From: Hyphomicrobiales bacterium
GTDB taxonomy: Bacteria > Pseudomonadota > Alphaproteobacteria > Rhizobiales > Rhizobiaceae
Assembly: GCA_900473795.1 (NCBI GenBank)
Contig: UCMT01000044.1
Span: forward strand, 62,001 to 126,000
Direction of reading: 5' to 3'
DNA: 64,000 nucleotides
Below are positions 1 to 64,000 of the stretch, piece after piece; position 1 is the stretch's first letter; the number at the start of each line of letters is the position of its first letter. Both the position numbers and the translations under genes were made by a program. A model generated the notes under the pieces. It had not been told where the DNA came from, did no database searches, and saw only the letters and a list, made by a program, of their open reading frames with translations.

Positions 1-131
1 GAGATGCAGAGGTCGCCCCTTGCTTTACCGGGTCAGCCACAACTTGCTGTCCTGATGGCCGTTCGAGACTATTGCATTGTGCCAGCCAAGTCTCGGACTG
101 TAGGTCAGCCCGGGCTGAAGTAGAGCAACGT

Positions 132-395
132 CTAGCTCTCTTGCTCCGTGATGATGGTTCGGCGGTGCTTCCATTGCGGACGAACGTGTTGAAGCATGGC
201 GTGTGCGAGCTGCACATCCGATAGGCCAAGGGTCCGGGCGACCACAGCATCCAGAGCATCGAGCGCGCCCGTGAGCTCGAGCTTGGCGGCTCCCTTTTGC
301 AGCCGACGTACGATTGTCGCCGCCGCAGCGGGATCTTCGGGGATGGCGAGCGAACCCATCCATTGGCGGTCGGGCAGATTTCCCCGAGCAAGCAA
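132..395 (-). CDS. hypothetical protein, possibly a C-terminal fragment
   Basis: An 87-aa reading frame from a TTG start. The same frame stays open upstream to about position 540 without a good ATG or GTG, so this could be the 3' end of a decayed gene. The translation is Ala/Leu rich and looks helical, with a hydrophilic tail, and matches no family I recognise. There is no clear ribosome binding site. It may be non-coding. Confidence 0.25.
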   Translation of the reverse strand: MLARGNLPDRQWMGSLAIPEDPAAAATIVRRLQKGAAKLELTGALDALDAVVARTLGLSDVQLAHAMLQHVRPQWKHRRTIITEQES

Positions 396-703
396 CGAGC
401 GAGCTTCGGAGGCGATCCACTCGAGGAGATCGCTGTTATTGATGGTAATGATGCACGGTTTTCCAGTTTCCGTAGGAGCGGGTTCCTCCGCTCCTTCGTC
501 GCCGGTTGTGAGGAAGCGGATAGCCGCAGCCTACGGGGAAGATATCTACATCTTAAACTCCACCGTGAATGACATCGTCGCGGTCGGCCGTTTAGAATCC
601 TTCCACCGATGTTATCCGATCCGGAGAGTAGAGATCTGGAACCCAGATGGCTCGCAAAACTCGCTTGCTCGGCGATACAGACGTCAGAAATTGGCCAGTG
701 TTT
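396..703. other. intergenic region, nothing recognised
   Basis: About 300 bp between the weak reading frame at 132-395 and the end of the ROK gene. Overlapping frames on both strands look like composition artefacts of GC-rich DNA. I see no promoter, repeat or RNA here. Confidence 0.4.
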
Positions 704-1870
704 TCAACTCAGCGCCACCCCGTCTGCACTTTCGAAATCGAAGAATTTCTGGATCGCAAGGGCGGAAGCGCCACGCGACCAGATGTTGTTCTCCCAGTCG
801 ATCTCGATCGGCGGCGGCACTTCAAAGCTGTATTGCTCGACTGCTTCGATCATCGGATCAATCAGAGCATTGCCAAATCGAATGGCTTCCCCGCCAACAA
901 TGACCACTTCCGGGTCGACCAGGTCGATCATGCCGACGAGGCGGATGCCGATGTCGCGACCGATCGACCCCAGAAGTTCGACTGCCAGCGGGTCCTCGGA
1001 TTCGGCAGCTGCCTGCAATTTGACCGGTTTGCGCCCCGCATTCTTGGCACACAGTTCCAACCACTGCCTTTCGATGGCGGGCTCCGCAAACCGATGGCCC
1101 CAATTCGAAAAAGCGTCCGGTTTCACCCCGTCACCATCGACGGCAAAACCGATCTCACCGGCCGCAAAACGCGCGCCGCGATGGATTTGTCCATGGAAGA
1201 TCAGCGCCGACCCGACACCCGTGCCGATAATCAGCACAAGCGCCGAAGAACGCCTGCGTGCCGCGCCGAACAGTTGCTGGGCGATGGCGAACGCATTGAC
1301 ATCGTTGTCCACCCAAACAGGAACATGAACCTGCTCGGCAAGAAGGGAGGCAATCGGCACGTTGTGCCAGCCGAACCGGTGGGAGACCCGACAGACACCA
1401 TGCTCGACGTCTATCAATCCGGGCATTGCAAGCCCCACGCCGATCAGCTTTTCACTGCGCAGATCGCTGTCTGGGATCAGTTGTTGGACCGCCTGCTTGG
1501 ATGCTTCCGCCACGGTTTCAGGCTCCACGTTTGACAGTGCGATCACCGTGGTGGCCAGCGGTTCTGTGGAAAGATCCGTAAGCACCGCTTCAAGGCGATC
1601 AGACATCAGCTTGAGGCCGATCGAATATCGCGCGGCGTAGTCAAGCTCGACCAGCACCGGCTTTCGCCCCCCTGTGCTCTGGGTGCTCTCGCCCTCCTTC
1701 AGAAACCCTTCCTCGATCAACTCGGAGACCAGTCCCGTTATCGCGGCATTGCTAAGGCCGGTTTTTGCGGCCAGCTCCCCGCGGCTCAAGCCCCCTTCCC
1801 GGCGCAGGAGATTGAGGGCCAGCCTCCGGTTGAGTGCCTTTGCGGTGCCTTGATCGACTTTGAGTGCCAT
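704..1870 (-). CDS. ROK-family transcriptional repressor
   Basis: A 388-aa protein. A winged helix-turn-helix lies at about residues 14-70 (SRGELAAKTGLSNAAITGLV), followed by a ROK sugar-kinase-like domain with the phosphate-binding stretch LVLIIGTGVGSALIF and the VWVDNDVNAFA motif. Members of this family bind a sugar or sugar phosphate and release DNA. The usual ROK zinc motif (GEIGH followed by CxCGxxGC) is missing: the sequence reads GEIGF with no cysteine cluster, so it is probably a sensor and not an active kinase. It is transcribed divergently from a GH30 glycosidase and a carbohydrate ABC importer, which it most likely represses. The ATG start sits next to the putative operator. Confidence 0.9.
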   Translation of the reverse strand: MALKVDQGTAKALNRRLALNLLRREGGLSRGELAAKTGLSNAAITGLVSELIEEGFLKEGESTQSTGGRKPVLVELDYAARYSIGLKLMSDRLEAVLTDLSTEPLATTVIALSNVEPETVAEASKQAVQQLIPDSDLRSEKLIGVGLAMPGLIDVEHGVCRVSHRFGWHNVPIASLLAEQVHVPVWVDNDVNAFAIAQQLFGAARRRSSALVLIIGTGVGSALIFHGQIHRGARFAAGEIGFAVDGDGVKPDAFSNWGHRFAEPAIERQWLELCAKNAGRKPVKLQAAAESEDPLAVELLGSIGRDIGIRLVGMIDLVDPEVVIVGGEAIRFGNALIDPMIEAVEQYSFEVPPPIEIDWENNIWSRGASALAIQKFFDFESADGVALS

Positions 1871-1882
1871 GCGCCCATCTTA

Positions 1883-1897
1883 TTTCATTAAGTGAAA
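1883..1897. promoter_or_regulatory. candidate ROK operator overlapping the GH30/ABC promoter
   Basis: TTTCA-TTAAG-TGAAA is an inverted repeat with 5-bp arms and a 5-bp centre, in AT-rich sequence 13 bp outside the ROK start codon. A TATAAT hexamer follows at 1908-1913, so the repeat covers the -35 side of a plus-strand promoter. Binding there could repress both the catabolic operon and the ROK gene itself. Operator identity is inferred from position and symmetry. Confidence 0.5.
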
Positions 1898-1919
1898 AAA
1901 GTATTGCTATAATCCCCAC

Positions 1920-2121
1920 GCTGAATTATAAGGCTTGCGAGGATCAATCACCTGTTGCTGTAGCACAGCCGATTGGCGTCTGGGAGGAGTCCAGACAGTC
2001 TTCCAGCAAATCGCGGGCCTACCCGCAAACACGAACATATTCAGGCACGGATGCGCCGGATGTGGTGTGCGATCCCTTTCGCACGCCATGGATTTCTGCG
2101 CGCCCAAGATGGAACGAGACA
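1920..2121 (+). other. leader of the GH30 operon with two small hairpins
   Basis: About 200 bp between the putative TATAAT box and the chosen GH30 start. It holds hairpin GTCTGG/CCAGAC (1978-1983 with 1991-1996, loop GAGGAGT) and hairpin GCGGG/CCCGC (2013-2017 with 2022-2026). The glycosidase frame is open through the leader, but its translation there does not look like GH30 sequence. A long 5' untranslated leader is the simplest reading. Confidence 0.35.
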
Positions 2122-3417
2122 ATGACGATTTCTTGGATTTCAACATCTCCGGCAGAGCAATGGGTCGCCAAGTCAATCGACCAGCCACTCAGTGCCATGC
2201 GCGGTCCGGCGTTGACCACTGGCACAACCATCCTTGAGAATTTCAAAGGCTTTGGAGGTTGCTTCAACGAGCTGGGCTGGAAGGCACTCCAGCTTGTCGA
2301 CGACAACGCGCGCCAAACCATCCTCGCGGACCTTTTCTCCAAGGACGCCTGTGCATTCAACTACTGCCGCTTGCCGATCGGCGCGAACGATTATTCGGAA
2401 ATCTGGTACAGCCACAACGAAACGGCTGGCGACTTCGCCATGGCTGATTTCTCCATCGAACGCGACCATCGATATCTGATCCCGTTTATCGAAGCCGCCA
2501 GGGAAATGCGCGGCGAAGAGTTGACCCTCTTTGCCTCGCCCTGGAGCCCGCCGACCTGGATGAAATTCCCGCAGGCTTACAATTACGGCACACTTGTCTG
2601 GCAGCCGGAATACCGTAAGGCCTATGCCGACTATTTCGTCCGTTTTGTGCAGGCTTACAGCGCCGTTGGCATTCCGATCGACGCCATACATGTCCAGAAT
2701 GAACCGAATTCCGACCAGAAGTTCCCGTCCTGTATCTGGACCGGAGCCAAGATGCGCGACTTCATCCGCGATGATCTCGGACCGGCATTCTCGGCCGCCG
2801 GCCTGAAGACGGAAATCTGGGCGGGTACGATCGAACGAGGCGACTTCAACGCCTGGGCCGGCACGATCTTTTCCGATGCCGAGGCGGCGGCCTACATCAC
2901 CGGGGCCGGATTTCAATGGGCCGGAAAACATGCCGTCCAGCGGACCCGCCAGGCATTTCCAAATCTGCCCATCATCCAAACGGAGAACGAGTGCGGCGAT
3001 GGGACCAACACGTGGGACCATGCTCACCACGTCTTCGACCTGATCCAGCACTATGTTTCAAACGGTACTGAAGCCTATGTCTACTGGAACATGGTTCTCG
3101 AGCCGCAGGGCGAGAGTACCTGGGGCTGGCAGCAGAACGCGATGATCACCATCGATCCTGAAAACCTGGCCGTGATCTACAATCCCGAATTCTACGTGAT
3201 GAAGCACTTCAGCGCCTTCGTCCGGCCGGGCGCCAAGGTGCTTGCCACCGTGGGGCCGATGGCGGCAAACGCGCTTGCCTTCCGCAATCTTGACGGCACG
3301 ACCATCTTCGTCATCCAGAATCCAAGCGATGCGCCGCGCAACGTCCCCCTGTCTTTTGGAGAGGAGGCGGCAACGTTCCCCCTGCCCGCGCGCTCGATCA
3401 ACACAATCCGTTTTTGA
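2122..3417 (+). CDS. GH30-family glycoside hydrolase (glucosylceramidase-like)
   Basis: A 431-aa TIM-barrel glycosidase. The region around residue 10 to the C-terminus resembles GH30: GFGGCFNELGW near the start, then SPWSPPTWMK, the acid/base motif QNEP (Glu194) and the nucleophile motif QTENE (Glu288), ending in a small beta domain. There is no signal peptide, so it probably acts in the cytoplasm on an imported beta-linked oligosaccharide. Frame is open further upstream, but the ATG at 2122 follows GGAACGAGA and marks where GH30 similarity begins. It is the first gene of an operon with a carbohydrate ABC importer. Substrate is not determined; beta-1,6-glucan or gluco-oligosaccharide is a guess. 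Confidence 0.88.
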   Translation: MTISWISTSPAEQWVAKSIDQPLSAMRGPALTTGTTILENFKGFGGCFNELGWKALQLVDDNARQTILADLFSKDACAFNYCRLPIGANDYSEIWYSHNETAGDFAMADFSIERDHRYLIPFIEAAREMRGEELTLFASPWSPPTWMKFPQAYNYGTLVWQPEYRKAYADYFVRFVQAYSAVGIPIDAIHVQNEPNSDQKFPSCIWTGAKMRDFIRDDLGPAFSAAGLKTEIWAGTIERGDFNAWAGTIFSDAEAAAYITGAGFQWAGKHAVQRTRQAFPNLPIIQTENECGDGTNTWDHAHHVFDLIQHYVSNGTEAYVYWNMVLEPQGESTWGWQQNAMITIDPENLAVIYNPEFYVMKHFSAFVRPGAKVLATVGPMAANALAFRNLDGTTIFVIQNPSDAPRNVPLSFGEEAATFPLPARSINTIRF

Positions 3418-3464
3418 CTGTTCTGGTGGACGATCCCCGTCTGCCTTGCTTGAGGAGGAAGTAC

Positions 3465-4727
3465 ATGAACCTTTCAATACGCATGCTCAGGAATACCGCG
3501 CTTTTTCTGTCGCTTTCTGCGTCCACCGTGCTGGCGCAGACGACCGTCAACATTCTGCGCCCGGAAGTACCGGCCAACGAAAAGGCCTACTACGACCGGG
3601 TTGTCAGTGAATTTGAGAAGACGCATATCGGCGTCGACATCGCGTTCGAATACCTCGCAAACGAAGCCTACAAGCAAAAGCTGAGCACGCTTCTGCAATC
3701 CGACGCAAAGCCCGACTTGATCTACAGCTGGGCCGGCGGCGTGCTGGCCCAACAGGCGGAAGCCGGGGTCTTGCAGGATATCACTGCGGTGATGTCGCCG
3801 GAATGGGCGGATAGTCTGTCGGCAGCAAGCCTTGCGGCGTTCACCGTCGATGGCAAGGTCTATGGCATACCCACCAACGCCAATGAGGTTGTGTTCTGGA
3901 CCAATACGGACCTCGCCAACAAGGCTGGCATCGATCTGGGCGCCATCAAGACCTGGGACGACTTCCTCGCCGGGGTCAAGAAGGCGAAGGAAGCCGGTAT
4001 TACGCCGATCCTCGCCGGAGGTAAGGACAAGTGGCCGCTTCATTTCTACTACGGCTATCTGATGGTGCGCGAGGCGGGCAAGGACGGATTGACTGCGGCC
4101 ATCGCAGGAGAAGGCGATGGTTTTGCGTCAGCACCGTTCATTAAAGCGGGAGAGGACTTCAAGGCACTTCTCGATCTCGAACCCTTCCAGCCGGGTTTCA
4201 TGGACACGACCTTCGAGCAGGCGACCGGCATGTTCGGCGACGGCAAGGGTATCTTCCACCTGATGGGTGACTGGGATTACGGCACAGCCAAGCAGAATTC
4301 CGCCACAGGCAAGGGTATCCCTGACGAAAAGATGGTGACTGTCCGGTTCCCGGTGGTTGCCGGCGGTGCCGGGCAGGCAACCGATACCTTCGGCGGCATC
4401 AATGGATTTGCCGTCGTCGCCGGTGCGAAACCCGAAGCGGTCGAATTCCTGAAATATCTCTCCAGCAAGGAAAACCAGGCAGAAGCCGGTGCTGAAGGCC
4501 TCTTCATTCCCGTAACCAAGGGTGCGGACGACCGGATGAGCAATCCCTTCTTCAAGCAGATGTCGGCCGCTTTGGTCGCGTCCAGCTTCCACCAGATCTT
4601 CCTCGATCAGGCGTTGGGGTCGGACGTCGGGGCAACCATCAACGATGCCGCAGCAGATATTGCCCAGGGGGCGGCAACCCCGGAAGAGGCTGCGAAAACC
4701 GTTCAGGACGCATGGTCCGTTCGTTGA
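3465..4727 (+). CDS. carbohydrate ABC transporter substrate-binding protein
   Basis: A 420-aa family 1 extracellular solute-binding protein. An N-terminal signal peptide (LFLSLSASTVLAQ, cleavage near residue 25) is followed by a bilobed periplasmic domain with the typical YSWAGG, YGIPTNANEVVFWTN and LMGDWDYG stretches. It would capture a sugar in the periplasm and deliver it to the two permeases encoded next. The start at 3465 has a strong GAGGAGG site at 3452-3458; an upstream in-frame extension would hide the signal peptide. It lies 47 bp after the GH30 stop codon. Confidence 0.93.
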   Translation: MNLSIRMLRNTALFLSLSASTVLAQTTVNILRPEVPANEKAYYDRVVSEFEKTHIGVDIAFEYLANEAYKQKLSTLLQSDAKPDLIYSWAGGVLAQQAEAGVLQDITAVMSPEWADSLSAASLAAFTVDGKVYGIPTNANEVVFWTNTDLANKAGIDLGAIKTWDDFLAGVKKAKEAGITPILAGGKDKWPLHFYYGYLMVREAGKDGLTAAIAGEGDGFASAPFIKAGEDFKALLDLEPFQPGFMDTTFEQATGMFGDGKGIFHLMGDWDYGTAKQNSATGKGIPDEKMVTVRFPVVAGGAGQATDTFGGINGFAVVAGAKPEAVEFLKYLSSKENQAEAGAEGLFIPVTKGADDRMSNPFFKQMSAALVASSFHQIFLDQALGSDVGATINDAAADIAQGAATPEEAAKTVQDAWSVR

Positions 4728-4783
4728 AATTCGCATCTCGCCGGCAGGCTTGACCTGCCGGTCCCATCCAGTGGAGCGAAGCC

Positions 4784-5704
4784 ATGACCAACGCAGCAAA
4801 CATACGAACCCGGAAGTCCCATTCGATAATCGCCGATCTCATGTCCAGCAAAGGCCAGGCAGTCCTTCTCATGCTGCCGCCAGCCTTGCTGTTGTTCACC
4901 CTCTTCGTCGCCTTGCCGCTGTTCGATGCGGCATATTACAGCCTGTTCAAATGGAACGGCTACGGCACGCCGACCGATTTCGTCGGCCTCGACAATTTCC
5001 GTCAGGTTCTCAATCACGGCATCTTCTGGCAGTCCGTTCGCAACACCCTGATCGTGCTCGCCGTTTCGCTGTTCATCCAGCTGCCGCTCGCACTCGGCCT
5101 TGCGCTGATGATCTACGAGAAGACGCCCGCGAACACCTTGTTCCGGCTGGTCTTCTTCCTGCCCTACATCCTGGCGGAAATCGCCTCCGGATTGATCTGG
5201 AGCTTCGTTTTCGACGGCAATTCCGGCGTCGCAAGTGCCGTTTTCAAGTCACTCGGGATGGACCCCGTCTTCATTCTCGCCGATCGCAATTGGGCCTTTC
5301 TCGCCATCACGCTCGTGGTGGTTTGGAAATATTTCGGCTTTCACATGATGATTTTCGTGGCCGCCTTGCAAAGCGTTCCGAAGGAACTTCTGGAGGCAGC
5401 AAGGCTCGAAGGCGCAAAGCGCTGGGAGGTCGTCCGCTTTGTCCAGGTGCCGTTGATCGGGGCGGCAATCGGCGTCTCCGCCTTTTTCGCCGTCGTCGGG
5501 TCTCTGCAGCTCTTCGATGTGGTCATTCCGCTCACCAATGGCGGGCCGTCCAATTCGACCCACACCATCGTCACCTATCTCTATAGTTTCGGCCTCACCC
5601 GCAACCGGATCGGCTTCGGCAGCGCTGTCGGCGTCCTGCTCTTCATTGCCGCCGTCGGGGTCTCGATCTTTTACCAAAGTCAAACCAACAAGAGGAGCAA
5701 GTGA
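4784..5704 (+). CDS. sugar ABC transporter permease (MalF type)
   Basis: A 306-aa inner-membrane protein with about six hydrophobic segments. The cytoplasmic EAA loop (EAARLEGAKRWEVVRFVQVP) starts at about Glu204 and contacts the ATPase. It pairs with the next permease as a heterodimer of the carbohydrate importer. The stop codon overlaps the next start (TGATG), which suggests translational coupling. A GGAGCG site precedes the ATG. Confidence 0.93.
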   Translation: MTNAANIRTRKSHSIIADLMSSKGQAVLLMLPPALLLFTLFVALPLFDAAYYSLFKWNGYGTPTDFVGLDNFRQVLNHGIFWQSVRNTLIVLAVSLFIQLPLALGLALMIYEKTPANTLFRLVFFLPYILAEIASGLIWSFVFDGNSGVASAVFKSLGMDPVFILADRNWAFLAITLVVVWKYFGFHMMIFVAALQSVPKELLEAARLEGAKRWEVVRFVQVPLIGAAIGVSAFFAVVGSLQLFDVVIPLTNGGPSNSTHTIVTYLYSFGLTRNRIGFGSAVGVLLFIAAVGVSIFYQSQTNKRSK

Positions 5705-6534
5705 TGACCTACGCTCGCTTGGTTCCGCAGCTCGCGCGTCTGGCGATCCTGCTGATTGTCGTAACGTTCGTGCTCGGCCCCTTGACGGTCGCCGTGTTCG
5801 GCGGTTTCAAAACGAATGGTGAACTGCTGGCCAGCCCCTTCGGCCTTCCTTCGCACTGGAACACCGAATTCTATTCGGCACTGCTCAACGATCCGGGCTT
5901 CTGGAAATATCTCGGCAATTCGCTGATTATCTCGCTGTCCACGGTTGTCCTGACGCTGATCGTTGCGGCCGCCGCCGCATACGTCTTTGCGCAGATCCGC
6001 TTCTTCGGCTCCAGGATGATGATGTCCTACCTTTTGGCGGGTCTCGTCTTTCCGTTCGCAACCGCAATCCTCCCGCTCTTCATCAAGGTGCGCGACTTCG
6101 GCCTTCTCGACAGTTACTGGGCCGTGATCCTGCCGCAGACGGCGTTTGGCCTGTCGCTCTCCATCCTGCTCTTCAAGACATTCTTCGAGCAGTTGCCCAA
6201 GGAGCTCTTCGAAGCGGCCTATGTTGAAGGATGCGGCTATATCCGCTTCTTCTGGCGCTTCACCCTGCCCCTTTCGACACCGATCCTTGCCACCGTCGGC
6301 GTCTTTGCCTTCGTTCAGAGCTGGAACAACTTCCTGCTGCCGCTCGTGGTGATCAACTCGCGCGAGCTGTTCACCTGGCCGCTCGGCATGATGCAGTTCC
6401 GTGGAGAATTCCTCGTCGAATGGAACAGGGTTCTCGCGTTCATCACGCTCACCATCCTGCCGGCCGTCGTGTTTTTCATCGCCGCGCAGAAATACATCGT
6501 TGCCGGCCTGACGGGCGGCGCAGTCAAAGGCTGA
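5704..6534 (+). CDS. sugar ABC transporter permease (MalG type)
   Basis: A 276-aa inner-membrane permease with about six membrane segments and an EAA loop (LFEAAYVEGCGYIRFFWRFT). The ATG at 5704 overlaps the upstream TGA by one base; a GTG three bases earlier is a possible alternative. It forms the second half of the membrane channel of the importer encoded at 3465-7555. Confidence 0.93.
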   Translation: MTYARLVPQLARLAILLIVVTFVLGPLTVAVFGGFKTNGELLASPFGLPSHWNTEFYSALLNDPGFWKYLGNSLIISLSTVVLTLIVAAAAAYVFAQIRFFGSRMMMSYLLAGLVFPFATAILPLFIKVRDFGLLDSYWAVILPQTAFGLSLSILLFKTFFEQLPKELFEAAYVEGCGYIRFFWRFTLPLSTPILATVGVFAFVQSWNNFLLPLVVINSRELFTWPLGMMQFRGEFLVEWNRVLAFITLTILPAVVFFIAAQKYIVAGLTGGAVKG

Positions 6535-6559
6535 AACTTAATTTTGGGAGGACTAGAAC

Positions 6560-7555
6560 ATGGCAAATGTAGAACTTAGCAACATCAATAAGACCTTCGG
6601 AGCAGTCGAGACGATCCCCGATTTGACGCTTTCGGTTCCGGACGGCTCTTTCACGGTGCTTGTTGGCCCCTCCGGCTGCGGAAAGTCGACTTTGTTGCGC
6701 ATGGTGGCAGGTCTTGAGGAGCCAAGCCGTGGCAAGATTTCGATCGGTGGCAGGGATGTCACCCATGAGGAGCCATCCAAGCGCGGCATCTCGATGGTGT
6801 TCCAATCCTACGCGCTTTTCCCCCATATGACGGTCGAGCAAAATATCGACTTCGGTCTCCGGCTTTCGAAGACACCACCGGAGGAACGGCAGAAACGCGT
6901 GGATGCGGCGGCCGAGATCCTGCATCTCAAGCCACTTCTGAAGCGCAAGCCGGCGGCACTTTCCGGCGGTCAGAGGCAGCGCGTTGCGATCGGCCGTTCG
7001 ATCGTTCGCAACCCTGACGTTTTCCTGTTCGATGAGCCCCTGTCCAATCTTGACGCGGCTCTGCGCAACCAGATGCGAGTCGAACTCGCGGATCTTCATG
7101 AGCGGTTGAAATCGACGATGATTTACGTGACTCACGATCAGGTCGAGGCGATGACGCTTGCCGATCAGATCGTTGTGATGAATGCTGGAAGAATCGAGCA
7201 GGTCGGTGCACCGATGGAACTCTACAATCATCCACAGACACTCTTCGTCGCCGGGTTCATCGGCTCCCCCCGGATGAACCTGATTACCGGAGAGGCCGCC
7301 GCAAAAGAGGGCGCGAAGACGATTGGTGTCCGGCCCGAACATATCGAGCTGGGCGAGCGTGGTGCCTGGAAGGGCCGGCTGCGCTTTGCCGAACATCTCG
7401 GCAACGAAACCATCGCTTACATTGATTCTGAACTTGGGGAGTTGATCATTCGCATCAATGGCGACCACAAGATGAAACCAGGGGAAATGCTGCAGTTTCA
7501 ATTCCTGCAAGAGCATCTTCACCGCTTTGATGAAAATGGGCAACGGATTCCCTGA
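6560..7555 (+). CDS. sugar ABC transporter ATP-binding protein (MsmX/UgpC type)
   Basis: A 331-aa ATPase. Walker A GPSGCGKST is at 36-44, the signature LSGGQRQRVAIGRS is in mid-protein, and Walker B/D-loop FLFDEPLSNLDA is followed by the switch His (THDQVEAM). A C-terminal TOBE-like domain (GVRPEHIEL) is present and is rather short, making the protein 20-40 aa shorter than typical family members. It powers the importer of this operon and is the last gene before a hairpin at 7587-7620. Confidence 0.93.
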   Translation: MANVELSNINKTFGAVETIPDLTLSVPDGSFTVLVGPSGCGKSTLLRMVAGLEEPSRGKISIGGRDVTHEEPSKRGISMVFQSYALFPHMTVEQNIDFGLRLSKTPPEERQKRVDAAAEILHLKPLLKRKPAALSGGQRQRVAIGRSIVRNPDVFLFDEPLSNLDAALRNQMRVELADLHERLKSTMIYVTHDQVEAMTLADQIVVMNAGRIEQVGAPMELYNHPQTLFVAGFIGSPRMNLITGEAAAKEGAKTIGVRPEHIELGERGAWKGRLRFAEHLGNETIAYIDSELGELIIRINGDHKMKPGEMLQFQFLQEHLHRFDENGQRIP

Positions 7556-7586
7556 GGAATTCACGAACTTGAGCAGGGATCTCACC

Positions 7587-7620
7587 ACATTGGGCCTCGT
7601 TCGAAAGCGCTGCCCAATGT
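7587..7620. terminator. hairpin after the sugar ABC operon, possible terminator
   Basis: Perfect 9-bp arms ACATTGGGC (7587-7595) and GCCCAATGT (7612-7620) around a 16-nt loop, 31 bp past the ATPase stop codon. No T-run follows, so it may act as a Rho-dependent or bidirectional end, or belong to the IS-like remnant immediately downstream. Confidence 0.4.
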
Positions 7621-7624
7621 CGAT

Positions 7625-7785
7625 CTCTGATGCCCAGGCACTAAAATCGAATGGCCTATGGTGCTCGCATTGCGATCCGATTCTGCACCGTGGCGGAGTG
7701 AAGTCGCTAGAAAACTCTCTAGAGGCCAATCATACCCATGAATGCAGATCAAACTCAAGCATACACCGCTACCCTACCGGTCGCT
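7625..7785 (+). mobile_element. truncated left end of an IS110-family element
   Basis: This stretch resembles the region upstream of, and into, the first codons of the IS110 transposase at 12847. Shared runs include CTGCACCGTGGC, GTCGCTAGAAAACTCTCT, GAGGCCAATCAT and CAGATCAAACTCAAGC. The similarity fades at about 7785, just before the LysR stop codon, and no transposase body follows. It is therefore a solo 5' remnant of a related element in the same orientation as the complete copy 5 kb away. Confidence 0.75.
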
Positions 7786-7795
7786 CTTTCGTTGC

Positions 7796-8698
7796 TCAGT
7801 TTCCTTCGGCCCAAGTTCCAATCAGCATGGCCATGAAGCGCTCGGCCGCGGGCGAAAGCGTCCCACCGCGACGGCGCACAATACCGATCGTTCGCGAGAT
7901 GTGTGGATTGCGAATAGGTCTCGTAACGAGAAACGGGTGTTCCTCTTGTGGTGTAGCGAGTTTCGGCAGAACCGAAATTCCAAGCCCGGCTTCCACCAAA
8001 CCAAGCGATGTCGACAGATGTGTGACTTCATAGGACCAGCGCAGTTTCAGGTTCGACTTCGCCAGCGCGGCATCAAGAAGCGTACGGTTGCCGCTGGACC
8101 GGTGAACTGTGATCAGTTGATAGGGCGCCAGATCGTCCCATTCGAGTTCGCTCTTCGCTGCCAGCGGATGATCCTTGCGTGCCGCCAGCACGAATGGATC
8201 TTCGATGAGCCTGTCGAAGATGAGGTCGGGATCCGAAAAGCCCATGATATTGATGCCGAACTCGACTTCCCCGCGGGCGACTGCCTGCAGACCGTCGGTG
8301 GCCGGCAGATCGAGGATGCGAAACCGGATATTCGGATACTCGGCGCTGAACTGCTTGATGACCGTCGGCAGGAAATAGAAAGCAGCCGTCGGCAGGCATG
8401 CGATCGTCACAAGGCCGCTGCGCTGAGAGCCGACATCGCGTACCGCGAACAGGGACGTGTCAAACTCCTCGAGCATGCGCCTTACCAACGGGATCAACTC
8501 CGCGCCAAGGGCGGTTGTCGAGACATGACGCGTGGTGCGCTCGAGCAACGGGGCTCCGATTGCCAGCTCCAGCTTCTGAATTCGACGGCTGAGAGCCGGC
8601 TGTGACAGATTGAGCGCTTCGGCAGAGCGGTGGAAGTTTTCCAATTCGACGACCGATAGAAACGCGCGGAGATCCAATATCTCGCAATTAATGCTCAT
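7796..8698 (-). CDS. LysR-family transcriptional regulator
   Basis: A 300-aa regulator. An N-terminal winged helix-turn-helix (LRAFLSVVELENFHRSAEALNLSQPALSRRIQKLE) is followed by a LysR substrate-binding domain at about residues 90-295. It is divergent from the PrpF/GalD-like gene and a nitrate/taurine-type importer, which it likely controls in response to the imported substrate or an intermediate. Its stop codon lies about 10 bp from an IS110 remnant, so its last few residues may have been altered by the insertion. Confidence 0.9.
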   Translation of the reverse strand: MSINCEILDLRAFLSVVELENFHRSAEALNLSQPALSRRIQKLELAIGAPLLERTTRHVSTTALGAELIPLVRRMLEEFDTSLFAVRDVGSQRSGLVTIACLPTAAFYFLPTVIKQFSAEYPNIRFRILDLPATDGLQAVARGEVEFGINIMGFSDPDLIFDRLIEDPFVLAARKDHPLAAKSELEWDDLAPYQLITVHRSSGNRTLLDAALAKSNLKLRWSYEVTHLSTSLGLVEAGLGISVLPKLATPQEEHPFLVTRPIRNPHISRTIGIVRRRGGTLSPAAERFMAMLIGTWAEGN

Positions 8699-8731
8699 AA
8701 CGCATCATTCCCTCTGATATTCGCATTTCAC

Positions 8732-8778
8732 ATATCAATCGTTTTGTCGCTTACTGCAACAAAGAAGCTGATTGATAT
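8732..8778. promoter_or_regulatory. inverted repeat in the LysR / tautomerase divergent promoter
   Basis: ATATCAATC (8732-8740) and GATTGATAT (8770-8778) form a perfect 9-bp inverted repeat separated by 29 nt, in the only AT-rich part of the gap between the divergent LysR and PrpF/GalD-like genes. Position and symmetry fit a LysR recognition/activation site pair. Binding is inferred. Confidence 0.5.
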
Positions 8779-8807
8779 TTAAATCACATCAGTATGCGGA
8801 CACAACC

Positions 8808-9890
8808 ATGAACGACCTGATTTCCATTCCCTGCGTTCTGATGCGAGGCGGCACCTCCAAAGGACCGTTCTTTCTCGCATCCGACCTTCCGTCGGATTCG
8901 CGTCAACGCGATCAGATTCTGCTTTCGGTCATGGGATCCGGTCATCCTCTGCAGATCGATGGCATCGGCGGAGGCAACCCCGTTACCAGCAAGGTTGCCA
9001 TCGTCGGCCCGGCAACCGTGTCCGATGCCGATGTGGATTATCTGTTCGCCCAGGTCCGCATCGACCAACAGTTCGTGGATACCTCGCCCAACTGTGGAAA
9101 TATGCTGGCGGCCGTCGGGCCGTTCGCGATCGAGGCCGGCCTGGTCAAGGCGGTGACGGGCGTAACCCGCGTGCGCATTCACAACGTCAATACCGGCAAA
9201 CTCATCGAAGCGGAGGTTCCGACCCCCGATGGCGGCGTTGCCTATATGGGAGATGCCTCGATCGACGGCGTGCCCGGCAATGCTGCGCCGATCGCGCTGA
9301 CCTTCTTGGACGCGGCCGGGGCACGCACCGGCAAGCTTTTCCCCACCGGCAACCCGCGCGACAGGATCGATGGCATCGATGTGACCTGCATCGATTGCGC
9401 GATGCCGATGATGCTGCTCGAGGCCGCCGCCCTCGGTGTGACGGGCAATGAAACGGCTGCCCAGCTCAATGCCAACGGCACATTGCTGCAGCGGCTCGAA
9501 ACGCTAAGGCTTGAGGCCGGCCGGCGCATGGGCATGGGCGATGTCAGCAATCAGGTAACGCCAAAACCGGTGCTGATCGCCAGGCCCGACAACGGCGGCG
9601 ATCTCCGCGTGCGCTATTTCATGCCGCACCAGTGCCACCCGTCTCTCGCCACGACCGGCGCGGTTGGGATTGCCACGGCCTGCATCAGCGACGGAACCGT
9701 CGCCGCGCAGCTGATCGGCGACCGCAAGCCGCCGGTCCTCCTTATTCTGGAACATCCAAGCGGTCGTTTGGAAGTAAAACTGGATACCCGCGACGGCAAG
9801 ACAGTCGCCGGAATCCTGCGGACGGCCCGACGCCTCTTCGAGGGCCGGGTCTTTGCAAAACCTATCGTGCAAATGGTTTGCGCGGCATAA
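8808..9890 (+). CDS. PrpF/GalD-family isomerase (4-oxalomesaconate tautomerase-like)
   Basis: A 360-aa PrpF-family protein of the diaminopimelate-epimerase fold. Diagnostic stretches are MRGGTSKGPFF near the N-terminus, GGGNPVTSKVAIVG, and SPNCGNMLAAVGPFA with its conserved cysteine. The family includes PrpF (2-methylaconitate isomerase) and GalD (4-oxalomesaconate tautomerase of gallate/protocatechuate meta-cleavage). No prp genes are nearby, and the LysR/ABC context favours a GalD-like role in aromatic or polycarboxylate catabolism. The start at 8808 is chosen from family N-termini; a frame opening at 8772 is less likely. Confidence 0.85.
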   Translation: MNDLISIPCVLMRGGTSKGPFFLASDLPSDSRQRDQILLSVMGSGHPLQIDGIGGGNPVTSKVAIVGPATVSDADVDYLFAQVRIDQQFVDTSPNCGNMLAAVGPFAIEAGLVKAVTGVTRVRIHNVNTGKLIEAEVPTPDGGVAYMGDASIDGVPGNAAPIALTFLDAAGARTGKLFPTGNPRDRIDGIDVTCIDCAMPMMLLEAAALGVTGNETAAQLNANGTLLQRLETLRLEAGRRMGMGDVSNQVTPKPVLIARPDNGGDLRVRYFMPHQCHPSLATTGAVGIATACISDGTVAAQLIGDRKPPVLLILEHPSGRLEVKLDTRDGKTVAGILRTARRLFEGRVFAKPIVQMVCAA

Positions 9891-9937
9891 TCGAAAGTGG
9901 TTGCCGGGAGGGCGCCACGCATCAGGGAGGAATACAC

Positions 9938-10939
9938 ATGCGTAAAATCATACTCGCCCTTGCGGCAACGGTGGCTTTCGCCGGTTCGGCTTTTGCGGAA
10001 CCCGTCCGCATCAGCGTCGGGTCCTACAACCTCAACAACCTGCCCTTCCCGGTCGCAGCTGGCCTCGGTCTTTACGAGAAGGAAGGTCTTGAGGTGACCG
10101 TCGAAAACTTCGCATCTGGCGGCTCCAAGACGCTGCAGGCCCTCGTTGCCGGCTCGACGGATATCGCTGTCGGCTTCTACGATCATACGATCCAGATGCA
10201 GTCGCAGAACAAGTCGGTCGTCGGCTTTGTCCAGCTTGCGCGCAATTCGGGCCTGGTTTTGGCTGGCGGCAAGGGGGCAACCTTCGATCCGGCAAAACCC
10301 GAGACGATCAAAGGCGCGAAGATCGGTATCACCGCGCCTGGATCCTCTTCCGACTTCTTCGTGCGCTACTACCTGCAGCGCCACAACCTGTCGGCCGACG
10401 ACATCTCGCTGATCGGCGTCGGTTCCGGCGCAGCCGCAGTCGCGGCGCTCGAACAGGGGAAAGTTGATCTTCTGGTCAACTACGATCCCGCGGCGACCTT
10501 TATTGAAGCCAAGGGTGTCGGCAAGATTTTGATCGACGCCCGCAGCGACGAGGGTGCCAAGGAGATCTACGGTGGAATCTACCCGACTTCCGTCCTCTAT
10601 GCGACGCAGGCCTATATCGATGAGAACCCGGGAACCATCCAGAAGGTCACGAACGCGACGGTCAAGGCACTGGCATGGATGAACACCCATAGCGCTGAAG
10701 AGATCGTCGAAAAACTGCCGAAAGAATTCATCTCCGGCGACAGGGATACCTATGTGAAGGCCGTCCAGAATGCCAAACCGATTTTCTCGGTGGACGGCAA
10801 ATTCAGCGAGACCGACACACAGACGCCGCTGGCTGTTCTCAAGAGCTTCAACGAAAAGGTTGCTGCCGCGACAATCGATCTTTCCAAAACCTACACGAAC
10901 GCTTTCGTGGACAAGGTAACGGATAAGACCACCAACTGA
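9938..10939 (+). CDS. ABC transporter substrate-binding protein (SsuA/TauA/NMT1 type)
   Basis: A 333-aa periplasmic binding protein. The signal peptide MRKIILALAATVAFAGSAFA is followed by VRISVGSYNLNNLPFPVAAGLGLYEKEGLEV and the GGSKTLQALVAG and GITAPGSSSDFFVRYYL stretches typical of the nitrate/sulfonate/taurine binding family. A GGGAGG site at 9925-9930 supports the start. It is co-transcribed with an ATPase and a permease and probably imports an organic anion whose breakdown uses the adjacent tautomerase; the ligand is unknown. Confidence 0.92.
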   Translation: MRKIILALAATVAFAGSAFAEPVRISVGSYNLNNLPFPVAAGLGLYEKEGLEVTVENFASGGSKTLQALVAGSTDIAVGFYDHTIQMQSQNKSVVGFVQLARNSGLVLAGGKGATFDPAKPETIKGAKIGITAPGSSSDFFVRYYLQRHNLSADDISLIGVGSGAAAVAALEQGKVDLLVNYDPAATFIEAKGVGKILIDARSDEGAKEIYGGIYPTSVLYATQAYIDENPGTIQKVTNATVKALAWMNTHSAEEIVEKLPKEFISGDRDTYVKAVQNAKPIFSVDGKFSETDTQTPLAVLKSFNEKVAAATIDLSKTYTNAFVDKVTDKTTN

Positions 10940-10954
10940 TCTTAGGAGGAGGCC

Positions 10955-11785
10955 ATGTCTTTGGCTGTCGTAAACCCCATGCCTATCCAGACGGGACGGC
11001 AAAACGCAAAATCGATGGTTTCGATCGACGCCGTGACAATGTCGTTTGGTTCCTATGTCGCGGTACAGGACGTCAATCTCACGGTGGCCGATGGTGAGTT
11101 TCTCGCCATCGTCGGCCCGACCGGTTGCGGAAAGAGCACCATTTTGAACGCGATCGCCGGGCTTTTGAAACCCGCGAGTGGAACGGTGTCGATTGACGGC
11201 ACGCCGGTAAAGGGCGTGCAGAACGACATTGGCTATCTCTTCCAGCAGGACGCGCTGCTTCCGTGGAAGACATCCATCGAGAATGTCGAGCTCGGTCTGA
11301 TGTTCAGGGGTGTTGCAGCCGCTGAGCGCCGCGAGCGTTCGATGAGTTGGCTTGCCAAGGTCGGGCTGAAGGGCTTCGAACACCGCTATCCGCATCAACT
11401 GTCCGGCGGCCAGCGCAAACGTGTCCAGATGGCGCAAGCCCTCATTGCCGGTCCGAAGGTGATCCTGATGGACGAGCCCTTCTCCGCGCTCGATATCCAC
11501 ACGCGGCACCTGATGCAGAATGAGTTGCTGCGCCTTTGGCAGGAAGAACGTCGCGCCGTGGTCATGATCACGCACGACCTTGAAGAGGCAATCGCGCTTG
11601 GAGACCGCGTCGCCATTCTGGCCGCCGGTCCTCGTTCGCGGGTCATCGAGAGTTTCCCGGTCGATCTTGAGCGGCCACGGGATGTGGCCGAGATCAAACT
11701 CGATCCACGCTTTATGGATCTGTATCGCAATATCTGGGCGTCCCTGCGCGGCGAAGTGGAGAAAAGCTATGAACGTCGTGACTGA
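10955..11785 (+). CDS. ABC transporter ATP-binding protein (TauB/SsuB type)
   Basis: A 276-aa ATPase. Walker A GPTGCGKST, Q-loop YLFQQDALLPWKT, signature LSGGQRKRVQMAQAL, Walker B ILMDEPFSALD and switch ITHDLEEA are all intact. AGGAGGAGG precedes the ATG. It overlaps the permease gene by 17 bp, indicating translational coupling. Confidence 0.93.
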   Translation: MSLAVVNPMPIQTGRQNAKSMVSIDAVTMSFGSYVAVQDVNLTVADGEFLAIVGPTGCGKSTILNAIAGLLKPASGTVSIDGTPVKGVQNDIGYLFQQDALLPWKTSIENVELGLMFRGVAAAERRERSMSWLAKVGLKGFEHRYPHQLSGGQRKRVQMAQALIAGPKVILMDEPFSALDIHTRHLMQNELLRLWQEERRAVVMITHDLEEAIALGDRVAILAAGPRSRVIESFPVDLERPRDVAEIKLDPRFMDLYRNIWASLRGEVEKSYERRD

Positions 11786-12545
11786 ACGCATTATCCAGCT
11801 CGGCATGCTGGTTTTTATCCTCGGCGGCTGGCAGCTCGGCGTAACGGCCGGCTTCATCGATGTATTCTTCTTCCCGGCACCCCTCGATATCTTCAACCAG
11901 ATCGTGAGCTGGATTGTTGACCCGGGCTTTTACAAACATGTCTCGATAACCCTGACGGAAACAGTGCTCGGTTACATCATCGGCACGGGTCTTGGTGTCG
12001 CCGCCGGTGTCTGGCTCGGCCTCAGCCGTAGCGCCGCCCGGATCCTCGATCCGTTCATCAAGGGTCTTAACGCCATTCCGCGCGTCGTGCTTGCACCGAT
12101 TTTCGTTCTTTGGCTTGGGCTCGGCCTTTGGTCGAAGGTGGCGCTTGCGGTAACGCTTGTGTTCTTCATCACCTTCTTCAACGCCATGCAGGGTGTGCGC
12201 GAAGTGAACCCGGTGGTCCTCGCAAATGCAAGGATCCTCGGGGCCAAACGTTCCGATCTGTTGCGGCATGTCTATTTTCCAGCGGCGGCCAGCTGGATTT
12301 TGTCCTCCCTTCGCACGTCGGTCGGCTTCGCGGTGGTCGGCGCCATCATTGGTGAATATCTCGGCTCCTCTGCTGGGCTTGGTTATCTGATAGCGCAGGC
12401 GGAAGGCAACTTCGACGCGGTCGGCGTGTTTGCCGGCATCATCATCCTGGCAATGTTCGTGCTCATCATCGACCGAATTCTCGATGTTCTGGAAGGCCGA
12501 CTTATCAAGTGGAGACCGAACGCCGCGGAAGAGAGAGCGGCGTAA
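11769..12545 (+). CDS. ABC transporter permease (TauC/SsuC type)
   Basis: A 258-aa inner-membrane protein with about six hydrophobic segments and the EAA-like loop ANARILGAKRSDLLRHVYFP. It is the channel subunit of the importer encoded at 9938-11785. The ATG at 11769 lies inside the end of the ATPase gene. The frame opens further upstream, but that part is antisense-free ATPase coding sequence and not permease. Confidence 0.92.
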   Translation: MNVVTERIIQLGMLVFILGGWQLGVTAGFIDVFFFPAPLDIFNQIVSWIVDPGFYKHVSITLTETVLGYIIGTGLGVAAGVWLGLSRSAARILDPFIKGLNAIPRVVLAPIFVLWLGLGLWSKVALAVTLVFFITFFNAMQGVREVNPVVLANARILGAKRSDLLRHVYFPAAASWILSSLRTSVGFAVVGAIIGEYLGSSAGLGYLIAQAEGNFDAVGVFAGIIILAMFVLIIDRILDVLEGRLIKWRPNAAEERAA

Positions 12546-12575
12546 CTAACCGGGGTCCAGCTTTCATGTAAGTTG

Positions 12576-12610
12576 GAATGGGGTGCCGCCATCGGAACCC
12601 CATTCTTTTT
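12576..12610 (+). terminator. Rho-independent terminator of the TauABC-like operon
   Basis: Stem GAATGGGGT (12576-12584) / ACCCCATTC (12597-12605) with a 12-nt loop followed directly by TTTTT (12606-12610), 31 bp after the permease stop codon. Confidence 0.85.
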
Positions 12611-12846
12611 CGGCATTAAGTTCGAACGGGTAACCAACACCCGATTGATGAGATGAATCAAAGTGCTAAAATCGTAGGCGTTTCTGAGCAGCCATCGTTT
12701 AGTCCCCCCATTGAATTGGGCCAGCACCCCCAAGCTCTCGCTCTAAATCCAAAACAGTGATGGTCGCCTTGAGATCCCATCAGGGGTGAGTAGCGGCCTG
12801 CACCGTGGCAGAGTGAGGTCGCTAGAAAACTCTCTGGAGGCCAATC

Positions 12847-14013
12847 ATGCCGATAACAGCAGATCAAACTCAAGCGCAGACCACTACCCCCGTCGATCTT
12901 GGCGCAATATTCGTCTCGTTGGAATTGAGTAAATCGACGTGGCTGGTGACAGCTCTGTCACCTGGCAGCGAGAAGATGTCCCGCCACACCGTTACTGGAG
13001 GGGATATCGCCGGCTTGTTCGCATGCTTTGCAACGCTTCGTCAGAAAGCCACTCGGCGAAAGAACATACTTTATCCACTGGTAGTGATCCAAGAGGCCGG
13101 GCTGGATGGCTTCTGGCTGGGGCGAGTGCTTAGCAAAGAAGCATGGATCGAGAGCCACATTGTAGAAGCCGCATCAATTGCCATGCCGCGCCGGCATCGC
13201 CGGGCGAAGACCGACCGCATCGACGGCGAAACGCTGATCCGCGCTTTGATGGCATGGAAACGTGGCGAGCCTCGTGCGTGCTCGATGGTCAAACTTCTCA
13301 CACCCGAGGAAGATGACAACCGACGGATCGGGCGGGAGCGGAAAACTCTGATTGCGGAGCGTGTCTTCCACGTCAATCGCATAAAGGGCCTACTCTTCAC
13401 GCAAGGAATTCGAGAATACCAACCTGTCAATCGAGATCGCCGCCAACGTCTGGAAGAACTTCGGACTGGCGATGGTCGGCCGCTCTCAAAGCATTTGAAA
13501 GGGGAAATCTGCAGAGAACTCGATCGCCTCGAATTGTTGCTCACACAAATCAAGGCTGTTGAAGCCGAGCGAGATGCCTTGATCGTTCAGGAGACGCCGG
13601 AAACGCCGAAAGAAGCGACCGCTCTTTTAGGCATCAAAGGAATAGGGCCGGAATTCGCTACAATACTCTACACGGAGGGCCTGTTCCGACACTTCGACAA
13701 TCGACGCCAAATCGCATCTTACGCAGGTCTTGCCCCCTCCCCCTGGCAAAGCGGTAACGTCAATCGCGAACAGGGCGTGTCTAAGGCGGGAAATCCGCGT
13801 TTGCGAGCCACCATGGTCGAGCTCGCCTGGCTATGGTTGCGACATCAACCGAAATCGACATTAACATTATGGTTCAAAGAACGCATCGCGCGGAACGCCG
13901 GCCGCTTAAAGACGCCGATGATCGTTGCGCTCGCGCGTAAGCTGCTCGTGGCCCTCTGGAAGTATGTGAGCTCCGGCGTCGTGATCGAAGGTGCAGTCAT
14001 GAAGAACGCCTGA
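12847..14013 (+). CDS. IS110-family transposase
   Basis: A 388-aa DEDD recombinase. An RuvC-like N-terminal domain carries Glu26 in VSLELSK (most relatives have Asp), Glu83 in VIQEAG and Asp123/Asp126 in AKTDRIDGETL. A coiled region follows, then the transposase-20 domain with a helix-hairpin-helix (LLGIKGIGPEFA), SYAGLAPSPWQSG and the nucleophile-region serine Ser312 in GVSKAGNPRLR. This family inserts by RNA-guided recombination using an RNA encoded in its own non-coding flank. GGAGG sits upstream of the ATG. It appears full-length and intact. Confidence 0.93.
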   Translation: MPITADQTQAQTTTPVDLGAIFVSLELSKSTWLVTALSPGSEKMSRHTVTGGDIAGLFACFATLRQKATRRKNILYPLVVIQEAGLDGFWLGRVLSKEAWIESHIVEAASIAMPRRHRRAKTDRIDGETLIRALMAWKRGEPRACSMVKLLTPEEDDNRRIGRERKTLIAERVFHVNRIKGLLFTQGIREYQPVNRDRRQRLEELRTGDGRPLSKHLKGEICRELDRLELLLTQIKAVEAERDALIVQETPETPKEATALLGIKGIGPEFATILYTEGLFRHFDNRRQIASYAGLAPSPWQSGNVNREQGVSKAGNPRLRATMVELAWLWLRHQPKSTLTLWFKERIARNAGRLKTPMIVALARKLLVALWKYVSSGVVIEGAVMKNA

Positions 14014-14109
14014 AGCCGGAAGTGCCTGTGAAAAGCAAATTCCAATCCTCAGGGCCTGATCAGTCCTGACGGATCCAGGTGAACGTGTGATCCTTTTGGC
14101 TTTAACCGC

Positions 14110-14300
14110 CGACCTTGAGTTTGGCCCCGTTCTCGTGAGCCCGTGCCCGTCGAAAGCGGGATAATGGTGCAGCCGCGTGAGAGCGGCGACCGCATGTGAG
14201 GTTGTATTGGCCCGAGAACCGGGCCGGTAATTGCTATGGGCTCAGACCGTGGATCCGCCTACGAAGGAGAAATTCGATGCCACTCGAATGAACAATTGAC
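14110..14300 (+). ncRNA. candidate bridge/seeker RNA of the IS110-family element
   Basis: Three clean hairpins lie in a row downstream of the transposase: CCCG/CGGG (14146-14149 with 14157-14160), GCCGC/GCGGC (14172-14176 with 14183-14187) and GGCCCG/CGGGCC (14209-14214 with 14220-14225). IS1111-group elements are known to encode their guide RNA on this side. Transcript ends and guide loops cannot be fixed by eye. Confidence 0.5.
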
Positions 14301-14310
14301 AAAAATCCTG

Positions 14311-14531
14311 ATGTGAAGGGATCAGAACCGTCGACCCTGTTGTTACAACGTCCATCAGTGTCAAATTCTCTAACCCGGACATGAATTTGGTCTGGGTTGA
14401 ATGACCGGTTCGGGGCCGCTTGCGGACCGTCTGCTTCCAGAGCACCGCTGCGAACACCAGACATCTCTGACCCAGAAAAACGCCGACCAGCGATGCCGAT
14501 GTAACACTGAGCAAGACCTGGCCCTGGCCGC
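14311..14531. other. intergenic region between the IS110 element and the MFS gene
   Basis: About 220 bp. Short minus-strand frames here have no family resemblance and poor starts. I see nothing further that I can support. Confidence 0.4.
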
Positions 14532-15761
14532 TCAATGCTGAATGGTTTCGGCCACGACAGTTCGCTTCTCCAGTAGGGTCACGCCAAAGATCACCAGTCC
14601 GACCAAGGTGAGGGCGAAGCCGGCCCAGACTGCCGAGAGAAGACCGTATCCAGCGGCGATCGCGGCACCACCAGCCGCGGCACCGACCGCATTGGCGACA
14701 TTGAGCGAGGCGAGGTTCATTGCGCCCATCAGGCTCGGGGCTTCGGGAGCGAACTTGGTCAGGCGAACCTGGATGGTGGGGATGGCGGCCATCATGGCGG
14801 CGCCGACACCGAACATGGCTGGGAAGAAGATAAAGGGGTTGGAACCGCCGACAGCCAGGATGGCTATGATGACGAGGGCACTGCCGAAACCGATGACAAT
14901 GCCGCGAGCCGGATAGAGGTCTGCGAGCTTGCCGCCATAGACATTGCCGGCGGTCATGCCGATGCCGAACACTGTGAGCGCCACCGGGATCATTTCAGGG
15001 GCAAGGCGGACGGTGTCAGTGACCATGGGGGCGATGAAGGTATAGACCGCGAAGATGCTGGCTACACCAAGGGCCGCGACGAGCATGACACCCCAGACCG
15101 AACCCTTGCGTAGCGACGACAGTTCTTGGATGACCGGGACACCGTCAAGCGCCTTGGTGCGCGGCACCCACTGCCAGATTGCGCCGAAAGCGACCAGAGA
15201 GAAGGTAGCCACCGCGAGATAGGTTTCGCGCCAGCCAATGGTCTGGCCGAGGAATGTGGCAAGCGGCGAGCCGACAATCGTTGCGACAGTCAGGCCAGTC
15301 ATGACGATGGCGAAGGCTTTGCCTGCATGGCCGGGGCCGACGATATAGGAAGCGACCACGGCGCCAGCGCCGAAATAAGCGCCCTGTGGCACGCCGCTGA
15401 TGAAGCGGGCCAACATCAGGAAGCCGAGGTTGGAAGCAATTGCAGAGAGAACGTTGCCGGCGATGAACAGACCCATCAGCAAAAGCAGCAGCGTTCGGCG
15501 ATTGAGCCGGGCAGCGGCTAGGGTGACGAAGGGAGCGCCGAGGACGACGCCGAAAGCATAGGCCTCGATGGCGTGGGTAGCATCCGGAACGCTGATGCCG
15601 AGGCTGTCGGAAAAGAGCTGGATGATGCCCATGCTGGCAAATTCCGACGTGCCGATCGAGAAACTGCCGAGCGCAAGAGCCAGGAGCGTCAGCTTCTGCG
15701 AACGGGCGGCAGTGTCTGCTACGGAGGGGGCGATGATCTGGGTTTCCGAGGTGATGGACAT
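14532..15761 (-). CDS. MFS transporter, DHA1 drug/arabinose efflux type
   Basis: A 409-aa protein with about 12 hydrophobic segments and the family patterns ALGSFSIGTSEFASMG in TM1 and RFISGVPQGAYFGAGAVVA, typical of AraJ/YdhP-like exporters. It is a proton-driven inner-membrane exporter of sugars or drugs. It is divergent from the LysR gene at 15984, which probably regulates it. The 222-bp gap between them holds the promoters. Confidence 0.9.
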   Translation of the reverse strand: MSITSETQIIAPSVADTAARSQKLTLLALALGSFSIGTSEFASMGIIQLFSDSLGISVPDATHAIEAYAFGVVLGAPFVTLAAARLNRRTLLLLLMGLFIAGNVLSAIASNLGFLMLARFISGVPQGAYFGAGAVVASYIVGPGHAGKAFAIVMTGLTVATIVGSPLATFLGQTIGWRETYLAVATFSLVAFGAIWQWVPRTKALDGVPVIQELSSLRKGSVWGVMLVAALGVASIFAVYTFIAPMVTDTVRLAPEMIPVALTVFGIGMTAGNVYGGKLADLYPARGIVIGFGSALVIIAILAVGGSNPFIFFPAMFGVGAAMMAAIPTIQVRLTKFAPEAPSLMGAMNLASLNVANAVGAAAGGAAIAAGYGLLSAVWAGFALTLVGLVIFGVTLLEKRTVVAETIQH

Positions 15762-15983
15762 TGGGGTGATCCTTCAGGGAGCGATTGGTGAAAGTCGTTT
15801 GGCGGAACTCAAAACCGCGTGTTGTGTGAGGACATGGATCTCACGTCCGGCCGGACCGCTGTAGCCAGGTCGTGTTCTCACGATTTGAGAAGAAAATTCA
15901 CAGATGGCTCTGCCTAGCCAGAGACAGCGCCCGTATCAGCGGCTATTGTCGGCCCCACTTTTAGGCTGGAGCGGGGTGGCGGC

Positions 15984-16919
15984 ATGGACAACAGGGCCGG
16001 TGAGGCAATGGTTTTCGTTCAGGTCGTCGAGGCCGGCAGCTTTTCCGAGGCTGCCCGGCTGCTGATGATGACGCCATCGACGGTCTCTAAGCTTGTAGCG
16101 CGGCTGGAGACCCGGTTGGGCGTCCGGCTTGTGGAGCGCTCGACGCGGCGGCTGGTTCTCACCAAGGAAGGTGAGTTTTACTACGAACGCAGTCAGCAAC
16201 TGCTCGCCGATCTCAACGAAACGGAGCAGCAGATCGCGCAGGGCGGCGCCGAGCCGGAGGGTTTGATCCGGGTAAGCTCGTCGGTCACCTTCGGCGTAGC
16301 GGCACTGGAGCCTATCCTGCCGGAATTCTGGCAGTCCTATCCGGGCATTGTCGTGGACCTGTCGCTGTCCGACGAAACGGTCGACCTCTATCTCGACCGG
16401 ACCGACGTGGCGATCCGGGTGGGCAAGCTCGCGGACTCCAATCTCATTGCCCGCAAGATCGGCACGACCCGTCGCCGCATCGTCGCCTCGCCCGCCTATC
16501 TCGAAAAATGGGGCGTCCCCGAAGCGCCGGAGGACCTCCTCCGTCACAACTGCCTGGGCTTCAACTTCCGTCGGGCGAACCCGGTATGGCCGATGCGCGA
16601 AGGAGGTCGGATCGTCGAACGAATGCTGAGCGGCTCGCTTCTGGTGAACAATGGCGAAACGATCCGCCGCATGGCGATCGCGGGCGTCGGCATCGGCCGC
16701 ATCGCGGACTACCATGTCCGCGGCCCGATCGCGCGCGGCGAGCTGGTAGAGCTTCTCGCCGACAGCACGGTCAGTGATTTCGACGATATCAACGCGCTCT
16801 ACCGGGGCACGCAGCTCCTGCCGGCGCGCGTACGCGCCTTCCTCGATTTCACGGTACCGCGGATGCAGAAATTCCTTGGCGCCGATCCCCTTGGGGACAC
16901 CGTAGTAACCAACGCCTAA
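15984..16919 (+). CDS. LysR-family transcriptional regulator
   Basis: A 311-aa regulator. The N-terminal helix-turn-helix (FVQVVEAGSFSEAARLLMMTPSTVSKLVARLE) and substrate-binding domain resemble the CrgA/DsdC-like LysR branch that commonly controls a divergent MFS exporter or neighbouring oxidoreductase. It is convergent with the aldo/keto reductase gene (29-bp gap). Confidence 0.9.
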   Translation: MDNRAGEAMVFVQVVEAGSFSEAARLLMMTPSTVSKLVARLETRLGVRLVERSTRRLVLTKEGEFYYERSQQLLADLNETEQQIAQGGAEPEGLIRVSSSVTFGVAALEPILPEFWQSYPGIVVDLSLSDETVDLYLDRTDVAIRVGKLADSNLIARKIGTTRRRIVASPAYLEKWGVPEAPEDLLRHNCLGFNFRRANPVWPMREGGRIVERMLSGSLLVNNGETIRRMAIAGVGIGRIADYHVRGPIARGELVELLADSTVSDFDDINALYRGTQLLPARVRAFLDFTVPRMQKFLGADPLGDTVVTNA

Positions 16920-16948
16920 GCTCTTCTTGAACTTGCAGGCCATGACCT

Positions 16949-17962
16949 TCACTCCAGTGTGGGAAGCGGGGCTTCTAGGTTGACGAGACCGGCCGCGCGA
17001 ATTTCGCCCCAGAAGTCGGCGGGGATCTGTTCCGCCAGTGCAGCGCTGTCTTCGGCGATGCGACCGGGCTTGCTGGCGCCGGGGATGACGGCGGCGACGG
17101 CGGGATGGGCGAGCGCGAATTGCAGGCCTGCAGCCTTCATGCTAATGCCGTGGCGGTCGGCGATGGCCTTGATCCGGGCGACCTTGTCGAGAATCTCTGG
17201 CGTTGCGGGGGCGTATTCGAAGTTCGGGCCGCCGACCAGCGCGCCGGAGCTGTAGGGACCACCGACGACGATGCCGAGACCGCGCCTGACAACTTCGGAC
17301 ATCACACGCTGAAGCGCGCGGTCATGGTCGAGCAGCGTATAGCGGCCGGCGAGCAGGAAGCCATCCGGGCGCGGACCATCCAGCGCCAGCAGCAATTCGA
17401 TCGGCTCGACGCGGTTGACGCCAAGGCCCCAGGCCTTGATCACGCCTTCGTCGCGCAGCCGGTCGAGTGCCTTGAAGGCACCCTTGCGGGCGGTCTCGAA
17501 CACGCTCAGCCATTCGTCGCCATAAAAATCCTGGGCGACGTCATGGACGAAGGCGATGTCGATCTGGTCGGTCTTCAGCCGCTTCAGGCTGTCTTCGATC
17601 GACCGGTACGTGCCGTCTTCTGTGTAGTCGTTGACGATCTTGTTGGGGCGGCCATACTTGAAGACATCGCCCTTCTCGCCGAGGTCGCGGGCGTTGATAT
17701 CCTCGATCTCGTCGAGAATGACGCGGCCGACCTTGGTGCTGATGACATAGTTCTCGCGCGGCTTGCCGGCCAAGGCTTCGCCCATGCGGATCTCGGCCAG
17801 ACCGGCGCCATAAAAGGGCGCGCTATCGTAGTAGCGGATGCCGTCGCTCCAGGCGGCTTCGACCGTGGCCTGCGCTTCGGCTTCCGGAATGTCACGGAAC
17901 ATGTTGCCGAGGGGAGCAGCACCGAAACCGAGCCTGCTGCGGAGAATTTGCTTGAGAGTCAT
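16949..17962 (-). CDS. aldo/keto reductase (D-threo-aldose 1-dehydrogenase-like)
   Basis: A 337-aa (alpha/beta)8 NAD(P)H-dependent oxidoreductase. The catalytic tetrad is visible: Asp and Tyr in YDSAPFYG, Lys in VISTKVGRV and His in IAFVHDVAQ. The C-terminal half carries the cofactor-binding part. LGFGAAPLGNMF at the N-terminus fits the galactose/fucose dehydrogenase branch. The ATG at 17962 follows an AAAGG-type site; the frame upstream of it encodes Ser/Pro-rich sequence without AKR similarity. The substrate is unknown. Confidence 0.9.
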   Translation of the reverse strand: MTLKQILRSRLGFGAAPLGNMFRDIPEAEAQATVEAAWSDGIRYYDSAPFYGAGLAEIRMGEALAGKPRENYVISTKVGRVILDEIEDINARDLGEKGDVFKYGRPNKIVNDYTEDGTYRSIEDSLKRLKTDQIDIAFVHDVAQDFYGDEWLSVFETARKGAFKALDRLRDEGVIKAWGLGVNRVEPIELLLALDGPRPDGFLLAGRYTLLDHDRALQRVMSEVVRRGLGIVVGGPYSSGALVGGPNFEYAPATPEILDKVARIKAIADRHGISMKAAGLQFALAHPAVAAVIPGASKPGRIAEDSAALAEQIPADFWGEIRAAGLVNLEAPLPTLE

Positions 17963-18101
17963 TGTCTTTACCTTTCGTTCTTGGCTGTGTGGACTAGGGC
18001 CCCTGTTGGCAGAAGAGATAGAAGAAGCCCGGTTCAGGCGGTAGCTGGGTGAGGTTCGCAGGAGTTGCGAAGGGAATTCACAGATGGGGTAGGGTCTGCC
18101 C

Positions 18102-18126
18102 CTCTTCTCCCCGCTGGGGAGAGGAG
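18102..18126. repeat. RIME-like intergenic palindrome
   Basis: An 11-bp stem with one G-T pair around a GCT loop: CTTCTCCCC paired with GGGGAGAGG and flanking bases. It lies between two minus-strand genes. The CTTCTCCCCGCTGGGGAGA core is the kind found in Rhizobium intergenic mosaic elements (RIME), and it may also end transcription of the alpha/beta hydrolase gene. Confidence 0.55.
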
Positions 18127-18143
18127 GAGCCTGGGGCACGGCC

Positions 18144-18887
18144 TCACTGTGCCGCCTTTGCGATCACGTCAGCGACATCCGCGGCCTTTGAAATCAACCC
18201 GGCATGGCTTGCCGCAATCTCGGTGACCCCGGCCTTCATGCGGCCGGCGAAGAAGAGCTGGGCATCGGCCGGGACCGTCTTGTCCTCGGTCGTGACGACG
18301 TAAAAGTTCGGCTTGTCATGCCAGGCAGCGACCTCGGTCACGGCTTCGAAATTGGCCGGGTTCAACGGCAGTTGCTTCTTGGCCAGCACCTCGGCTTCGG
18401 CCTTGGGCAGGTCGCCGGCGAAGACGGTGGGGAAGGCTGCAGGGTCGACGATCAAGCCGCCCTTCTCGTTCGGACGGATGGCCTTGGTGCCTTCGCTCGG
18501 CTGGCCGCCGGCCAGCAGCTTGGCAAGCGATTCACCCCTGTCCGGGCCGAAGGCCGAGACATAGACCAGCGACTTGACCTTGGGGTCGTCGCCGGCTTCG
18601 CCGATCACCACGCCTCCCCAGCTATGGGCGACCAGCACAGTTGGGCCGTCCTGGGCGGCGAGCGCGGCCTTAGTGGCGGCGACATCGTCGGACAGCGAGG
18701 TCAGTGGATTGGCGACCTGCGTGACATGATAGCCCTTGGCGCCGAGGATCGCGGCGACCTTGTCCCAACTGGTCTCGTCGGCGAAAGCGCCGTGGACGAG
18801 AACAATGTTCTTGGCCGGCTGAGCGAGTACGGGAGCGGCACCGAAAGCAGCGGCGCTGAGCATGAGCGTTGACAGGATAGTTTTCAT
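18144..18887 (-). CDS. secreted alpha/beta hydrolase
   Basis: A 247-aa protein. A signal peptide (MKTILSTLMLSAAAFGAAPVLAQ) precedes an alpha/beta hydrolase fold: oxyanion region LVHGAFADETSW, nucleophile elbow VAHSWGG (Ser) and a C-terminal HAG (catalytic His). It probably acts in the periplasm as an esterase-like enzyme. The start is chosen at MKT because GGAG lies just upstream; upstream in-frame Met codons exist. It is divergent from an AraC regulator. Confidence 0.88.
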   Translation of the reverse strand: MKTILSTLMLSAAAFGAAPVLAQPAKNIVLVHGAFADETSWDKVAAILGAKGYHVTQVANPLTSLSDDVAATKAALAAQDGPTVLVAHSWGGVVIGEAGDDPKVKSLVYVSAFGPDRGESLAKLLAGGQPSEGTKAIRPNEKGGLIVDPAAFPTVFAGDLPKAEAEVLAKKQLPLNPANFEAVTEVAAWHDKPNFYVVTTEDKTVPADAQLFFAGRMKAGVTEIAASHAGLISKAADVADVIAKAAQ

Positions 18888-19040
18888 TTCCATCTCCATA
18901 GGTCGTGTTAAGCTCTGGACGATCGGCAATGTTCCTCCCATCGGTGCCGATCACGGCGCCGTCGACTGGATTTCTCCGTATCGTCAGGTTTTGATTGTGT
19001 TTTCGCTTCAGGCGATGTGTGGAAGATAAGGAACTTCGGC

Positions 19041-19880
19041 ATGACAAGCCATGATCGCGTCTCCCAACCTCATGCCCTGGCGTCCGAAACAGGCTTTCCC
19101 GCACTGGCGTCCCGGACAGACTTCCTGTCGCAGATCCTCACGCTGATCCGGCTGCGTGGCGAAGTCGTCTTTTCCGCCAAACTGCATGCGCCTTGGGCGC
19201 TCCGATTCGAACCCGGGTCGGGCTACTTTCACGTGGTCTCCGAGGGTGAGCTCCTACTGGCGGCTCAAGACGGGAAGGTCGTCCATGCCCTTGCCGGCGA
19301 CCTGCTCGTCATGCCGCAAGGCACCGGTCATGCGATCGGCACGCCGGGCGCTAGCCCGGCGGAGGCCCGGGACGTGCTGGCTGCGCAGTTGCGCGACGAC
19401 AGTCTGGCGATCCATATCGGAGACAGCGGGCCATGCACCCGCATGATCACAGGTGCTTTCCGGTTCGAAGGCGACAACATACCCTCGATGCTGGCGGTCC
19501 TACCCTCGGTTATCCACATTCCGGGCTCGCTCGAGACTGAGGATAAGGGCTGGCTGGCGGCGCTGGCCGATGCCAGGATCAGCCGGGCGCTGAAGGTTTT
19601 TCACGACGAGCCTTTCCTGCGCCGGACAGTGGCCGAGCTCGCAGGTATGGCCGGGATGTCACGCTCGAATTTCGCAGAGCGTTTTTCGACGCTAGTCGGC
19701 GCCGGACCTCTGCATTACCAGACGCGCTGGCGCCTGCTTTTGGCGAGCGACATGCTCAGGCGATCCGATATCCTGGTCAGCGAAGTGGCCCGCCGAGTCG
19801 GCTACGGATCCGATGCGGCCTTCAGCCGCGCCTTCAAGGCACAATTCGGCATGCCGCCGACAACAGTGCGCGGAAATTAG
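19041..19880 (+). CDS. AraC-family transcriptional regulator with cupin sensor
   Basis: A 279-aa regulator. An N-terminal cupin_6-like domain at about residues 20-180 (FHVVSEGELLLA, GDLLVMPQGTGHAIG) is followed by a C-terminal double helix-turn-helix (LAGMAGMSRSNFAERF and VARRVGYGSDAAFSRAF). This architecture usually regulates nearby dehydrogenase or hydrolase genes, here the divergent alpha/beta hydrolase and perhaps the aldo/keto reductase. The ATG at 19041 follows AAGGAA. Confidence 0.9.
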   Translation: MTSHDRVSQPHALASETGFPALASRTDFLSQILTLIRLRGEVVFSAKLHAPWALRFEPGSGYFHVVSEGELLLAAQDGKVVHALAGDLLVMPQGTGHAIGTPGASPAEARDVLAAQLRDDSLAIHIGDSGPCTRMITGAFRFEGDNIPSMLAVLPSVIHIPGSLETEDKGWLAALADARISRALKVFHDEPFLRRTVAELAGMAGMSRSNFAERFSTLVGAGPLHYQTRWRLLLASDMLRRSDILVSEVARRVGYGSDAAFSRAFKAQFGMPPTTVRGN

Positions 19881-20155
19881 ATCTGCCTTGCAGGGCTGCA
19901 ATTGATGACTGCACATGACGCATGGCGGAAGCCACAAAGCGGAACGGCTGCCTTGAGCTGGCCGAACGAATTGCAGCGACGTTCGTGCATGTAGGTGCAA
20001 AGCTGCCGTTCGTCGGACTAAGCCCGAGGTCTGCGAACAGCTCGTCAATGGACGTGCTCATAGAAGCTCTTGAAGAGATACGAACCGCTGTCCTATATTT
20101 TTCTGGACTCGACTCAAATCCCTCGGAATGCTTCATTACCGCTCGGAGGACGAGC

Positions 20156-20284
20156 ATGGCATATGAGTGGGACGAAGGCCGCGCACGAAAAATGCGCCTG
20201 ATCAAGCTGGCATCTGTGTGGGCATTGACCGCTTCAGCGCTCAGTGTCCCTGTCGCCTTGCTTTTGACTGCATCTCCTCTGTAG
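20156..20284 (+). CDS. small single-pass membrane protein (42 aa)
   Basis: The sequence begins MAYEWDEGRARKMRLIKLAS with a charged N-terminus, followed by one hydrophobic helix (about residues 18-40) rich in Ala, Leu and Val. A strong GGAGGA site lies at 20145-20150. It is convergent with dnaE2, only 13 bp from its end. I do not recognise a function; the strong site and clean topology argue that it is translated. Confidence 0.6.
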   Translation: MAYEWDEGRARKMRLIKLASVWALTASALSVPVALLLTASPL

Positions 20285-20297
20285 CCGCCCACCGCAC

Positions 20298-23200
20298 TCA
20301 CTGAAAATTCCTGCTCTTCACTTTCAGCGTGTCGATGTGCAGGTCAGGTATATAAATTTCCCGAGCCTTGACGCCCATCGGCGGCCGCTCGCGACTGTCC
20401 GGACTGCCCGGTGAACCATGGGCGAACTCGTCGCCCCGTCCTGATGGCAGCCGGAAGGTATCCCGCTCGCCAAGGCTCGCCAGATCGCTGGTCAGATCGA
20501 ACAGCCGTTGCGCCACCAGATGCACGACGCCGCCTTCCCGTTGGATCTTGCCGTTGATCGCCATCATCGCGGATCCGAGCACGACGCGGCGCTGTCTTTC
20601 AAACAAGCTCGGCCAGACGACGATATTGGCGACCCCGGTTTCATCCTCGATGGTCATGAACATGACGCCCTTGGCGCTACCGGGCTTCTGCCGGACGAGA
20701 ACAAGGCCGGCTGTCATCAGCCAGCGACCATCCCGCGCCGAGGTCGCCTCGGCGCATGTGACGATGTTTCGGCGAGCGAGATCCCCGCGCAGGAAACTGA
20801 CCGGATGGGCGCGCAGCGTCACGCCGGTATGGCCGTAGTCCTCCACGACATTGGCGCCTTCCGTCATTTGCCGGAGCGCCACATCCGGTTCCTGCTGCTC
20901 GGCGATCACCGCCCGCTCGCGATCGGCAGCCGCGGCGAATAGTGGAAGTGGCTCGTCGCGTAAGGCCTTGATCGCCCAAAGCGCGTCGCGTCTTTCAAGT
21001 TTGAGAGAAGGTCGAAACGCATCAGCCTCGGCAAGCTTTACCAGGGAGGCCGACGACACGCCGGCGCGCCGCCACATATCGTCGATGGAAACGAACGGAT
21101 CCTCACCCCGCGCCACCGCGATTTTTGCCGCATCCTGCTCAGGCAGCCCCCTGACCAGGCGCATTCCCAGACGCACGGCATGGCGGTCGGTCCCCTCGAT
21201 CTCTTCGAGCGTGCAATCCCACCGTGATCGATTGATGCAGACCGGCCGGATCGCAACACCATGAGCCCGGGCATCGGTGACGATCTGCGCCGGCGCGTAG
21301 AACCCCATCGGTTGTGCATTGATAAGGGCGGCACAGAACACATCCGGATAGTGGCATTTGATATAGGACGAGGCGTAGGCGATGAGCGCAAAGGAGGCGG
21401 CATGGCTTTCGGGAAAGCCATAGGAGCCAAAGCCCTCGAGCTGCGAGAAGGTCTTCTCGGCAAACTCCTCGGTGTAGCCGTTCTTCACCATCCCCTGGAC
21501 GAGCTTGTCCTTGAACTTGCTGACCCCGCCGGTGAACTTGAATGTCGCCATTGAACGCCTCAGCGCGTCGGCCTCGCCGGCGGTAAAACCGGCGCAGACG
21601 ATCGCCACCTTCATCGCGCTCTCCTGAAACAATGGCACGCCCAGCGTCTTGCCAAGCACAGCTTCCAGTTCCGGCTTCGGATAGACGACCGCCTCCTTGC
21701 CTTCGCGCCGTCTCAGATATGGGTGCACCATATCGCCCTGAATCGGACCGGGGCGAACGATCGCCACCTGGATGACCAGGTCATAATAGGTCTGGGGTTT
21801 CAGCCGCGGCAGCATCGACATCTGCGCGCGGGATTCGATCTGGAAGGTACCGAGCGTGTCGGCTTTTCGGATCATCGCATATGTCGGCGCATCTTCCGGC
21901 TCGATGGTGGCAAGATCGAGCGTTATCCCCTTGTGCTCCTGCAAAAGGGCAAAGCCCTTGGCCATGCAGGTGAGCATTCCAAGCGCCAATACATCAACCT
22001 TCATGAACTTGAGCGCCTCGATATCGTCTTTGTCCCATTCGATCGTTTGCCGATCCTCCATCCGGGCCTGCTCGATCGGCACCAGTTCGTCGAGGCGGTC
22101 ATTAGTCAAAACGAAGCCGCCGGGGTGCTGGCCCAGATGACGCGGCGCCCCCATCAGCTGCTGCGCCAGTTCCAATGTCAGCCGCAGGCGGCGGTCGGAC
22201 ATGTTCATGTTCAGCTCATTGACCTGCTTTTCACCGACGCCCTCCTTGCTCCAGCCCCAGACACCGGCCGACAGCGCCGTGATCATGTCTTCGGGCAGGC
22301 CGAGCACCTTGCCGACATCGCGAAGCGCACCCTTGGCGCGGTAGCGGGTGACGGTCGCGCAAAGGGCAGCCTTTTGGCGGCCGTAGGTCTTGTAGATCCA
22401 CTGGATCACCTCTTCGCGCCGGGCATGTTCGAAATCGACGTCGATATCGGGTGGCTCGTTGCGCTCCTCCGAGATAAAGCGCTCAAACAGCAGATCGTTG
22501 GCGGCCGGATCGATCGCCGTGATCCCCAGCACATAGCAGACGGCGGAATTGGCAGCACTTCCGCGACCCTGGCAGAGGATATCCTGAGATCGCGCAAAGC
22601 GGACGATGCTGTAGACGGTCAGGAAGTACGGTGCGTAGTCGAGTTTGCGGATTAGATCGAGTTCGTGATTGAGGGTCTTCACCACGTCGTCCGGCACCCC
22701 TTCGGGATAGCGATCGCGAACGCCCTCCCAGGTGAATTTTTCCAGCGTCTGCTGCGCCGTCAGGCCGGGGATGATCGCTTCCTCGGGATATTGATAGGTC
22801 AGCTCGCTCATGTCGAAGCGACAGCGGTCGACAATCTCTCGTGTGCGGGCCAGCGCCTCCGGATACCGGCCGAACAGGCGGTCCATTTCCTCGGGCGCCT
22901 TTAGAAAACGATCGGCGTGTCGTTCGCGCAGGAAGCCTGCCTGATCAATGGTGGTGCGATGGCGAATGCAGGTGACGACATCCTGCAGCTGCCGCCTGCC
23001 AGGCTCGTGAAACAGCACGTCATTGGTGACGACCGGCCGGACCTTGTGCCGGATCGCCAGGCTGTTGAGCTCGTGCAGGCGCAACTGATCGTTCGGCCGC
23101 CGGCGCAAGGTCAGGGCCATATAGGCGCGGTCGCCAAATATCTCCTTCACCTTGCGCAGCTGGACGGCGCATGCGTCATCGGCCTCGTCGGGAACCAGGA

Positions 23201-23561
23201 CGGCGAGCAGTCCGTCCGCATAAAGGGCGACATCTGACAGATCGAGGATACATTTGCCCTTGCCGCCTCGCTCCTTACCAAGCGACAGAAGCCGGCAAAG
23301 CCTCGAATAGGCAGCCCGGTCCGTCGGATAGACCAGCATCGACATTCCGTCCGCCAGATCGAGCCTGCAGCCGACGACCAGCCGGACGCCGGTTTCCTTG
23401 GCCGCCTCCCAGGCACGCACGATGCCGGCAAGGCTGTTGCGATCGACGATGCCAAGCGCCTCGATGCCAATTTCCTTGGCCGTCGCAAACAGCTCATCGC
23501 AACCTGACGCGCCGCGCAGGAAGGAAAAATGACTGGTGACCTGGAGCTCGGCGTAGCGCAT
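20298..23561 (-). CDS. dnaE2: error-prone DNA polymerase DnaE2 (ImuC)
   Basis: A 1087-aa C-family polymerase. It starts [19 protein letters not shown], the standard N-terminus of the PHP domain, followed by palm/fingers ([38 protein letters not shown], with the catalytic Asp residues) and a C-terminal OB-fold. It performs translesion synthesis with ImuA and ImuB in SOS mutagenesis. The start overlaps the imuB stop by one base (TGATG). Length matches DnaE2 and is shorter than the replicative DnaE1. It is expected to be induced through the LexA box at 25809. Confidence 0.97.
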
Positions 23562-25072
23562 CAGCCGTAGATCCCGTGCAGAAACCACTTGGCCGTTCCG
23601 GTCGCGGGATCCACACCGTCGCCGGAGCGATAGACCCAGAAGCGATTACCGTCCTCATCCTCGACGGAATAGTAGTCCCTGACCGCCTCCATCTCGGACG
23701 AACGAACCCACCACTCGCCGAATACCCGTTCCGGCCCATCGCCGCGCTTGATGCGCCGGCGCTTGCCGCGCCAGGTCATGGATGCCGGCGGATGGTCGGG
23801 TGTGAGCGCAATCACCTCGATCCGTTCCGGACGCGCCAGCATCCGGCTCGGCCGGGGCCAGCGGGTCGGCCAGGCCTGACCCAGTTTTGCGGAAACGGGG
23901 GAGACACGCCCGACATTGCGCTCGGGAACGTCGCTTTCGACCGGCGCCAGCCGGTACATCCGTTGGCCGCGATTACCAAGACTGTCGAGCAGTGGCGTCA
24001 CATCGACGATGGTTTCTTCGACAAGCGAGGAGATGGACTGCTTTTCCTCGAATGGTTCGATCATCGTTGCGGCAAGGGTCAGTTTCTCGATGCCGAAACC
24101 GGGATCAATGTTTTCGATGCTGGAACAGAGAAGCTTTGTCAGGCGAGGAATATCGCGCACCGGCTTTGCGGTGCCGGCGCGCAAGGACTGCAGAGTGTTG
24201 TCGACGCGGTAGATAATCAGATCGGCGCGGCGAACGCCCTGCCCGCGCGTCTCCAACGCGGCGCAGAGTTCGACCACCAGCTTGCCGATGTATTTGGCGA
24301 TGGTCTCAGCCGCGCCGATTGGCTCGGCGAACGAACGGGACACCTCGATCAGGTCCGCAGTGCGAATGGGGTCGATCGGTTCGGCAAGGCGTCCGAACAT
24401 CTGATCGAGCCTGCGGCCGACCTCCGGCCCGAAACGCAATGTCAAAGGCGCCCGCGGCGTTGCTGAGACCTCTCCGACAGTGCGAAACCCGAGCACGGCC
24501 AGACCGCTGACGATGTCGGGCGGCAGGCGAAGGCTGGAAATCGGCAGGTTGACGACGGCCTTGGGCGTCTCACCGACCGGGACGATGATCACCTCGCGCC
24601 GCGTGGCACAGGCAATCGCATGGGCGCCGCCCCAGGTGTCGGCGATGGCGGCACGGGCTTGAAGGCCGCGGCCGCGCAAGGCGTTGACCAGACCGGTCAG
24701 CATCGGCAATTCGCCGCCGCGCAAATGGTCGGCACCTTCCGTGTCCATGACAATACCGTCGGGAAGATCCATGGCAACAATCGGGGAATATTGCCGCAGC
24801 ATCCATAGCGCCAGGCGCTCGATTGCCAATGCATCACCTTGTCGGTCGGCATCGACCAGATGCAGGCCGGATATCATTGCCTGGGCTTTGGCGGCGGGCA
24901 TGCCGATGCGGACGCCGGCCTTGAAGGCCGCAGCATCGATTGCCGCGACGGTGCGTTTCGATCCACTGCGCGCAATAACCACGACTGGTGTTTCAGGCAA
25001 GATTCCGGGCTCGGCGCGCCTGATCCTGTCCGTTGATAGCGTGGGGAGAAAGACTGATACGACCCGTGGCAT
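23561..25072 (-). CDS. imuB: ImuB, Y-family polymerase-like mutasome protein
   Basis: A 503-aa Y-family protein. It starts [19 protein letters not shown] and has palm-like and little-finger-like regions, but lacks the full acidic catalytic set of active Y polymerases, as known for ImuB. The C-terminal part (residues about 400-500) carries the ImuB-C region that binds partners. It acts as the adaptor between the beta clamp, ImuA and DnaE2. It overlaps imuA by about 80 bp and dnaE2 by one base. A GTG nine bases upstream is an alternative start. Confidence 0.93.
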
Positions 25073-25748
25073 CGCAGGCACCTATTTCAAATTCCGCGGC
25101 TTCTCCCGCTCTTGCTCTGATCAATTCCGCCAGCCATCTCGCCCGCCCGATGCCCGGCACGGGAAGCGGCTCGGAAGGCAGGACGCTGATGCGCCATCGT
25201 GTCGTGGCGGCCGTCGGTTGACCGAAATCGGCCGCCTCCGTCGGTCGCCGCCATCGGCGCAGCGCGATACCGATGGTGCCGGACGTTTCCGCCGCCAGTT
25301 GCAGCCGCCGCGAGGCGGTCATAGGCAGTCGCACCAATTCCGCGACGACGGCACCAAGCCCGCCAAAACGCAGACCCTCTTCGAAATTGGTGAGCACGTC
25401 CTCTTCCCGATCGGCTTCAACATAGATCACCCGATCATGATGGAGCCCCGCCTGCGCCAATGCCGGGGCAAACAGGTCGGGCCGTGTCAAGCACCAGAGC
25501 ACGTCGCCCTTGGTTCGCGCGACGATGCCAGCGACAAACAGAGCGGCCGCAGCCCCATGGACCGCATCGGCCCCACCACCGGCCACCTCATGCAAGGCAC
25601 CGAAGGCAAGCCCGCCGCCCGGAAGCCGGGCATCGATATCGGCAAGACCGAATGACAGAACTTCGCCCTTGCGCACAGCCGCACCTTCGAGGCGCTGGAT
25701 GCGCTCGCGAAGATCGGCAATGGTCGGGTTGACGGCGGAGTTAAGCAT
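24993..25748 (-). CDS. imuA: ImuA, RecA-like mutasome protein
   Basis: A 251-aa SulA/RecA-like protein starting MLNSAVNPTIADLRERIQRLEG with a FGLADIDARLPGGGLAFGALHEVAG core, as in rhizobial ImuA proteins. It is the first gene of the imuA-imuB-dnaE2 operon and contributes RecA-like functions to the DnaE2 mutasome. Its 3' end overlaps imuB extensively. The LexA box at 25809-25823 lies 61 bp upstream of its start. Confidence 0.9.
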   Translation of the reverse strand: MLNSAVNPTIADLRERIQRLEGAAVRKGEVLSFGLADIDARLPGGGLAFGALHEVAGGGADAVHGAAAALFVAGIVARTKGDVLWCLTRPDLFAPALAQAGLHHDRVIYVEADREEDVLTNFEEGLRFGGLGAVVAELVRLPMTASRRLQLAAETSGTIGIALRRWRRPTEAADFGQPTAATTRWRISVLPSEPLPVPGIGRARWLAELIRARAGEAAEFEIGACDATGRISLSPHAINGQDQARRARNLA

Positions 25749-25808
25749 AGGCTGCGAATATCTTTCTGATGCTGTTCAGGGCTTTCCAGCGGCCATCGCG
25801 GCTGATAT

Positions 25809-25823
25809 GTTCATTATTTGTTC
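25809..25823. promoter_or_regulatory. LexA (SOS) box between imuA and the UvrD-like helicase
   Basis: GTTC-ATTATTT-GTTC matches the alphaproteobacterial LexA consensus GTTC-N7-GTTC exactly. It sits in the 204-bp gap between two divergent repair operons, so it may control both imuA-imuB-dnaE2 and the helicase-SRAP-dinB operon. Confidence 0.88.
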
Positions 25824-25952
25824 TTATCGTCCCAATGAGTCAATGCTGATTCTGGCGATAGGTACGGCGGTGATTACGGAACGCGACGCACATGCGTCGG
25901 GCATCCAAACCAAAACAGCCAGAACAGACAGGCACTTATCAGGGATCACAGC

Positions 25953-28019
25953 ATGACGGTTGCCTATCTGGAAAAACTGAACGAGCAGCAGCGCCAGGCT
26001 GTGGAACACGGCGTTGGACTGGCGGACGGACAGACGGCGGGACCGCTTCTGATCATCGCCGGCGCCGGATCCGGCAAGACCAATACCTTGGCTCACCGGG
26101 TCGCCCATCTGATCGTCACTGGCGCCGATCCGCGGCGGATGCTGCTGATGACGTTTTCGAGACGTGCAGCGTCAGAAATGTCGCGCCGCGTCGAGCGGAT
26201 CTGCAAACAGGTGCTTGGCGCCAATTCCGGCGTGCTCACCGACGCGCTGGCTTGGTCCGGCACGTTTCATGGGATTGGGGCACGGTTGCTGCGGATCTAT
26301 GCGGAGCAGATCGGGCTGAACGCGGATTTCACCATCCACGATCGCGAGGACAGCGCCGACCTGATGAACCTTGCCCGTCACGAGCTTGGATTTTCCAAGA
26401 CCGAAAACCGCTTTCCCACAAAGGGCACGTGCCTGTCGATCTATTCGCGGGCGGTCAATTCGCAAACGCCATTGAACGAGATCCTGCGCCAGCACTATCC
26501 TTGGGTGGCAAGCTGGGAAGAACAGCTGAAGCAGCTGTTTGCCGCTTACGTCGAAGCCAAGCAGGCCCAGAACGTGCTCGATTACGACGATCTTCTGCTC
26601 TACTGGGCCCAGATGGTCAGCGATCCCGAACTGGCAGATGATATCGGCAATCGCTTCGACCATGTCATGGTCGATGAATACCAGGATACCAACAGGCTGC
26701 AGGCGTCCGTGCTGATGGCGCTCAAGCCCGGCGGCCGCGGCTTGACCGTTGTGGGCGACGATGCGCAGTCGATCTATTCCTTTCGGGCAGCGACGGTCCG
26801 CAACATCCTCGATTTCCCATCATCCTTCAGTCCGGCCGCCGATATCATCACGCTTGACCGCAATTACCGCTCGACGCAGCCGATCCTGGCTGCGGCCAAT
26901 GGCGTCATCGAACTGGCGCGCGAACGCTTCACCAAGAACCTGTGGACCGACCGGCAATCGCTGGAGCGGCCGAAACTGGTGACAGTCAAGGATGAAACCG
27001 AGCAGGCGAACTTCATCGTCGATCACGTGCTCGCCAATCGCGAAACCGGCATGACGCTGAAGAACCAGGCCGTGTTGTTCCGCACGTCCAGCCATAGTGG
27101 CCCGCTGGAGGTCGAGCTCACCCGCCGCAACATTCCCTTCGTCAAGTTCGGCGGCCTAAAGTTTCTCGACAGCGCCCATGTGAAGGACATGCTGGCGGTG
27201 CTGCGGTTCGCGCAAAACCCGCGCGACCGCGTCGCCGGTTTCCGCCTGCTGCAGATGCTCCCTGGCATCGGGCCAAAGACGGCCGGCAATATTCTCGACA
27301 CGATCGCGGCTGACCCCGAGCCATTGCTGGCTCTTGCCGAAATCCCGCCTCCGCCCAAGACCGGCGAAGACTGGACATCCTTCGTCCAGTTGCTCGCAGG
27401 CCTGCGCAAGACGGAAGCTGGCTGGCCCTCAGATATCGCACAAGCACGTGTCTGGTATGAGCCACATCTCGACCGCATCCATGAGGATGCCGACACCCGC
27501 AAGGCAGATCTGTTGCAGCTCGAGCAGATCGCCAGCGGCTATCCGTCACGCGAACGCTTCCTGACCGAACTGACGCTTGATCCGCCGGATGCCACCAGCG
27601 ACCAGGCCGGCGTGCCGCTGCTCGACGAGGACTATCTGATCCTGTCGACCATTCATTCGGCAAAAGGCCAGGAATGGCGCGCGGTCTTCATGCTGAGTGT
27701 GGTCGATGGCTGCATTCCCTCGGATCTGGGAACCGGGACCAGCCAGGAACTCGAGGAAGAGCGCCGGCTGCTCTATGTCGCGATGACGCGCGCCAGGGAC
27801 AGTTTGGCGCTGATCACGCCGCAGCGGTTTTTTACCCATGGACAGAACGCGCAGGGCGACCGGCACGTTTATGCCGCAAGAACGCGGTTCATTCCGGCAA
27901 CGCTGCTGCAATTCTTCGAGACGACGACCTGGCCGAAGGTCTCGGTAGCTGCGTCTGAGCGAAGCGCCCAGCAGATCCGTATCGATGTCGGCGCGCGTAT
28001 GCGAAGCATGTGGAAATAG
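25953..28019 (+). CDS. UvrD/Rep-family ATP-dependent DNA helicase
   Basis: A 688-aa superfamily 1A helicase. Motif I is IIAGAGSGKTNTL, motif II VMVDEYQDTN, motif III VVGDDAQSIYSFR, motif V TIHSAKGQEWRAVF and motif VI YVAMTRARD. A helix-hairpin-helix-like stretch (LPGIGPKTAGNIL) is inserted in domain 2B. It probably unwinds DNA or strips proteins during repair. Its position across the LexA box from imuA, and in front of an SRAP gene and dinB, points to the SOS regulon. It is not the housekeeping UvrD by context. Confidence 0.93.
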   Translation: MTVAYLEKLNEQQRQAVEHGVGLADGQTAGPLLIIAGAGSGKTNTLAHRVAHLIVTGADPRRMLLMTFSRRAASEMSRRVERICKQVLGANSGVLTDALAWSGTFHGIGARLLRIYAEQIGLNADFTIHDREDSADLMNLARHELGFSKTENRFPTKGTCLSIYSRAVNSQTPLNEILRQHYPWVASWEEQLKQLFAAYVEAKQAQNVLDYDDLLLYWAQMVSDPELADDIGNRFDHVMVDEYQDTNRLQASVLMALKPGGRGLTVVGDDAQSIYSFRAATVRNILDFPSSFSPAADIITLDRNYRSTQPILAAANGVIELARERFTKNLWTDRQSLERPKLVTVKDETEQANFIVDHVLANRETGMTLKNQAVLFRTSSHSGPLEVELTRRNIPFVKFGGLKFLDSAHVKDMLAVLRFAQNPRDRVAGFRLLQMLPGIGPKTAGNILDTIAADPEPLLALAEIPPPPKTGEDWTSFVQLLAGLRKTEAGWPSDIAQARVWYEPHLDRIHEDADTRKADLLQLEQIASGYPSRERFLTELTLDPPDATSDQAGVPLLDEDYLILSTIHSAKGQEWRAVFMLSVVDGCIPSDLGTGTSQELEEERRLLYVAMTRARDSLALITPQRFFTHGQNAQGDRHVYAARTRFIPATLLQFFETTTWPKVSVAASERSAQQIRIDVGARMRSMWK

Positions 28020-28030
28020 GGAGAGGATCG

Positions 28031-28708
28031 ATGTGCAACCTTTACAACGTGACCACCACCCGTGACGCGGTTCTCCAGTTCACGAAAGCCTTCCGGGATC
28101 GAGCCGGCTGGAATGAAGCCTCCTTCGACGTATATCCAGGCTATCAGGCGCCGATTGTCCGCGTTGCCGAGGACGGACAGCGCGAGATTGCCCGGGCGAC
28201 CTGGGGAATGCCGTCGCCGCCGGCTTATGTGAAAAACTACGATCCCGGCGTCACCAATATTCGCAATGTGAGTTCGCCGCACTGGCGGCGCTGGCTTGGC
28301 CCGACCAGCCGCTGCGTCGTGCCGTTCACGTCTTTTGCCGAACCTGATCCTGCCAGCAAACTCGAGGGCGGACGCGTGCCGAACGCCTGGTTCGCGGGCA
28401 ATGAAGATCGGCCGCTGATGTTTTTCGCGGGCTTCTGGACCCCGTGGAAGGGCGTGCGCAAAGTCAGGGATGGCGAGCAGGAATACGAGCTGTTTGGATT
28501 TCTGACGACCTCGCCCAACGAGATTGTCTCGCCGATCCATCAAAAGGCCATGCCCTCCATCCTGACCACGCCTGAAGAAGTCGAGACCTGGCTGATAGCA
28601 CCGTGGGATGAAGCCCGCCACCTACAGCGTCCGCTCCCGGGCAACATGCTTGTGATCGTGCCGCCACAGGCCAAACCGAAGCCGGACGAGGAAGGTCTGT
28701 TGCTTTGA
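28031..28708 (+). CDS. SOS response-associated peptidase (SRAP/YedK family)
   Basis: A 225-aa SRAP protein. It starts MCNLYNVTTT, so Cys2 becomes the N-terminal nucleophile after Met removal. Further conserved parts are WGMPSP, NVRNVSS-type sequence (here TNIRNVSSPHWR), RCVVPFTSFAEPD and the active-site His in IHQKAMPSIL. Family members form a covalent link to abasic sites in single-stranded DNA and shield them. It lies 11 bp after the helicase and overlaps the frame of dinB, consistent with an SOS operon. Confidence 0.93.
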   Translation: MCNLYNVTTTRDAVLQFTKAFRDRAGWNEASFDVYPGYQAPIVRVAEDGQREIARATWGMPSPPAYVKNYDPGVTNIRNVSSPHWRRWLGPTSRCVVPFTSFAEPDPASKLEGGRVPNAWFAGNEDRPLMFFAGFWTPWKGVRKVRDGEQEYELFGFLTTSPNEIVSPIHQKAMPSILTTPEEVETWLIAPWDEARHLQRPLPGNMLVIVPPQAKPKPDEEGLLL

Positions 28709-28740
28709 TCACCAACACAGAGCACGACCAGGGCAGTCAA

Positions 28741-29868
28741 ATGGCCGTTTACCAAATGCCGGCTTATCCTGTGGGCACTGACGTCATGGGGAGCGCGCAA
28801 AACGTGCGCAAAATCATCCATGTCGATATAGATGCCTTTTATGCCTCGGTCGAGCAACGTGACAATCCGGAGCTGCGTGGCCTGCCACTGGCCGTCGGCG
28901 GGTCGGCGGCACGCGGTGTCGTAGCGGCTGCAAGTTACGAGGCCCGTGTCTTCGGCGTGCATTCGGCCATGCCGTCGGTCACCGCCAAGCGCAAATGTCC
29001 GGACTTGATCTTTGTGCCGCCGCGCTTCGACGTCTACAAGGCGGTATCGCAGCAGATCCGCGAGATCTTCGCCGAATATACGCCGCTGATCGAGCCGCTG
29101 TCGCTGGACGAAGCCTATCTCGATGTCACCGAGAACCTGAAGGGCATGGAGATCGCCACGGAGATTGCGCTGGAGATCCGAGCTAAGATCAAGGCGGTCA
29201 CAGGCCTCAATGCCTCGGCAGGCATTTCTTACAACAAGTTTCTCGCCAAGATGGCGAGCGATCTGAACAAGCCGAACGGACAGGCTGTCATCACGCCGAA
29301 GAACGGCCCGGGTTTTGTCGAAGCCCTCCCCGTCAAGAAATTCCATGGGATCGGGCCGGCCACGGCCGAGCGGATGAAACGGCATGGAATCGAGACGGGG
29401 CTTGATCTCAAGTCGAAGTCCCTCGCGTTCCTTCAGCAGAATTTCGGGAAGTCCGGTCCTTATTTCTACGGCATTGCCCGTGGGATCGATGAACGCCGGG
29501 TGAGACCCGATCGCATTCGAAAGTCTGTTGGCGCCGAGGACACGTTCGTTGAGGACATTGACAATTTCGATCTCGCCAAAGCCGAGCTGCGGCCATTAGC
29601 CGAGAAAGTCCTGCGCTACTGCGAGGCGCACGACATCACGGGAAAGACCGTAACAGTCAAAATCAAATATTCGGATTTCAGCCAGGCGACACGCAGCCAG
29701 ACAGTGTCGGCAGCCGTCTCCGACGTCGACCATATGCTGGAGATTGCAGAGACCCTGCTCGCCTCGGTGTTCCCGTTCAAACGTCCGGTGCGGCTCTTAG
29801 GGGTCACCCTTTCATCGCTCAACACGGAAGAAAGCGGGCAAGAACCGCAGCTAGATCTCGGGCTCTGA
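28741..29868 (+). CDS. dinB: DNA polymerase IV (DinB)
   Basis: A 375-aa Y-family polymerase. Catalytic motifs HVDIDAFYASVEQ and SLDEAYLDVT (Asp/Glu pair), the helix-hairpin-helix KFHGIGPATAERMKRHGI, and a little-finger domain ending GVTLSSLNTEE with a possible beta-clamp motif (QEPQLDLGL) at the tail. A TTG at 28705 that overlaps the SRAP stop and an ATG at 28786 are alternative starts. The most N-terminal conserved residue is near 28800, so the true start is uncertain. It is the third gene of the SOS operon. Confidence 0.93.
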   Translation: MAVYQMPAYPVGTDVMGSAQNVRKIIHVDIDAFYASVEQRDNPELRGLPLAVGGSAARGVVAAASYEARVFGVHSAMPSVTAKRKCPDLIFVPPRFDVYKAVSQQIREIFAEYTPLIEPLSLDEAYLDVTENLKGMEIATEIALEIRAKIKAVTGLNASAGISYNKFLAKMASDLNKPNGQAVITPKNGPGFVEALPVKKFHGIGPATAERMKRHGIETGLDLKSKSLAFLQQNFGKSGPYFYGIARGIDERRVRPDRIRKSVGAEDTFVEDIDNFDLAKAELRPLAEKVLRYCEAHDITGKTVTVKIKYSDFSQATRSQTVSAAVSDVDHMLEIAETLLASVFPFKRPVRLLGVTLSSLNTEESGQEPQLDLGL

Positions 29869-29883
29869 TGCAGCCGGCCCTGA

Positions 29884-30048
29884 AAACAAAAAAGCCTGCC
29901 GCGGGAGGAGGTGCGGCAGGCTTTTCGAAAAGAACCGAACAACGGCTGGGAGGAGGAGTGCCGCTGTTCCGACAGACGTCCCTTGGGAGGAGGAGTGGGC
30001 CGTCTGAATTCGAAGCTCTGCGGGAGGAGGTGCATCGCTTCGATGAAA
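29884..30048 (-). ncRNA. alpha-r14/NfeR1-like sRNA with four anti-Shine-Dalgarno hairpins
   Basis: On the minus strand there are four successive hairpins, each with a loop containing CCTCCTCCC or CTCCTCCTCCC (the complement GGGAGGAGG lies at plus-strand 29903, 29948, 29985 and 30022). The stems are 30011-30016/30037-30042, 29973-29978/30001-30006, 29937-29946/29960-29969 and 29891-29902/29913-29924. The last is a 12-bp stem followed by TTTTTTGTTTT, a Rho-independent terminator. Rhizobial alpha-r14 sRNAs (NfeR1, 'cuckoo' RNAs) have this design and base-pair with ribosome binding sites of many mRNAs. Most described members have about three such hairpins, so four is on the large side. The 5' end is approximate. 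Confidence 0.8.
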
Positions 30049-30169
30049 ACCAAGATACCCATTCACGCCGCACATTAAATAGACTTTGCTGCACTGCAGC
30101 TATGTGGAAAATGCACGGCCTAATTCTGATGAGAGCGATCTCCAGCACAGCGCCTCGCGGCGGTCAGAC

Positions 30170-30198
30170 ACAGAAACGCCCGCGTCATCAGCGGGCGT
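30170..30198 (-). terminator. terminator of the DUF1127 gene
   Basis: Perfect 8-bp stem ACGCCCGC (30176-30183) / GCGGGCGT (30191-30198) with a 7-nt loop, read on the minus strand and followed by TTTCTG, 33 bp after the DUF1127 stop codon. Confidence 0.7.
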
Positions 30199-30230
30199 AG
30201 TGTCATTCAGGATGGGCAGGAAAAAGCCGC

Positions 30231-30377
30231 TTAGCGAGCGACCGACTGGCGAGCAACGCTGTGGATGTCGGCACGATTGATACCGAGGTCCTGCAGCTCG
30301 CGCGAGCTCATGCGGCCGAGTTCGGTAACGGTCTGACGATACTTGCGCCAGCTGTTGAAAGAGCGTGCTACGTTCAT
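30231..30377 (-). CDS. DUF1127 small protein
   Basis: 48 aa starting MNVARSFNSWRKYRQTVTEL and containing RMSSRELQDLGINRADI, the DUF1127 (YjiS-like) signature. Rhizobial proteins of this family are basic small proteins linked to RNA turnover and phosphate/carbon adaptation. The start at 30377 is preceded by AAAGGGG at good spacing; the longer frame upstream lacks family similarity. It is monocistronic, with its own terminator. Confidence 0.88.
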   Translation of the reverse strand: MNVARSFNSWRKYRQTVTELGRMSSRELQDLGINRADIHSVARQSVAR

Positions 30378-30545
30378 GATGATCCCCTTTCGTGAGGTCT
30401 CTTGACGCCAGCAACCTTGCTTTGGTTCCAACGTCGTTTCGATGATTGAGATATAGGCCCTTGGACACCCGTCGATAAGGCACAAGGTCTCAGGTCGGCC
30501 ATGCGCTCAAAGCATGGGTCCGATCAGAGATAGGCTGAGGGGGCA

Positions 30546-31526
30546 TCAGGCCCGGAACCGGTCGAAGGCAGTGAGGCGTTTGATTGGAGGATCGGCGTCT
30601 GGATAACGATAGATTTCGGCTCGGAGATAGCGAAGTTCATTGTCAAGCGCATCTTCACCCACCTCGATCCACCAGGATTTCGGGCGGCCATCGCTTCCGT
30701 CGGACCACCGGTAGCCTCGGGTCTTGAGATGATCCTTCATATCGAAGGGGCTGTTCTCCGCGAAAATCCGGACACGCGACCTCTGGCTTGCCTCATAGAG
30801 TTCGGCAAAAGCGGAGAACGCAGATCCATCGTCTTGCCGGGCGAGAACTTCCAAGAGCGCGAAACAATCATCAACAGCACGATGACCCTCATGAAAATAT
30901 CCCGCTTGCCCGATCAGGTATCCGAGCTTGGTGCCTTCATATCCCCGCAACGACCAGTCGATCTCGGAGTTGGAGCAAGCCCAGGCCTTGCCGGAGAATA
31001 AAGGAGAGAATGCCTCGCAGAATGGCCGGTCGAAACCGGCATTGTGGGCGATCAGCAGATCCGCTGGCTCGATCAGCGCCCGCAACGCCGCCGTGTCGAT
31101 CGACTGCCCGGCGACCATGTCGTCGGTAATCCCGGTGAGCCTGGTGATCTCAGTGGGAATGGAAACGCTCGGCTGCTGGAGTCCACCGTAGATGCCGCTC
31201 ACGTCACCGATACGACCTGTCTCATCGAAGGTGAAAGCGATCACGCCAATCTCGATGATCTCATCCTTGCGAGCATTGAGGCCCGTGGTCTCGGTGTCGA
31301 GAATGATGCCCCTGAGGGGGTACCCTGGCCGGACGAATGGTGCGATTGCGCGCGGCACAAGTTTCTGAAGGATACGATATCGACCAGTCTCCGACAGATG
31401 CCGGACCATGTCCTCTTCACTCATGGGGATGGCATGCTTGTCCGGTTCAGCGGATTTTGAGGGCCCACGCACGACCATATGGTCGCGCGGAACCTGCTCC
31501 GAAAACATGTCAAACTGTTCTGCCAT
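30546..31526 (-). CDS. DEDDh 3'-5' exonuclease (DnaQ-like)
   Basis: A 326-aa protein. The exonuclease core at about residues 70-245 shows ExoI ILDTETTGLN, ExoII HNAGFDRPF and ExoIIIepsilon GHRAVDDCFALLEVL. The N-terminal 65 residues are charged and not conserved, and about 80 C-terminal residues form a DUF-like tail with Trp-rich RWSDGSDGRPKSWW. Related solo exonucleases proofread or trim DNA; the location beside SOS genes suggests a repair role. It is not the epsilon subunit by length or architecture. Confidence 0.88.
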   Translation of the reverse strand: MAEQFDMFSEQVPRDHMVVRGPSKSAEPDKHAIPMSEEDMVRHLSETGRYRILQKLVPRAIAPFVRPGYPLRGIILDTETTGLNARKDEIIEIGVIAFTFDETGRIGDVSGIYGGLQQPSVSIPTEITRLTGITDDMVAGQSIDTAALRALIEPADLLIAHNAGFDRPFCEAFSPLFSGKAWACSNSEIDWSLRGYEGTKLGYLIGQAGYFHEGHRAVDDCFALLEVLARQDDGSAFSAFAELYEASQRSRVRIFAENSPFDMKDHLKTRGYRWSDGSDGRPKSWWIEVGEDALDNELRYLRAEIYRYPDADPPIKRLTAFDRFRA

Positions 31527-31918
31527 TCCTGTTGTCGAAGCCTCGCCGCCAATTTGCTTACTTCAAAACACGACACGATCGGCAGATCAACCTTGTTGGT
31601 GGGGTGCGATCTCAGTCAATCTGGCTAGCAAGTTCACACCCGCGCCGTTTCACGCAGTGACAGCACTTAGGTCGTTGCGCAGAAGCGTTCAAAACAGGAA
31701 AAGGCATAACAGCTGTAGCGGGCACCGCGAAAGCCGTTCGCCTCCCGCAAGACCGGTTAAAAGGGTTGCCGCAGGAGGTTTAGCATAGCGACGGCAACGC
31801 TGGAAACCGGGACCGACAGCCCCCGGCGCGCGGGTCCGCTTAAAGAGGTCTGCCGCACTGATGTTCGCAGATATTCTATTCGCGCTGTCAAGAACGAACG
31901 TTCGATGCACCCCTCCAT
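31527..31918. other. intergenic region, nothing recognised
   Basis: 392 bp holding the promoter region of the exonuclease gene and the 3' flank of the next LysR gene. The short palindrome CGAACGTTCG is present near 31890, without the N7 spacing of a LexA box. No gene or RNA that I can support. Confidence 0.4.
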
Positions 31919-32809
31919 TCACACACGCAGCGCATCGATGACGGCGCGCAGGCCGGCCGACAGGTATTTCCGCGTCGGGTAATAGAGATAAAGCCAGTCC
32001 TCGGGCGCACTCCAGGATGCCAGGCATTCGACCAAGCGGCCATTCTCGATATAGGGACGCGCCCGCTCCTCCCAGACATAAGCCAGCCCCACGCCCGAAA
32101 GTGCTGCCTCGACCATCAGTTCATGGTCATCGAGCGACAGAGACCCGGTCGGCTCGAATTCGATGATCTTTCCGGCGCGACTGAACTCCCAGGCATAGGG
32201 CTTGCCGCTTGGATAGATATTGCGGATGCAGACATGCTGACGCAGATCATCCGGGGTTTTGGGGAGCGGATGACGCTCGAAATAGTTTGAAGAACCGACG
32301 ACAGCAAACCGAAGCCGCGGCTTGATCTTCACAGCCGTCATGCCATCGCGCAGGCTTTCACCGAGACGAATACCAGCATCGAACCCCTCCTCAACAATGT
32401 CGACAAGCCGGTCGGTGGCGACGATTTCCAGCTGGAGACCGGGATTTTTTGCAATCAGCGGGCCAATGACCGACCGGAACACAAACGGCGCCACCGAATT
32501 GGGCGCGTTGATGCGCACCTTGCCGAACGGCGTGTCACGAAACTGGTTGAGAGCATCGAGCGCCGATCCGATCTCGCCGAAAGCCGGCGATAGTTGCGAC
32601 AAGAGCATCGCGCCGGCATCGGTCAGGGCCACGCTGCGGGTCGTCCGGTTGAGCAGGCGAATACCGACGCGCGCCTCGAGATTGCCAACGGCATGGCTTA
32701 TCGCCGAGGCCGTCACCCCGCGCTCCTCGCCAGCCCGGCGAAAGTTGCGGTGACGGGCAACCGCATCGAAGGCCGCCAGTTCCGAGAGATCCGTGCTGCG
32801 CATTGTCAA
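31919..32809 (-). CDS. LysR-family transcriptional regulator
   Basis: A 296-aa regulator with an N-terminal helix-turn-helix (AFDAVARHRNFRRAGEERGVTASAISHAVGNLE) and a substrate-binding domain of the TrmB/DsdC-like LysR branch that often sits beside oxidoreductase genes. It is divergent from a VOC protein and an SDR, which are its likely targets. The 111-bp shared promoter gap is AT-rich near 32820-32870. Confidence 0.9.
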   Translation of the reverse strand: MTMRSTDLSELAAFDAVARHRNFRRAGEERGVTASAISHAVGNLEARVGIRLLNRTTRSVALTDAGAMLLSQLSPAFGEIGSALDALNQFRDTPFGKVRINAPNSVAPFVFRSVIGPLIAKNPGLQLEIVATDRLVDIVEEGFDAGIRLGESLRDGMTAVKIKPRLRFAVVGSSNYFERHPLPKTPDDLRQHVCIRNIYPSGKPYAWEFSRAGKIIEFEPTGSLSLDDHELMVEAALSGVGLAYVWEERARPYIENGRLVECLASWSAPEDWLYLYYPTRKYLSAGLRAVIDALRV

Positions 32810-32920
32810 ATCTCACTCATCATTGACAGGAAGATTATCCCTCTAATTCTTATCGTTGAAAAGGTCCAGATTTCTCCTTGCAAACCGGCGCTGGTGCCGG
32901 ACCACACAGGAGACAAGACA

Positions 32921-33382
32921 ATGGCCGACTTCATTCCTCCCGCACGCAACACTGCATCGCCCTTCGCTGACATGCGCGGTCATCACGTTGCCGTCCGCAC
33001 GCCGGACCTCGAAACCGCCAGGCGCTGGTATGTCGAGAAGCTCGACTTTCGTGTCGTTGCCGAGTGGGACTATGCCGACGAACAACTCGCCTATCTGGCA
33101 CCCGCCACTGACGACCATTTCTATGTGGAAATCCTTGGCGGCGGAGATCCGTCGCCAACAGACGTCCGTCCCTATACCGATCTTGGCGACAGCCTCAAAT
33201 ATGCCGGCTACCACCATTTCTGCCTGAATGTCGCAAGCGTCGATGCCACTGTCGAGGAACTGCGCGCACGCGGCGTCACCATCGTCACCGAGCCGTTCGA
33301 GCTTCTGGCAATCAGCCGCCGCCTCGCCTTCTTCTGCGACCCCTTCGGCAACCTGATCGAACTCGCCGAAGTCCTGCCGTGA
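32921..33382 (+). CDS. VOC-family (glyoxalase-like) protein
   Basis: A 153-aa vicinal-oxygen-chelate protein with two beta-alpha-beta-beta-beta repeats (HHVAVRTPDLETARRWYVEKLDF and YHHFCLNVASVDATVEELRA). Putative metal ligands include a His in HHVAV, a His in YHHF and a Glu in NLIELAE. Related enzymes are lactoylglutathione lyases or ring-cleavage dioxygenases; the substrate is unknown. Start ATG at 32921 follows AGGAGA. It is co-directional with an SDR gene. Confidence 0.85.
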   Translation: MADFIPPARNTASPFADMRGHHVAVRTPDLETARRWYVEKLDFRVVAEWDYADEQLAYLAPATDDHFYVEILGGGDPSPTDVRPYTDLGDSLKYAGYHHFCLNVASVDATVEELRARGVTIVTEPFELLAISRRLAFFCDPFGNLIELAEVLP

Positions 33383-33467
33383 GCCTTTCCCACCCGGTTG
33401 GCCATCCCGACATCGCGGTGGCCAGACGCCCCCTCCCTTATCTCATCGAAAATCAAGGAATATCCTC

Positions 33468-34301
33468 ATGAAAATCTGGTTCATCACCGGCGCCTCGCGC
33501 GGCTTTGGCGCCCTCATCACTACGCGTGCTCTTGCACAGGGCGACGCCGTCGTCGCCACCGCCCGCAATCCAAAGGCGATCACCGAGCGGTTCGGCGAAC
33601 ACCCCAACCTGCTTCCGGTCGCCCTCGACGTGACCGACGACAGCCAGGCGACCACAGCGGTGAAAGCCGCGATCGATCGCTTCGGCCAGATCGATATCCT
33701 GCTCAACAATGCCGGCTTTGGACTGATGGGGGCTGTCGAGGAGGCGACGGCATCCGAAATAGAGGCTGTCTATCGCACCAATGTCTTCGGCCTCCTCAAC
33801 GTAACCCGCGCGGTCCTGCCCTCGATGCGCCGAGCGCGTTCCGGCCGCATCCTGAATATCTCATCGATCGGCGGCTATCGCGGCGCCGCTGGCTTCGGTG
33901 TCTACTCCTCGACGAAATTCGCGGTCGAAGGGCTGAGCGAAGCTCTGCATGACGAACTGGCACCGCTTGGCATTCACGTCACGGTCATCGAGCCGGGCTA
34001 TTTCCGCACAGATTTCCTCGATAGCTCCTCCTTGTCGGTCAGCGGCGATATCATCGGCGATTACGCAGAGACTGTCGGCAAGGTGCGCACCGTAGCTACA
34101 AGTCTCAGCCATAACCAACCCGGCGATCCTCAAAAGCTGGCAGAGGTTCTGATCGCCTTCACTGACGCCCCCAATCCGCCAGTGCGCCTGCCGCTCGGTA
34201 GCGACACAGTCGCCGCGATCGAGAAAAAGCACGCACAAGACGCTGCCATCCTCTCCGAATGGCGCACCGTCTCGGTGTCGACCGACTTCGCCGTTGGCTA
34301 A
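33468..34301 (+). CDS. short-chain dehydrogenase/reductase
   Basis: A 277-aa classical SDR. It has the cofactor motif TGASRGFG near the N-terminus, NNAGFG, the catalytic Ser in ISSIGG and YSSTKFAVEG (YxxxK). The sequence after TGxxxGxG has few basic residues other than Arg in TARNPKA, which suggests NADP(H). It likely oxidises or reduces a small alcohol or ketone. It follows the VOC gene and ends at a hairpin (34332-34361). Confidence 0.9.
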   Translation: MKIWFITGASRGFGALITTRALAQGDAVVATARNPKAITERFGEHPNLLPVALDVTDDSQATTAVKAAIDRFGQIDILLNNAGFGLMGAVEEATASEIEAVYRTNVFGLLNVTRAVLPSMRRARSGRILNISSIGGYRGAAGFGVYSSTKFAVEGLSEALHDELAPLGIHVTVIEPGYFRTDFLDSSSLSVSGDIIGDYAETVGKVRTVATSLSHNQPGDPQKLAEVLIAFTDAPNPPVRLPLGSDTVAAIEKKHAQDAAILSEWRTVSVSTDFAVG

Positions 34302-34331
34302 TGACGACGCTCGTCTGGTTAAACTTCGTCC

Positions 34332-34361
34332 GATGGGAGGTCGCCTTCGGGGCCTCCCATC
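34332..34361. terminator. hairpin after the SDR gene
   Basis: 9-bp perfect stem GATGGGAGG (34332-34340) / CCTCCCATC (34353-34361) with a 12-nt loop. No T-run follows, so termination strength is uncertain. Confidence 0.5.
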
Positions 34362-34473
34362 GCCTTGAACGGATCTGAACCTGCGGCCCGTTAGCCAGCT
34401 AAGTCTACGATGCTGAAATTACGAGATAAAGTCCTTGATCAATCGACAGTGAGAAGTCGGTGGCTCAACAGGC

Positions 34474-35754
34474 TCAAAACAGGTCTGGAAGTGCTGTCAC
34501 CCTCTTGAATACCGAATACAAAGGCTCTTCCAAGCCTTCGCAGGCGCGCCAGATCAGCTTTGCAACCTGCAAATTCTTAAAATCCATCGCGACTTCATCG
34601 CGCAAAGGTGCCGTTGCGTCGCAAACGTGCTGCAGAAGCGTCCAGCCTTCTGCCTGCCGCAACAGGTCCATCGCTTCAGGCACAAATCGCGAATAGTCAG
34701 GGACCGCGCCAGCGGAACACATCTGCGCCAGGGCGACAAGTTTATTGGCCCTCAATTCATCACGCCGACCCGCGCCTTGTCGAAACTCTTCGGAGAACAT
34801 CGAGTTTACAATTCCACTGAATACCGTCGCAAAGGCTTCAGCGGCGGAAAATGCATTGGATGCTTCAGGCAAACCCGTGTACCGGCGAAGCGTGTCGCGC
34901 AAGTCTTGCACACGGTCTCGTGCAGGCGGATGCGTCGTAAAGCTCACGCTCGCGGACGTCACCGTTTCTTCGTAACGCTCCCATTCACGGTGCAAAAGAA
35001 GGGCAAATTCCCAGCCTGCATATTGCATCGAGAACTGATGACCGTCTCGAGGGCCCGGCCGTTTTCCAATTGCGAGGAACAGCGCAAGTCGATCAGCCGA
35101 CAATTCCTCTCGCCAGTCCGCGGAAAGTCCGTCCAAGCCGACTTGTAGCTCTTTGAGAAAAGCGTCAGAACCTGGCGGCATATCAGCCAGAAGCCCGTGA
35201 GCGAACTCGTGGCAGATCAAAAAGATCTCCGCTTCCATGGCCAGCATTCCGGCCACGACTGCCTGATGCTCATCAATCTCAAAATCTTGAAACACGGTGG
35301 AGCTCCGTGTCGCCGAGTACCAAAAGAACGCTCGGCTCATCCGTAGAACCGACTCGTCGTACGGGACAGTAACGTCGGGCCCGTGTTGATCTGGCACTTG
35401 CCCGTCCGAGAATGGTGCTGACCGCGCCGCAAGGAGCCTTGTGATCTTGTATAGAAAGGTGGGCATGCCAATGCTGACATTGACCTGATAGGGGACGCTC
35501 GACAGGTTAATTGATGCGAGGTCTGAACCTTCCGGCGATACTTCAAGGCGGAAAAACCTGTCGATCGACCTCCCGAAGCATTGATGGGTTCGCCGAAAAG
35601 CCTCCTTCCACGCCCGCGTGACCATGCCACGGGCGAGCTTGTCCGGGTCGAGCTTTCGTTTGCTATTGCGCGCACGCTCAACCCTTGTTGCAACCCACGA
35701 GAGCGTGTCCGTTTCCTGTCGTCTCTTAATTCGCCCTACTGAAGCTCGGGTCAC
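34474..35754 (-). CDS. M48-like zinc metallopeptidase, candidate defence effector
   Basis: A 426-aa protein with a gluzincin signature: HEFAH at residues 182-186 and a third-ligand region EELSAD at 216-221, plus TTHPPARDR near 274, recalling the HP motif of M48 peptidases. There is no transmembrane segment, unlike HtpX, so the enzyme would be soluble. It overlaps the Pepco/Trypco-like gene by 4 bp (ATGA) and is the last gene of a cassette with a PD-(D/E)XK-like protein. Target and activation are unknown. The peptidase fold call is good; the defence role is inferred from neighbours. Confidence 0.75.
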   Translation of the reverse strand: MTRASVGRIKRRQETDTLSWVATRVERARNSKRKLDPDKLARGMVTRAWKEAFRRTHQCFGRSIDRFFRLEVSPEGSDLASINLSSVPYQVNVSIGMPTFLYKITRLLAARSAPFSDGQVPDQHGPDVTVPYDESVLRMSRAFFWYSATRSSTVFQDFEIDEHQAVVAGMLAMEAEIFLICHEFAHGLLADMPPGSDAFLKELQVGLDGLSADWREELSADRLALFLAIGKRPGPRDGHQFSMQYAGWEFALLLHREWERYEETVTSASVSFTTHPPARDRVQDLRDTLRRYTGLPEASNAFSAAEAFATVFSGIVNSMFSEEFRQGAGRRDELRANKLVALAQMCSAGAVPDYSRFVPEAMDLLRQAEGWTLLQHVCDATAPLRDEVAMDFKNLQVAKLIWRACEGLEEPLYSVFKRVTALPDLF

Positions 35755-36086
35755 TTGCCGATCACCTTACGCTTCAGTGTGACCTTGATCCCGGCATGGC
35801 CACCTACTTCAAAACTTCCAATCAATGAGACTTTGCCTTTCGCATCGATCGAAAGGCTTAGCTCGATTTCATCCACCTGAAACGGTTGCGTTTCCGGCGG
35901 CGGGGCCAGCAATCGGTTCCCGAACTTGTTGATCAGCTCGATCATATTCTCTTCGACCTGAGCACTGTCGAGTGAGACATGGGCGGTTTGCGCTACTGCG
36001 CTGCTGCCTGGTAGAGCACGGCGCACTCTCTCCTCGGCGGTAAGAGGAGTGTTGACCGTTACGATGACGTCGATATTGCCAGACAT
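35751..36086 (-). CDS. small Pepco/Trypco-like effector-associated protein
   Basis: 111 aa. The C-terminal half (FQVDEIELSLSIDAKGKV then a Gly-rich GIKVTLKRK strand) resembles the small beta-rich domains (Pepco, Trypco types) that co-occur with peptidases in bacterial conflict systems. The N-terminal half (VTVNTPLTAEERVRRALPG) is less familiar. The start at 36086 is chosen because AAGGA lies 7 nt upstream; an ATG two codons earlier has no space for a site. It is translationally coupled to the peptidase gene. Confidence 0.55.
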   Translation of the reverse strand: MSGNIDVIVTVNTPLTAEERVRRALPGSSAVAQTAHVSLDSAQVEENMIELINKFGNRLLAPPPETQPFQVDEIELSLSIDAKGKVSLIGSFEVGGHAGIKVTLKRKVIGK

Positions 36087-36148
36087 TTCCATTTCCTTGA
36101 GTAGTTTGGTCGCTGATGGTCCCCTACATCACCGTCAGCAATCCGCTG

Positions 36149-37462
36149 TCATTGATATTTTCTTGGGTGCCCCTTGGTCTCATCGAGGATCGCATCCATT
36201 TTGATAACAACCTGCATGTCTTCTGGCATGCCCATGCGAACCAGCTCCAGCCTGGACTTCTCATCCATCATCCGGAGGCCATTAGAGGCAAGGTCTCTAT
36301 CCAAGACCTTCGAAGTTTCCGACGTCGCTCGCAGAAAGGTCTCGATACCATTTTTGGTGATCCACCGTGGTGACGCACACTCCATACCGATGCGCCCCAG
36401 CATATCTTCGGAGATCCACATGCCGCCACCGTCCTTGCCGAACTTGATGCTCAGCGGGTGGCTCGCCTCTTCAGGATCGAAACGACCTTCGAAACCTAGT
36501 TCTGCGACAATTTCCTCGAGAGTGATCATGTCCACGACAATCATGATCACTATCTCTCCACGTACAAATGCCCATAAGTGATCCGAACTCGCGATAGACA
36601 AGACTGGTGGCAAATAGGGCATCCAATTGCGTCGGCCGAAGGGATCGTTCCACACAAAGGCCCATGGTGCTCTCGCGTTACCAAAAGTTGCTACTGCCTC
36701 GGGTAAACTCTTATCGGACCTGAGAGCATAGTATTGCAGCCCGCTTTCGGGGTTTGCGGACCCAAAGCCAGCTGCCAACGATGATCTGATGCATTCATTC
36801 AGCTGTTGGATGTACGCGACCTCGGGGTTCGTCAGAGCTTCCCGACGCAGATCCGGGTTGCCCCAAAGCCTGGTCGATCCATCTGTCTCGAAGAAGTTAT
36901 GCAGGATATCGAGGCTGTCCTTCTGCCTCCGCGCGCGCTCGTTTCGCGAAGGCGTGGCTTTGACCTCCATGAGAAAAGGATCACTGGCGCCCATAAGGCA
37001 AACATCGCCGTGGCGGATCGTATTTGTGAGATCAGTCAGAATTGCTGGCACATTGTGATCGAGTGCAGTGAACAAGAGACGTAACTCGTGCTCAAGGCCA
37101 TCCTTGTCACTGAGGAAACCTGCGTCAGATTTCGGGCTTTTTCTCCCAGTCTGATAATAGGTATGTTTTAAGGCGAACTTGTCGAGGTAAACGAAGGCAA
37201 TTGCATCGCCGAAAGATCGCCAGACATAAGCGCAATATCTATAGCCCTCGATCCTTTTTCGCAGATAGGTTTGGCGTTTGTCATCGACTGAAGACCCCTT
37301 CAGTTCGGCTTTGAGTTTGCGCACACCGCGCTCAGTTCGGACAATCTCGTGCGCGAGAAGCACCTGCAATTCTCTTAGCGATTTAAGATCGTCCTGATCC
37401 GTCCTCAGGTTTGTCAGGAGCTTATGGGCAAGGAAAAAAGATCTCTTGCGATATCCGATCAT
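36149..37462 (-). CDS. unrecognised 437-aa protein with PD-(D/E)XK-like nuclease core
   Basis: The N-terminal ~110 residues are charged and helical. A nuclease-like core then shows GLEHE (Glu124/Glu126), GDVCLMG (Asp153) and FLMEVK (Glu166, Lys168), an arrangement like PD-(D/E)XK enzymes. The last ~250 residues have no motif I know. There is a GGAG site at proper spacing. It follows ptuB by 64 bp and precedes the Pepco-like gene by 62 bp on the same strand. It could be the DNA-sensing or cutting partner of the peptidase cassette; function unknown. Confidence 0.6.
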   Translation of the reverse strand: MIGYRKRSFFLAHKLLTNLRTDQDDLKSLRELQVLLAHEIVRTERGVRKLKAELKGSSVDDKRQTYLRKRIEGYRYCAYVWRSFGDAIAFVYLDKFALKHTYYQTGRKSPKSDAGFLSDKDGLEHELRLLFTALDHNVPAILTDLTNTIRHGDVCLMGASDPFLMEVKATPSRNERARRQKDSLDILHNFFETDGSTRLWGNPDLRREALTNPEVAYIQQLNECIRSSLAAGFGSANPESGLQYYALRSDKSLPEAVATFGNARAPWAFVWNDPFGRRNWMPYLPPVLSIASSDHLWAFVRGEIVIMIVVDMITLEEIVAELGFEGRFDPEEASHPLSIKFGKDGGGMWISEDMLGRIGMECASPRWITKNGIETFLRATSETSKVLDRDLASNGLRMMDEKSRLELVRMGMPEDMQVVIKMDAILDETKGHPRKYQ

Positions 37463-37526
37463 TTAAGACTCCAAGCTCGGCCGGAAGCGATACGCCGCTA
37501 GCGGAGATGAAATACGCAGCGTTGTC

Positions 37527-38369
37527 TCAAGGATCATCAATTCGCTCGAACCCTCCACCGCAGAACTCATCGCTCAACGAAAGCGACGTATACAAGGCAC
37601 ACTGCCAGCTGTTGCGGTTCCGACGCCAGCGGCTACGGGCTTCGCGCTCCACCTCATCCTGCAGACCTTCCGGCCCGTCTGCATCGAACGTCTCCTGAAA
37701 GATTAGTTTTTTGTCCACCAACTCGACCGCGGCATTGTCGCTGTAAAGCTGTCCAAGGTTGAGCTTCCTGAAATGGCGACGTGCCCTCGTCACGACCTCG
37801 AGATCGACACCTTCCGGGTGCTGTACCGAATAGGTGACCGTGACGCCTTCCCCAATATTGAGCGAAGCCTGGATGAGAGAATGCTGGCTCCAATCGTCGA
37901 AATAGGGATGGAAGAGCCGCTGATTGGCATGCTGCGCCCGATAGGTCCCCTTCTCGTGATTGCAATCGAAGCAGCAAGGAACGAGGTTTGCGGGAAACAC
38001 GGACAGCTCAGGATAATCGTCCTTCGATAGGTAGTGATCGAGCGTCTTGACGTCACGCTGTGCACAAAGAGGGCACCGACCGTATCGAGCCAATCCCTTC
38101 AAGCGGAGATAAGTCGGTCGTTCTCCTCCCTTGACCAGCACGCGACCGTATACGCCGCTGAGCTCGGCGGCTTCGATATCAACGGGGTCGTCCGGAGCGA
38201 AGGCGTGAAGCGAATTTTGCTGAGCATGCTCGATATAGAGCGCGGCCCGCTCCTCGACCCAAGCGCGCTGGGCAAGTAACGCCGCTCTCTTTACGACCGA
38301 TTTGGTGCGAGTGGCGCAGGCGGAGAATACGACGCCAGCATCGTCCTCAGGCAATGCGATGCTCAGCAT
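37527..38369 (-). CDS. ptuB: HNH endonuclease, Septu PtuB-like
   Basis: A 280-aa protein. The HNH region has CPLC (99-102), LDHYLSK (His112), Asn in ANLVPCC and FDCNHEKG (His138) with a second Cys pair, a zinc-supported beta-beta-alpha-metal nuclease. Its start overlaps the stop of the upstream ATPase by one base (TAATG). ATPase plus HNH in this order is the layout of the Septu anti-phage system, in which PtuB cuts DNA when PtuA is triggered. Confidence 0.75.
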   Translation of the reverse strand: MLSIALPEDDAGVVFSACATRTKSVVKRAALLAQRAWVEERAALYIEHAQQNSLHAFAPDDPVDIEAAELSGVYGRVLVKGGERPTYLRLKGLARYGRCPLCAQRDVKTLDHYLSKDDYPELSVFPANLVPCCFDCNHEKGTYRAQHANQRLFHPYFDDWSQHSLIQASLNIGEGVTVTYSVQHPEGVDLEVVTRARRHFRKLNLGQLYSDNAAVELVDKKLIFQETFDADGPEGLQDEVEREARSRWRRNRNSWQCALYTSLSLSDEFCGGGFERIDDP

Positions 38370-39904
38370 TAGCGGCCCGTCCGAAGCATAGTTCTAGCCA
38401 ACGCCCTGCCTTCTGCGCCCACCTTGTTACCGAACCGATCAAGGACTTCATCAATGTTTTCGGCATCGTTGACGATCCTGGCGATCAGATTGTGGTGACC
38501 ACTTTCCGTGACTTGCACACGGAATATCTCCCGTGTGAGGGCTCCAAGGTTTTCGGCAAAGGTTTCGATTTCCGGCCGCTCGATCTGTATCTCACCTCCC
38601 GGCCGAAACATTAGGGATACGCAGTCGGCCGGAACCTCCTGTGCAACAACCGGCGAGTGGGTCGCTAAAATAGCAACGCCGTTTCGTTTGATTAGCAGGT
38701 CCGAAAGAGCGCGGACAAATGCCATGACGAGCGGCGGGTGAAGATGGGCCTCTGGTTCATCAATAAGAACAAGGGTTCGCTCGCTGACGACCTCGGCTAA
38801 CTGTGTGAGGGTCAACAAAACAATTTTGTGCCCGGAACTAGCCGTATCGAAGAGCTGTCCCGCACGATCTTCAACCTCTTCCGCCGGGAGATTTGCAAGA
38901 TCGGACAACTGCAGGGCTGCAAAAAGCGGGTCTGCCTCCAGCGTACGCATCGCTGCCTGCCACCGCGGTCTGCTTGCGCTCCTCAGGCAGCGCAAAGTGC
39001 TTCCAACGAAATCTTTCTGTAGGTCCACTTCATTTTTGTTGGCAATTGCTTGTTCCTCACCACGGCCAACGCGCTTCTTGAGGCCGACGTAAGTGTATTC
39101 GATACCGCTCTTCGTGCCGGCCTTTAGGCTTCGCAGGCGACCGGCAGACGATCGCTGGGGAGGTTCGAACTTGTCGAAGGCGCTGAACGCCACAGTCACA
39201 AGGTTTGCCAACTGATCCTTCGGCGCCACCTCGTCCTCATCTTTAAAACGAAGCCGGCCGAGACGCTTGTCGCGGCCATTGCGCAAAAGCGCGCTGATCG
39301 AAGTGAGAAGACGCGTTTTGCCAACGCCGTTACGGCCGATCACAACATGAATGTTGGATGGCGGAAGGCTATGGGGAGTGACCGAAAAGCTTATCTTTTC
39401 CGTCGAACCTGGAAACAGGTAGGTGAAATTAAAGGGGGTCAATTCCGGATTATGGTGAACTATGGAATCAAGCTTTGCAAAGCGCTTCTCACCCACGCTC
39501 CTCATCAAGGACGTTCCATAGGCTTGCTCCTCGTCAACCGCCGCACGAATCACGGCGCTCCACACGACATCACGAAGATTGTTCAGGATGGCGAAGCGAA
39601 CTTCTTCCTCTAACGCCAGCAGGTTCTCGTAATATTCTTGTCCCTGGCCAAGTGAAGCATAGTCGGGATCGAGTGTCTCAAACGCCTCATCCATCGGGGT
39701 ATAGCCGCCGGTCATGCCAGCCTGCATAATTTTCACTTCACCCACATCGAAGCGCTCACCCTCTTCATCAAAGTAGATTAGTGAGCATTTGGTCTTAAAG
39801 CCGTAATCGTCCCAATTGTCTCGAAGCAGGAACACCTCATCCTGGCCGCTGATGGTTTCGTACTTCTTTGCGCGCTCAGAATAAGGGATAACTGTAAAAC
39901 GCAT
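38369..39904 (-). CDS. ptuA: AAA ATPase, Septu PtuA-like with N-terminal extension
   Basis: A 511-aa ABC/SMC-like ATPase. Walker A is GRNGVGKT at 190-197, signature SSGHK at 357-361, Walker B VLIDEPEAHLHP at 379-390 and a D-loop/H-motif LATHSPVVAQ. It pairs with the downstream HNH gene. Unlike typical PtuA, where Walker A lies within about 40 residues of the start, roughly 185 residues precede it (including EVFLLRDNWDDYGFKT). This suggests a variant with an extra sensor or a different Septu-like family. Confidence 0.75.
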   Translation of the reverse strand: MRFTVIPYSERAKKYETISGQDEVFLLRDNWDDYGFKTKCSLIYFDEEGERFDVGEVKIMQAGMTGGYTPMDEAFETLDPDYASLGQGQEYYENLLALEEEVRFAILNNLRDVVWSAVIRAAVDEEQAYGTSLMRSVGEKRFAKLDSIVHHNPELTPFNFTYLFPGSTEKISFSVTPHSLPPSNIHVVIGRNGVGKTRLLTSISALLRNGRDKRLGRLRFKDEDEVAPKDQLANLVTVAFSAFDKFEPPQRSSAGRLRSLKAGTKSGIEYTYVGLKKRVGRGEEQAIANKNEVDLQKDFVGSTLRCLRSASRPRWQAAMRTLEADPLFAALQLSDLANLPAEEVEDRAGQLFDTASSGHKIVLLTLTQLAEVVSERTLVLIDEPEAHLHPPLVMAFVRALSDLLIKRNGVAILATHSPVVAQEVPADCVSLMFRPGGEIQIERPEIETFAENLGALTREIFRVQVTESGHHNLIARIVNDAENIDEVLDRFGNKVGAEGRALARTMLRTGR

Positions 39905-40055
39905 TAGAATTCACCGGCTTCCTGCTAATCATTATTGCCCGTAGATTGCAGCTTCTGGTGGTCCTTGACAAGATCGCTGAACTCCTGAGCATTAGCATTT
40001 TCCGTCAACGCGCCACGGTTCTAGTAGCATTAATGAATTTAAGGAGGGAGAAGTC

Positions 40056-41819
40056 TCATCCAAGGCCGGCTTCTGCGATGAAGGGTGTCGGTCTGTTTCT
40101 CCAGTGGGACTGGTCGGACGCGACGAGTAGGATGCGCTTAGCCCGGGTCAGGCCAACATAGAACAATCGCCGAGATTCGTCATACGCCTCCTGGGTCGAT
40201 GTCGAGAAATGCGGGATACTGCCATTGTTCATGCAGATCAGGGCGACACCATCGAATTCGCGTCCCTTGGAATTGTGCAGCGTTATTAGCTTGAGCGCCT
40301 GCTCAGGATTGGCGAACAGGCCCATATCGGAGATTAGCAGATTCGCGAGATCAACCTTGCTGGCCTTCATGTCAGATAGCATTTCCTCGGCGGAGCCGAT
40401 CAGCGGCTGTTTGGCGCTGCCCGGCAACCATTCCTCGTGTTCGAGATAGTTACCAGCCTCGCGGGCGATGGCGCGCAGCCAAACGACGCCGCCGGGATGC
40501 TTTTCAGCAAGTGCACGAGCGAGATAGATCAGGCCGAGTGCCACACGACGCCCTTGATAGCTGAACATGTCGTAGCGCGAGTTTCCGGTGAGATCGCCGA
40601 TGAGCCGAAACAGTGCCCGCTCGACACCCGGGAGTCCGAGGTAGTTGCCGGCTTCGGCGCAAGCTCCGAGTTGCTCGGCAAGTCCGGCAAGCAGACGCCG
40701 ACGCCTATAGGGCCGTGCCCCCGGACCAAAGACCGGCACGTCCAATTCGCGGAGGGCGCGGGCGACAGGGATGAGATGCGTCCACCATGGCGCAAGGATT
40801 GCGGCCTTGCCGAGCGGGATGCCAGCATCCTGCAGGGCGGGCAGGAAATGGTCGGTGATGGCGTCGATTGGTCGGCCGACATGGACGTAGTTCACTTGCG
40901 CCGCGAGCTGGGCCGCATCGCCCGCCGACTGCATCCCCGGGACGGTCGGGATCAGTGTTGAAGCAGTGCTGACAATTGCCGGCCCACATCGGAAGTTGCC
41001 GGTCAAGGCAGTGTCGCGGTGCGCGTTGATCTGATCGCCGAACTCCTCGGCGAGTTCGGGGCGAGCGCCGGCGAAGCGCATGATCGATTGATTCTGGTCG
41101 CCGACGAGAAAGAAGCGCGTGTAGAGGAAATGCCGGAGTGCGCCGAAGATGGCGATCTGGATGTCTGTGGTGTCCTGGAATTCGTCGATCAGCAGCCAGG
41201 CAAAGCGACTCGCGATGCCCCGTGCTACGAACGGATGCTGTTCGAGAATCTTCCATGAGTAATAGAGGATCATCGCGAAATCGAGGTATCCGTGGGCGCG
41301 GACCCGCTCCCAGTAGAGCGTGGCGGATTCCTCAGTGACAATGCCTGTCTCGATCCCTTGGCCGCAGGGGTCGCCGTTCACGTCGATGCGAAGCGATTCA
41401 TAGTCCTCGAACACCTGCCCGGCGGGCATGCGACCGAAAGCGTCCTCGACTGCCGTCACAATCAGCTCAAACTGACTGTTCTCCCGGGAGAGCACCTGAA
41501 ACGACGCCGGCACCTCGGGTAACAGCCAGCTATAGGGACGAAGAATGAATTGCAGGCAGAAAGCGTGGATCGTGGAGATTTCACAGCGGTCTGCGACCGC
41601 GTTATTGCCGTAGGTGCGCAATCTGGTCTCGATTTCGTCGACTGCAGCATTGGTGTAGGTAATACAGCCGATGAACTGTGGCGTACCGACAACCTGATCG
41701 GCCAGTGTCAGCAGCTTGGCGAGAATGACCCGTGTCTTGCCGCTTCCTGGGCACGCAGTGAGAAGCAGATCGCCGTCGTATTCGACGGCCTCGCGCTGTT
41801 CCGATGTCAGCCGGATCAT
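40056..41819 (-). CDS. gajB: UvrD-like helicase, Gabija GajB
   Basis: A 587-aa superfamily 1 helicase. Motif I CPGSGKT is at 23-29, motif II LLIDEFQDTTDIQ, motif III LVGDQNQSI, motif V LHNSKGREFDGVAL and motif VI YVGLTRAKR. The ATG at 41819 overlaps the gajA stop (ATGA), which is preferred over a GTG four codons upstream. In Gabija, GajB works with GajA to block phage; the known complex senses DNA ends/termini and nucleotide depletion. Order and overlap with the OLD-type nuclease support the call. Confidence 0.88.
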   Translation of the reverse strand: MIRLTSEQREAVEYDGDLLLTACPGSGKTRVILAKLLTLADQVVGTPQFIGCITYTNAAVDEIETRLRTYGNNAVADRCEISTIHAFCLQFILRPYSWLLPEVPASFQVLSRENSQFELIVTAVEDAFGRMPAGQVFEDYESLRIDVNGDPCGQGIETGIVTEESATLYWERVRAHGYLDFAMILYYSWKILEQHPFVARGIASRFAWLLIDEFQDTTDIQIAIFGALRHFLYTRFFLVGDQNQSIMRFAGARPELAEEFGDQINAHRDTALTGNFRCGPAIVSTASTLIPTVPGMQSAGDAAQLAAQVNYVHVGRPIDAITDHFLPALQDAGIPLGKAAILAPWWTHLIPVARALRELDVPVFGPGARPYRRRRLLAGLAEQLGACAEAGNYLGLPGVERALFRLIGDLTGNSRYDMFSYQGRRVALGLIYLARALAEKHPGGVVWLRAIAREAGNYLEHEEWLPGSAKQPLIGSAEEMLSDMKASKVDLANLLISDMGLFANPEQALKLITLHNSKGREFDGVALICMNNGSIPHFSTSTQEAYDESRRLFYVGLTRAKRILLVASDQSHWRNRPTPFIAEAGLG

Positions 41820-43621
41820 TCGGTAAGCCACTCATACGCCTCCTCGATATAGGTCGGCAGATCGGTCGCGAGGTGAGCATAGCGCGCAGCTATCTGCGCG
41901 AAACGCGCCTTACCAAAGCGTTTGGCGGTATTGAGCGTGATACGACCAAGCTCAATGCGTAGCGCTGTCTCGTCGGCGGGGCTCTGTCCCCCGAGCGCAA
42001 GCGTTGCGAACCCTTGCTCCATCTGCGCAAGGATCTGCGGCGCGCCGAGAGCGCGGACGGTCTCGATCAGCATTGGCAGGCGCCCGAGCGATACCAACTC
42101 GCGTTCGAAGGTGGTGGCGCCCTCAAAAGTGGACACAAAGTCGTTCTCCAGTGCCACCAAATCGGGCGCGTGGGTTTCCGGATCGAAGTCCTCGGCGTCG
42201 GACGGCTTCATGTCAGCATCGGCCACGATGGCGCATTTCTTCTCGAGCGATCCGGCGCGGAACAGTTTGGCATAGACGTCAAAGTGGACGCCATGAATCG
42301 CAATAACTGAGATGCCGAGCCGCTCAAGCCTCACGCCATACACTTGCTCGATCATCGCCGGGATCAGGAACATCTCGGCTGGACCTTCGACCAGCATGAC
42401 CTTGCGCGCGTAGAGCAAGGCGCTCTTGGTTGCGTCGAGGTAGCGTTCGAGATCGGCAATTTCTGGCGCAGTCAGCGCGGCATTTAGCGCGAGATTGCCG
42501 GCAGCGATGGTCGCGTCCTCGCGCTTGGTGAGAGATACAATGCTGCTCAGTGGAACCTGAGAGGTCACCTGGGTGCTGTGACTGGTCAAGATGGTCTGCA
42601 CGTTGATCGCGCGTAGTGCCGCGATCAATGAGAACTGCAATTGAGGATGAAGATGCGCTTCTGGCTCCTCGATCAGTATCAATTGGCCGGCCGAGCGGTT
42701 GAGCGCGATCCGCCGCTGCAGGTATTCCATCAGGATCGCGATATAGAGAATGTTGTTCATCCCAAGACCATTGCGGCCAGGTTCGAACGAGGTGAGCGAA
42801 AGGTCCGATAGAATGATTTTCAGGTTGCGTATGATCGCGCGGAAGGTCGCAGCGGAGAGGCCGAGAGTGGCGTCCATCTCGAACGCGGGGCCAGAGACTT
42901 CCTTGAACCGTGCGTCAATTGCCCCTGCTATTTCGGCAATAGTCGCCGAGTTCGCGATCGCCTGATTGGCCTCGTCGAGGATGGCAATTAGGGCATCCTG
43001 CTCGGCCGCATCAATCTCAAACGCCTCGATCAGACGGATGAGTGGCGACTGGCGGGGATTACGCAGGTCGCCCTCGACATCGCGGAGCGCAGGCAGATGA
43101 ACAAGAAGGTAAGATTGCAGATCTGCAAAGCGCACCGACTCGCCGATCCCGTCGTCATCCCAGGCAATCTCCGTGAGGTCGATGGCAGGGTCACCGCCAC
43201 CGCGGATTTCCCACTGATAATCTTCGAGGGTCAGCGCCCCGGGTAGGATGTCGCCACTTGCAAGCTGCTCCCGGATAGCTGGCCGCGGACGGAAGCGGTA
43301 GAATATACGCGCGCGGTCCGCAGCCGTCTTCCAGGTACTAACTAGCGCCTCTTCATTCACACGTCCCTCGAACCCAGCCAGTTCAATTCCTATCAGAACC
43401 TGGCTGGGCTGGGCGATATCGATCGCGGAGTGGATGTCCTCGCGCATCAGTGCCCGGAAACTCGACGGCAGCATATTGTCTAGACAAATTTGGATTGCGC
43501 GAAGGATCGCGGTCTTGCCAGTATTGTTTTCTCCAATGATACAGCACAAATCATCCGCGACATTCACGTCGAGTGACGCGAACGTGCGAAAATTCTGGAT
43601 CACTATTCGAGATACTCGCAT
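41816..43621 (-). CDS. gajA: OLD-family ATPase/TOPRIM nuclease, Gabija GajA
   Basis: A 601-aa protein. The N-terminal ABC-type ATPase has GENNTGKT (30-37), LILIEEPEAHLHP (315-327) and SHST, and the C-terminal TOPRIM nuclease has LVEG (Glu412) and VADAD (Asp468/Asp470). This is the class 2 OLD layout, with a UvrD-like helicase directly downstream, i.e. the Gabija system. GajA nicks DNA when nucleotides are depleted during infection. It is preceded by about 320 bp of non-coding sequence, so it likely has its own promoter. Confidence 0.9.
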   Translation of the reverse strand: MRVSRIVIQNFRTFASLDVNVADDLCCIIGENNTGKTAILRAIQICLDNMLPSSFRALMREDIHSAIDIAQPSQVLIGIELAGFEGRVNEEALVSTWKTAADRARIFYRFRPRPAIREQLASGDILPGALTLEDYQWEIRGGGDPAIDLTEIAWDDDGIGESVRFADLQSYLLVHLPALRDVEGDLRNPRQSPLIRLIEAFEIDAAEQDALIAILDEANQAIANSATIAEIAGAIDARFKEVSGPAFEMDATLGLSAATFRAIIRNLKIILSDLSLTSFEPGRNGLGMNNILYIAILMEYLQRRIALNRSAGQLILIEEPEAHLHPQLQFSLIAALRAINVQTILTSHSTQVTSQVPLSSIVSLTKREDATIAAGNLALNAALTAPEIADLERYLDATKSALLYARKVMLVEGPAEMFLIPAMIEQVYGVRLERLGISVIAIHGVHFDVYAKLFRAGSLEKKCAIVADADMKPSDAEDFDPETHAPDLVALENDFVSTFEGATTFERELVSLGRLPMLIETVRALGAPQILAQMEQGFATLALGGQSPADETALRIELGRITLNTAKRFGKARFAQIAARYAHLATDLPTYIEEAYEWLTE

Positions 43622-43939
43622 GATCCCCCGTCTGAATCTCGGCTGAACTCAACGATTTAAGGTTGCATTATGGGCACGACCAAGACAAGTGTGTTTATCA
43701 TGCTCGCACCGGCTCAGAGTTCTGAAGGCGATCCAATTTGCAACACTAAGTTTGATGCCGATCGCCGCCGAATATCGCTTTTGATCGGTAGAACGCTTGG
43801 CGACTTAACCGGCACCGCTTATCCAAGCACGAATGGGGTAGCGAAGTGGGCTCGGAAACCTCTGTTTTACGTCCTCTCGTAAGCGATGGATAGCTTCGAG
43901 GCGAATGCGGCTGGAACGCCGCGTTCGCAAGATTTCGGA
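43622..43939. other. intergenic region upstream of gajA
   Basis: 318 bp between gajA and the dGTPase gene, both on the minus strand. It should contain the gajA promoter. A 70-aa plus-strand frame at 43670-43882 has no site or family resemblance. No RNA or repeat seen. Confidence 0.4.
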
Positions 43940-45298
43940 TTATAGTTTGTCGAAGACGGACCCCATACGTGGGCTGAATAGACGGTCGTAGGTCTTCAGT
44001 AGGAAGCTGTCAGTCATACCCGCAACATGATCGCAAATTACCCGGGCACCGTCTTCTGCCCTAACAAAATCGCTATATGCATCAACTGGCAAAAAAGCCC
44101 TCGGGTCAGATGCGAACGCTTCGAAAACAGATACGACCATTTTCTGCCCCTTGAACTCTAGATGTTGAACCTCAGCACTCCTGATCACTTTGGTAACGAT
44201 AAGCGCCTGGAGCGCATCCAGGAAAATGCGTTGCGGAGCGTGCAGTTTTGCGCGGTACCTGATCAACGGTTCTTTGAAATCTTCAAGCTCAGTAATTTCG
44301 ATATGCGTGACGAAATGATGAACGAGCCGGCCGATGCAGTGCTTCCGCTCTTTCCCGAGACCGAACAGAGCTCTCACGACGGACTCGTAGACGTCATTAG
44401 AGTTAGCGAGCGAGTACTTCTCATTCAACGAGTTCAAGAATGGCGCGCACGCGCTTTCGTTAACAGCTTCCCGAAAATCGCGTTCAGACACCAAACCCAT
44501 TGCTATCGCGTCTTCCAAATCGTGCACGCCATAGGCAATGTCGTCGGCCACATCCATAATGCTGCAATCCAATGACTTATGAAGTGGTTTCCGATGCTTG
44601 GCCTTTCCTTTTGCATCAACAAGCTCGGGATCAACACTGATGAATAGATCCCGGTCCTCGTCTCTAAGCGGTTCTAGGATCCAATCTACGACCTCGCGCT
44701 CGCTATCAAGATAACATTTCGGTGGTTTCGAGCTTTCTCTGTTGATTACCCTGATCGACTGGGGCGCAGCGTCAATTTCAGGCTTAATTTCTGGATTTGC
44801 AGCCTCTTTGAAGCTGACTGGATATTTCAGAATTCCCAGGAGGGCCCGCCTCGTCAGATCCGCGCCATGCTTTTCCGAAAAGTTCTCCAGTCTCGAGAGT
44901 ATGCGTAGCGTATGGCCATTCCCTTCGAAGCCGCCGTTGTTACGCATGCAAAAATTTAGCGAGACCTCACCCCCGTGACCAAATGGTGGATGACCTAAGT
45001 CGTGAGCGAAGCCGATAGCTTGGATCAGACTTGTAGGTGGCAGGAAGTCGTGCGCGTTGTGCGTCTTCGCCGCCGCCAATTGCCGTACGATACTGGCGCC
45101 GATCTGAGCTACCTCCAAGGAGTGCGTCAGGCGCGTGCGATAAAAATCACTATCGCCGAGATTTAGTGTCTGGGTCTTCCCTTGAAGCCTTCGAAACGAG
45201 CCTGAATGCACAATCCTCGCGTAGTCGACATCGAACGGTCCGCGTGCGTCTTCTGGCTGCGGTGTCCATTCGCTTTTTCTGATCTGCCAATGATCCAT
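43940..45298 (-). CDS. dGTP triphosphohydrolase-like HD protein (dGTPase)
   Basis: A 452-aa HD-superfamily protein. SFRRLQGKTQ, then RLTHSLEVAQIG and GFAHDLGHPPFGHGGE, supply the metal-binding His-Asp residues; LDCSIMDVADDIAYGVHDLED matches the family mid-region. dGTPases remove triphosphate from dGTP. Cellular homologues and anti-phage versions both exist; location inside a defence island favours the latter. The start at 45298 follows GGGAG; upstream frame lacks family similarity. Confidence 0.85.
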   Translation of the reverse strand: MDHWQIRKSEWTPQPEDARGPFDVDYARIVHSGSFRRLQGKTQTLNLGDSDFYRTRLTHSLEVAQIGASIVRQLAAAKTHNAHDFLPPTSLIQAIGFAHDLGHPPFGHGGEVSLNFCMRNNGGFEGNGHTLRILSRLENFSEKHGADLTRRALLGILKYPVSFKEAANPEIKPEIDAAPQSIRVINRESSKPPKCYLDSEREVVDWILEPLRDEDRDLFISVDPELVDAKGKAKHRKPLHKSLDCSIMDVADDIAYGVHDLEDAIAMGLVSERDFREAVNESACAPFLNSLNEKYSLANSNDVYESVVRALFGLGKERKHCIGRLVHHFVTHIEITELEDFKEPLIRYRAKLHAPQRIFLDALQALIVTKVIRSAEVQHLEFKGQKMVVSVFEAFASDPRAFLPVDAYSDFVRAEDGARVICDHVAGMTDSFLLKTYDRLFSPRMGSVFDKL

Positions 45299-45470
45299 AT
45301 ACTCCCACCCACCCCAGCTTTTAATGCAGCGACCACAATCGGAAGCATATACTTCCAACGACAGCTCGCTCAGCCAGAGACTGCGCTTTTCAATTTGCGT
45401 CAAGCCCAACAAGCTTGAAAACGCTGTAGCTGGGGAGAAAATATGTCCCGGTTTACAAATCCAAGGCTAG

Positions 45471-45499
45471 TTGACAGAATCTCGGAAATGCCCATTATA
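45471..45499 (+). promoter_or_regulatory. sigma-70-like promoter of the Xre-ImmA operon
   Basis: TTGACA at 45471-45476 and ATTATA at 45494-45499 with a 17-bp spacer, 25 bp before a TTG-start gene with TAGGAGAC site. It resembles the consensus closely. Confidence 0.65.
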
Positions 45500-45524
45500 G
45501 GGAACACAGAGATAGGAGACGGCT

Positions 45525-46133
45525 TTGACGGAACTCACCCCTTGGGACTATCATCCAGATCTCACTGAGGAGAGGCTCTGCGCCGTCGCGTCCATGATTG
45601 TTGATGGGCGACATTCGGCGCTGGAGCGTTATGACGAAGCTGCCGGTGATAATAGCTGGACCCACGGCTGCCGCGCGTTCCAATTTGGCCGTTTCCGCAT
45701 TCTCAATGCTGCAGATGGTGGAAGTTATCCTTGGCTGTCCGTAATTGACCGGACTCTTCAGTTGGTTTTCAAAATTGGGGAAGTCCCAGTCCGGATTTAT
45801 AAAGGGATGCCGGATGAACCGACATCTCGAACACTTCGACAGAGTTTTGGCGAACTCAATCAGCTGGGCCTTCTATTCCTTCGGGACGAAAAAGCACAGG
45901 ATTTGGCCTATCGGTTCGCAGTCGAAACGGACGTTGACGGCGCGGTTCTTGCTGTCAGCTTTGTCGGGTTTCACGGAGAGACTGCCGTACTGAATTGGAA
46001 TGTCCCGTTTGATAGCACCCTTGGCTTTACGGGCACAGTGGGTAGAGAAGCCTCGGAGATCGTCAAACTGGATCCGCCGTCCGTTGGTGTTCGTTCTGAC
46101 CGTAAGCGCGATGACGGTGCCACCGGCTCCTGA
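45525..46133 (+). CDS. hypothetical partner of Xre-ImmA gene
   Basis: A 202-aa protein that I do not recognise. It begins MTELTPWDYHPDLTEERLCAV from TTG, with AGGAGAC 6 nt upstream, and contains a largely beta mid-section (LQLVFKIGEVPVRIYKGMPDE). It sits 26 bp upstream of an Xre-ImmA/IrrE gene on the same strand. Proteins in this position are often toxins or targets whose activity the ImmA-type protease controls; this one could be either. Two-gene operon from a strong promoter. Confidence 0.65.
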   Translation: MTELTPWDYHPDLTEERLCAVASMIVDGRHSALERYDEAAGDNSWTHGCRAFQFGRFRILNAADGGSYPWLSVIDRTLQLVFKIGEVPVRIYKGMPDEPTSRTLRQSFGELNQLGLLFLRDEKAQDLAYRFAVETDVDGAVLAVSFVGFHGETAVLNWNVPFDSTLGFTGTVGREASEIVKLDPPSVGVRSDRKRDDGATGS

Positions 46134-46159
46134 GCCTGGTAGTCTGACGAAAGACCAAA

Positions 46160-47263
46160 ATGCCTGACCACCTGACTTTCGAAGGGGAGCGCTTGCGCCT
46201 AGCACGCGTTGCCCAAGGTTTAACGCTTGATGATCTGGGCGCGCGAGTTGGCGCGACACGTCAGTATTTGAACCAGTTAGAGCAAGGCACAAAACTGCCT
46301 ACTGGACAGATGACTGACGCGCTGGCCGCTGCGATCGGCGTAACCACGCAGTTTTTTTACATGGCGTTGAAGGGAAGCGTGCGTCCAGAGCAGTGTCATT
46401 TCCGCAAACAGCGCACCACGCCAATGTCCGTTGTCAGCCAAGTCATAGCGCGTGGCACCTTGCTCGACAAGTTTGTAGCCTCGTTGGATCGGGAACTCGA
46501 CCTGCCGCAAGTTTCTTTTCCTGACGTCCAAGCCCATACTGCTTCTGAGATAGAGGAAGCAGCAGACGCTGCTAGAGGCGTATGGAAACTTGGTTCGGGT
46601 CCGATCTCTAGCATGATGCGCGTTGTGGAGAATGCTGGGGCCGTGGTCGGCTTCTTCAACGGCGTTTCGGAGAGGGTTGATGCACTTTCAATAGATCGTC
46701 CTCGCCCACTTATCATACGAAGTGAGGCCAAACCCGCCGCTGTTAGACTACGTTTTGACTTAGCACATGAATGCGGACATTTGGTCATGCACCGGGGCAT
46801 CGAAACGGGCGACAAGGTCACTGAAGGGCAAGCTAATCGCTTCGCGAGTGCTTTTCTGCTGCCTCGGTCATCGTTTATCCATGAGTTCAGTCGAGCGCGA
46901 AGTCTAAACTGGCAGGCAATATATGATATGAAGTTGCGGTGGAAAGTGTCTGCCGCTGCAATCATACGTCGAGCGTATGATCTCAATATTATTTCTGCGG
47001 ACCAGTATCGCACGGGCTATATCCACCTCAGTAAAACGGGCCAGAAAAAGTCTGAGCGCTACGACGATAAAATTCCTGCCGAAGAACCCGAATTGCTCCA
47101 AACCGCCATGATGGAACTTGAGAAAGCTTTCCCAGGTGCAGTGAGGCGGCTGGCTTACGAGGCGGGTTTAAATGATATGATGTTTGCCAGTGTATCGGGA
47201 CTACAGTTACCGCCGGTCGCGCATGACGAAAGTGACAATGTGATCCCCTTTGCCATGAGGTAG
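46160..47263 (+). CDS. Xre-family regulator with ImmA/IrrE metallopeptidase domain
   Basis: A 367-aa two-domain protein. An N-terminal Cro/C1-type helix-turn-helix (RLRLARVAQGLTLDDLGARVGATRQYLNQLEQG) is joined to an ImmA/IrrE zincin with HECGH at 203-207 and a downstream Glu (EGQANRFASAFLLP). Members cleave a repressor or partner in response to DNA damage or phage. It is the second gene of an operon with the 202-aa protein and may autoregulate the promoter at 45471. Appears intact. Confidence 0.88.
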   Translation: MPDHLTFEGERLRLARVAQGLTLDDLGARVGATRQYLNQLEQGTKLPTGQMTDALAAAIGVTTQFFYMALKGSVRPEQCHFRKQRTTPMSVVSQVIARGTLLDKFVASLDRELDLPQVSFPDVQAHTASEIEEAADAARGVWKLGSGPISSMMRVVENAGAVVGFFNGVSERVDALSIDRPRPLIIRSEAKPAAVRLRFDLAHECGHLVMHRGIETGDKVTEGQANRFASAFLLPRSSFIHEFSRARSLNWQAIYDMKLRWKVSAAAIIRRAYDLNIISADQYRTGYIHLSKTGQKKSERYDDKIPAEEPELLQTAMMELEKAFPGAVRRLAYEAGLNDMMFASVSGLQLPPVAHDESDNVIPFAMR

Positions 47264-47306
47264 CTTGGGTCTCATCAAAGACGACAAACAGCAGACAAAA
47301 GACTCG

Positions 47307-48419
47307 TCAGAGAATCCCCCACGCCCGAAACCTCCCCCTCCCTGTCATCTCCCTCAGGCCCAGCTCCAAAACAATCCGCCGCGCCGCCTGCGGCGTGACG
47401 TCGAGCGCCTTCGCCACCATTCCGGCCGACACGAGCGGCTTTGCCATCACCAACTCGACCAGTTCCGGCAGTTTTGAAGAAGTCCGGCGCCCGTCCAGCT
47501 TTCGGTCCATCATTGTCTTAGCCAGCGTCAGCCGGTCATGCTCTTTCATCCCGATTTCTGCACCGGCGATCAGACCGTGGGCGATGGCCAGCAGCCGGGT
47601 TTCCCGGTCGCGATGCCGGCGTCGATCGACGGGAATGGTTTTCAGGCCGAGATTGATCGCGGCGAGATGGACACCGCTGGTGATGCCAGCCTGGCGCAGG
47701 ATGGAAGCGGCGAACAGCCGGCCGAGCCAGGGCGCATGTTGCAGCACCGACAATTCGTTCCAGGCATCAAGGGTGACGATCGCCTGCAGAACCGCCGGCA
47801 AGTCTTGGGTCTGTCTTGACACACCCCGCCATTCGTCGAGCCGTGCGTCCTCGTCCCAGTCGAGATCATACACCAGCGGATCTTTTTCCACCGCGTCGGC
47901 GCGACCGGACCGTGTTGCGATCTCGATCGCGGCCTCCGATCGGGCGAGCACCGCATCGATGGCGGCATAGTCGACGCCAGGAAGAGTTTCGATGTCGTCG
48001 GTGCCTTCCCCCTCCCCTTCCGGATCGCTTGCGACCGCGCGCCGGCCGGTACCGATCGCCTGGGCATCATCCGCATCGGCCGATGTGATCTCAGCGGTTT
48101 TGCGCAAGGTGCGAATGCCGTCGGCCGACAACGCCCACCCCGGCAGCTGCGCGGCGATGCGCCGGCGGGTGCGCAGCACGTCGCGGGCGATGGTCAGCTC
48201 GTGGGTGGGCGTGCGGATGTCGCGGGTGGCATCATGAAGGACCAAGTCTTCCAAGTGGACGAGTTCGCCGTCGATCCACAGCGAGGCGCAGGCGTCGGTG
48301 AAATGAGCGCGCTCGATCCAGCCCTGCCCAACCTGCGAACGGGCGATGCGCTCGTCGAGACGCGCGAGCGCGATGCCGGTGTGGCTTTTAGTTTGTGATT
48401 TCAAACCCGCAAACGTCAT
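47307..48419 (-). CDS. RHE_PE00001-type DUF1612 protein, N-terminus aberrant
   Basis: A 370-aa protein of the DUF1612 family with a C-terminal helix-turn-helix ([40 protein letters not shown]), common on rhizobial plasmids. Family similarity starts at [12 protein letters not shown]; the first ~15 residues ([14 protein letters not shown]) do not fit, and relatives have some 15 more conserved residues there. The 5' end therefore appears replaced at about 48385 by foreign DNA next to tniA. A GTG start at 48452 is an alternative. Confidence 0.8.
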
Positions 48420-48487
48420 ACGCCCGTTAGGTTTAGGAGATAAATGCAACACGATTTTCCGCTAACGATTTCAGTGAACCTCCAATC

Positions 48488-50140
48488 TTGCCAAAGCGAT
48501 TGCACGATCGAACAACGACGACGGCTGTAGCAATCTCGGCCGACCAATGGTCGACGGCGCGCCGCATAGCGCGTGAGCTGGACAAGATTCTTGATGATGG
48601 CGGCCCAAGGCAGACTGCCATTGCGCGTGCGGCGGCCGAGCTGCGGCTGACGGTCCGGCAAATCTACAATCTCCTGGCCCGCTATAGGACCAATCGGACG
48701 GTGACAGCCATGCTGCCGCGCACCGGCGAAACCCGGCGCAAGCGGCTTGCGGAAGCGATCGAGGAGATCATCTGCACGACACTACGCGAGCAATGGCTGA
48801 TCCTGGAGGCGCCTCCGCTCGCACCCGTCGTCGCCGAGATCCGCGCCCGCTGCGAAGAAGCCGGCCTCGCCCAGCCCTCTTATGTCACCGTCGGCCGCCG
48901 CATTCCGGCGTTGTTTTCGCCTGAAGAGATTGCCAAGAAACGGTCAGCCAATCTAAAGCACCTGCTGCGGCTGAAACCACGGCCGGGCTACATTCATGCG
49001 GCGCACCCGCTCGACGTCTGTCAAATCGATCACACACCGACCGACATCAATTTCGTCGAGGTCGTCGACGGCGGCGGAGTGTTCGTCGGTCGTCCTTACC
49101 TGACGATCGTCACCGATGTGGCGACACGAGCCATTCTCGGTTTCTGCCTGACCTTGGAAAAGCCTTCGGTCTTGTCCGTCGCGCTTTGTCTCGCCCAGGC
49201 AATTTGCCCAAAAGACGCATGGCTTGCGGCCCGCAATCTCGATCATGCGTGGCCAATGTTTGGCCGGCCGCGGCTGCTCGTCACGGACTCGGCGAAGGAG
49301 TTCAAGGGGCATGCGTTCCAACGTGGCTGCGATGACTATGGTATCCGGATTCGCTATCGCGATCGCGGCCGAGTCCACCAGGGCGGCGTGGTCGAACGAC
49401 TGCTGGGCAAGCTCAATTCAGTTCTCGTCACTTATCCGGGTTCGTCGGGACGCTCGGTGGCCGACCGAGACAAATATCCGTCCGAGCAGCGCGCTCGTTT
49501 GAACTTCGCAGATCTGGAGCGATGCGTTGCGCTCGCCGTGATCGATCACAATCTTCAGGAAAATTCCAAGACGCTGAAGGTGCCGACCACGGAATGGCAC
49601 CGCAACGGGGCGGCTCTGCCTCGCTTCGACGACGATCCACAGCGCGTGCTGCTGTCGTTTCTGCCGGGCGCGGAAAGGCAGTTGTCGCCGCAGGGGATCA
49701 ATATGTTCGCCTTGCACTATTATTCGCCATGGCTCGGTGCCCTCATTCCACAACGTGATCGCCTCGGAAAACTGGAGGTGCGATACGATCCGCGGGACAT
49801 CAGCAATGTCTATATCCGTGATCCGGAGACCCGGCAGTTTCGACCCGTCGAGCGACGCGACGGTCAGCGAACGCCGCTGACGCTGTGGGAGCAAGAAGCC
49901 GAACGGAGCTTCCGGCGCTCAGCAAACCACCGTTCAAGCGTCGAGAAGGTGGCGTTTCGGCGTGAGATCACGGCAATTGCGGCTGCAGCGAAACCTACCA
50001 AGCGTCAGTTGCGCGACGCAGTGCGCAGCGCGCACGCTACCGCGGCCGTAAAGCCATATGAAGCCGTGCGGCCACAAGCGCCGGATCCCGCCGGACATCC
50101 GGAACGCGAGAAGCGCCGGCTCCCAGTCGAGGACTGGTAG
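48488..50140 (+). CDS. tniA: TniA, DDE transposase of the Mu/TnsB type
   Basis: A 550-aa protein. N-terminal DNA-binding helices (RQTAIARAAAELRLTVRQIYNLLARYR) precede an RNase H-fold catalytic core with Asp181 (VCQIDHTPTD), Asp267 (LLVTDSAKEF) and Glu303 (QGGVVERLLG), then a Mu C-like beta-barrel and a basic tail. It catalyses strand transfer together with TniB. The TTG start is used because no ATG lies near the conserved N-terminus. It is 6 bp from tniB. Confidence 0.9.
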   Translation: MPKRLHDRTTTTAVAISADQWSTARRIARELDKILDDGGPRQTAIARAAAELRLTVRQIYNLLARYRTNRTVTAMLPRTGETRRKRLAEAIEEIICTTLREQWLILEAPPLAPVVAEIRARCEEAGLAQPSYVTVGRRIPALFSPEEIAKKRSANLKHLLRLKPRPGYIHAAHPLDVCQIDHTPTDINFVEVVDGGGVFVGRPYLTIVTDVATRAILGFCLTLEKPSVLSVALCLAQAICPKDAWLAARNLDHAWPMFGRPRLLVTDSAKEFKGHAFQRGCDDYGIRIRYRDRGRVHQGGVVERLLGKLNSVLVTYPGSSGRSVADRDKYPSEQRARLNFADLERCVALAVIDHNLQENSKTLKVPTTEWHRNGAALPRFDDDPQRVLLSFLPGAERQLSPQGINMFALHYYSPWLGALIPQRDRLGKLEVRYDPRDISNVYIRDPETRQFRPVERRDGQRTPLTLWEQEAERSFRRSANHRSSVEKVAFRREITAIAAAAKPTKRQLRDAVRSAHATAAVKPYEAVRPQAPDPAGHPEREKRRLPVEDW

Positions 50141-50146
50141 CCCGAT

Positions 50147-51025
50147 ATGTCGGATCATCTGCTTGAACATGTCCGGCCGTATCTCGAGCGTGATCGAGAA
50201 GAACGGATCGCTTATATCCGCGCCCCGCGTTGGATCGGGCACGATGTCGCAAAGGACGCCCATCGGCGGCTGACCGAGCTTTTGTCCCGGCCAGCGTCAT
50301 TGCGAACCCAGGGCCTGATGTTGGTCGGCCCCTATGCCAATGGCAAGACGATGATTGCAGAGCGGTTTGCGGTCGAACATCTTAGAACTGCGCCCGAACA
50401 GAAAGTGTGGATAGCCCAGACCCGTGAAGGCGCCGGACTTGGCCACTTCTATGGAAGCATTCTCCAGGCGCTGCGGACACCTGGCGGCGATATGCGGGAT
50501 GTCGGCCGCAAGGCCGAGCAACTCGATCATTTGCTGGCTAACCTCAGGCCGAGAGTGCTAATCTTCGACGAATTCCACAATGCGCTGCGGGGTCGAACCC
50601 GCGATGTCGAGGCTGTGTTTGCGTTCCTGCGGCGGATCGGTCGTCAGTTCGATGTCTCGCCGGTGCTGATCGGCGAGGTCGCCGTCTACGACTTCGTCAA
50701 CGCCACCAGCGAGATGGCGAGCCGCTTTGATCCGATCGCGGTTCCACGGTGGCAATATGACGAGGACTATCTCATGCTCCTCGACAGCCTCGAGGCGGCG
50801 TTGCCGCTCTCCCGATGTTCGGATTTGTCGAACGAACCATTGGCACGCCTGATATTCAGCCTCTCGGAGGGGCTGATTGGCGAGATTGTCGCCATCGTCA
50901 CGAAGGCGGCCATCGCAGCGATCAAGTCGGGTGCGGAACGCATTACCAAGGCCGGCGTCGATGATCTGCCCCATGTGCCGATCTCGCAGCGTCGCAACTC
51001 GCCTCTGCGCCAGAGCCTTCTATGA
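50147..51025 (+). CDS. tniB: TniB, AAA ATPase of transposition
   Basis: A 292-aa AAA protein: Walker A GPYANGKT at 61-68, Walker B ILFDEFHNALRGR type (LIFDEFHNALRG) and a C-terminal lid. It activates TniA and relates target choice to TniQ, like MuB and TnsC. The stop codon overlaps the tniQ start by 4 bp (ATGA). Confidence 0.92.
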   Translation: MSDHLLEHVRPYLERDREERIAYIRAPRWIGHDVAKDAHRRLTELLSRPASLRTQGLMLVGPYANGKTMIAERFAVEHLRTAPEQKVWIAQTREGAGLGHFYGSILQALRTPGGDMRDVGRKAEQLDHLLANLRPRVLIFDEFHNALRGRTRDVEAVFAFLRRIGRQFDVSPVLIGEVAVYDFVNATSEMASRFDPIAVPRWQYDEDYLMLLDSLEAALPLSRCSDLSNEPLARLIFSLSEGLIGEIVAIVTKAAIAAIKSGAERITKAGVDDLPHVPISQRRNSPLRQSLL

Positions 51026-52062
51026 CGGCCGTCGATGATCTTGGCCTGACGATCGACATCCGCGAGCGATACCGTGACGTCGTTTCGGAAAAGTGGCCCG
51101 TCATCGTCACGCCGCAGCACGACGAGTTGCTGTCGAGTTGGCTGCATCGGCTCGCTTATGCCAACGGGATTGCGCCGCGACCATTCGCCCGCGTGCTCGG
51201 GCTGAATGCCGGGATGTGGTCGGCCTCGCTGGACCTCAAGCTTCCGGCCGACGTCGAGAACCTGCTTCGCGCGCACACCGGCATTTCACCACAGCGACTC
51301 TCGGCGATGATGCTGACGCGCTCATCGTTGAAACCGCTCCTTTTGCCGCTTCGCAGCAGCGGACGACGCGACAGTTCGACCTGGCTGCAGTTCTGCCCCC
51401 GATGCCTAGCCGAGGACGCGCAGCCGCATTTTCGGCAGCAATGGCGGTTGGCGATCCAAGTTTCATGCGCGACGCATCGTTGCGGATTGCGCGACCGATG
51501 CCCATCCTGCCGCAGCCGCATTGCAGCTTTCGATCAGACCGAACTCGTCCCACAGCACTTCTGCATTCGCTGTGGTTTCGATCTGCGCCGCGCATCGAAA
51601 GTTCCGATGAGCCCGCCGGCTGTGCGGCTGAACCAGTGCATCAACGATATTTGCCGGCTGGAGGCGATTACCGGGTCACTACGCAGCGGCGTGCTCGTCC
51701 AACGTCTGCTGCGCATGCCCAGCGTTTCCGATCGCTTTCCGACGGCGTCCCTGAGTAGCCTGTCCACATCGATGCGCATCCGATGTGTCGAACGGCTTGC
51801 GAACCGACCAACCGATTGGTTGACCGCCGACGAAGATGCCATGGCCGCACATTGGCGGCGTTCCATCCTCTTGGCGGGTGGCCACGCCCCCTTGATCGCG
51901 CAGCATGCGGATGCGCTCGAGCAAAAAAGACACCGACGCCCCGCGACGAGCCGCCGCAAGCCGACGGCGGAACTTTCGGCCCTATTGGGAGCCTATGTTC
52001 GGATGATGGAAGATCCTCGCCGGCGACGAACCCGCCACCAGGGTGGGAGGCATTCAGGATGA
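51022..52062 (+). CDS. tniQ: TniQ, target-selection protein
   Basis: A 346-aa TniQ/TnsD-type protein. It has the TniQ N-terminal pattern ELLSSWLHRLAYANG and zinc-binding pairs in FCPRCLAED, CATHRCGLRDRCPSC and FCIRCGFDLR. It guides insertion by binding a target site or partner. The last gene of the tni operon; it converges with an MFS gene 8 bp away. Confidence 0.92.
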   Translation: MTAVDDLGLTIDIRERYRDVVSEKWPVIVTPQHDELLSSWLHRLAYANGIAPRPFARVLGLNAGMWSASLDLKLPADVENLLRAHTGISPQRLSAMMLTRSSLKPLLLPLRSSGRRDSSTWLQFCPRCLAEDAQPHFRQQWRLAIQVSCATHRCGLRDRCPSCRSRIAAFDQTELVPQHFCIRCGFDLRRASKVPMSPPAVRLNQCINDICRLEAITGSLRSGVLVQRLLRMPSVSDRFPTASLSSLSTSMRIRCVERLANRPTDWLTADEDAMAAHWRRSILLAGGHAPLIAQHADALEQKRHRRPATSRRKPTAELSALLGAYVRMMEDPRRRRTRHQGGRHSG

Positions 52063-52070
52063 CGATCTGA

Positions 52071-53294
52071 TCAGACGCTGTCTGCTGCCGTCTTCGACCT
52101 TGCAAACGGACGCTCGACCGCAAGCGTGATGCCGACGAAGGCAAGCACGCTGATCACGCCGACCGCAGACACCAGCCACAGCGACGCGACGACCCCCATC
52201 CCCGACATCGAGGCCGACATGCCGACCGGAGCGAGCGCTGCCGTCAACTGCTTGGCCGATGTGCACCAGCCAATACGGCGGCCATATCCCTCCCGTCCGA
52301 ACAGCTCCAGTGGCAAAGTGCCGCCGACGATGCTCGTCAGACCGGAACCCAGGCCGACGCAGATGGCGAACAGGACGGCTCCCGCCATCCATGGCGCCGT
52401 GGCAAGGAGGATCGCCAGGCCAATCGGCAGCAGCACCGCAGCGATCACGGCAAGCCACATCTGAGAGAGGTCGCGCCCGAAGACGAGGTTAATGAGGCGG
52501 CTGGTGACTTGCGCGGGTCCGAACAGCGCTGCCACGAGCAGGCCGGCTGCGCCGAGGCCGAGCGCCTGTGTCAGGGGAACCATGTGGACCAGGATCGCCG
52601 ATAGGGCATAGCCCTCCACGGCAAAGCCGACGAGCATCAGCAAAAACACCAGCGTGCCGTTGCTCGGGCGCGGTGCATCGTTTTTCAACGAGCGTGGCTC
52701 GCCCCGGGCATCGGAAACCGCGCGTGATGTCAGCCTTCCCAAGACGAGGTGCACGGGAAAGCAGACGAAGGCGTTCAGTCCGGCATAGGCGAGGAAGATT
52801 TCCCGCCATGAAAGCGCGCCATGCAGCCACGAAGTCATAGGCCAGAACAGAGACGAGGCGAAGCCTGCAATGAGGGTCAGATGGACAATCGACGTCTGTG
52901 CGCTCCGCCCGCCGGCCTGGACGATCGCCGTGAACGCCGTTGCATAGAGGACGGCGGCCGAGACGATCTGGGTGAGCGCCAGCGCTATGGCGAAGGTTAT
53001 GGGGCCAGGCGACATCGCGGTCGCGACAAGCGAGAGCGCGGCGCCGATCGAGCCCGCCGCCATCAGGCGCCCCGCGCCGATCATGTCGGCGAGCCGTCCG
53101 GACAACGGGGCAACGAGACTTCCGACAAGGAGGGCAAGAGAGAACGCCCCGAACACCCACTCCGGTGATCGGCCGATATCGCGGGCGATGTCCGGCACGA
53201 GAATGCTGAGGGCATAGTACAACGTGCCGTATCCGATGATCTGCGTGACGCCGAGACCCCAGACCGTCCAAAGCGGCAGTTTCCCGTCCTCCAT
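52071..53294 (-). CDS. MFS transporter, likely metalloid-linked exporter
   Basis: A 407-aa protein with about 12 hydrophobic segments and the MFS signatures GRLADMIGAGRLMAAG between TM2 and TM3. It starts two bases after the flavoprotein stop codon, so the two are translated together under ArsR-type control. It probably exports a product made or bound by that flavoprotein. The upstream in-frame extension belongs to the overlapping gene and is not counted. Export of arsenic compounds is inferred from context. Confidence 0.8.
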   Translation of the reverse strand: MEDGKLPLWTVWGLGVTQIIGYGTLYYALSILVPDIARDIGRSPEWVFGAFSLALLVGSLVAPLSGRLADMIGAGRLMAAGSIGAALSLVATAMSPGPITFAIALALTQIVSAAVLYATAFTAIVQAGGRSAQTSIVHLTLIAGFASSLFWPMTSWLHGALSWREIFLAYAGLNAFVCFPVHLVLGRLTSRAVSDARGEPRSLKNDAPRPSNGTLVFLLMLVGFAVEGYALSAILVHMVPLTQALGLGAAGLLVAALFGPAQVTSRLINLVFGRDLSQMWLAVIAAVLLPIGLAILLATAPWMAGAVLFAICVGLGSGLTSIVGGTLPLELFGREGYGRRIGWCTSAKQLTAALAPVGMSASMSGMGVVASLWLVSAVGVISVLAFVGITLAVERPFARSKTAADSV

Positions 53295-53296
53295 CG

Positions 53297-54703
53297 TCAA
53301 ACGCCTTCGCTGACGCGTTCGGATTGCCCGCCGGATGGAGGGCAACCGCAGCCGGATTTCCCCGCCGATTTCGCCACCGCGTCGGCCGCGCAGCACGCAT
53401 CCACCGCGGCCGGCGCGGGACCTCCGCAACATCCGCCCGACGGCGCGCTACCAACAACTGCGCTGCAAACACCCGTTTCGGGAAGGACGAGTTCGACGCT
53501 GCGGGCGGACGCATGGTCGCCCGCGATCTCAGCGACCACCGAACGGACCTGCTCGTATCCGGTCTTCATCAGGAAGGTCGGCGCGCGGCCGTAGGACTTG
53601 GAGCCGACGATATAGAAGTCCTTCTCGGGGTGGCCAAGCTCCTCGACGCCGTGCGGCGGTACGGTCCCGCAGGAATGGAGGTTCGGATCGATCAGCGGCG
53701 CGAGCGCCGGCGGCGCTTCGACGGCCGGATCGACCTCGATCCTGAGCTCGCGCAGGAACGCGAAGTCCGGCCGGAAGCCGGTCACGACCACGACCTGGTC
53801 GACACCGAGCCTGAGCGGCTTTCCACCCGCCTGAGCCTCGATCGAAACGCGGCCGTCCTCGCTGGTCAGGCCTTGCACCGAAAACGAGGTCAGCATGTTC
53901 AGGTGCCCGTCGACAATCGCCCGTTTGGCCGCCAATCCGAGCGCGCCCCTCTCGGGCAACTGGTCGTTCAGGCCGCCGCCGAGGAGGCGATCGACGCCGT
54001 GATGTCGGAGCGCCCAGAAGATCTCGGTCCGGGGATCGGTCTCCTGCAGTTCCATCAGGGCCAGCGCGACGTTGATGGCGGAATGTCCGCTCCCGACCAC
54101 GAGCGTCCGCTTTCCGATGAAGTCGGCACGCCGGGTACCGGCGACGTCGGGAATACCATAGGACACCCGGTCGGAGAACCGCTCGCCACGGACGGGCAGA
54201 CCGTTGGCGCCCATGGGATTGGGCTGCCCCCAGGTGCCGGACGCGTCGATGACCGCCCGGACGATGGCGTCGTGCTCGCCGTCTCCGTTTGAGTAGCGGA
54301 CGACGAACGGCCGTTCGTCACGCCCGATGGAGGAGACCTTGTCGAAACCGCTGCGCGCCACTGCGGTCACGCTTGCTCCGAGCCTGAGCCCGCGAGCAAT
54401 CGCGGGGACACCGGAAAGCGGCAGAAGGTAGTCCTCGACGATCTCCCGTCCCGTCGGCAGATGGTCCGGCACTGGCGCCGCCCAGCCTGTGGCATCCAGG
54501 AGGTTCCGCGCCGCGTCGTCGATGTTATATTTCCAGGGGGAGAAGACCCTCACATGCCCCCACTCCAGGAGCGCCGCGCCGACGGAAGCGCCGCGTTCCA
54601 GGATCAGCGGCTCGATGCCGCGCACGACAAGGCGGGCGGCTGCCGCAAGCCCGACGGGGCCAGCGCCGACGACGGCGACGGGCAGGCTTTCATTCGAGGT
54701 CAT
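53297..54703 (-). CDS. FAD/NAD(P)-binding oxidoreductase with Cys-rich tail
   Basis: A 468-aa flavoprotein. FAD-binding GAGPVGLAAAARL is at the N-terminus and a second Rossmann site VVGSGHSAINVALALME in mid-protein, as in flavin monooxygenases of the CzcO/ArsO kind. The last ~60 residues hold seven cysteines (413, 425, 426, 437, 438, 452, 454) in clusters such as GGCCGGP and CGCPP, suitable for binding a thiophilic metalloid. It follows AAAGGAGC and forms an operon with arsR and an MFS exporter. The exact reaction is unknown. Confidence 0.8.
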   Translation of the reverse strand: MTSNESLPVAVVGAGPVGLAAAARLVVRGIEPLILERGASVGAALLEWGHVRVFSPWKYNIDDAARNLLDATGWAAPVPDHLPTGREIVEDYLLPLSGVPAIARGLRLGASVTAVARSGFDKVSSIGRDERPFVVRYSNGDGEHDAIVRAVIDASGTWGQPNPMGANGLPVRGERFSDRVSYGIPDVAGTRRADFIGKRTLVVGSGHSAINVALALMELQETDPRTEIFWALRHHGVDRLLGGGLNDQLPERGALGLAAKRAIVDGHLNMLTSFSVQGLTSEDGRVSIEAQAGGKPLRLGVDQVVVVTGFRPDFAFLRELRIEVDPAVEAPPALAPLIDPNLHSCGTVPPHGVEELGHPEKDFYIVGSKSYGRAPTFLMKTGYEQVRSVVAEIAGDHASARSVELVLPETGVCSAVVGSAPSGGCCGGPAPAAVDACCAADAVAKSAGKSGCGCPPSGGQSERVSEGV

Positions 54704-54717
54704 GGCAGCTCCTTTTG

Positions 54718-54739
54718 TATTTCCCGAATTTTCGAAATA
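54718..54739. promoter_or_regulatory. second ArsR-type operator, upstream of the flavoprotein
   Basis: 22-bp site TATTTC-N9-CGAAATA, 15 bp from the flavoprotein start codon. It has the same half-sites and length as the operator upstream of arsR at 55121-55142. Likely bound by the ArsR protein encoded between them. Confidence 0.65.
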
Positions 54740-54760
54740 TGAGAGCAAAAAAGGGGGCGG

Positions 54761-55081
54761 TCACACGGCCGCTACCTCCGGTCGTTTGGCGCAGCCGGCG
54801 TCGGCGCAGCATTCGTCGACGAGATAGCCGATGAGGGCGTTCATGTCGCGGTAGCTGGCCGTGCAGATTAGTGTCGTCGCCTGGCGTTCCTGCACAACCA
54901 ACCCGGTGTCCACGAGCCGCTTCAAATGGTGTGAGAGCGTCGACGCCGGGATGTCGAGCTTTTCCTGGAGCCGCCCGACAGGCAGGCCGTCGTCGCCGGC
55001 GCGGACCAGCGCCCGAAAAATGCTGAGGCGCGTTACATTGCCGAGGGCTTCGAGCTGGGAGGCTGCTTTTTCGATAATCAT
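54761..55081 (-). CDS. arsR: ArsR-family metalloid-responsive repressor
   Basis: A 106-aa winged helix-turn-helix protein (RLQEKLDIPASTLSHHLKRLVDTGLV). The metalloid site is probably Cys91, Cys92 and Cys97 in DECCADAGCAK at the C-terminus, with Cys73 nearby; this is a different position from the classic CVC of the R773 ArsR. It starts at ATG 55081, weak site; a TTG further upstream is less likely. The gene sits between two matching 22-bp operators and controls the flavoprotein-MFS genes and itself. Confidence 0.9.
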   Translation of the reverse strand: MIIEKAASQLEALGNVTRLSIFRALVRAGDDGLPVGRLQEKLDIPASTLSHHLKRLVDTGLVVQERQATTLICTASYRDMNALIGYLVDECCADAGCAKRPEVAAV

Positions 55082-55120
55082 GGAAATAGCAATATCGCGG
55101 GTGCTGACGCCTGTCAACTA

Positions 55121-55142
55121 TATTTCGATAAATCTCGAAATA
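55121..55142. promoter_or_regulatory. ArsR operator upstream of arsR
   Basis: TATTTCGA and TCGAAATA form a perfect 8-bp inverted repeat with a 6-nt spacer, 40 bp upstream of arsR. AT-rich dyads of this kind are typical targets of ArsR repressors. A second copy lies at 54718-54739. Confidence 0.75.
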
Positions 55143-55162
55143 AGCAATTAGTCCGGCCGGGC

Positions 55163-55438
55163 TCAGATCGACTTGAGCTTGACCCGCTGAACCAGCTTCG
55201 CCGCGTCTTCCTTGCGCTCGCTGTATCGGTCGGTGAGATGGGCCGAGACATCCCGGGTCAGCAGCGTGAACTTCATCAGTTCCTCGCACACGTCGACCAC
55301 GCGGTCGTAGTAGGACGACGGCTTCATGCGGCCGTTGGCATCGAACTCCTGAAGCGCCCTGGCGACCGAAGACTGGTTCGGGATGGTGATCATCCGCGTC
55401 CAGCGGCCGAGCAGACGCAGCGTGTTGACCGCATTGAG
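55163..55438 (-). pseudogene. arsH: arsH C-terminal fragment
   Basis: Reading from 55437, the minus strand encodes [15 protein letters not shown], then [16 protein letters not shown] and [18 protein letters not shown] to the stop codon at 55163, the C-terminal third of ArsH, an NADPH-FMN reductase that oxidises organoarsenicals. Immediately upstream of 55438 the frame meets a stop and similarity ends, so the gene is cut off. It may be read as a short protein from ATG 55393 but would lack the flavodoxin fold. It marks an old recombination boundary of the ars locus. Confidence 0.85.
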
Positions 55439-55952
55439 TTATGCGCAAAGGTTGCTCGACCGGACCACGGCTGTCCAAGGCGTGGTTTCCCACCTCGATG
55501 CGCAGCGGCGCCACGAGGGCAAGGTCGCGATGCCCGGCATTTCCCTTGCGCGCAGATCGCCTCAACCGGCAACCCAATCCCAAAACTCGGATCAGGCGAA
55601 TTCCCGGTGCGGGGCCGGACGTTGTGCGCAGTTTGCGAAAATACCATCCTCGCGCCAATAACTCATGTCAACGGCAACGCACTCCGCAGCTGTGTATCCT
55701 GAATGATGCAGTTCCCGCCAATAGACGGGCGCGATTTGGGTAGCGTATCGGCACAAGTGATCGAGAGGCACGCCTGCAACTCGCTCCGCTAATCATCCAG
55801 CCGATGAAATATTCTTCAAATTCTTCCGGGGACACGACCTTTCGATCACGTTCGGCTACGAGACGCAAAAGCTGCGTGCTGACTGGCATCAAACCCTCTC
55901 AATGGTTGAGGCGCTGGCTTATCGGAGTCTTGGTGTTGACTTGCCTTCACCA
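55439..55952. other. 514-bp region with decayed gene pieces
   Basis: Beyond the arsH break there is a plus-strand stretch encoding YAQRLLDRTTAVQGVVSHL and further Arg/Gln-rich residues with no start codon, which looks like the 3' end of an unrecognised gene. There is also a minus-strand 74-aa frame beginning MMPVSTQLLRLVAERDR at 55892. Neither can be assigned. No terminator seen. Confidence 0.35.
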
Positions 55953-56357
55953 TTATGGATCGTTATTTTCGCCGGCCATCGACTTGGCCAAGGCAACCAC
56001 GGCTCTTCTTACCTTCGGACCTCGAATTCGCCGGAAGGCGTGATTGAGCTCCCGCCCCTCTACCGTTTGTAAAAACAAGGATAATTCGTCAAATCTTTCT
56101 ACGCTCTGGGATACCGGTTCCGTTGTACCTCCGTCGGGAAAGAAGAAGGATATTGGAACCTGGAAGATTTCGCTTATCTGGTAAATCTTGCTGGGGCTGA
56201 CCCGGTTTTTGCCATTTTCGTATTTTTGTATCTGTTGAAACGTGATGCCAAGCCGTTCGCCGAGCGCAGTCTGCGTTATCCTGAGAAACGTGCGTTGCAA
56301 TCGTATTCTGGATCCAACGTAGATGTCCGTCGGGAGAGGCGTTTTCATAGAGCTCAT
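55953..56357 (-). CDS. Xre-family transcriptional regulator
   Basis: A 134-aa protein with a Cro/C1 helix-turn-helix (RIRLQRTFLRITQTALGERLGITFQQIQKYENGKNRVSPSKI), joined to a C-terminal segment typical of rhizobial regulators of this size (FQVPISFFFPDGG). A second ATG three codons downstream is possible. It lies 81 bp downstream of the GGDEF-EAL gene on the same strand. Targets unknown. Confidence 0.88.
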   Translation of the reverse strand: MSSMKTPLPTDIYVGSRIRLQRTFLRITQTALGERLGITFQQIQKYENGKNRVSPSKIYQISEIFQVPISFFFPDGGTTEPVSQSVERFDELSLFLQTVEGRELNHAFRRIRGPKVRRAVVALAKSMAGENNDP

Positions 56358-56438
56358 CCTGTCGAGATACTGCCTGCCCTGTGGTCGACATGGCTATGAC
56401 GTAAACCATTGTTCCGCGCCGCATTTAGAGCTCTCAAC

Positions 56439-58043
56439 TTATGAATGCGCGGAAACGGCTGCGGTGTTGTGCACCATCTGGTCGCGGCTTTCAAGAAAAC
56501 TCACGGTTTCAGACGCCGGCATCGCTTTGCCGAAAAGGTAGCCTTGGCCGATATCGCAACCGTGCTGCAGAAAGTACGCCAATTGGGAATTCTCTTCGAT
56601 ACCCTCGACAGTCGTCTTGATTTCAAGGCCCCGGCTGAGGTTCAGGAGCGCCTGGACGATTTTCTCGTGCCGGTCGCCCTTGTTTCGAAGTGACGTGACG
56701 AAACTTTTGTCAATCTTGATCTTGTCGAATTTGTACCGGGCCAGCTGTGCCAGGCTGGAATAGCCGGTGCCAAAGTCGTCGAGTGCGATTTGGATACCGG
56801 CATTGTGCAGATCGTCAATGATCGAGGCAGCCAGATCCGGATCCTCAATCAATGCATTTTCGGTGATTTCCACTTCCAGACGTGCGGGAGAAAGTCCGAC
56901 CGCCTTCAGAATTTCCAGAATTCGTGACGTGAGCAGCCGGTCCTCCATCTGAACGGGGGACAAATTGAAGGAGAGAACGATGTCGTCCGACCACAGTTTT
57001 GCGTCTTCACAGGCCACTTTCAGTAGCTGCTGAAACAGTGTGGTAATCAAGCCGGTCTCCTCGGCGATCGATATGAAAAGTTGCGGCGAAACAATGGAGC
57101 CGTCCTCTTCCGTCCATCGTGCAAGGGCTTCAAAGCCACAAACAGAGCCTGAGCGAAGATCGATAAGGGGTTGATAAAAAGGCTTGATGCGTCCCGCCTC
57201 GATCGCATCTCGCAGCTTGCCCTCGAGTTTGGCACGGGCCGATACCTTCAGCTGCATGTCCTCGTGAAACAGAAAGGACGTGTTGGCGCCTTTGCTCTTG
57301 GCCTCATAAAGGGCGATGTCGGACTTGTGACAAACATCCTGCGGTAGATCGCCATGCTCCGGCCAGCGGGCATATCCGATACTTGCCCCGACCTGACAGC
57401 AGATCATGCCCACCTGGATCGGGCGGGTTACGGAATGAATGATCAGGCTGGCAAAGCGCTCTTCCTTCTCGGGTGCCAATCCCCTCGCGACGACGATGAA
57501 CTCGTCACCACCAAAACGGAAAACGCAGCCTTCGGCGGCAAATGCCGCCAGGCGTTTTGAAACCTCCCGCAACAACTGGTCTCCGCCTTGATGACCGACC
57601 AGGTCATTGACCTTCTTGAACCCGTCGAGGTCGATCGAAAAAATCGTCGCAATCGGCAGACGGGGGGCCTCGTCATTCGAGGGAGCTTGTAAAATTTCGA
57701 ATTTTTCGAAGGCGTACCGGTTTGGGAGCCGTGTTAGATGATCATGTGTGGCGATCCAATGTGCCCGTCGGGCATGTTCGTGCTGTCGCTGCATCTCTTT
57801 GCGTAGATCGAAGATCCGCAACAGTGAATAGACGAAACTCGCAAGCCCGACGATAAACACGCTGAGAACCAGGATGTCGATCGTAGGGACACTAAGACTT
57901 CGAAAGATATTGAAGATCTGAATGTGCCAGCCGTATCCGACGCTCCACAGAATCAGCGCGCTCGCAATCAACGCAAGGAGTTGCTTTCCCGCTCTGCTCT
58001 CGAAAAACTCAGGCACTGAACTTTCTCCATGGCCGCGCATCAA
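56439..58043 (-). CDS. membrane-anchored GGDEF-EAL cyclic-di-GMP protein
   Basis: A 534-aa protein. Two membrane helices lie in residues ~22-75, then a short coiled linker, a GGDEF domain with an intact RFGGDEF (GGDEF 178-182) and an EAL domain with GFEALARW (EAL 305-307), LEVEITENALIEDP and DDFGTGYSSL. Both catalytic sequences look complete, so it could make and/or degrade cyclic-di-GMP at the inner membrane. It is followed upstream in the same direction by a decayed GGDEF piece. Confidence 0.92.
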   Translation of the reverse strand: MMRGHGESSVPEFFESRAGKQLLALIASALILWSVGYGWHIQIFNIFRSLSVPTIDILVLSVFIVGLASFVYSLLRIFDLRKEMQRQHEHARRAHWIATHDHLTRLPNRYAFEKFEILQAPSNDEAPRLPIATIFSIDLDGFKKVNDLVGHQGGDQLLREVSKRLAAFAAEGCVFRFGGDEFIVVARGLAPEKEERFASLIIHSVTRPIQVGMICCQVGASIGYARWPEHGDLPQDVCHKSDIALYEAKSKGANTSFLFHEDMQLKVSARAKLEGKLRDAIEAGRIKPFYQPLIDLRSGSVCGFEALARWTEEDGSIVSPQLFISIAEETGLITTLFQQLLKVACEDAKLWSDDIVLSFNLSPVQMEDRLLTSRILEILKAVGLSPARLEVEITENALIEDPDLAASIIDDLHNAGIQIALDDFGTGYSSLAQLARYKFDKIKIDKSFVTSLRNKGDRHEKIVQALLNLSRGLEIKTTVEGIEENSQLAYFLQHGCDIGQGYLFGKAMPASETVSFLESRDQMVHNTAAVSAHS

Positions 58044-58048
58044 CTCGA

Positions 58049-58415
58049 TCAGTTATGACCGTGACGATGCCGGCGATTTTCCACGTATTGGTAATTCCTA
58101 TCAGCTAAATCCGCATTTCCGCCAAGCATAAGCGCACGGCGAACATTCCATCCGTTTAGGAAAAGCGCTTCATCGGCCGATCCCAGGAGATCCTTCTTTC
58201 CGCGGATGCCGCCTGCGTTCAGCGTCGTTATTCCGATGCTCACTGTTCACCCGTCCGCCTTTCACTGCCCACATGCTCGATGTCCATGCTCAGCACCTAC
58301 AAAGAAGTCTTGCGACTGAAAGAGCTGAAGCGCTGACGCATTGGGGAATGATGACGGCAATCTCCTCGCCGCCGTACCGTGCAACCACACTGCGAGGAGA
58401 GGACGCCATGATCTC
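58049..58415 (-). pseudogene. decayed GGDEF domain remnant
   Basis: In two different frames the minus strand encodes RVLAEIMASSPRSVVARYGGEE, then IAVIIPQC (the GG(D/E)E motif strand), and further on SIGITTL followed by DLLGSADEALFLNGWN, which matches the end of a GGDEF domain. Stop codons and frame changes interrupt it and the first half of the domain is missing. It starts directly at the end of the response regulator gene, as if a recombination joined the two. Confidence 0.75.
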
Positions 58416-58417
58416 GG

Positions 58418-58819
58418 CTAGAACGCGCGACCCAGTTTCCTATCGCTCTCTAGCCGGGCGACGCAGCCCTGGATCTTCGCCATGAGCAAATCGAAATCAA
58501 CTGGCTTGGTAAGGTAGTCCGCCGCTCCAGCCTTAAGAGCTGTGACCATGTTGTCCTTGTCGCTCAGCGCTGTCAGGAAGATGAAAGGAATGTTGGCCAG
58601 TTGCTCGTGGTTCATCTGTACTTCGGCGAATAGCTGATGGCCATTCATTTCGGGCATGGTGATGTCGCACACGACGATATCGGGCCATTTGCCGATGATC
58701 AGTTCGAGTGCCTGCTTTCCGTTGCTGGCTTCGAGCGTAGTAAAGCCGGCTTCGCTGATCTCTTCGACCAGAAGGTTGCGGATGTCGTCTTCATCTTCGA
58801 CGCAAAGGATGGTGATCAT
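58418..58819 (-). CDS. single-domain response regulator
   Basis: A 133-aa CheY-like receiver. Acidic pocket VEDEDD, phospho-acceptor Asp52 (VVCDITMPEMNG), a Thr in FLTALS and Lys in YLTKPVD. It is 4 bp from the histidine kinase gene, its likely phosphodonor. The last residues run into the GGDEF remnant, so the output partner may have been lost; it now ends after RKLGRAF. Confidence 0.9.
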   Translation of the reverse strand: MITILCVEDEDDIRNLLVEEISEAGFTTLEASNGKQALELIIGKWPDIVVCDITMPEMNGHQLFAEVQMNHEQLANIPFIFLTALSDKDNMVTALKAGAADYLTKPVDFDLLMAKIQGCVARLESDRKLGRAF

Positions 58820-58823
58820 AGGC

Positions 58824-60071
58824 TTATCCTGCTTTCGCTTCGCCGCACTCAGCGGCGGTGAGCATTGGATTGGTGATAGGAAGAGTTACGGTAAACGTGG
58901 ACCCTCTGGCCTTCCGGCTTTCGAGCGAAATATTCCCCTTATGTGCCTCAACGATCTGTTTCACGAGGTTTAGGCCAATTCCCGTCCCCGCAATCCCGGT
59001 CGAACTTCTGGCGCGGAAGTAACGCTGGAACATTTTTGGCAAGTCGTCGGCATCAATACCGACCCCTGTGTCCGCCACAGTGACGCATGCGCTGCCCGCG
59101 TCTGAATACCCGGTTATGTAGATGTCCGGCGAAACCGGCGCGTACTTCACGGCGTTTGAGATGAGGTTTGAAAACACCTGTTCCATTGCCACCGTATCAG
59201 CAACCACGACGGGTGGGAGATTGTTAAGTTCCAGGTGGAAGCGGTGAGTAGCGGCGATGGATTGCTGCCGTGCGACGCACCGCTCGATAACCTCTCTCAA
59301 GGAACAGGGGCGGAATTCGTATGTCATGTTCCCGTGTTCGATGCGGCCCGCCGAGAGGAAGCTCTCCATAAGGTCCACCATCCGCGAAACGGCGCCGCGG
59401 ATCAGCCCAGCCTTTTCTTCAACGAACTCGCTCGTGACGGCATGCCTGCGCCGCTGGAGCCGCTGGGCCGCACCGTCGATGATGGCGAGCGGCGTTCGGA
59501 ACTCATGGGAGGTCATCGTTACGAACTGGCGCTGCAGCTCGTTGATGTGACGTTCCTGGTCGAGTAGTCTCCTGAGTTCCTCGGCCTGCCGTTCGATTTC
59601 TTCGGTTCGAAGCGAAACCAGCTCCTCAAGTGTTTCCTTGTGTCTGAGGAGTGCCTGCTCGGCTCGTCTGTTTATCGTGACGTCGAGATAGGTCAACACA
59701 CTTCCACCCCCGGGCTTTGGCGCCGATCGCATTTCTATGACGAGACCCGTCCCGACCTCGCGATCGAAACGATGCTCCTCGAAGCGCCGGACATGGCTGA
59801 GGCGCTCGCGCACCTTTTCTTCGGGATCGCCTGGGCCATATTCGCCCCGGTGTGCGTTGTATCTGAACACGCCTTCGAGGTTCGAGCCGGCGGGAAACAT
59901 GTCTTCCGACAGATCCAGCAGCTCATAGAATTTTCGGTTGGTCACCAGCATAGTAAGGTCGTTGTCGAGTACGCAGATACCGCCAGGAAAGTTGTCGATC
60001 GTGGCGTGCAATAGGCCCGTCGCATCTTCACGACTGTCGTTTTCTCTGGCTTCGTACACATTCGACATCAA
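58824..60071 (-). CDS. PAS-domain sensor histidine kinase
   Basis: A 415-aa soluble kinase. A PAS domain (about residues 20-130), a coiled-coil linker (EQALLRHKETLEELVSLRTEEIE), a HisKA domain with SHEFRTPL (His189) and a HATPase domain with NLISNAVKYAP, DTGVGI and GTGIGLNLV. No transmembrane segment, so it senses a cytoplasmic signal. It is co-transcribed with the response regulator directly downstream. Confidence 0.92.
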   Translation of the reverse strand: MMSNVYEARENDSREDATGLLHATIDNFPGGICVLDNDLTMLVTNRKFYELLDLSEDMFPAGSNLEGVFRYNAHRGEYGPGDPEEKVRERLSHVRRFEEHRFDREVGTGLVIEMRSAPKPGGGSVLTYLDVTINRRAEQALLRHKETLEELVSLRTEEIERQAEELRRLLDQERHINELQRQFVTMTSHEFRTPLAIIDGAAQRLQRRRHAVTSEFVEEKAGLIRGAVSRMVDLMESFLSAGRIEHGNMTYEFRPCSLREVIERCVARQQSIAATHRFHLELNNLPPVVVADTVAMEQVFSNLISNAVKYAPVSPDIYITGYSDAGSACVTVADTGVGIDADDLPKMFQRYFRARSSTGIAGTGIGLNLVKQIVEAHKGNISLESRKARGSTFTVTLPITNPMLTAAECGEAKAG

Positions 60072-60669
60072 CTCATCCTAAATTAGCGCACGGTCAGATT
60101 GCCGCAGGACGGAATGCAACTCCCGTCATCGTTGTAATCACCAGATGTTAGTTGTGTATTAAAATCAGGGCAGCAACTTTAGGGATACGATTGGGGAGTG
60201 GCATAATCTGTAAGGAGTGCCGTCTTGCATGAAGCACAATCACGAGGCCCGGTCTTGGGCACAGTTTGCGAACTCATTGGCAACCTTTCGGCGTCAACGT
60301 TCTCAAGACGAAGTGACCGAGTCCTGAATGCGGCCGCCATAGGAACCTCTCACCATCAGTTGCCAATTGCTGGCAACGTTTTCAAACCGCGTCTTGAATC
60401 ACCATCGGCGTGCTCCGAAATTGATTGTCACGGTTGCTCGTTGAGGATCTAACGCTGGAGCGCTGTCTTAGGCGCTCCTGTACCCCTGTTGCTTCAAGTA
60501 GGACATGGCTATGCGAGGCATCAGTCAAAAACTTTACCAAAACTCCAGAATGGGTCGGAGCACGACCCTTTGTGGGTGTATGCTGTTTCACAATCATATC
60601 ATACGTTGTATCGTGGAATGGCAGGTGGTCCGGTGGGATTCGTCAGAAGTGTAAGGGAGCATACCGTCG
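60072..60669. other. 598-bp intergenic region, no supported gene
   Basis: The gap between the divergent histidine kinase and REC-GGDEF-EAL genes. It must hold both promoters. Short frames on both strands (for example a 71-aa minus-strand frame at 60382-60597) have no family resemblance or good starts. I see no clear RNA structure. Confidence 0.45.
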
Positions 60670-62790
60670 ATGAACTTCGCCAGCCCTATTCATTCCTCGC
60701 AACCTCTGATTTTTCTTGCCGGGGCCTATGAGGAAGTATCGCCAGTCGCCCTCAGCCTTCGAGAAATAGGATGTTCATGCGTTTGCTCTCCAGATTACCG
60801 GACCTTTGAGCAACATGTCCGATTGCTAAAGCCGGACCTCCTGTTGCTGGATAGCGGTATCTACGGGGATTTCTTCGGTGATGCAAAGCGTCGCGACGAG
60901 ATCCAGTCTATTCCAGCGATTCATCTCGTCTCCACAGCCGCCGACAGGGCGCCGGCATTTGCCGCGGGTGCAGTGGACTGTGTCATCAAGCCTGTACTGA
61001 CCGAAGAACTGATGGCGCGTGTGCAGGCCCGTCTCGAGTTGACGCAGACGCAGAAACAGCTTGCCCAGCGCAACATGCAATTCACCACCATACTGGAAAG
61101 CATCGGTCAGGGCGCCTGTTTGTTCGACGCGGACCAGCGGTTGGTACTGTCCAATCGCTGTTATGCCGAGGTGTATGGCCTGGCTCCGGAGATGATCAAG
61201 CCCGGAATGACTTTGAGTGCTATAGCCGAGTTGCGTTATTCCGTCGGCGCTGGTCCCGTCGTGGCGTCCGACGAGTTTCTGGCTTGGTGCGACTCGATCA
61301 ATTCCAGGTCTTCGCCGCAGGACTGGTCGATGGAGTTGACGTCGGGCAAAGTCATTCGCGTTCATCATGAACGAACATCCGACGGCGGATGGGTTTCTAC
61401 GCACGAGGATATTACCGAGCACCGAACCGCCGAACGCCAGATAGCGCATCTGGCGCTGCATGATCCGCTAACCGATCTGCCCAACCGCGCCGCACTGAAG
61501 CAGAAACTCGAGGCATTGCTCGAACAGCATCGCACGCAAGGGTCACAGTTTGCGGTACTGTGTCTCGACCTGGACCGTTTCAAAGAGGTCAACGACGTCT
61601 TCGGCCACAATGTCGGAGACCTGGTTTTATGCCTGGCAGCCAAGCGTTTAAAAGCAGTCGCGGCGGGTGCCTTCGTCGCACGCTTGGGCGGTGACGAGTT
61701 CATGGTTTTGGTTGAAGCTGATGCCAGCTCCGTAGCACAGCTCGCCGATCTGATTATCACCGTTCTGAGCGAGGATGCCGAGATTGAGGGGACCCGGATC
61801 CGAATGGGTACGAGCCTTGGCGTCGCAGTCTTTCCAGCCGATGGCGACAGTGCCGCCGACCTGATGGGCAACGCCGACGCCGCTCTCTATCGCGCCAAGG
61901 CTGACGGACGTGGCGCCGCCCGATTTTTCGAACCGCAAATGGATAAGTGGTTGCGAGAACGGCGAGCATTGCAGCGTGACCTGCAGGCTGCAATTTCGCA
62001 ACAGCAATTGTCGATCTTTTATCAGCCACAGGCTAACATCGGCGGGGATGTCACTGGCTTCGAGGCCTTGCTACGGTGGAATCATCCGATCCGCGGCACT
62101 ATTCCACCGTCCGTCTTTATTCCGATTGCGGAAGAGAGCAGCCTGATGCTCGAGATCGGCGAGTGGGTGTTGCGTGAGGCCTGTCGCGAGGCAGCCTCGT
62201 GGCCGCGGAAGCTTTCGGTCGCCGTCAACCTCTCTCCGGTGCAATTTAAGCATGGCGACCTGACCGGCCTTGTAAAGTCAGTCCTGATTGAAACCGGACT
62301 TGAGCCCGAACGGTTGGAGCTCGAGATCACCGAAGGTGTTTTGATCGATGACCATGAACGAGCCATTTCGACGTTGGGGCACCTCAAGGCGCTGGGTGTA
62401 CGCATCGCCATGGATGATTTCGGAACCGGCTATTCATCCCTGTCCTATCTGCAATCCTTTCCCTTCGATAAGATCAAGATTGACCAGTCTTTTGTGCGTA
62501 ACATCGGGCTTTCCCAGTCTTCGGCGATCATACGGGCGGTGATTGGACTCGGGCGCGGGCTGGATCTACCGATTATCGCCGAAGGCGTGGAAACAACGGA
62601 TCAACTGGTGTTCCTAACCCGTGAGGCGTGCGATCAAGTGCAGGGCTACCTGGTGGGCCGCCCCCGTCCGATTTCCGACTATGCCAAGCATGTCGGACGA
62701 GCGGACGCGCCGCCAGTATCCATTCCTGCCGAAATGTCCCGTCATTCGGTCGCAAGCCGCCACAGCTCAGGCGGGAGCTCGCCGTTGTAA
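60670..62790 (+). CDS. REC-PAS-GGDEF-EAL cyclic-di-GMP protein
   Basis: A 706-aa soluble signalling protein. A receiver-like domain occupies residues 1-120 (Asp61 in LLLLDSG), followed by a PAS domain (about 135-250, FTTILESIGQGACLFD), a GGDEF domain with RLGGDEF (340-344) and an EAL domain with GFEALLRW (465-467) and DDFGTGYSSL. Both catalytic motifs look intact. AAGGGAG at 60651-60657 supports the start. It may be a target of the neighbouring histidine kinase. Confidence 0.92.
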   Translation: MNFASPIHSSQPLIFLAGAYEEVSPVALSLREIGCSCVCSPDYRTFEQHVRLLKPDLLLLDSGIYGDFFGDAKRRDEIQSIPAIHLVSTAADRAPAFAAGAVDCVIKPVLTEELMARVQARLELTQTQKQLAQRNMQFTTILESIGQGACLFDADQRLVLSNRCYAEVYGLAPEMIKPGMTLSAIAELRYSVGAGPVVASDEFLAWCDSINSRSSPQDWSMELTSGKVIRVHHERTSDGGWVSTHEDITEHRTAERQIAHLALHDPLTDLPNRAALKQKLEALLEQHRTQGSQFAVLCLDLDRFKEVNDVFGHNVGDLVLCLAAKRLKAVAAGAFVARLGGDEFMVLVEADASSVAQLADLIITVLSEDAEIEGTRIRMGTSLGVAVFPADGDSAADLMGNADAALYRAKADGRGAARFFEPQMDKWLRERRALQRDLQAAISQQQLSIFYQPQANIGGDVTGFEALLRWNHPIRGTIPPSVFIPIAEESSLMLEIGEWVLREACREAASWPRKLSVAVNLSPVQFKHGDLTGLVKSVLIETGLEPERLELEITEGVLIDDHERAISTLGHLKALGVRIAMDDFGTGYSSLSYLQSFPFDKIKIDQSFVRNIGLSQSSAIIRAVIGLGRGLDLPIIAEGVETTDQLVFLTREACDQVQGYLVGRPRPISDYAKHVGRADAPPVSIPAEMSRHSVASRHSSGGSSPL

Positions 62791-63029
62791 CCAATGAAGG
62801 ATTCGGCCAGATCCTGACGGAAGTGCAAAACATCGAACGCAGAAAAGGCGGTGTCCCAGGCCATGTTGTCCCATCACAGGCGAACGGCGATTTTCGCCGG
62901 GGCAAAGTTGCATCGACGTCGCTTTACTACTTCGGTACATTCAAACACAATGAATCAGACGATTTGCCGCGGTCGAACCCGCTTGGTCAAAAACTGATTT
63001 GATGCCCCCGAAACGTATGAGATGGCCCG

Positions 63030-63950
63030 ATGCTCAAACGCATTAATCTAAAGCAGGTACGGGTGGGCATGTTCATCGAGGCGATCGAGGGGCACTGGAT
63101 AGATCATCCCTTCTGGCGTAACCAATTTCGACTTGACCGCGCCAGGGACGTTGAGAAGCTGAAGAGCAGTAATGCCGCTGCGGTGGTCATCGATACCGAC
63201 AAGGGATTGGATGTCGTCTCACCTTCGGCCACGAAGGAAAGCGCAGCAGCACCCAAAAATCCCTCACTGAAACGCGCCTTAGAGACGATCGAGCAATCGA
63301 AGCCGCTGATCACGGAGATGTTCGAAAATGCGAGGATGGGAGGCGCCGTTCCGGTTTCACACGCCGCGCAAGCCGTCAGGCATATAGCGATATGCATGCA
63401 ACAAAGCTCAAGGGCATTGATCGAAGTGACCCGTCTCAAATCCAGAGACGAATACACTTTTCTGCATTCCATCGCCGTCAGTGGCCTAATGGTTCATTTG
63501 GCACGCGCTGTCGATCTCGACGAAGAGACCGTTCGTGACGTCGGGATGGGTGGACTTCTCCATGACATTGGGAAAATGCGCATCCCGCTGAAAGTGCTGA
63601 ACAAGGTCGGGCCGCTCAGCGACGAGGAAATGGATCAGATCCGCCTGCATCCCCGCCACGGCTACGAGTTGCTCGCCCGGCAAGGCGGCGTGTCGAGAGT
63701 AATACTGGACATCTGCCTCCACCATCATGAAAGTATCGATGGGAGGGGCTACCCGAAGGGGCTTGCCGGCAGCGAAATTAGCGTTCCAGTCCGCATCTGC
63801 TCGATTTGCGATGTCTACGATGCGTTAACATCTGCGAGAGCGTACAAAAAGGCATGGAGCCCAACAGATGCAGCACGGTTCATGCTTGAACAGGAGGGTC
63901 GGTTCGACCGTCGGCTGCTGATGCAATTCTTTCATAGCTTGAACCTTTAG
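63030..63950 (+). CDS. HD-GYP cyclic-di-GMP phosphodiesterase
   Basis: A 306-aa protein. An N-terminal DUF3391-like region (LKQVRVGMFIEAIEG) is followed by an HD-GYP domain with HDIGK (His178, Asp179), HHESIDGRGYP (GYP at 240-242) and DVYDALTS. It hydrolyses cyclic-di-GMP to GMP. It lies 239 bp after the REC-GGDEF-EAL gene and is read in the same direction, so the two probably work on the same messenger pool. The window ends about 50 bp further on. Confidence 0.93.
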   Translation: MLKRINLKQVRVGMFIEAIEGHWIDHPFWRNQFRLDRARDVEKLKSSNAAAVVIDTDKGLDVVSPSATKESAAAPKNPSLKRALETIEQSKPLITEMFENARMGGAVPVSHAAQAVRHIAICMQQSSRALIEVTRLKSRDEYTFLHSIAVSGLMVHLARAVDLDEETVRDVGMGGLLHDIGKMRIPLKVLNKVGPLSDEEMDQIRLHPRHGYELLARQGGVSRVILDICLHHHESIDGRGYPKGLAGSEISVPVRICSICDVYDALTSARAYKKAWSPTDAARFMLEQEGRFDRRLLMQFFHSLNL

Positions 63951-64000
63951 CGAAGCTCGACGCCGCAGCGGACCTGACGGCAGCTGTCGTCTTTGCGGCG

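Follow-up and report, generated by a model that had tools for sequence, protein, structure and literature searches.

A predicted four-hairpin anti-Shine-Dalgarno RNA of the ar14 family with an LsrB/VtlR-type promoter box and a DUF1127 gene neighbor in a Rhizobiaceae genome

The locus and the predicted fold of its minus-strand RNA

The stretch of DNA analyzed here (64 kb, referred to as the window) carries on its minus strand a gene for a small DUF1127 protein followed by a predicted four-hairpin RNA, on which dinB, encoding DNA polymerase IV, converges from the plus strand (Table 1). The region on the 5′ side of the RNA, with the DUF1127 gene, a terminator, and the promoter box of the sRNA, lies beyond what the earlier note on this DNA had covered. 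On the dinB side, genes for a UvrD-like helicase, an SRAP-domain protein, and DinB form a tight same-strand row (25953 to 29868) that is likely a DNA-damage cassette.

Table 1. Positions of the features at the locus, numbered along the window
Feature	Position	Strand	Basis or remark
dinB (DNA polymerase IV)	28705..29868	+	convergent neighbor, outside the module
Four-hairpin anti-Shine-Dalgarno sRNA, SmelA099-like	29887..30045	-	ar14 match; predicted 5′ end at about 30045, transferred by alignment from the published end of SmelA099
H4, terminator hairpin, CCUCCUCCC loop followed by a U run	29887..29926 (stem 29926-29889)	-	fold and ar14 match
H3, CCUCCUCCC looped out	29935..29971	-	fold and ar14 match
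H2, CCUCCUCCC looped out	29973..30006	-	fold and ar14 match
H1, additional 5′ hairpin, loop ACCUCCUCCC	30010..30043	-	fold; beyond the Rfam ar14 model
Candidate -10, TATCTT	30052..30057	-	alignment; 6 nt ahead of the predicted start
Promoter box TGCA-N6-ACATAGCTGCAGTGCA, LsrB/VtlR-type	30090..30115	-	alignment; one base off GCAT-N3-TG-N3-T
Terminator-like hairpin between the DUF1127 gene and the sRNA promoter	30176..30198	-	
DUF1127 protein gene (48 aa), upstream partner of the sRNA	30231..30377	-	Pfam PF06568, 57.3 bits
VtlR/LsrB-like box of the DUF1127 gene, core GCATGGCCGACCT	30491..30505	-	one base off (CG for TG); 128 nt before the start codon

The motif GGGAGGAGG occurs exactly four times on the plus strand, at 29903, 29948, 29985, and 30022 (spanning 29903 to 30030), and no further copy was found on either strand of the window. 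By a first-order Markov estimate, 64 kb would be expected to hold only 0.28 copies on each strand, and four copies within 128 bases are therefore not due to chance. The minus strand between 29885 and 30055 folds at -68.4 kcal/mol, and none of 200 dinucleotide shuffles of the same segment was equally stable (mean, -46.45; standard deviation, 4.27; z-score, -5.14). In this fold, all four copies of CCUCCUCCC are unpaired within hairpin loops. The motif positions and the fold thus bear out the proposal of the earlier note that each plus-strand GGGAGGAGG sits in the loop of a stem. Its description of a minus-strand RNA with four CCUCCUCCC loops and a terminator also stands, but the terminator stem, given there as 12 bp, has 14 pairs in the fold.

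The RNA had also been described as lying directly downstream of dinB, which is correct as to position but not otherwise: because dinB converges from the opposite strand, the relationship is positional only. A link to the function of dinB was rejected, as a convergent dinB is found at just 19 of 119 four-hairpin loci among the matches listed. A paralogous locus also speaks against such a link, since, judged by eye, it has just a fragment resembling an eroded 3′ end of dinB. This second four-hairpin copy of the source genome (L004, G000:C18, about 1240 to 1480) is accompanied by a DUF1127 gene as well as by the apparent dinB fragment, as if dinB, sRNA, and DUF1127 gene had been copied together. 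Since an A run lies on the other side of H4, this hairpin may also end dinB transcripts.

Family membership and the four-hairpin form

When the entire window was scanned with Rfam, the sole match above the gathering score was ar14 (alpha-r14, RF02344) on the minus strand at 29887 to 30012, with 107.3 bits against a gathering score of 58.8 and with model positions 1 to 123 of 123 covered. This full-length match fits the alpha-r14/NfeR1 style assigned in the earlier note, which had named a model search as a check. The match spans the three 3′ hairpins and leaves H1 outside, and since the model stops short of H1, a scan records a four-loop copy as a three-loop RNA. A strict description of alpha-r14 (NfeR1-like, three hairpins) does not accommodate the window copy. 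Two families with CCUCCUCCC in all loops have been described, RFMSmelA075 with three hairpins and RFMSmelA099 with four, the motif being termed anti-Shine-Dalgarno; the same paper suggests that both forms belong to one family in which the number of hairpins varies (PMC3927594). The window RNA shows the defining feature of RFMSmelA099, a series of four hairpins that each carry the loop motif, and because it has four rather than three, it is placed there. It shares with NfeR1 the anti-Shine-Dalgarno loops, the full-length model match, and an LsrB-type site at a nearly equal distance, whereas NfeR1 has three hairpins and lacks the additional 5′ hairpin. VrsA of Agrobacterium, considered as a possible ar14 RNA, has a reported size of about 300 nt.

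The closest known counterpart is SmelA099 (smrA6) of Sinorhizobium meliloti, an RNA of 160 nt from the minus strand of pSymA (1328175 to 1328334) (PMC2873474, PMC7143759). At the published coordinates, NC_003037 reads from AATCGAAGCGATGCACC to TTTTTCGT, which places all four hairpins on a single RNA of 160 nt; the 5′ end of this RNA lies just ahead of the H1 stem, and its 3′ end lies just past the terminator. The DinB converging on SmelA099 is 72% identical to the window DinB over 354 aa. Because the published ends cover all four hairpins and the convergent dinB is shared, the window locus is taken as the counterpart of SmelA099, and transfer of the published 5′ end places the predicted start of the window RNA at about 30045. 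The two RNAs have in common the four hairpins, the loop motif, the sequences of H1 and H4, and the adjoining convergent dinB, but their H2 and H3 stems have different sequences. They also differ in that no DUF1127 match was found within the 3.5 kb examined on pSymA, while the window RNA has a DUF1127 neighbor. Judged by these sequence comparisons, the window RNA is an orthologue of the known sRNA SmelA099 and not a new kind of RNA.

The ar14 family is present in every one of the 26 genomes of the genus sample (148 matches in total). The source genome has six matches, three of which are of the four-hairpin type (the window copy, L004, and L005). We compared 64 of the 65 ar14 loci in 11 genomes, namely, 6 from the source genome and 58 from ten others; the remaining match (G007:C7:92913-93024) overlaps L058 and was omitted. 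The H1 motif is found at the same position in 31 of these 64 loci. All of the loci compared are related, and these counts and those that follow are thus not counts of independent events.

For 29 of the 31 loci with H1 (L058 and L059, with altered 3′ ends, were omitted), the four-helix structure has 95.6% of its pair cells paired, and 15 of its 43 pairs change on both sides. Neither value was reached in any of 500 shuffles, and structures slid along the alignment had at most 46.4% paired; as many further pair types were reached in 11 of the 500 shuffles. These controls lean toward the structure, since its source was a single aligned sequence and the sequences in the alignment are related to one another. 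Changes on both sides affect 7 of 9 pairs in H2, 6 of 11 in H3, and 1 of 10 in H1. Covariation is thus strong in H2 and H3, while the evidence for H1 and H4, both nearly invariant, is conservation and not covariation; few parts of the alignment are as well conserved as the stem and loop of H1. Covariation of H1 alone was tried as a measure and was uninformative because this hairpin hardly varies.

Several other arrangements were observed among the relatives. L058 (G007:C7, 646 to 828) has five anti-Shine-Dalgarno loop motifs, apparently derived from an internal repeat. In L074, L085, L090, and L091, the third loop motif is altered similarly (e.g., CCTCCTCTT), which may represent a shared loss of one loop. 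The source genome also contains a tandem pair of three-hairpin ar14 RNAs (L001/L002, G000:C31; 1520 to 2290 in L001 coordinates) ahead of a DUF1127 gene with its own LsrB-like box, so that the order is the reverse of that in the window, and another copy of the loop motif lies past the second terminator.

A pattern scan of genome contigs found at least 119 four-hairpin stretches. For 80 of these, the records are from Rhizobium, Sinorhizobium/Ensifer, Agrobacterium, Neorhizobium, Pararhizobium, Shinella, Ciceribacter, some other genera of Rhizobiaceae, and unclassified Rhizobiales. A search of 72,556 plasmid records with the stretch containing the sRNA and the DUF1127 gene matched 521 of them, 186 over at least 80% of the query.

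The promoter box and the upstream DUF1127 gene

Upstream of H1, the window has TGCA-N6-ACAT, occupying -70 to -57 relative to the predicted start. LsrB activates the NfeR1 promoter and binds there to a TGCA-N6-GCAT site lying within -72 to -57 (PMC10746234). LsrB is known as VtlR in Brucella, and the published VtlR box is GCAT-N3-TG-N3-T (PMC7486931). The latter is the better description of the site at these loci, since exact TGCA-N6-GCAT is present at just 10 of the 31 loci with H1. The window box has a single mismatch to the VtlR consensus, an A for the G of GCAT, and, judged by eye, the AbcR1 promoter of the source genome (L215, 1440 to 1452) also reads ACAT. Compared with the 15-base Brucella motif, the sRNA box of the window has four mismatches and the box of its DUF1127 gene has five.

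Among the matches listed, GCATNGCTGCNCTGCA with up to two mismatches is found about 75 nt ahead of the first loop motif at 109 of 117 loci, and exact GCAT-N3-TG-N3-T is found 74 to 76 nt before the H1 loop motif at 104 of 115 four-hairpin loci (4 loci with <200 nt of upstream sequence were left out). The chance rate of this box, determined for a subset of 80 four-hairpin loci, is 0.0007 per locus. Across the 11 genomes, the box accompanies 27 of 31 ar14 loci with H1 and 4 of 32 without it; L075, which has no loop motif, is in neither group. A conserved promoter, which the earlier note had named as a point on which its reading depended, is thus found in the form of a box kept at a fixed distance among four-hairpin relatives, although the window copy departs from its consensus by one base. 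The -35 region is weak, and a scan of minus-strand 29800 to 30600 for consensus sigma-70-type promoters found none and did not pick up TATCTT.

The source genome encodes a LysR-type regulator beside its two AbcR sRNAs, and this protein scores 621 bits against the LsrB structure 9HH1. AbcR1 and AbcR2 (ar15, two copies in the source genome) are also anti-Shine-Dalgarno sRNAs, with AbcR1 under LsrB/VtlR control, but they differ from the window RNA in Rfam family, structure, and loop sequence. The box and its spacing suggest that transcription of the window sRNA is most likely switched by LsrB (VtlR).

A plain three-hairpin ar14 RNA, whose mature transcript would begin or be processed between H1 and H2 and thus be without H1, would agree with the extent of the Rfam model, with the 33 of 64 ar14 loci that have no H1 motif at that position, and with the shorter forms reported for SmelA075, which are predicted to be without stem-loops. 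However, the published 5′ end of SmelA099 precedes H1, the conserved box and -10 region fit a start just ahead of H1, and H1 is conserved to the degree described above, which makes a transcript without H1 improbable.

Among the matches listed, a same-strand DUF1127 gene lies upstream of at least 57 of 119 four-hairpin loci, a lower bound because 10 of these loci have <400 nt of upstream sequence; in the 11 genomes, it was found within the stretch examined at 19 of the 31 loci with H1. The exact VtlR box is present about 125 nt before the start codon of 42 of 55 such paired genes among the matches listed (2 loci were left out). NCBIfam yielded no family for the 48-aa protein. VtlR is reported to positively regulate three DUF1127 genes in Brucella (PMC12595884), and atu1667 of Agrobacterium, a small gene orthologous to two Brucella DUF1127 genes, is reported to be directly activated by VtlR. 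The DUF1127 gene of the window is probably driven from a separate promoter, also by LsrB.

A same-strand upstream DUF1127 gene is also found at the Rhodobacter CcsR1-4/ccaF1 locus ("cuckoo RNA"/CIN1), and in this respect the window locus conforms to it. There, RNase E releases the CcsR RNAs by cleaving the ccaF1 transcript (PMC8625941, PMC10253847), and the Rhodobacter RNA RS0680a has identical anti-Shine-Dalgarno loops (PMC3927594). In Rhodobacter, the precursor is RpoH driven and yields an mRNA and four short RNAs, whereas in the window a terminator and a separate promoter box are followed by one RNA with four loops. RS0680a is itself a CcsR RNA. The window RNA could by analogy be a processed 3′ untranslated region of the DUF1127 mRNA, and both the single Rhodobacter transcript and the frequency of the upstream DUF1127 gene agree with such an origin. 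However, a terminator-like hairpin intervenes in 36 of 46 cases, the window among them (45 pairs from 80 loci plus the window), the sRNA is preceded at a constant spacing by a box of its own, and this box is kept also at loci at which a search over 900 nt revealed no DUF1127 gene (e.g., L097, L099, and L102). An origin from the DUF1127 mRNA is therefore very improbable.

That the locus is nothing but a repeat-built two-way terminator, as the A and T runs flanking H4 between two convergent units might suggest, is scarcely credible, given that four conserved loop motifs, covarying stems, and a conserved promoter box would all be superfluous for a terminator and that expression is known for relatives and function for NfeR1. 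A coding reading was rejected: minus-strand open reading frames cross the hairpins, but relatives differ by gaps of 1 and 2 bases in the alignment. A phage origin was likewise rejected, with no match among 50,697 phage records.

Proposed action and meaning for the family

We consider the best reading of the locus to be a single minus-strand sRNA of about 160 nt with its own promoter directly 5′ of H1 and its own terminator in H4, switched by LsrB and blocking translation through its multiple loops; we assign this reading as a whole a probability of about 0.85. LsrB would turn on one RNA, and any of its CCUCCUCCC loops could base-pair with an mRNA at its Shine-Dalgarno region and thereby block ribosome entry. 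The four loops would be redundant, giving the RNA many targets, as reported for NfeR1, which has three redundant loops, predicted pairing with many mRNAs, and confirmed repression of some of them (PMC10746234, PMC7143759, PMC8844928). For the window RNA, we infer multi-loop action and targets from the identity of its loops to those of NfeR1. According to a review, only one of the six S. meliloti NfeR1-type copies was reliably seen by northern blotting under the conditions tested; the window copy may thus be weakly expressed.

The family, the four-loop form, its association with DUF1127 genes, and the regulation of NfeR1 by LsrB and of DUF1127 genes by VtlR have all been published. In a limited literature search, no published description was found of a box common to the four-hairpin RNAs and their DUF1127 partners, and no publication was found that treats NfeR1, LsrB, and DUF1127 together. 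Bringing these elements together, we propose that H1 and the LsrB box occur jointly and define a distinct branch of ar14, with copies differing in the number of working loops (three, four, or five), and that the locus represents a copy of a duplicated, often plasmid-borne module with two outputs, in which LsrB/VtlR, via two separate boxes, switches on a small arginine-rich DUF1127 protein and a four-loop RNA. Taken jointly, we see the chances of this proposal being right or wrong as evenly balanced. Like CcaF1, the DUF1127 protein might have RNA as its target; alternatively, it might act on proteins, a mode of action shown in Agrobacterium (PMC12501420).

It has long been noted that DUF1127 genes and anti-Shine-Dalgarno RNAs occur in pairs in Rhizobiaceae. 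Whether both members of such a pair answer to one regulator can be tested concretely through the connection of H1 with the LsrB/VtlR box and the neighboring DUF1127 gene. The variation in loop number provides a natural variable for how multivalent RNAs choose their targets. If the proposed module is real, one stress regulator would silence many mRNAs while releasing a protein with a possible role in RNA handling or in sensor kinase binding.
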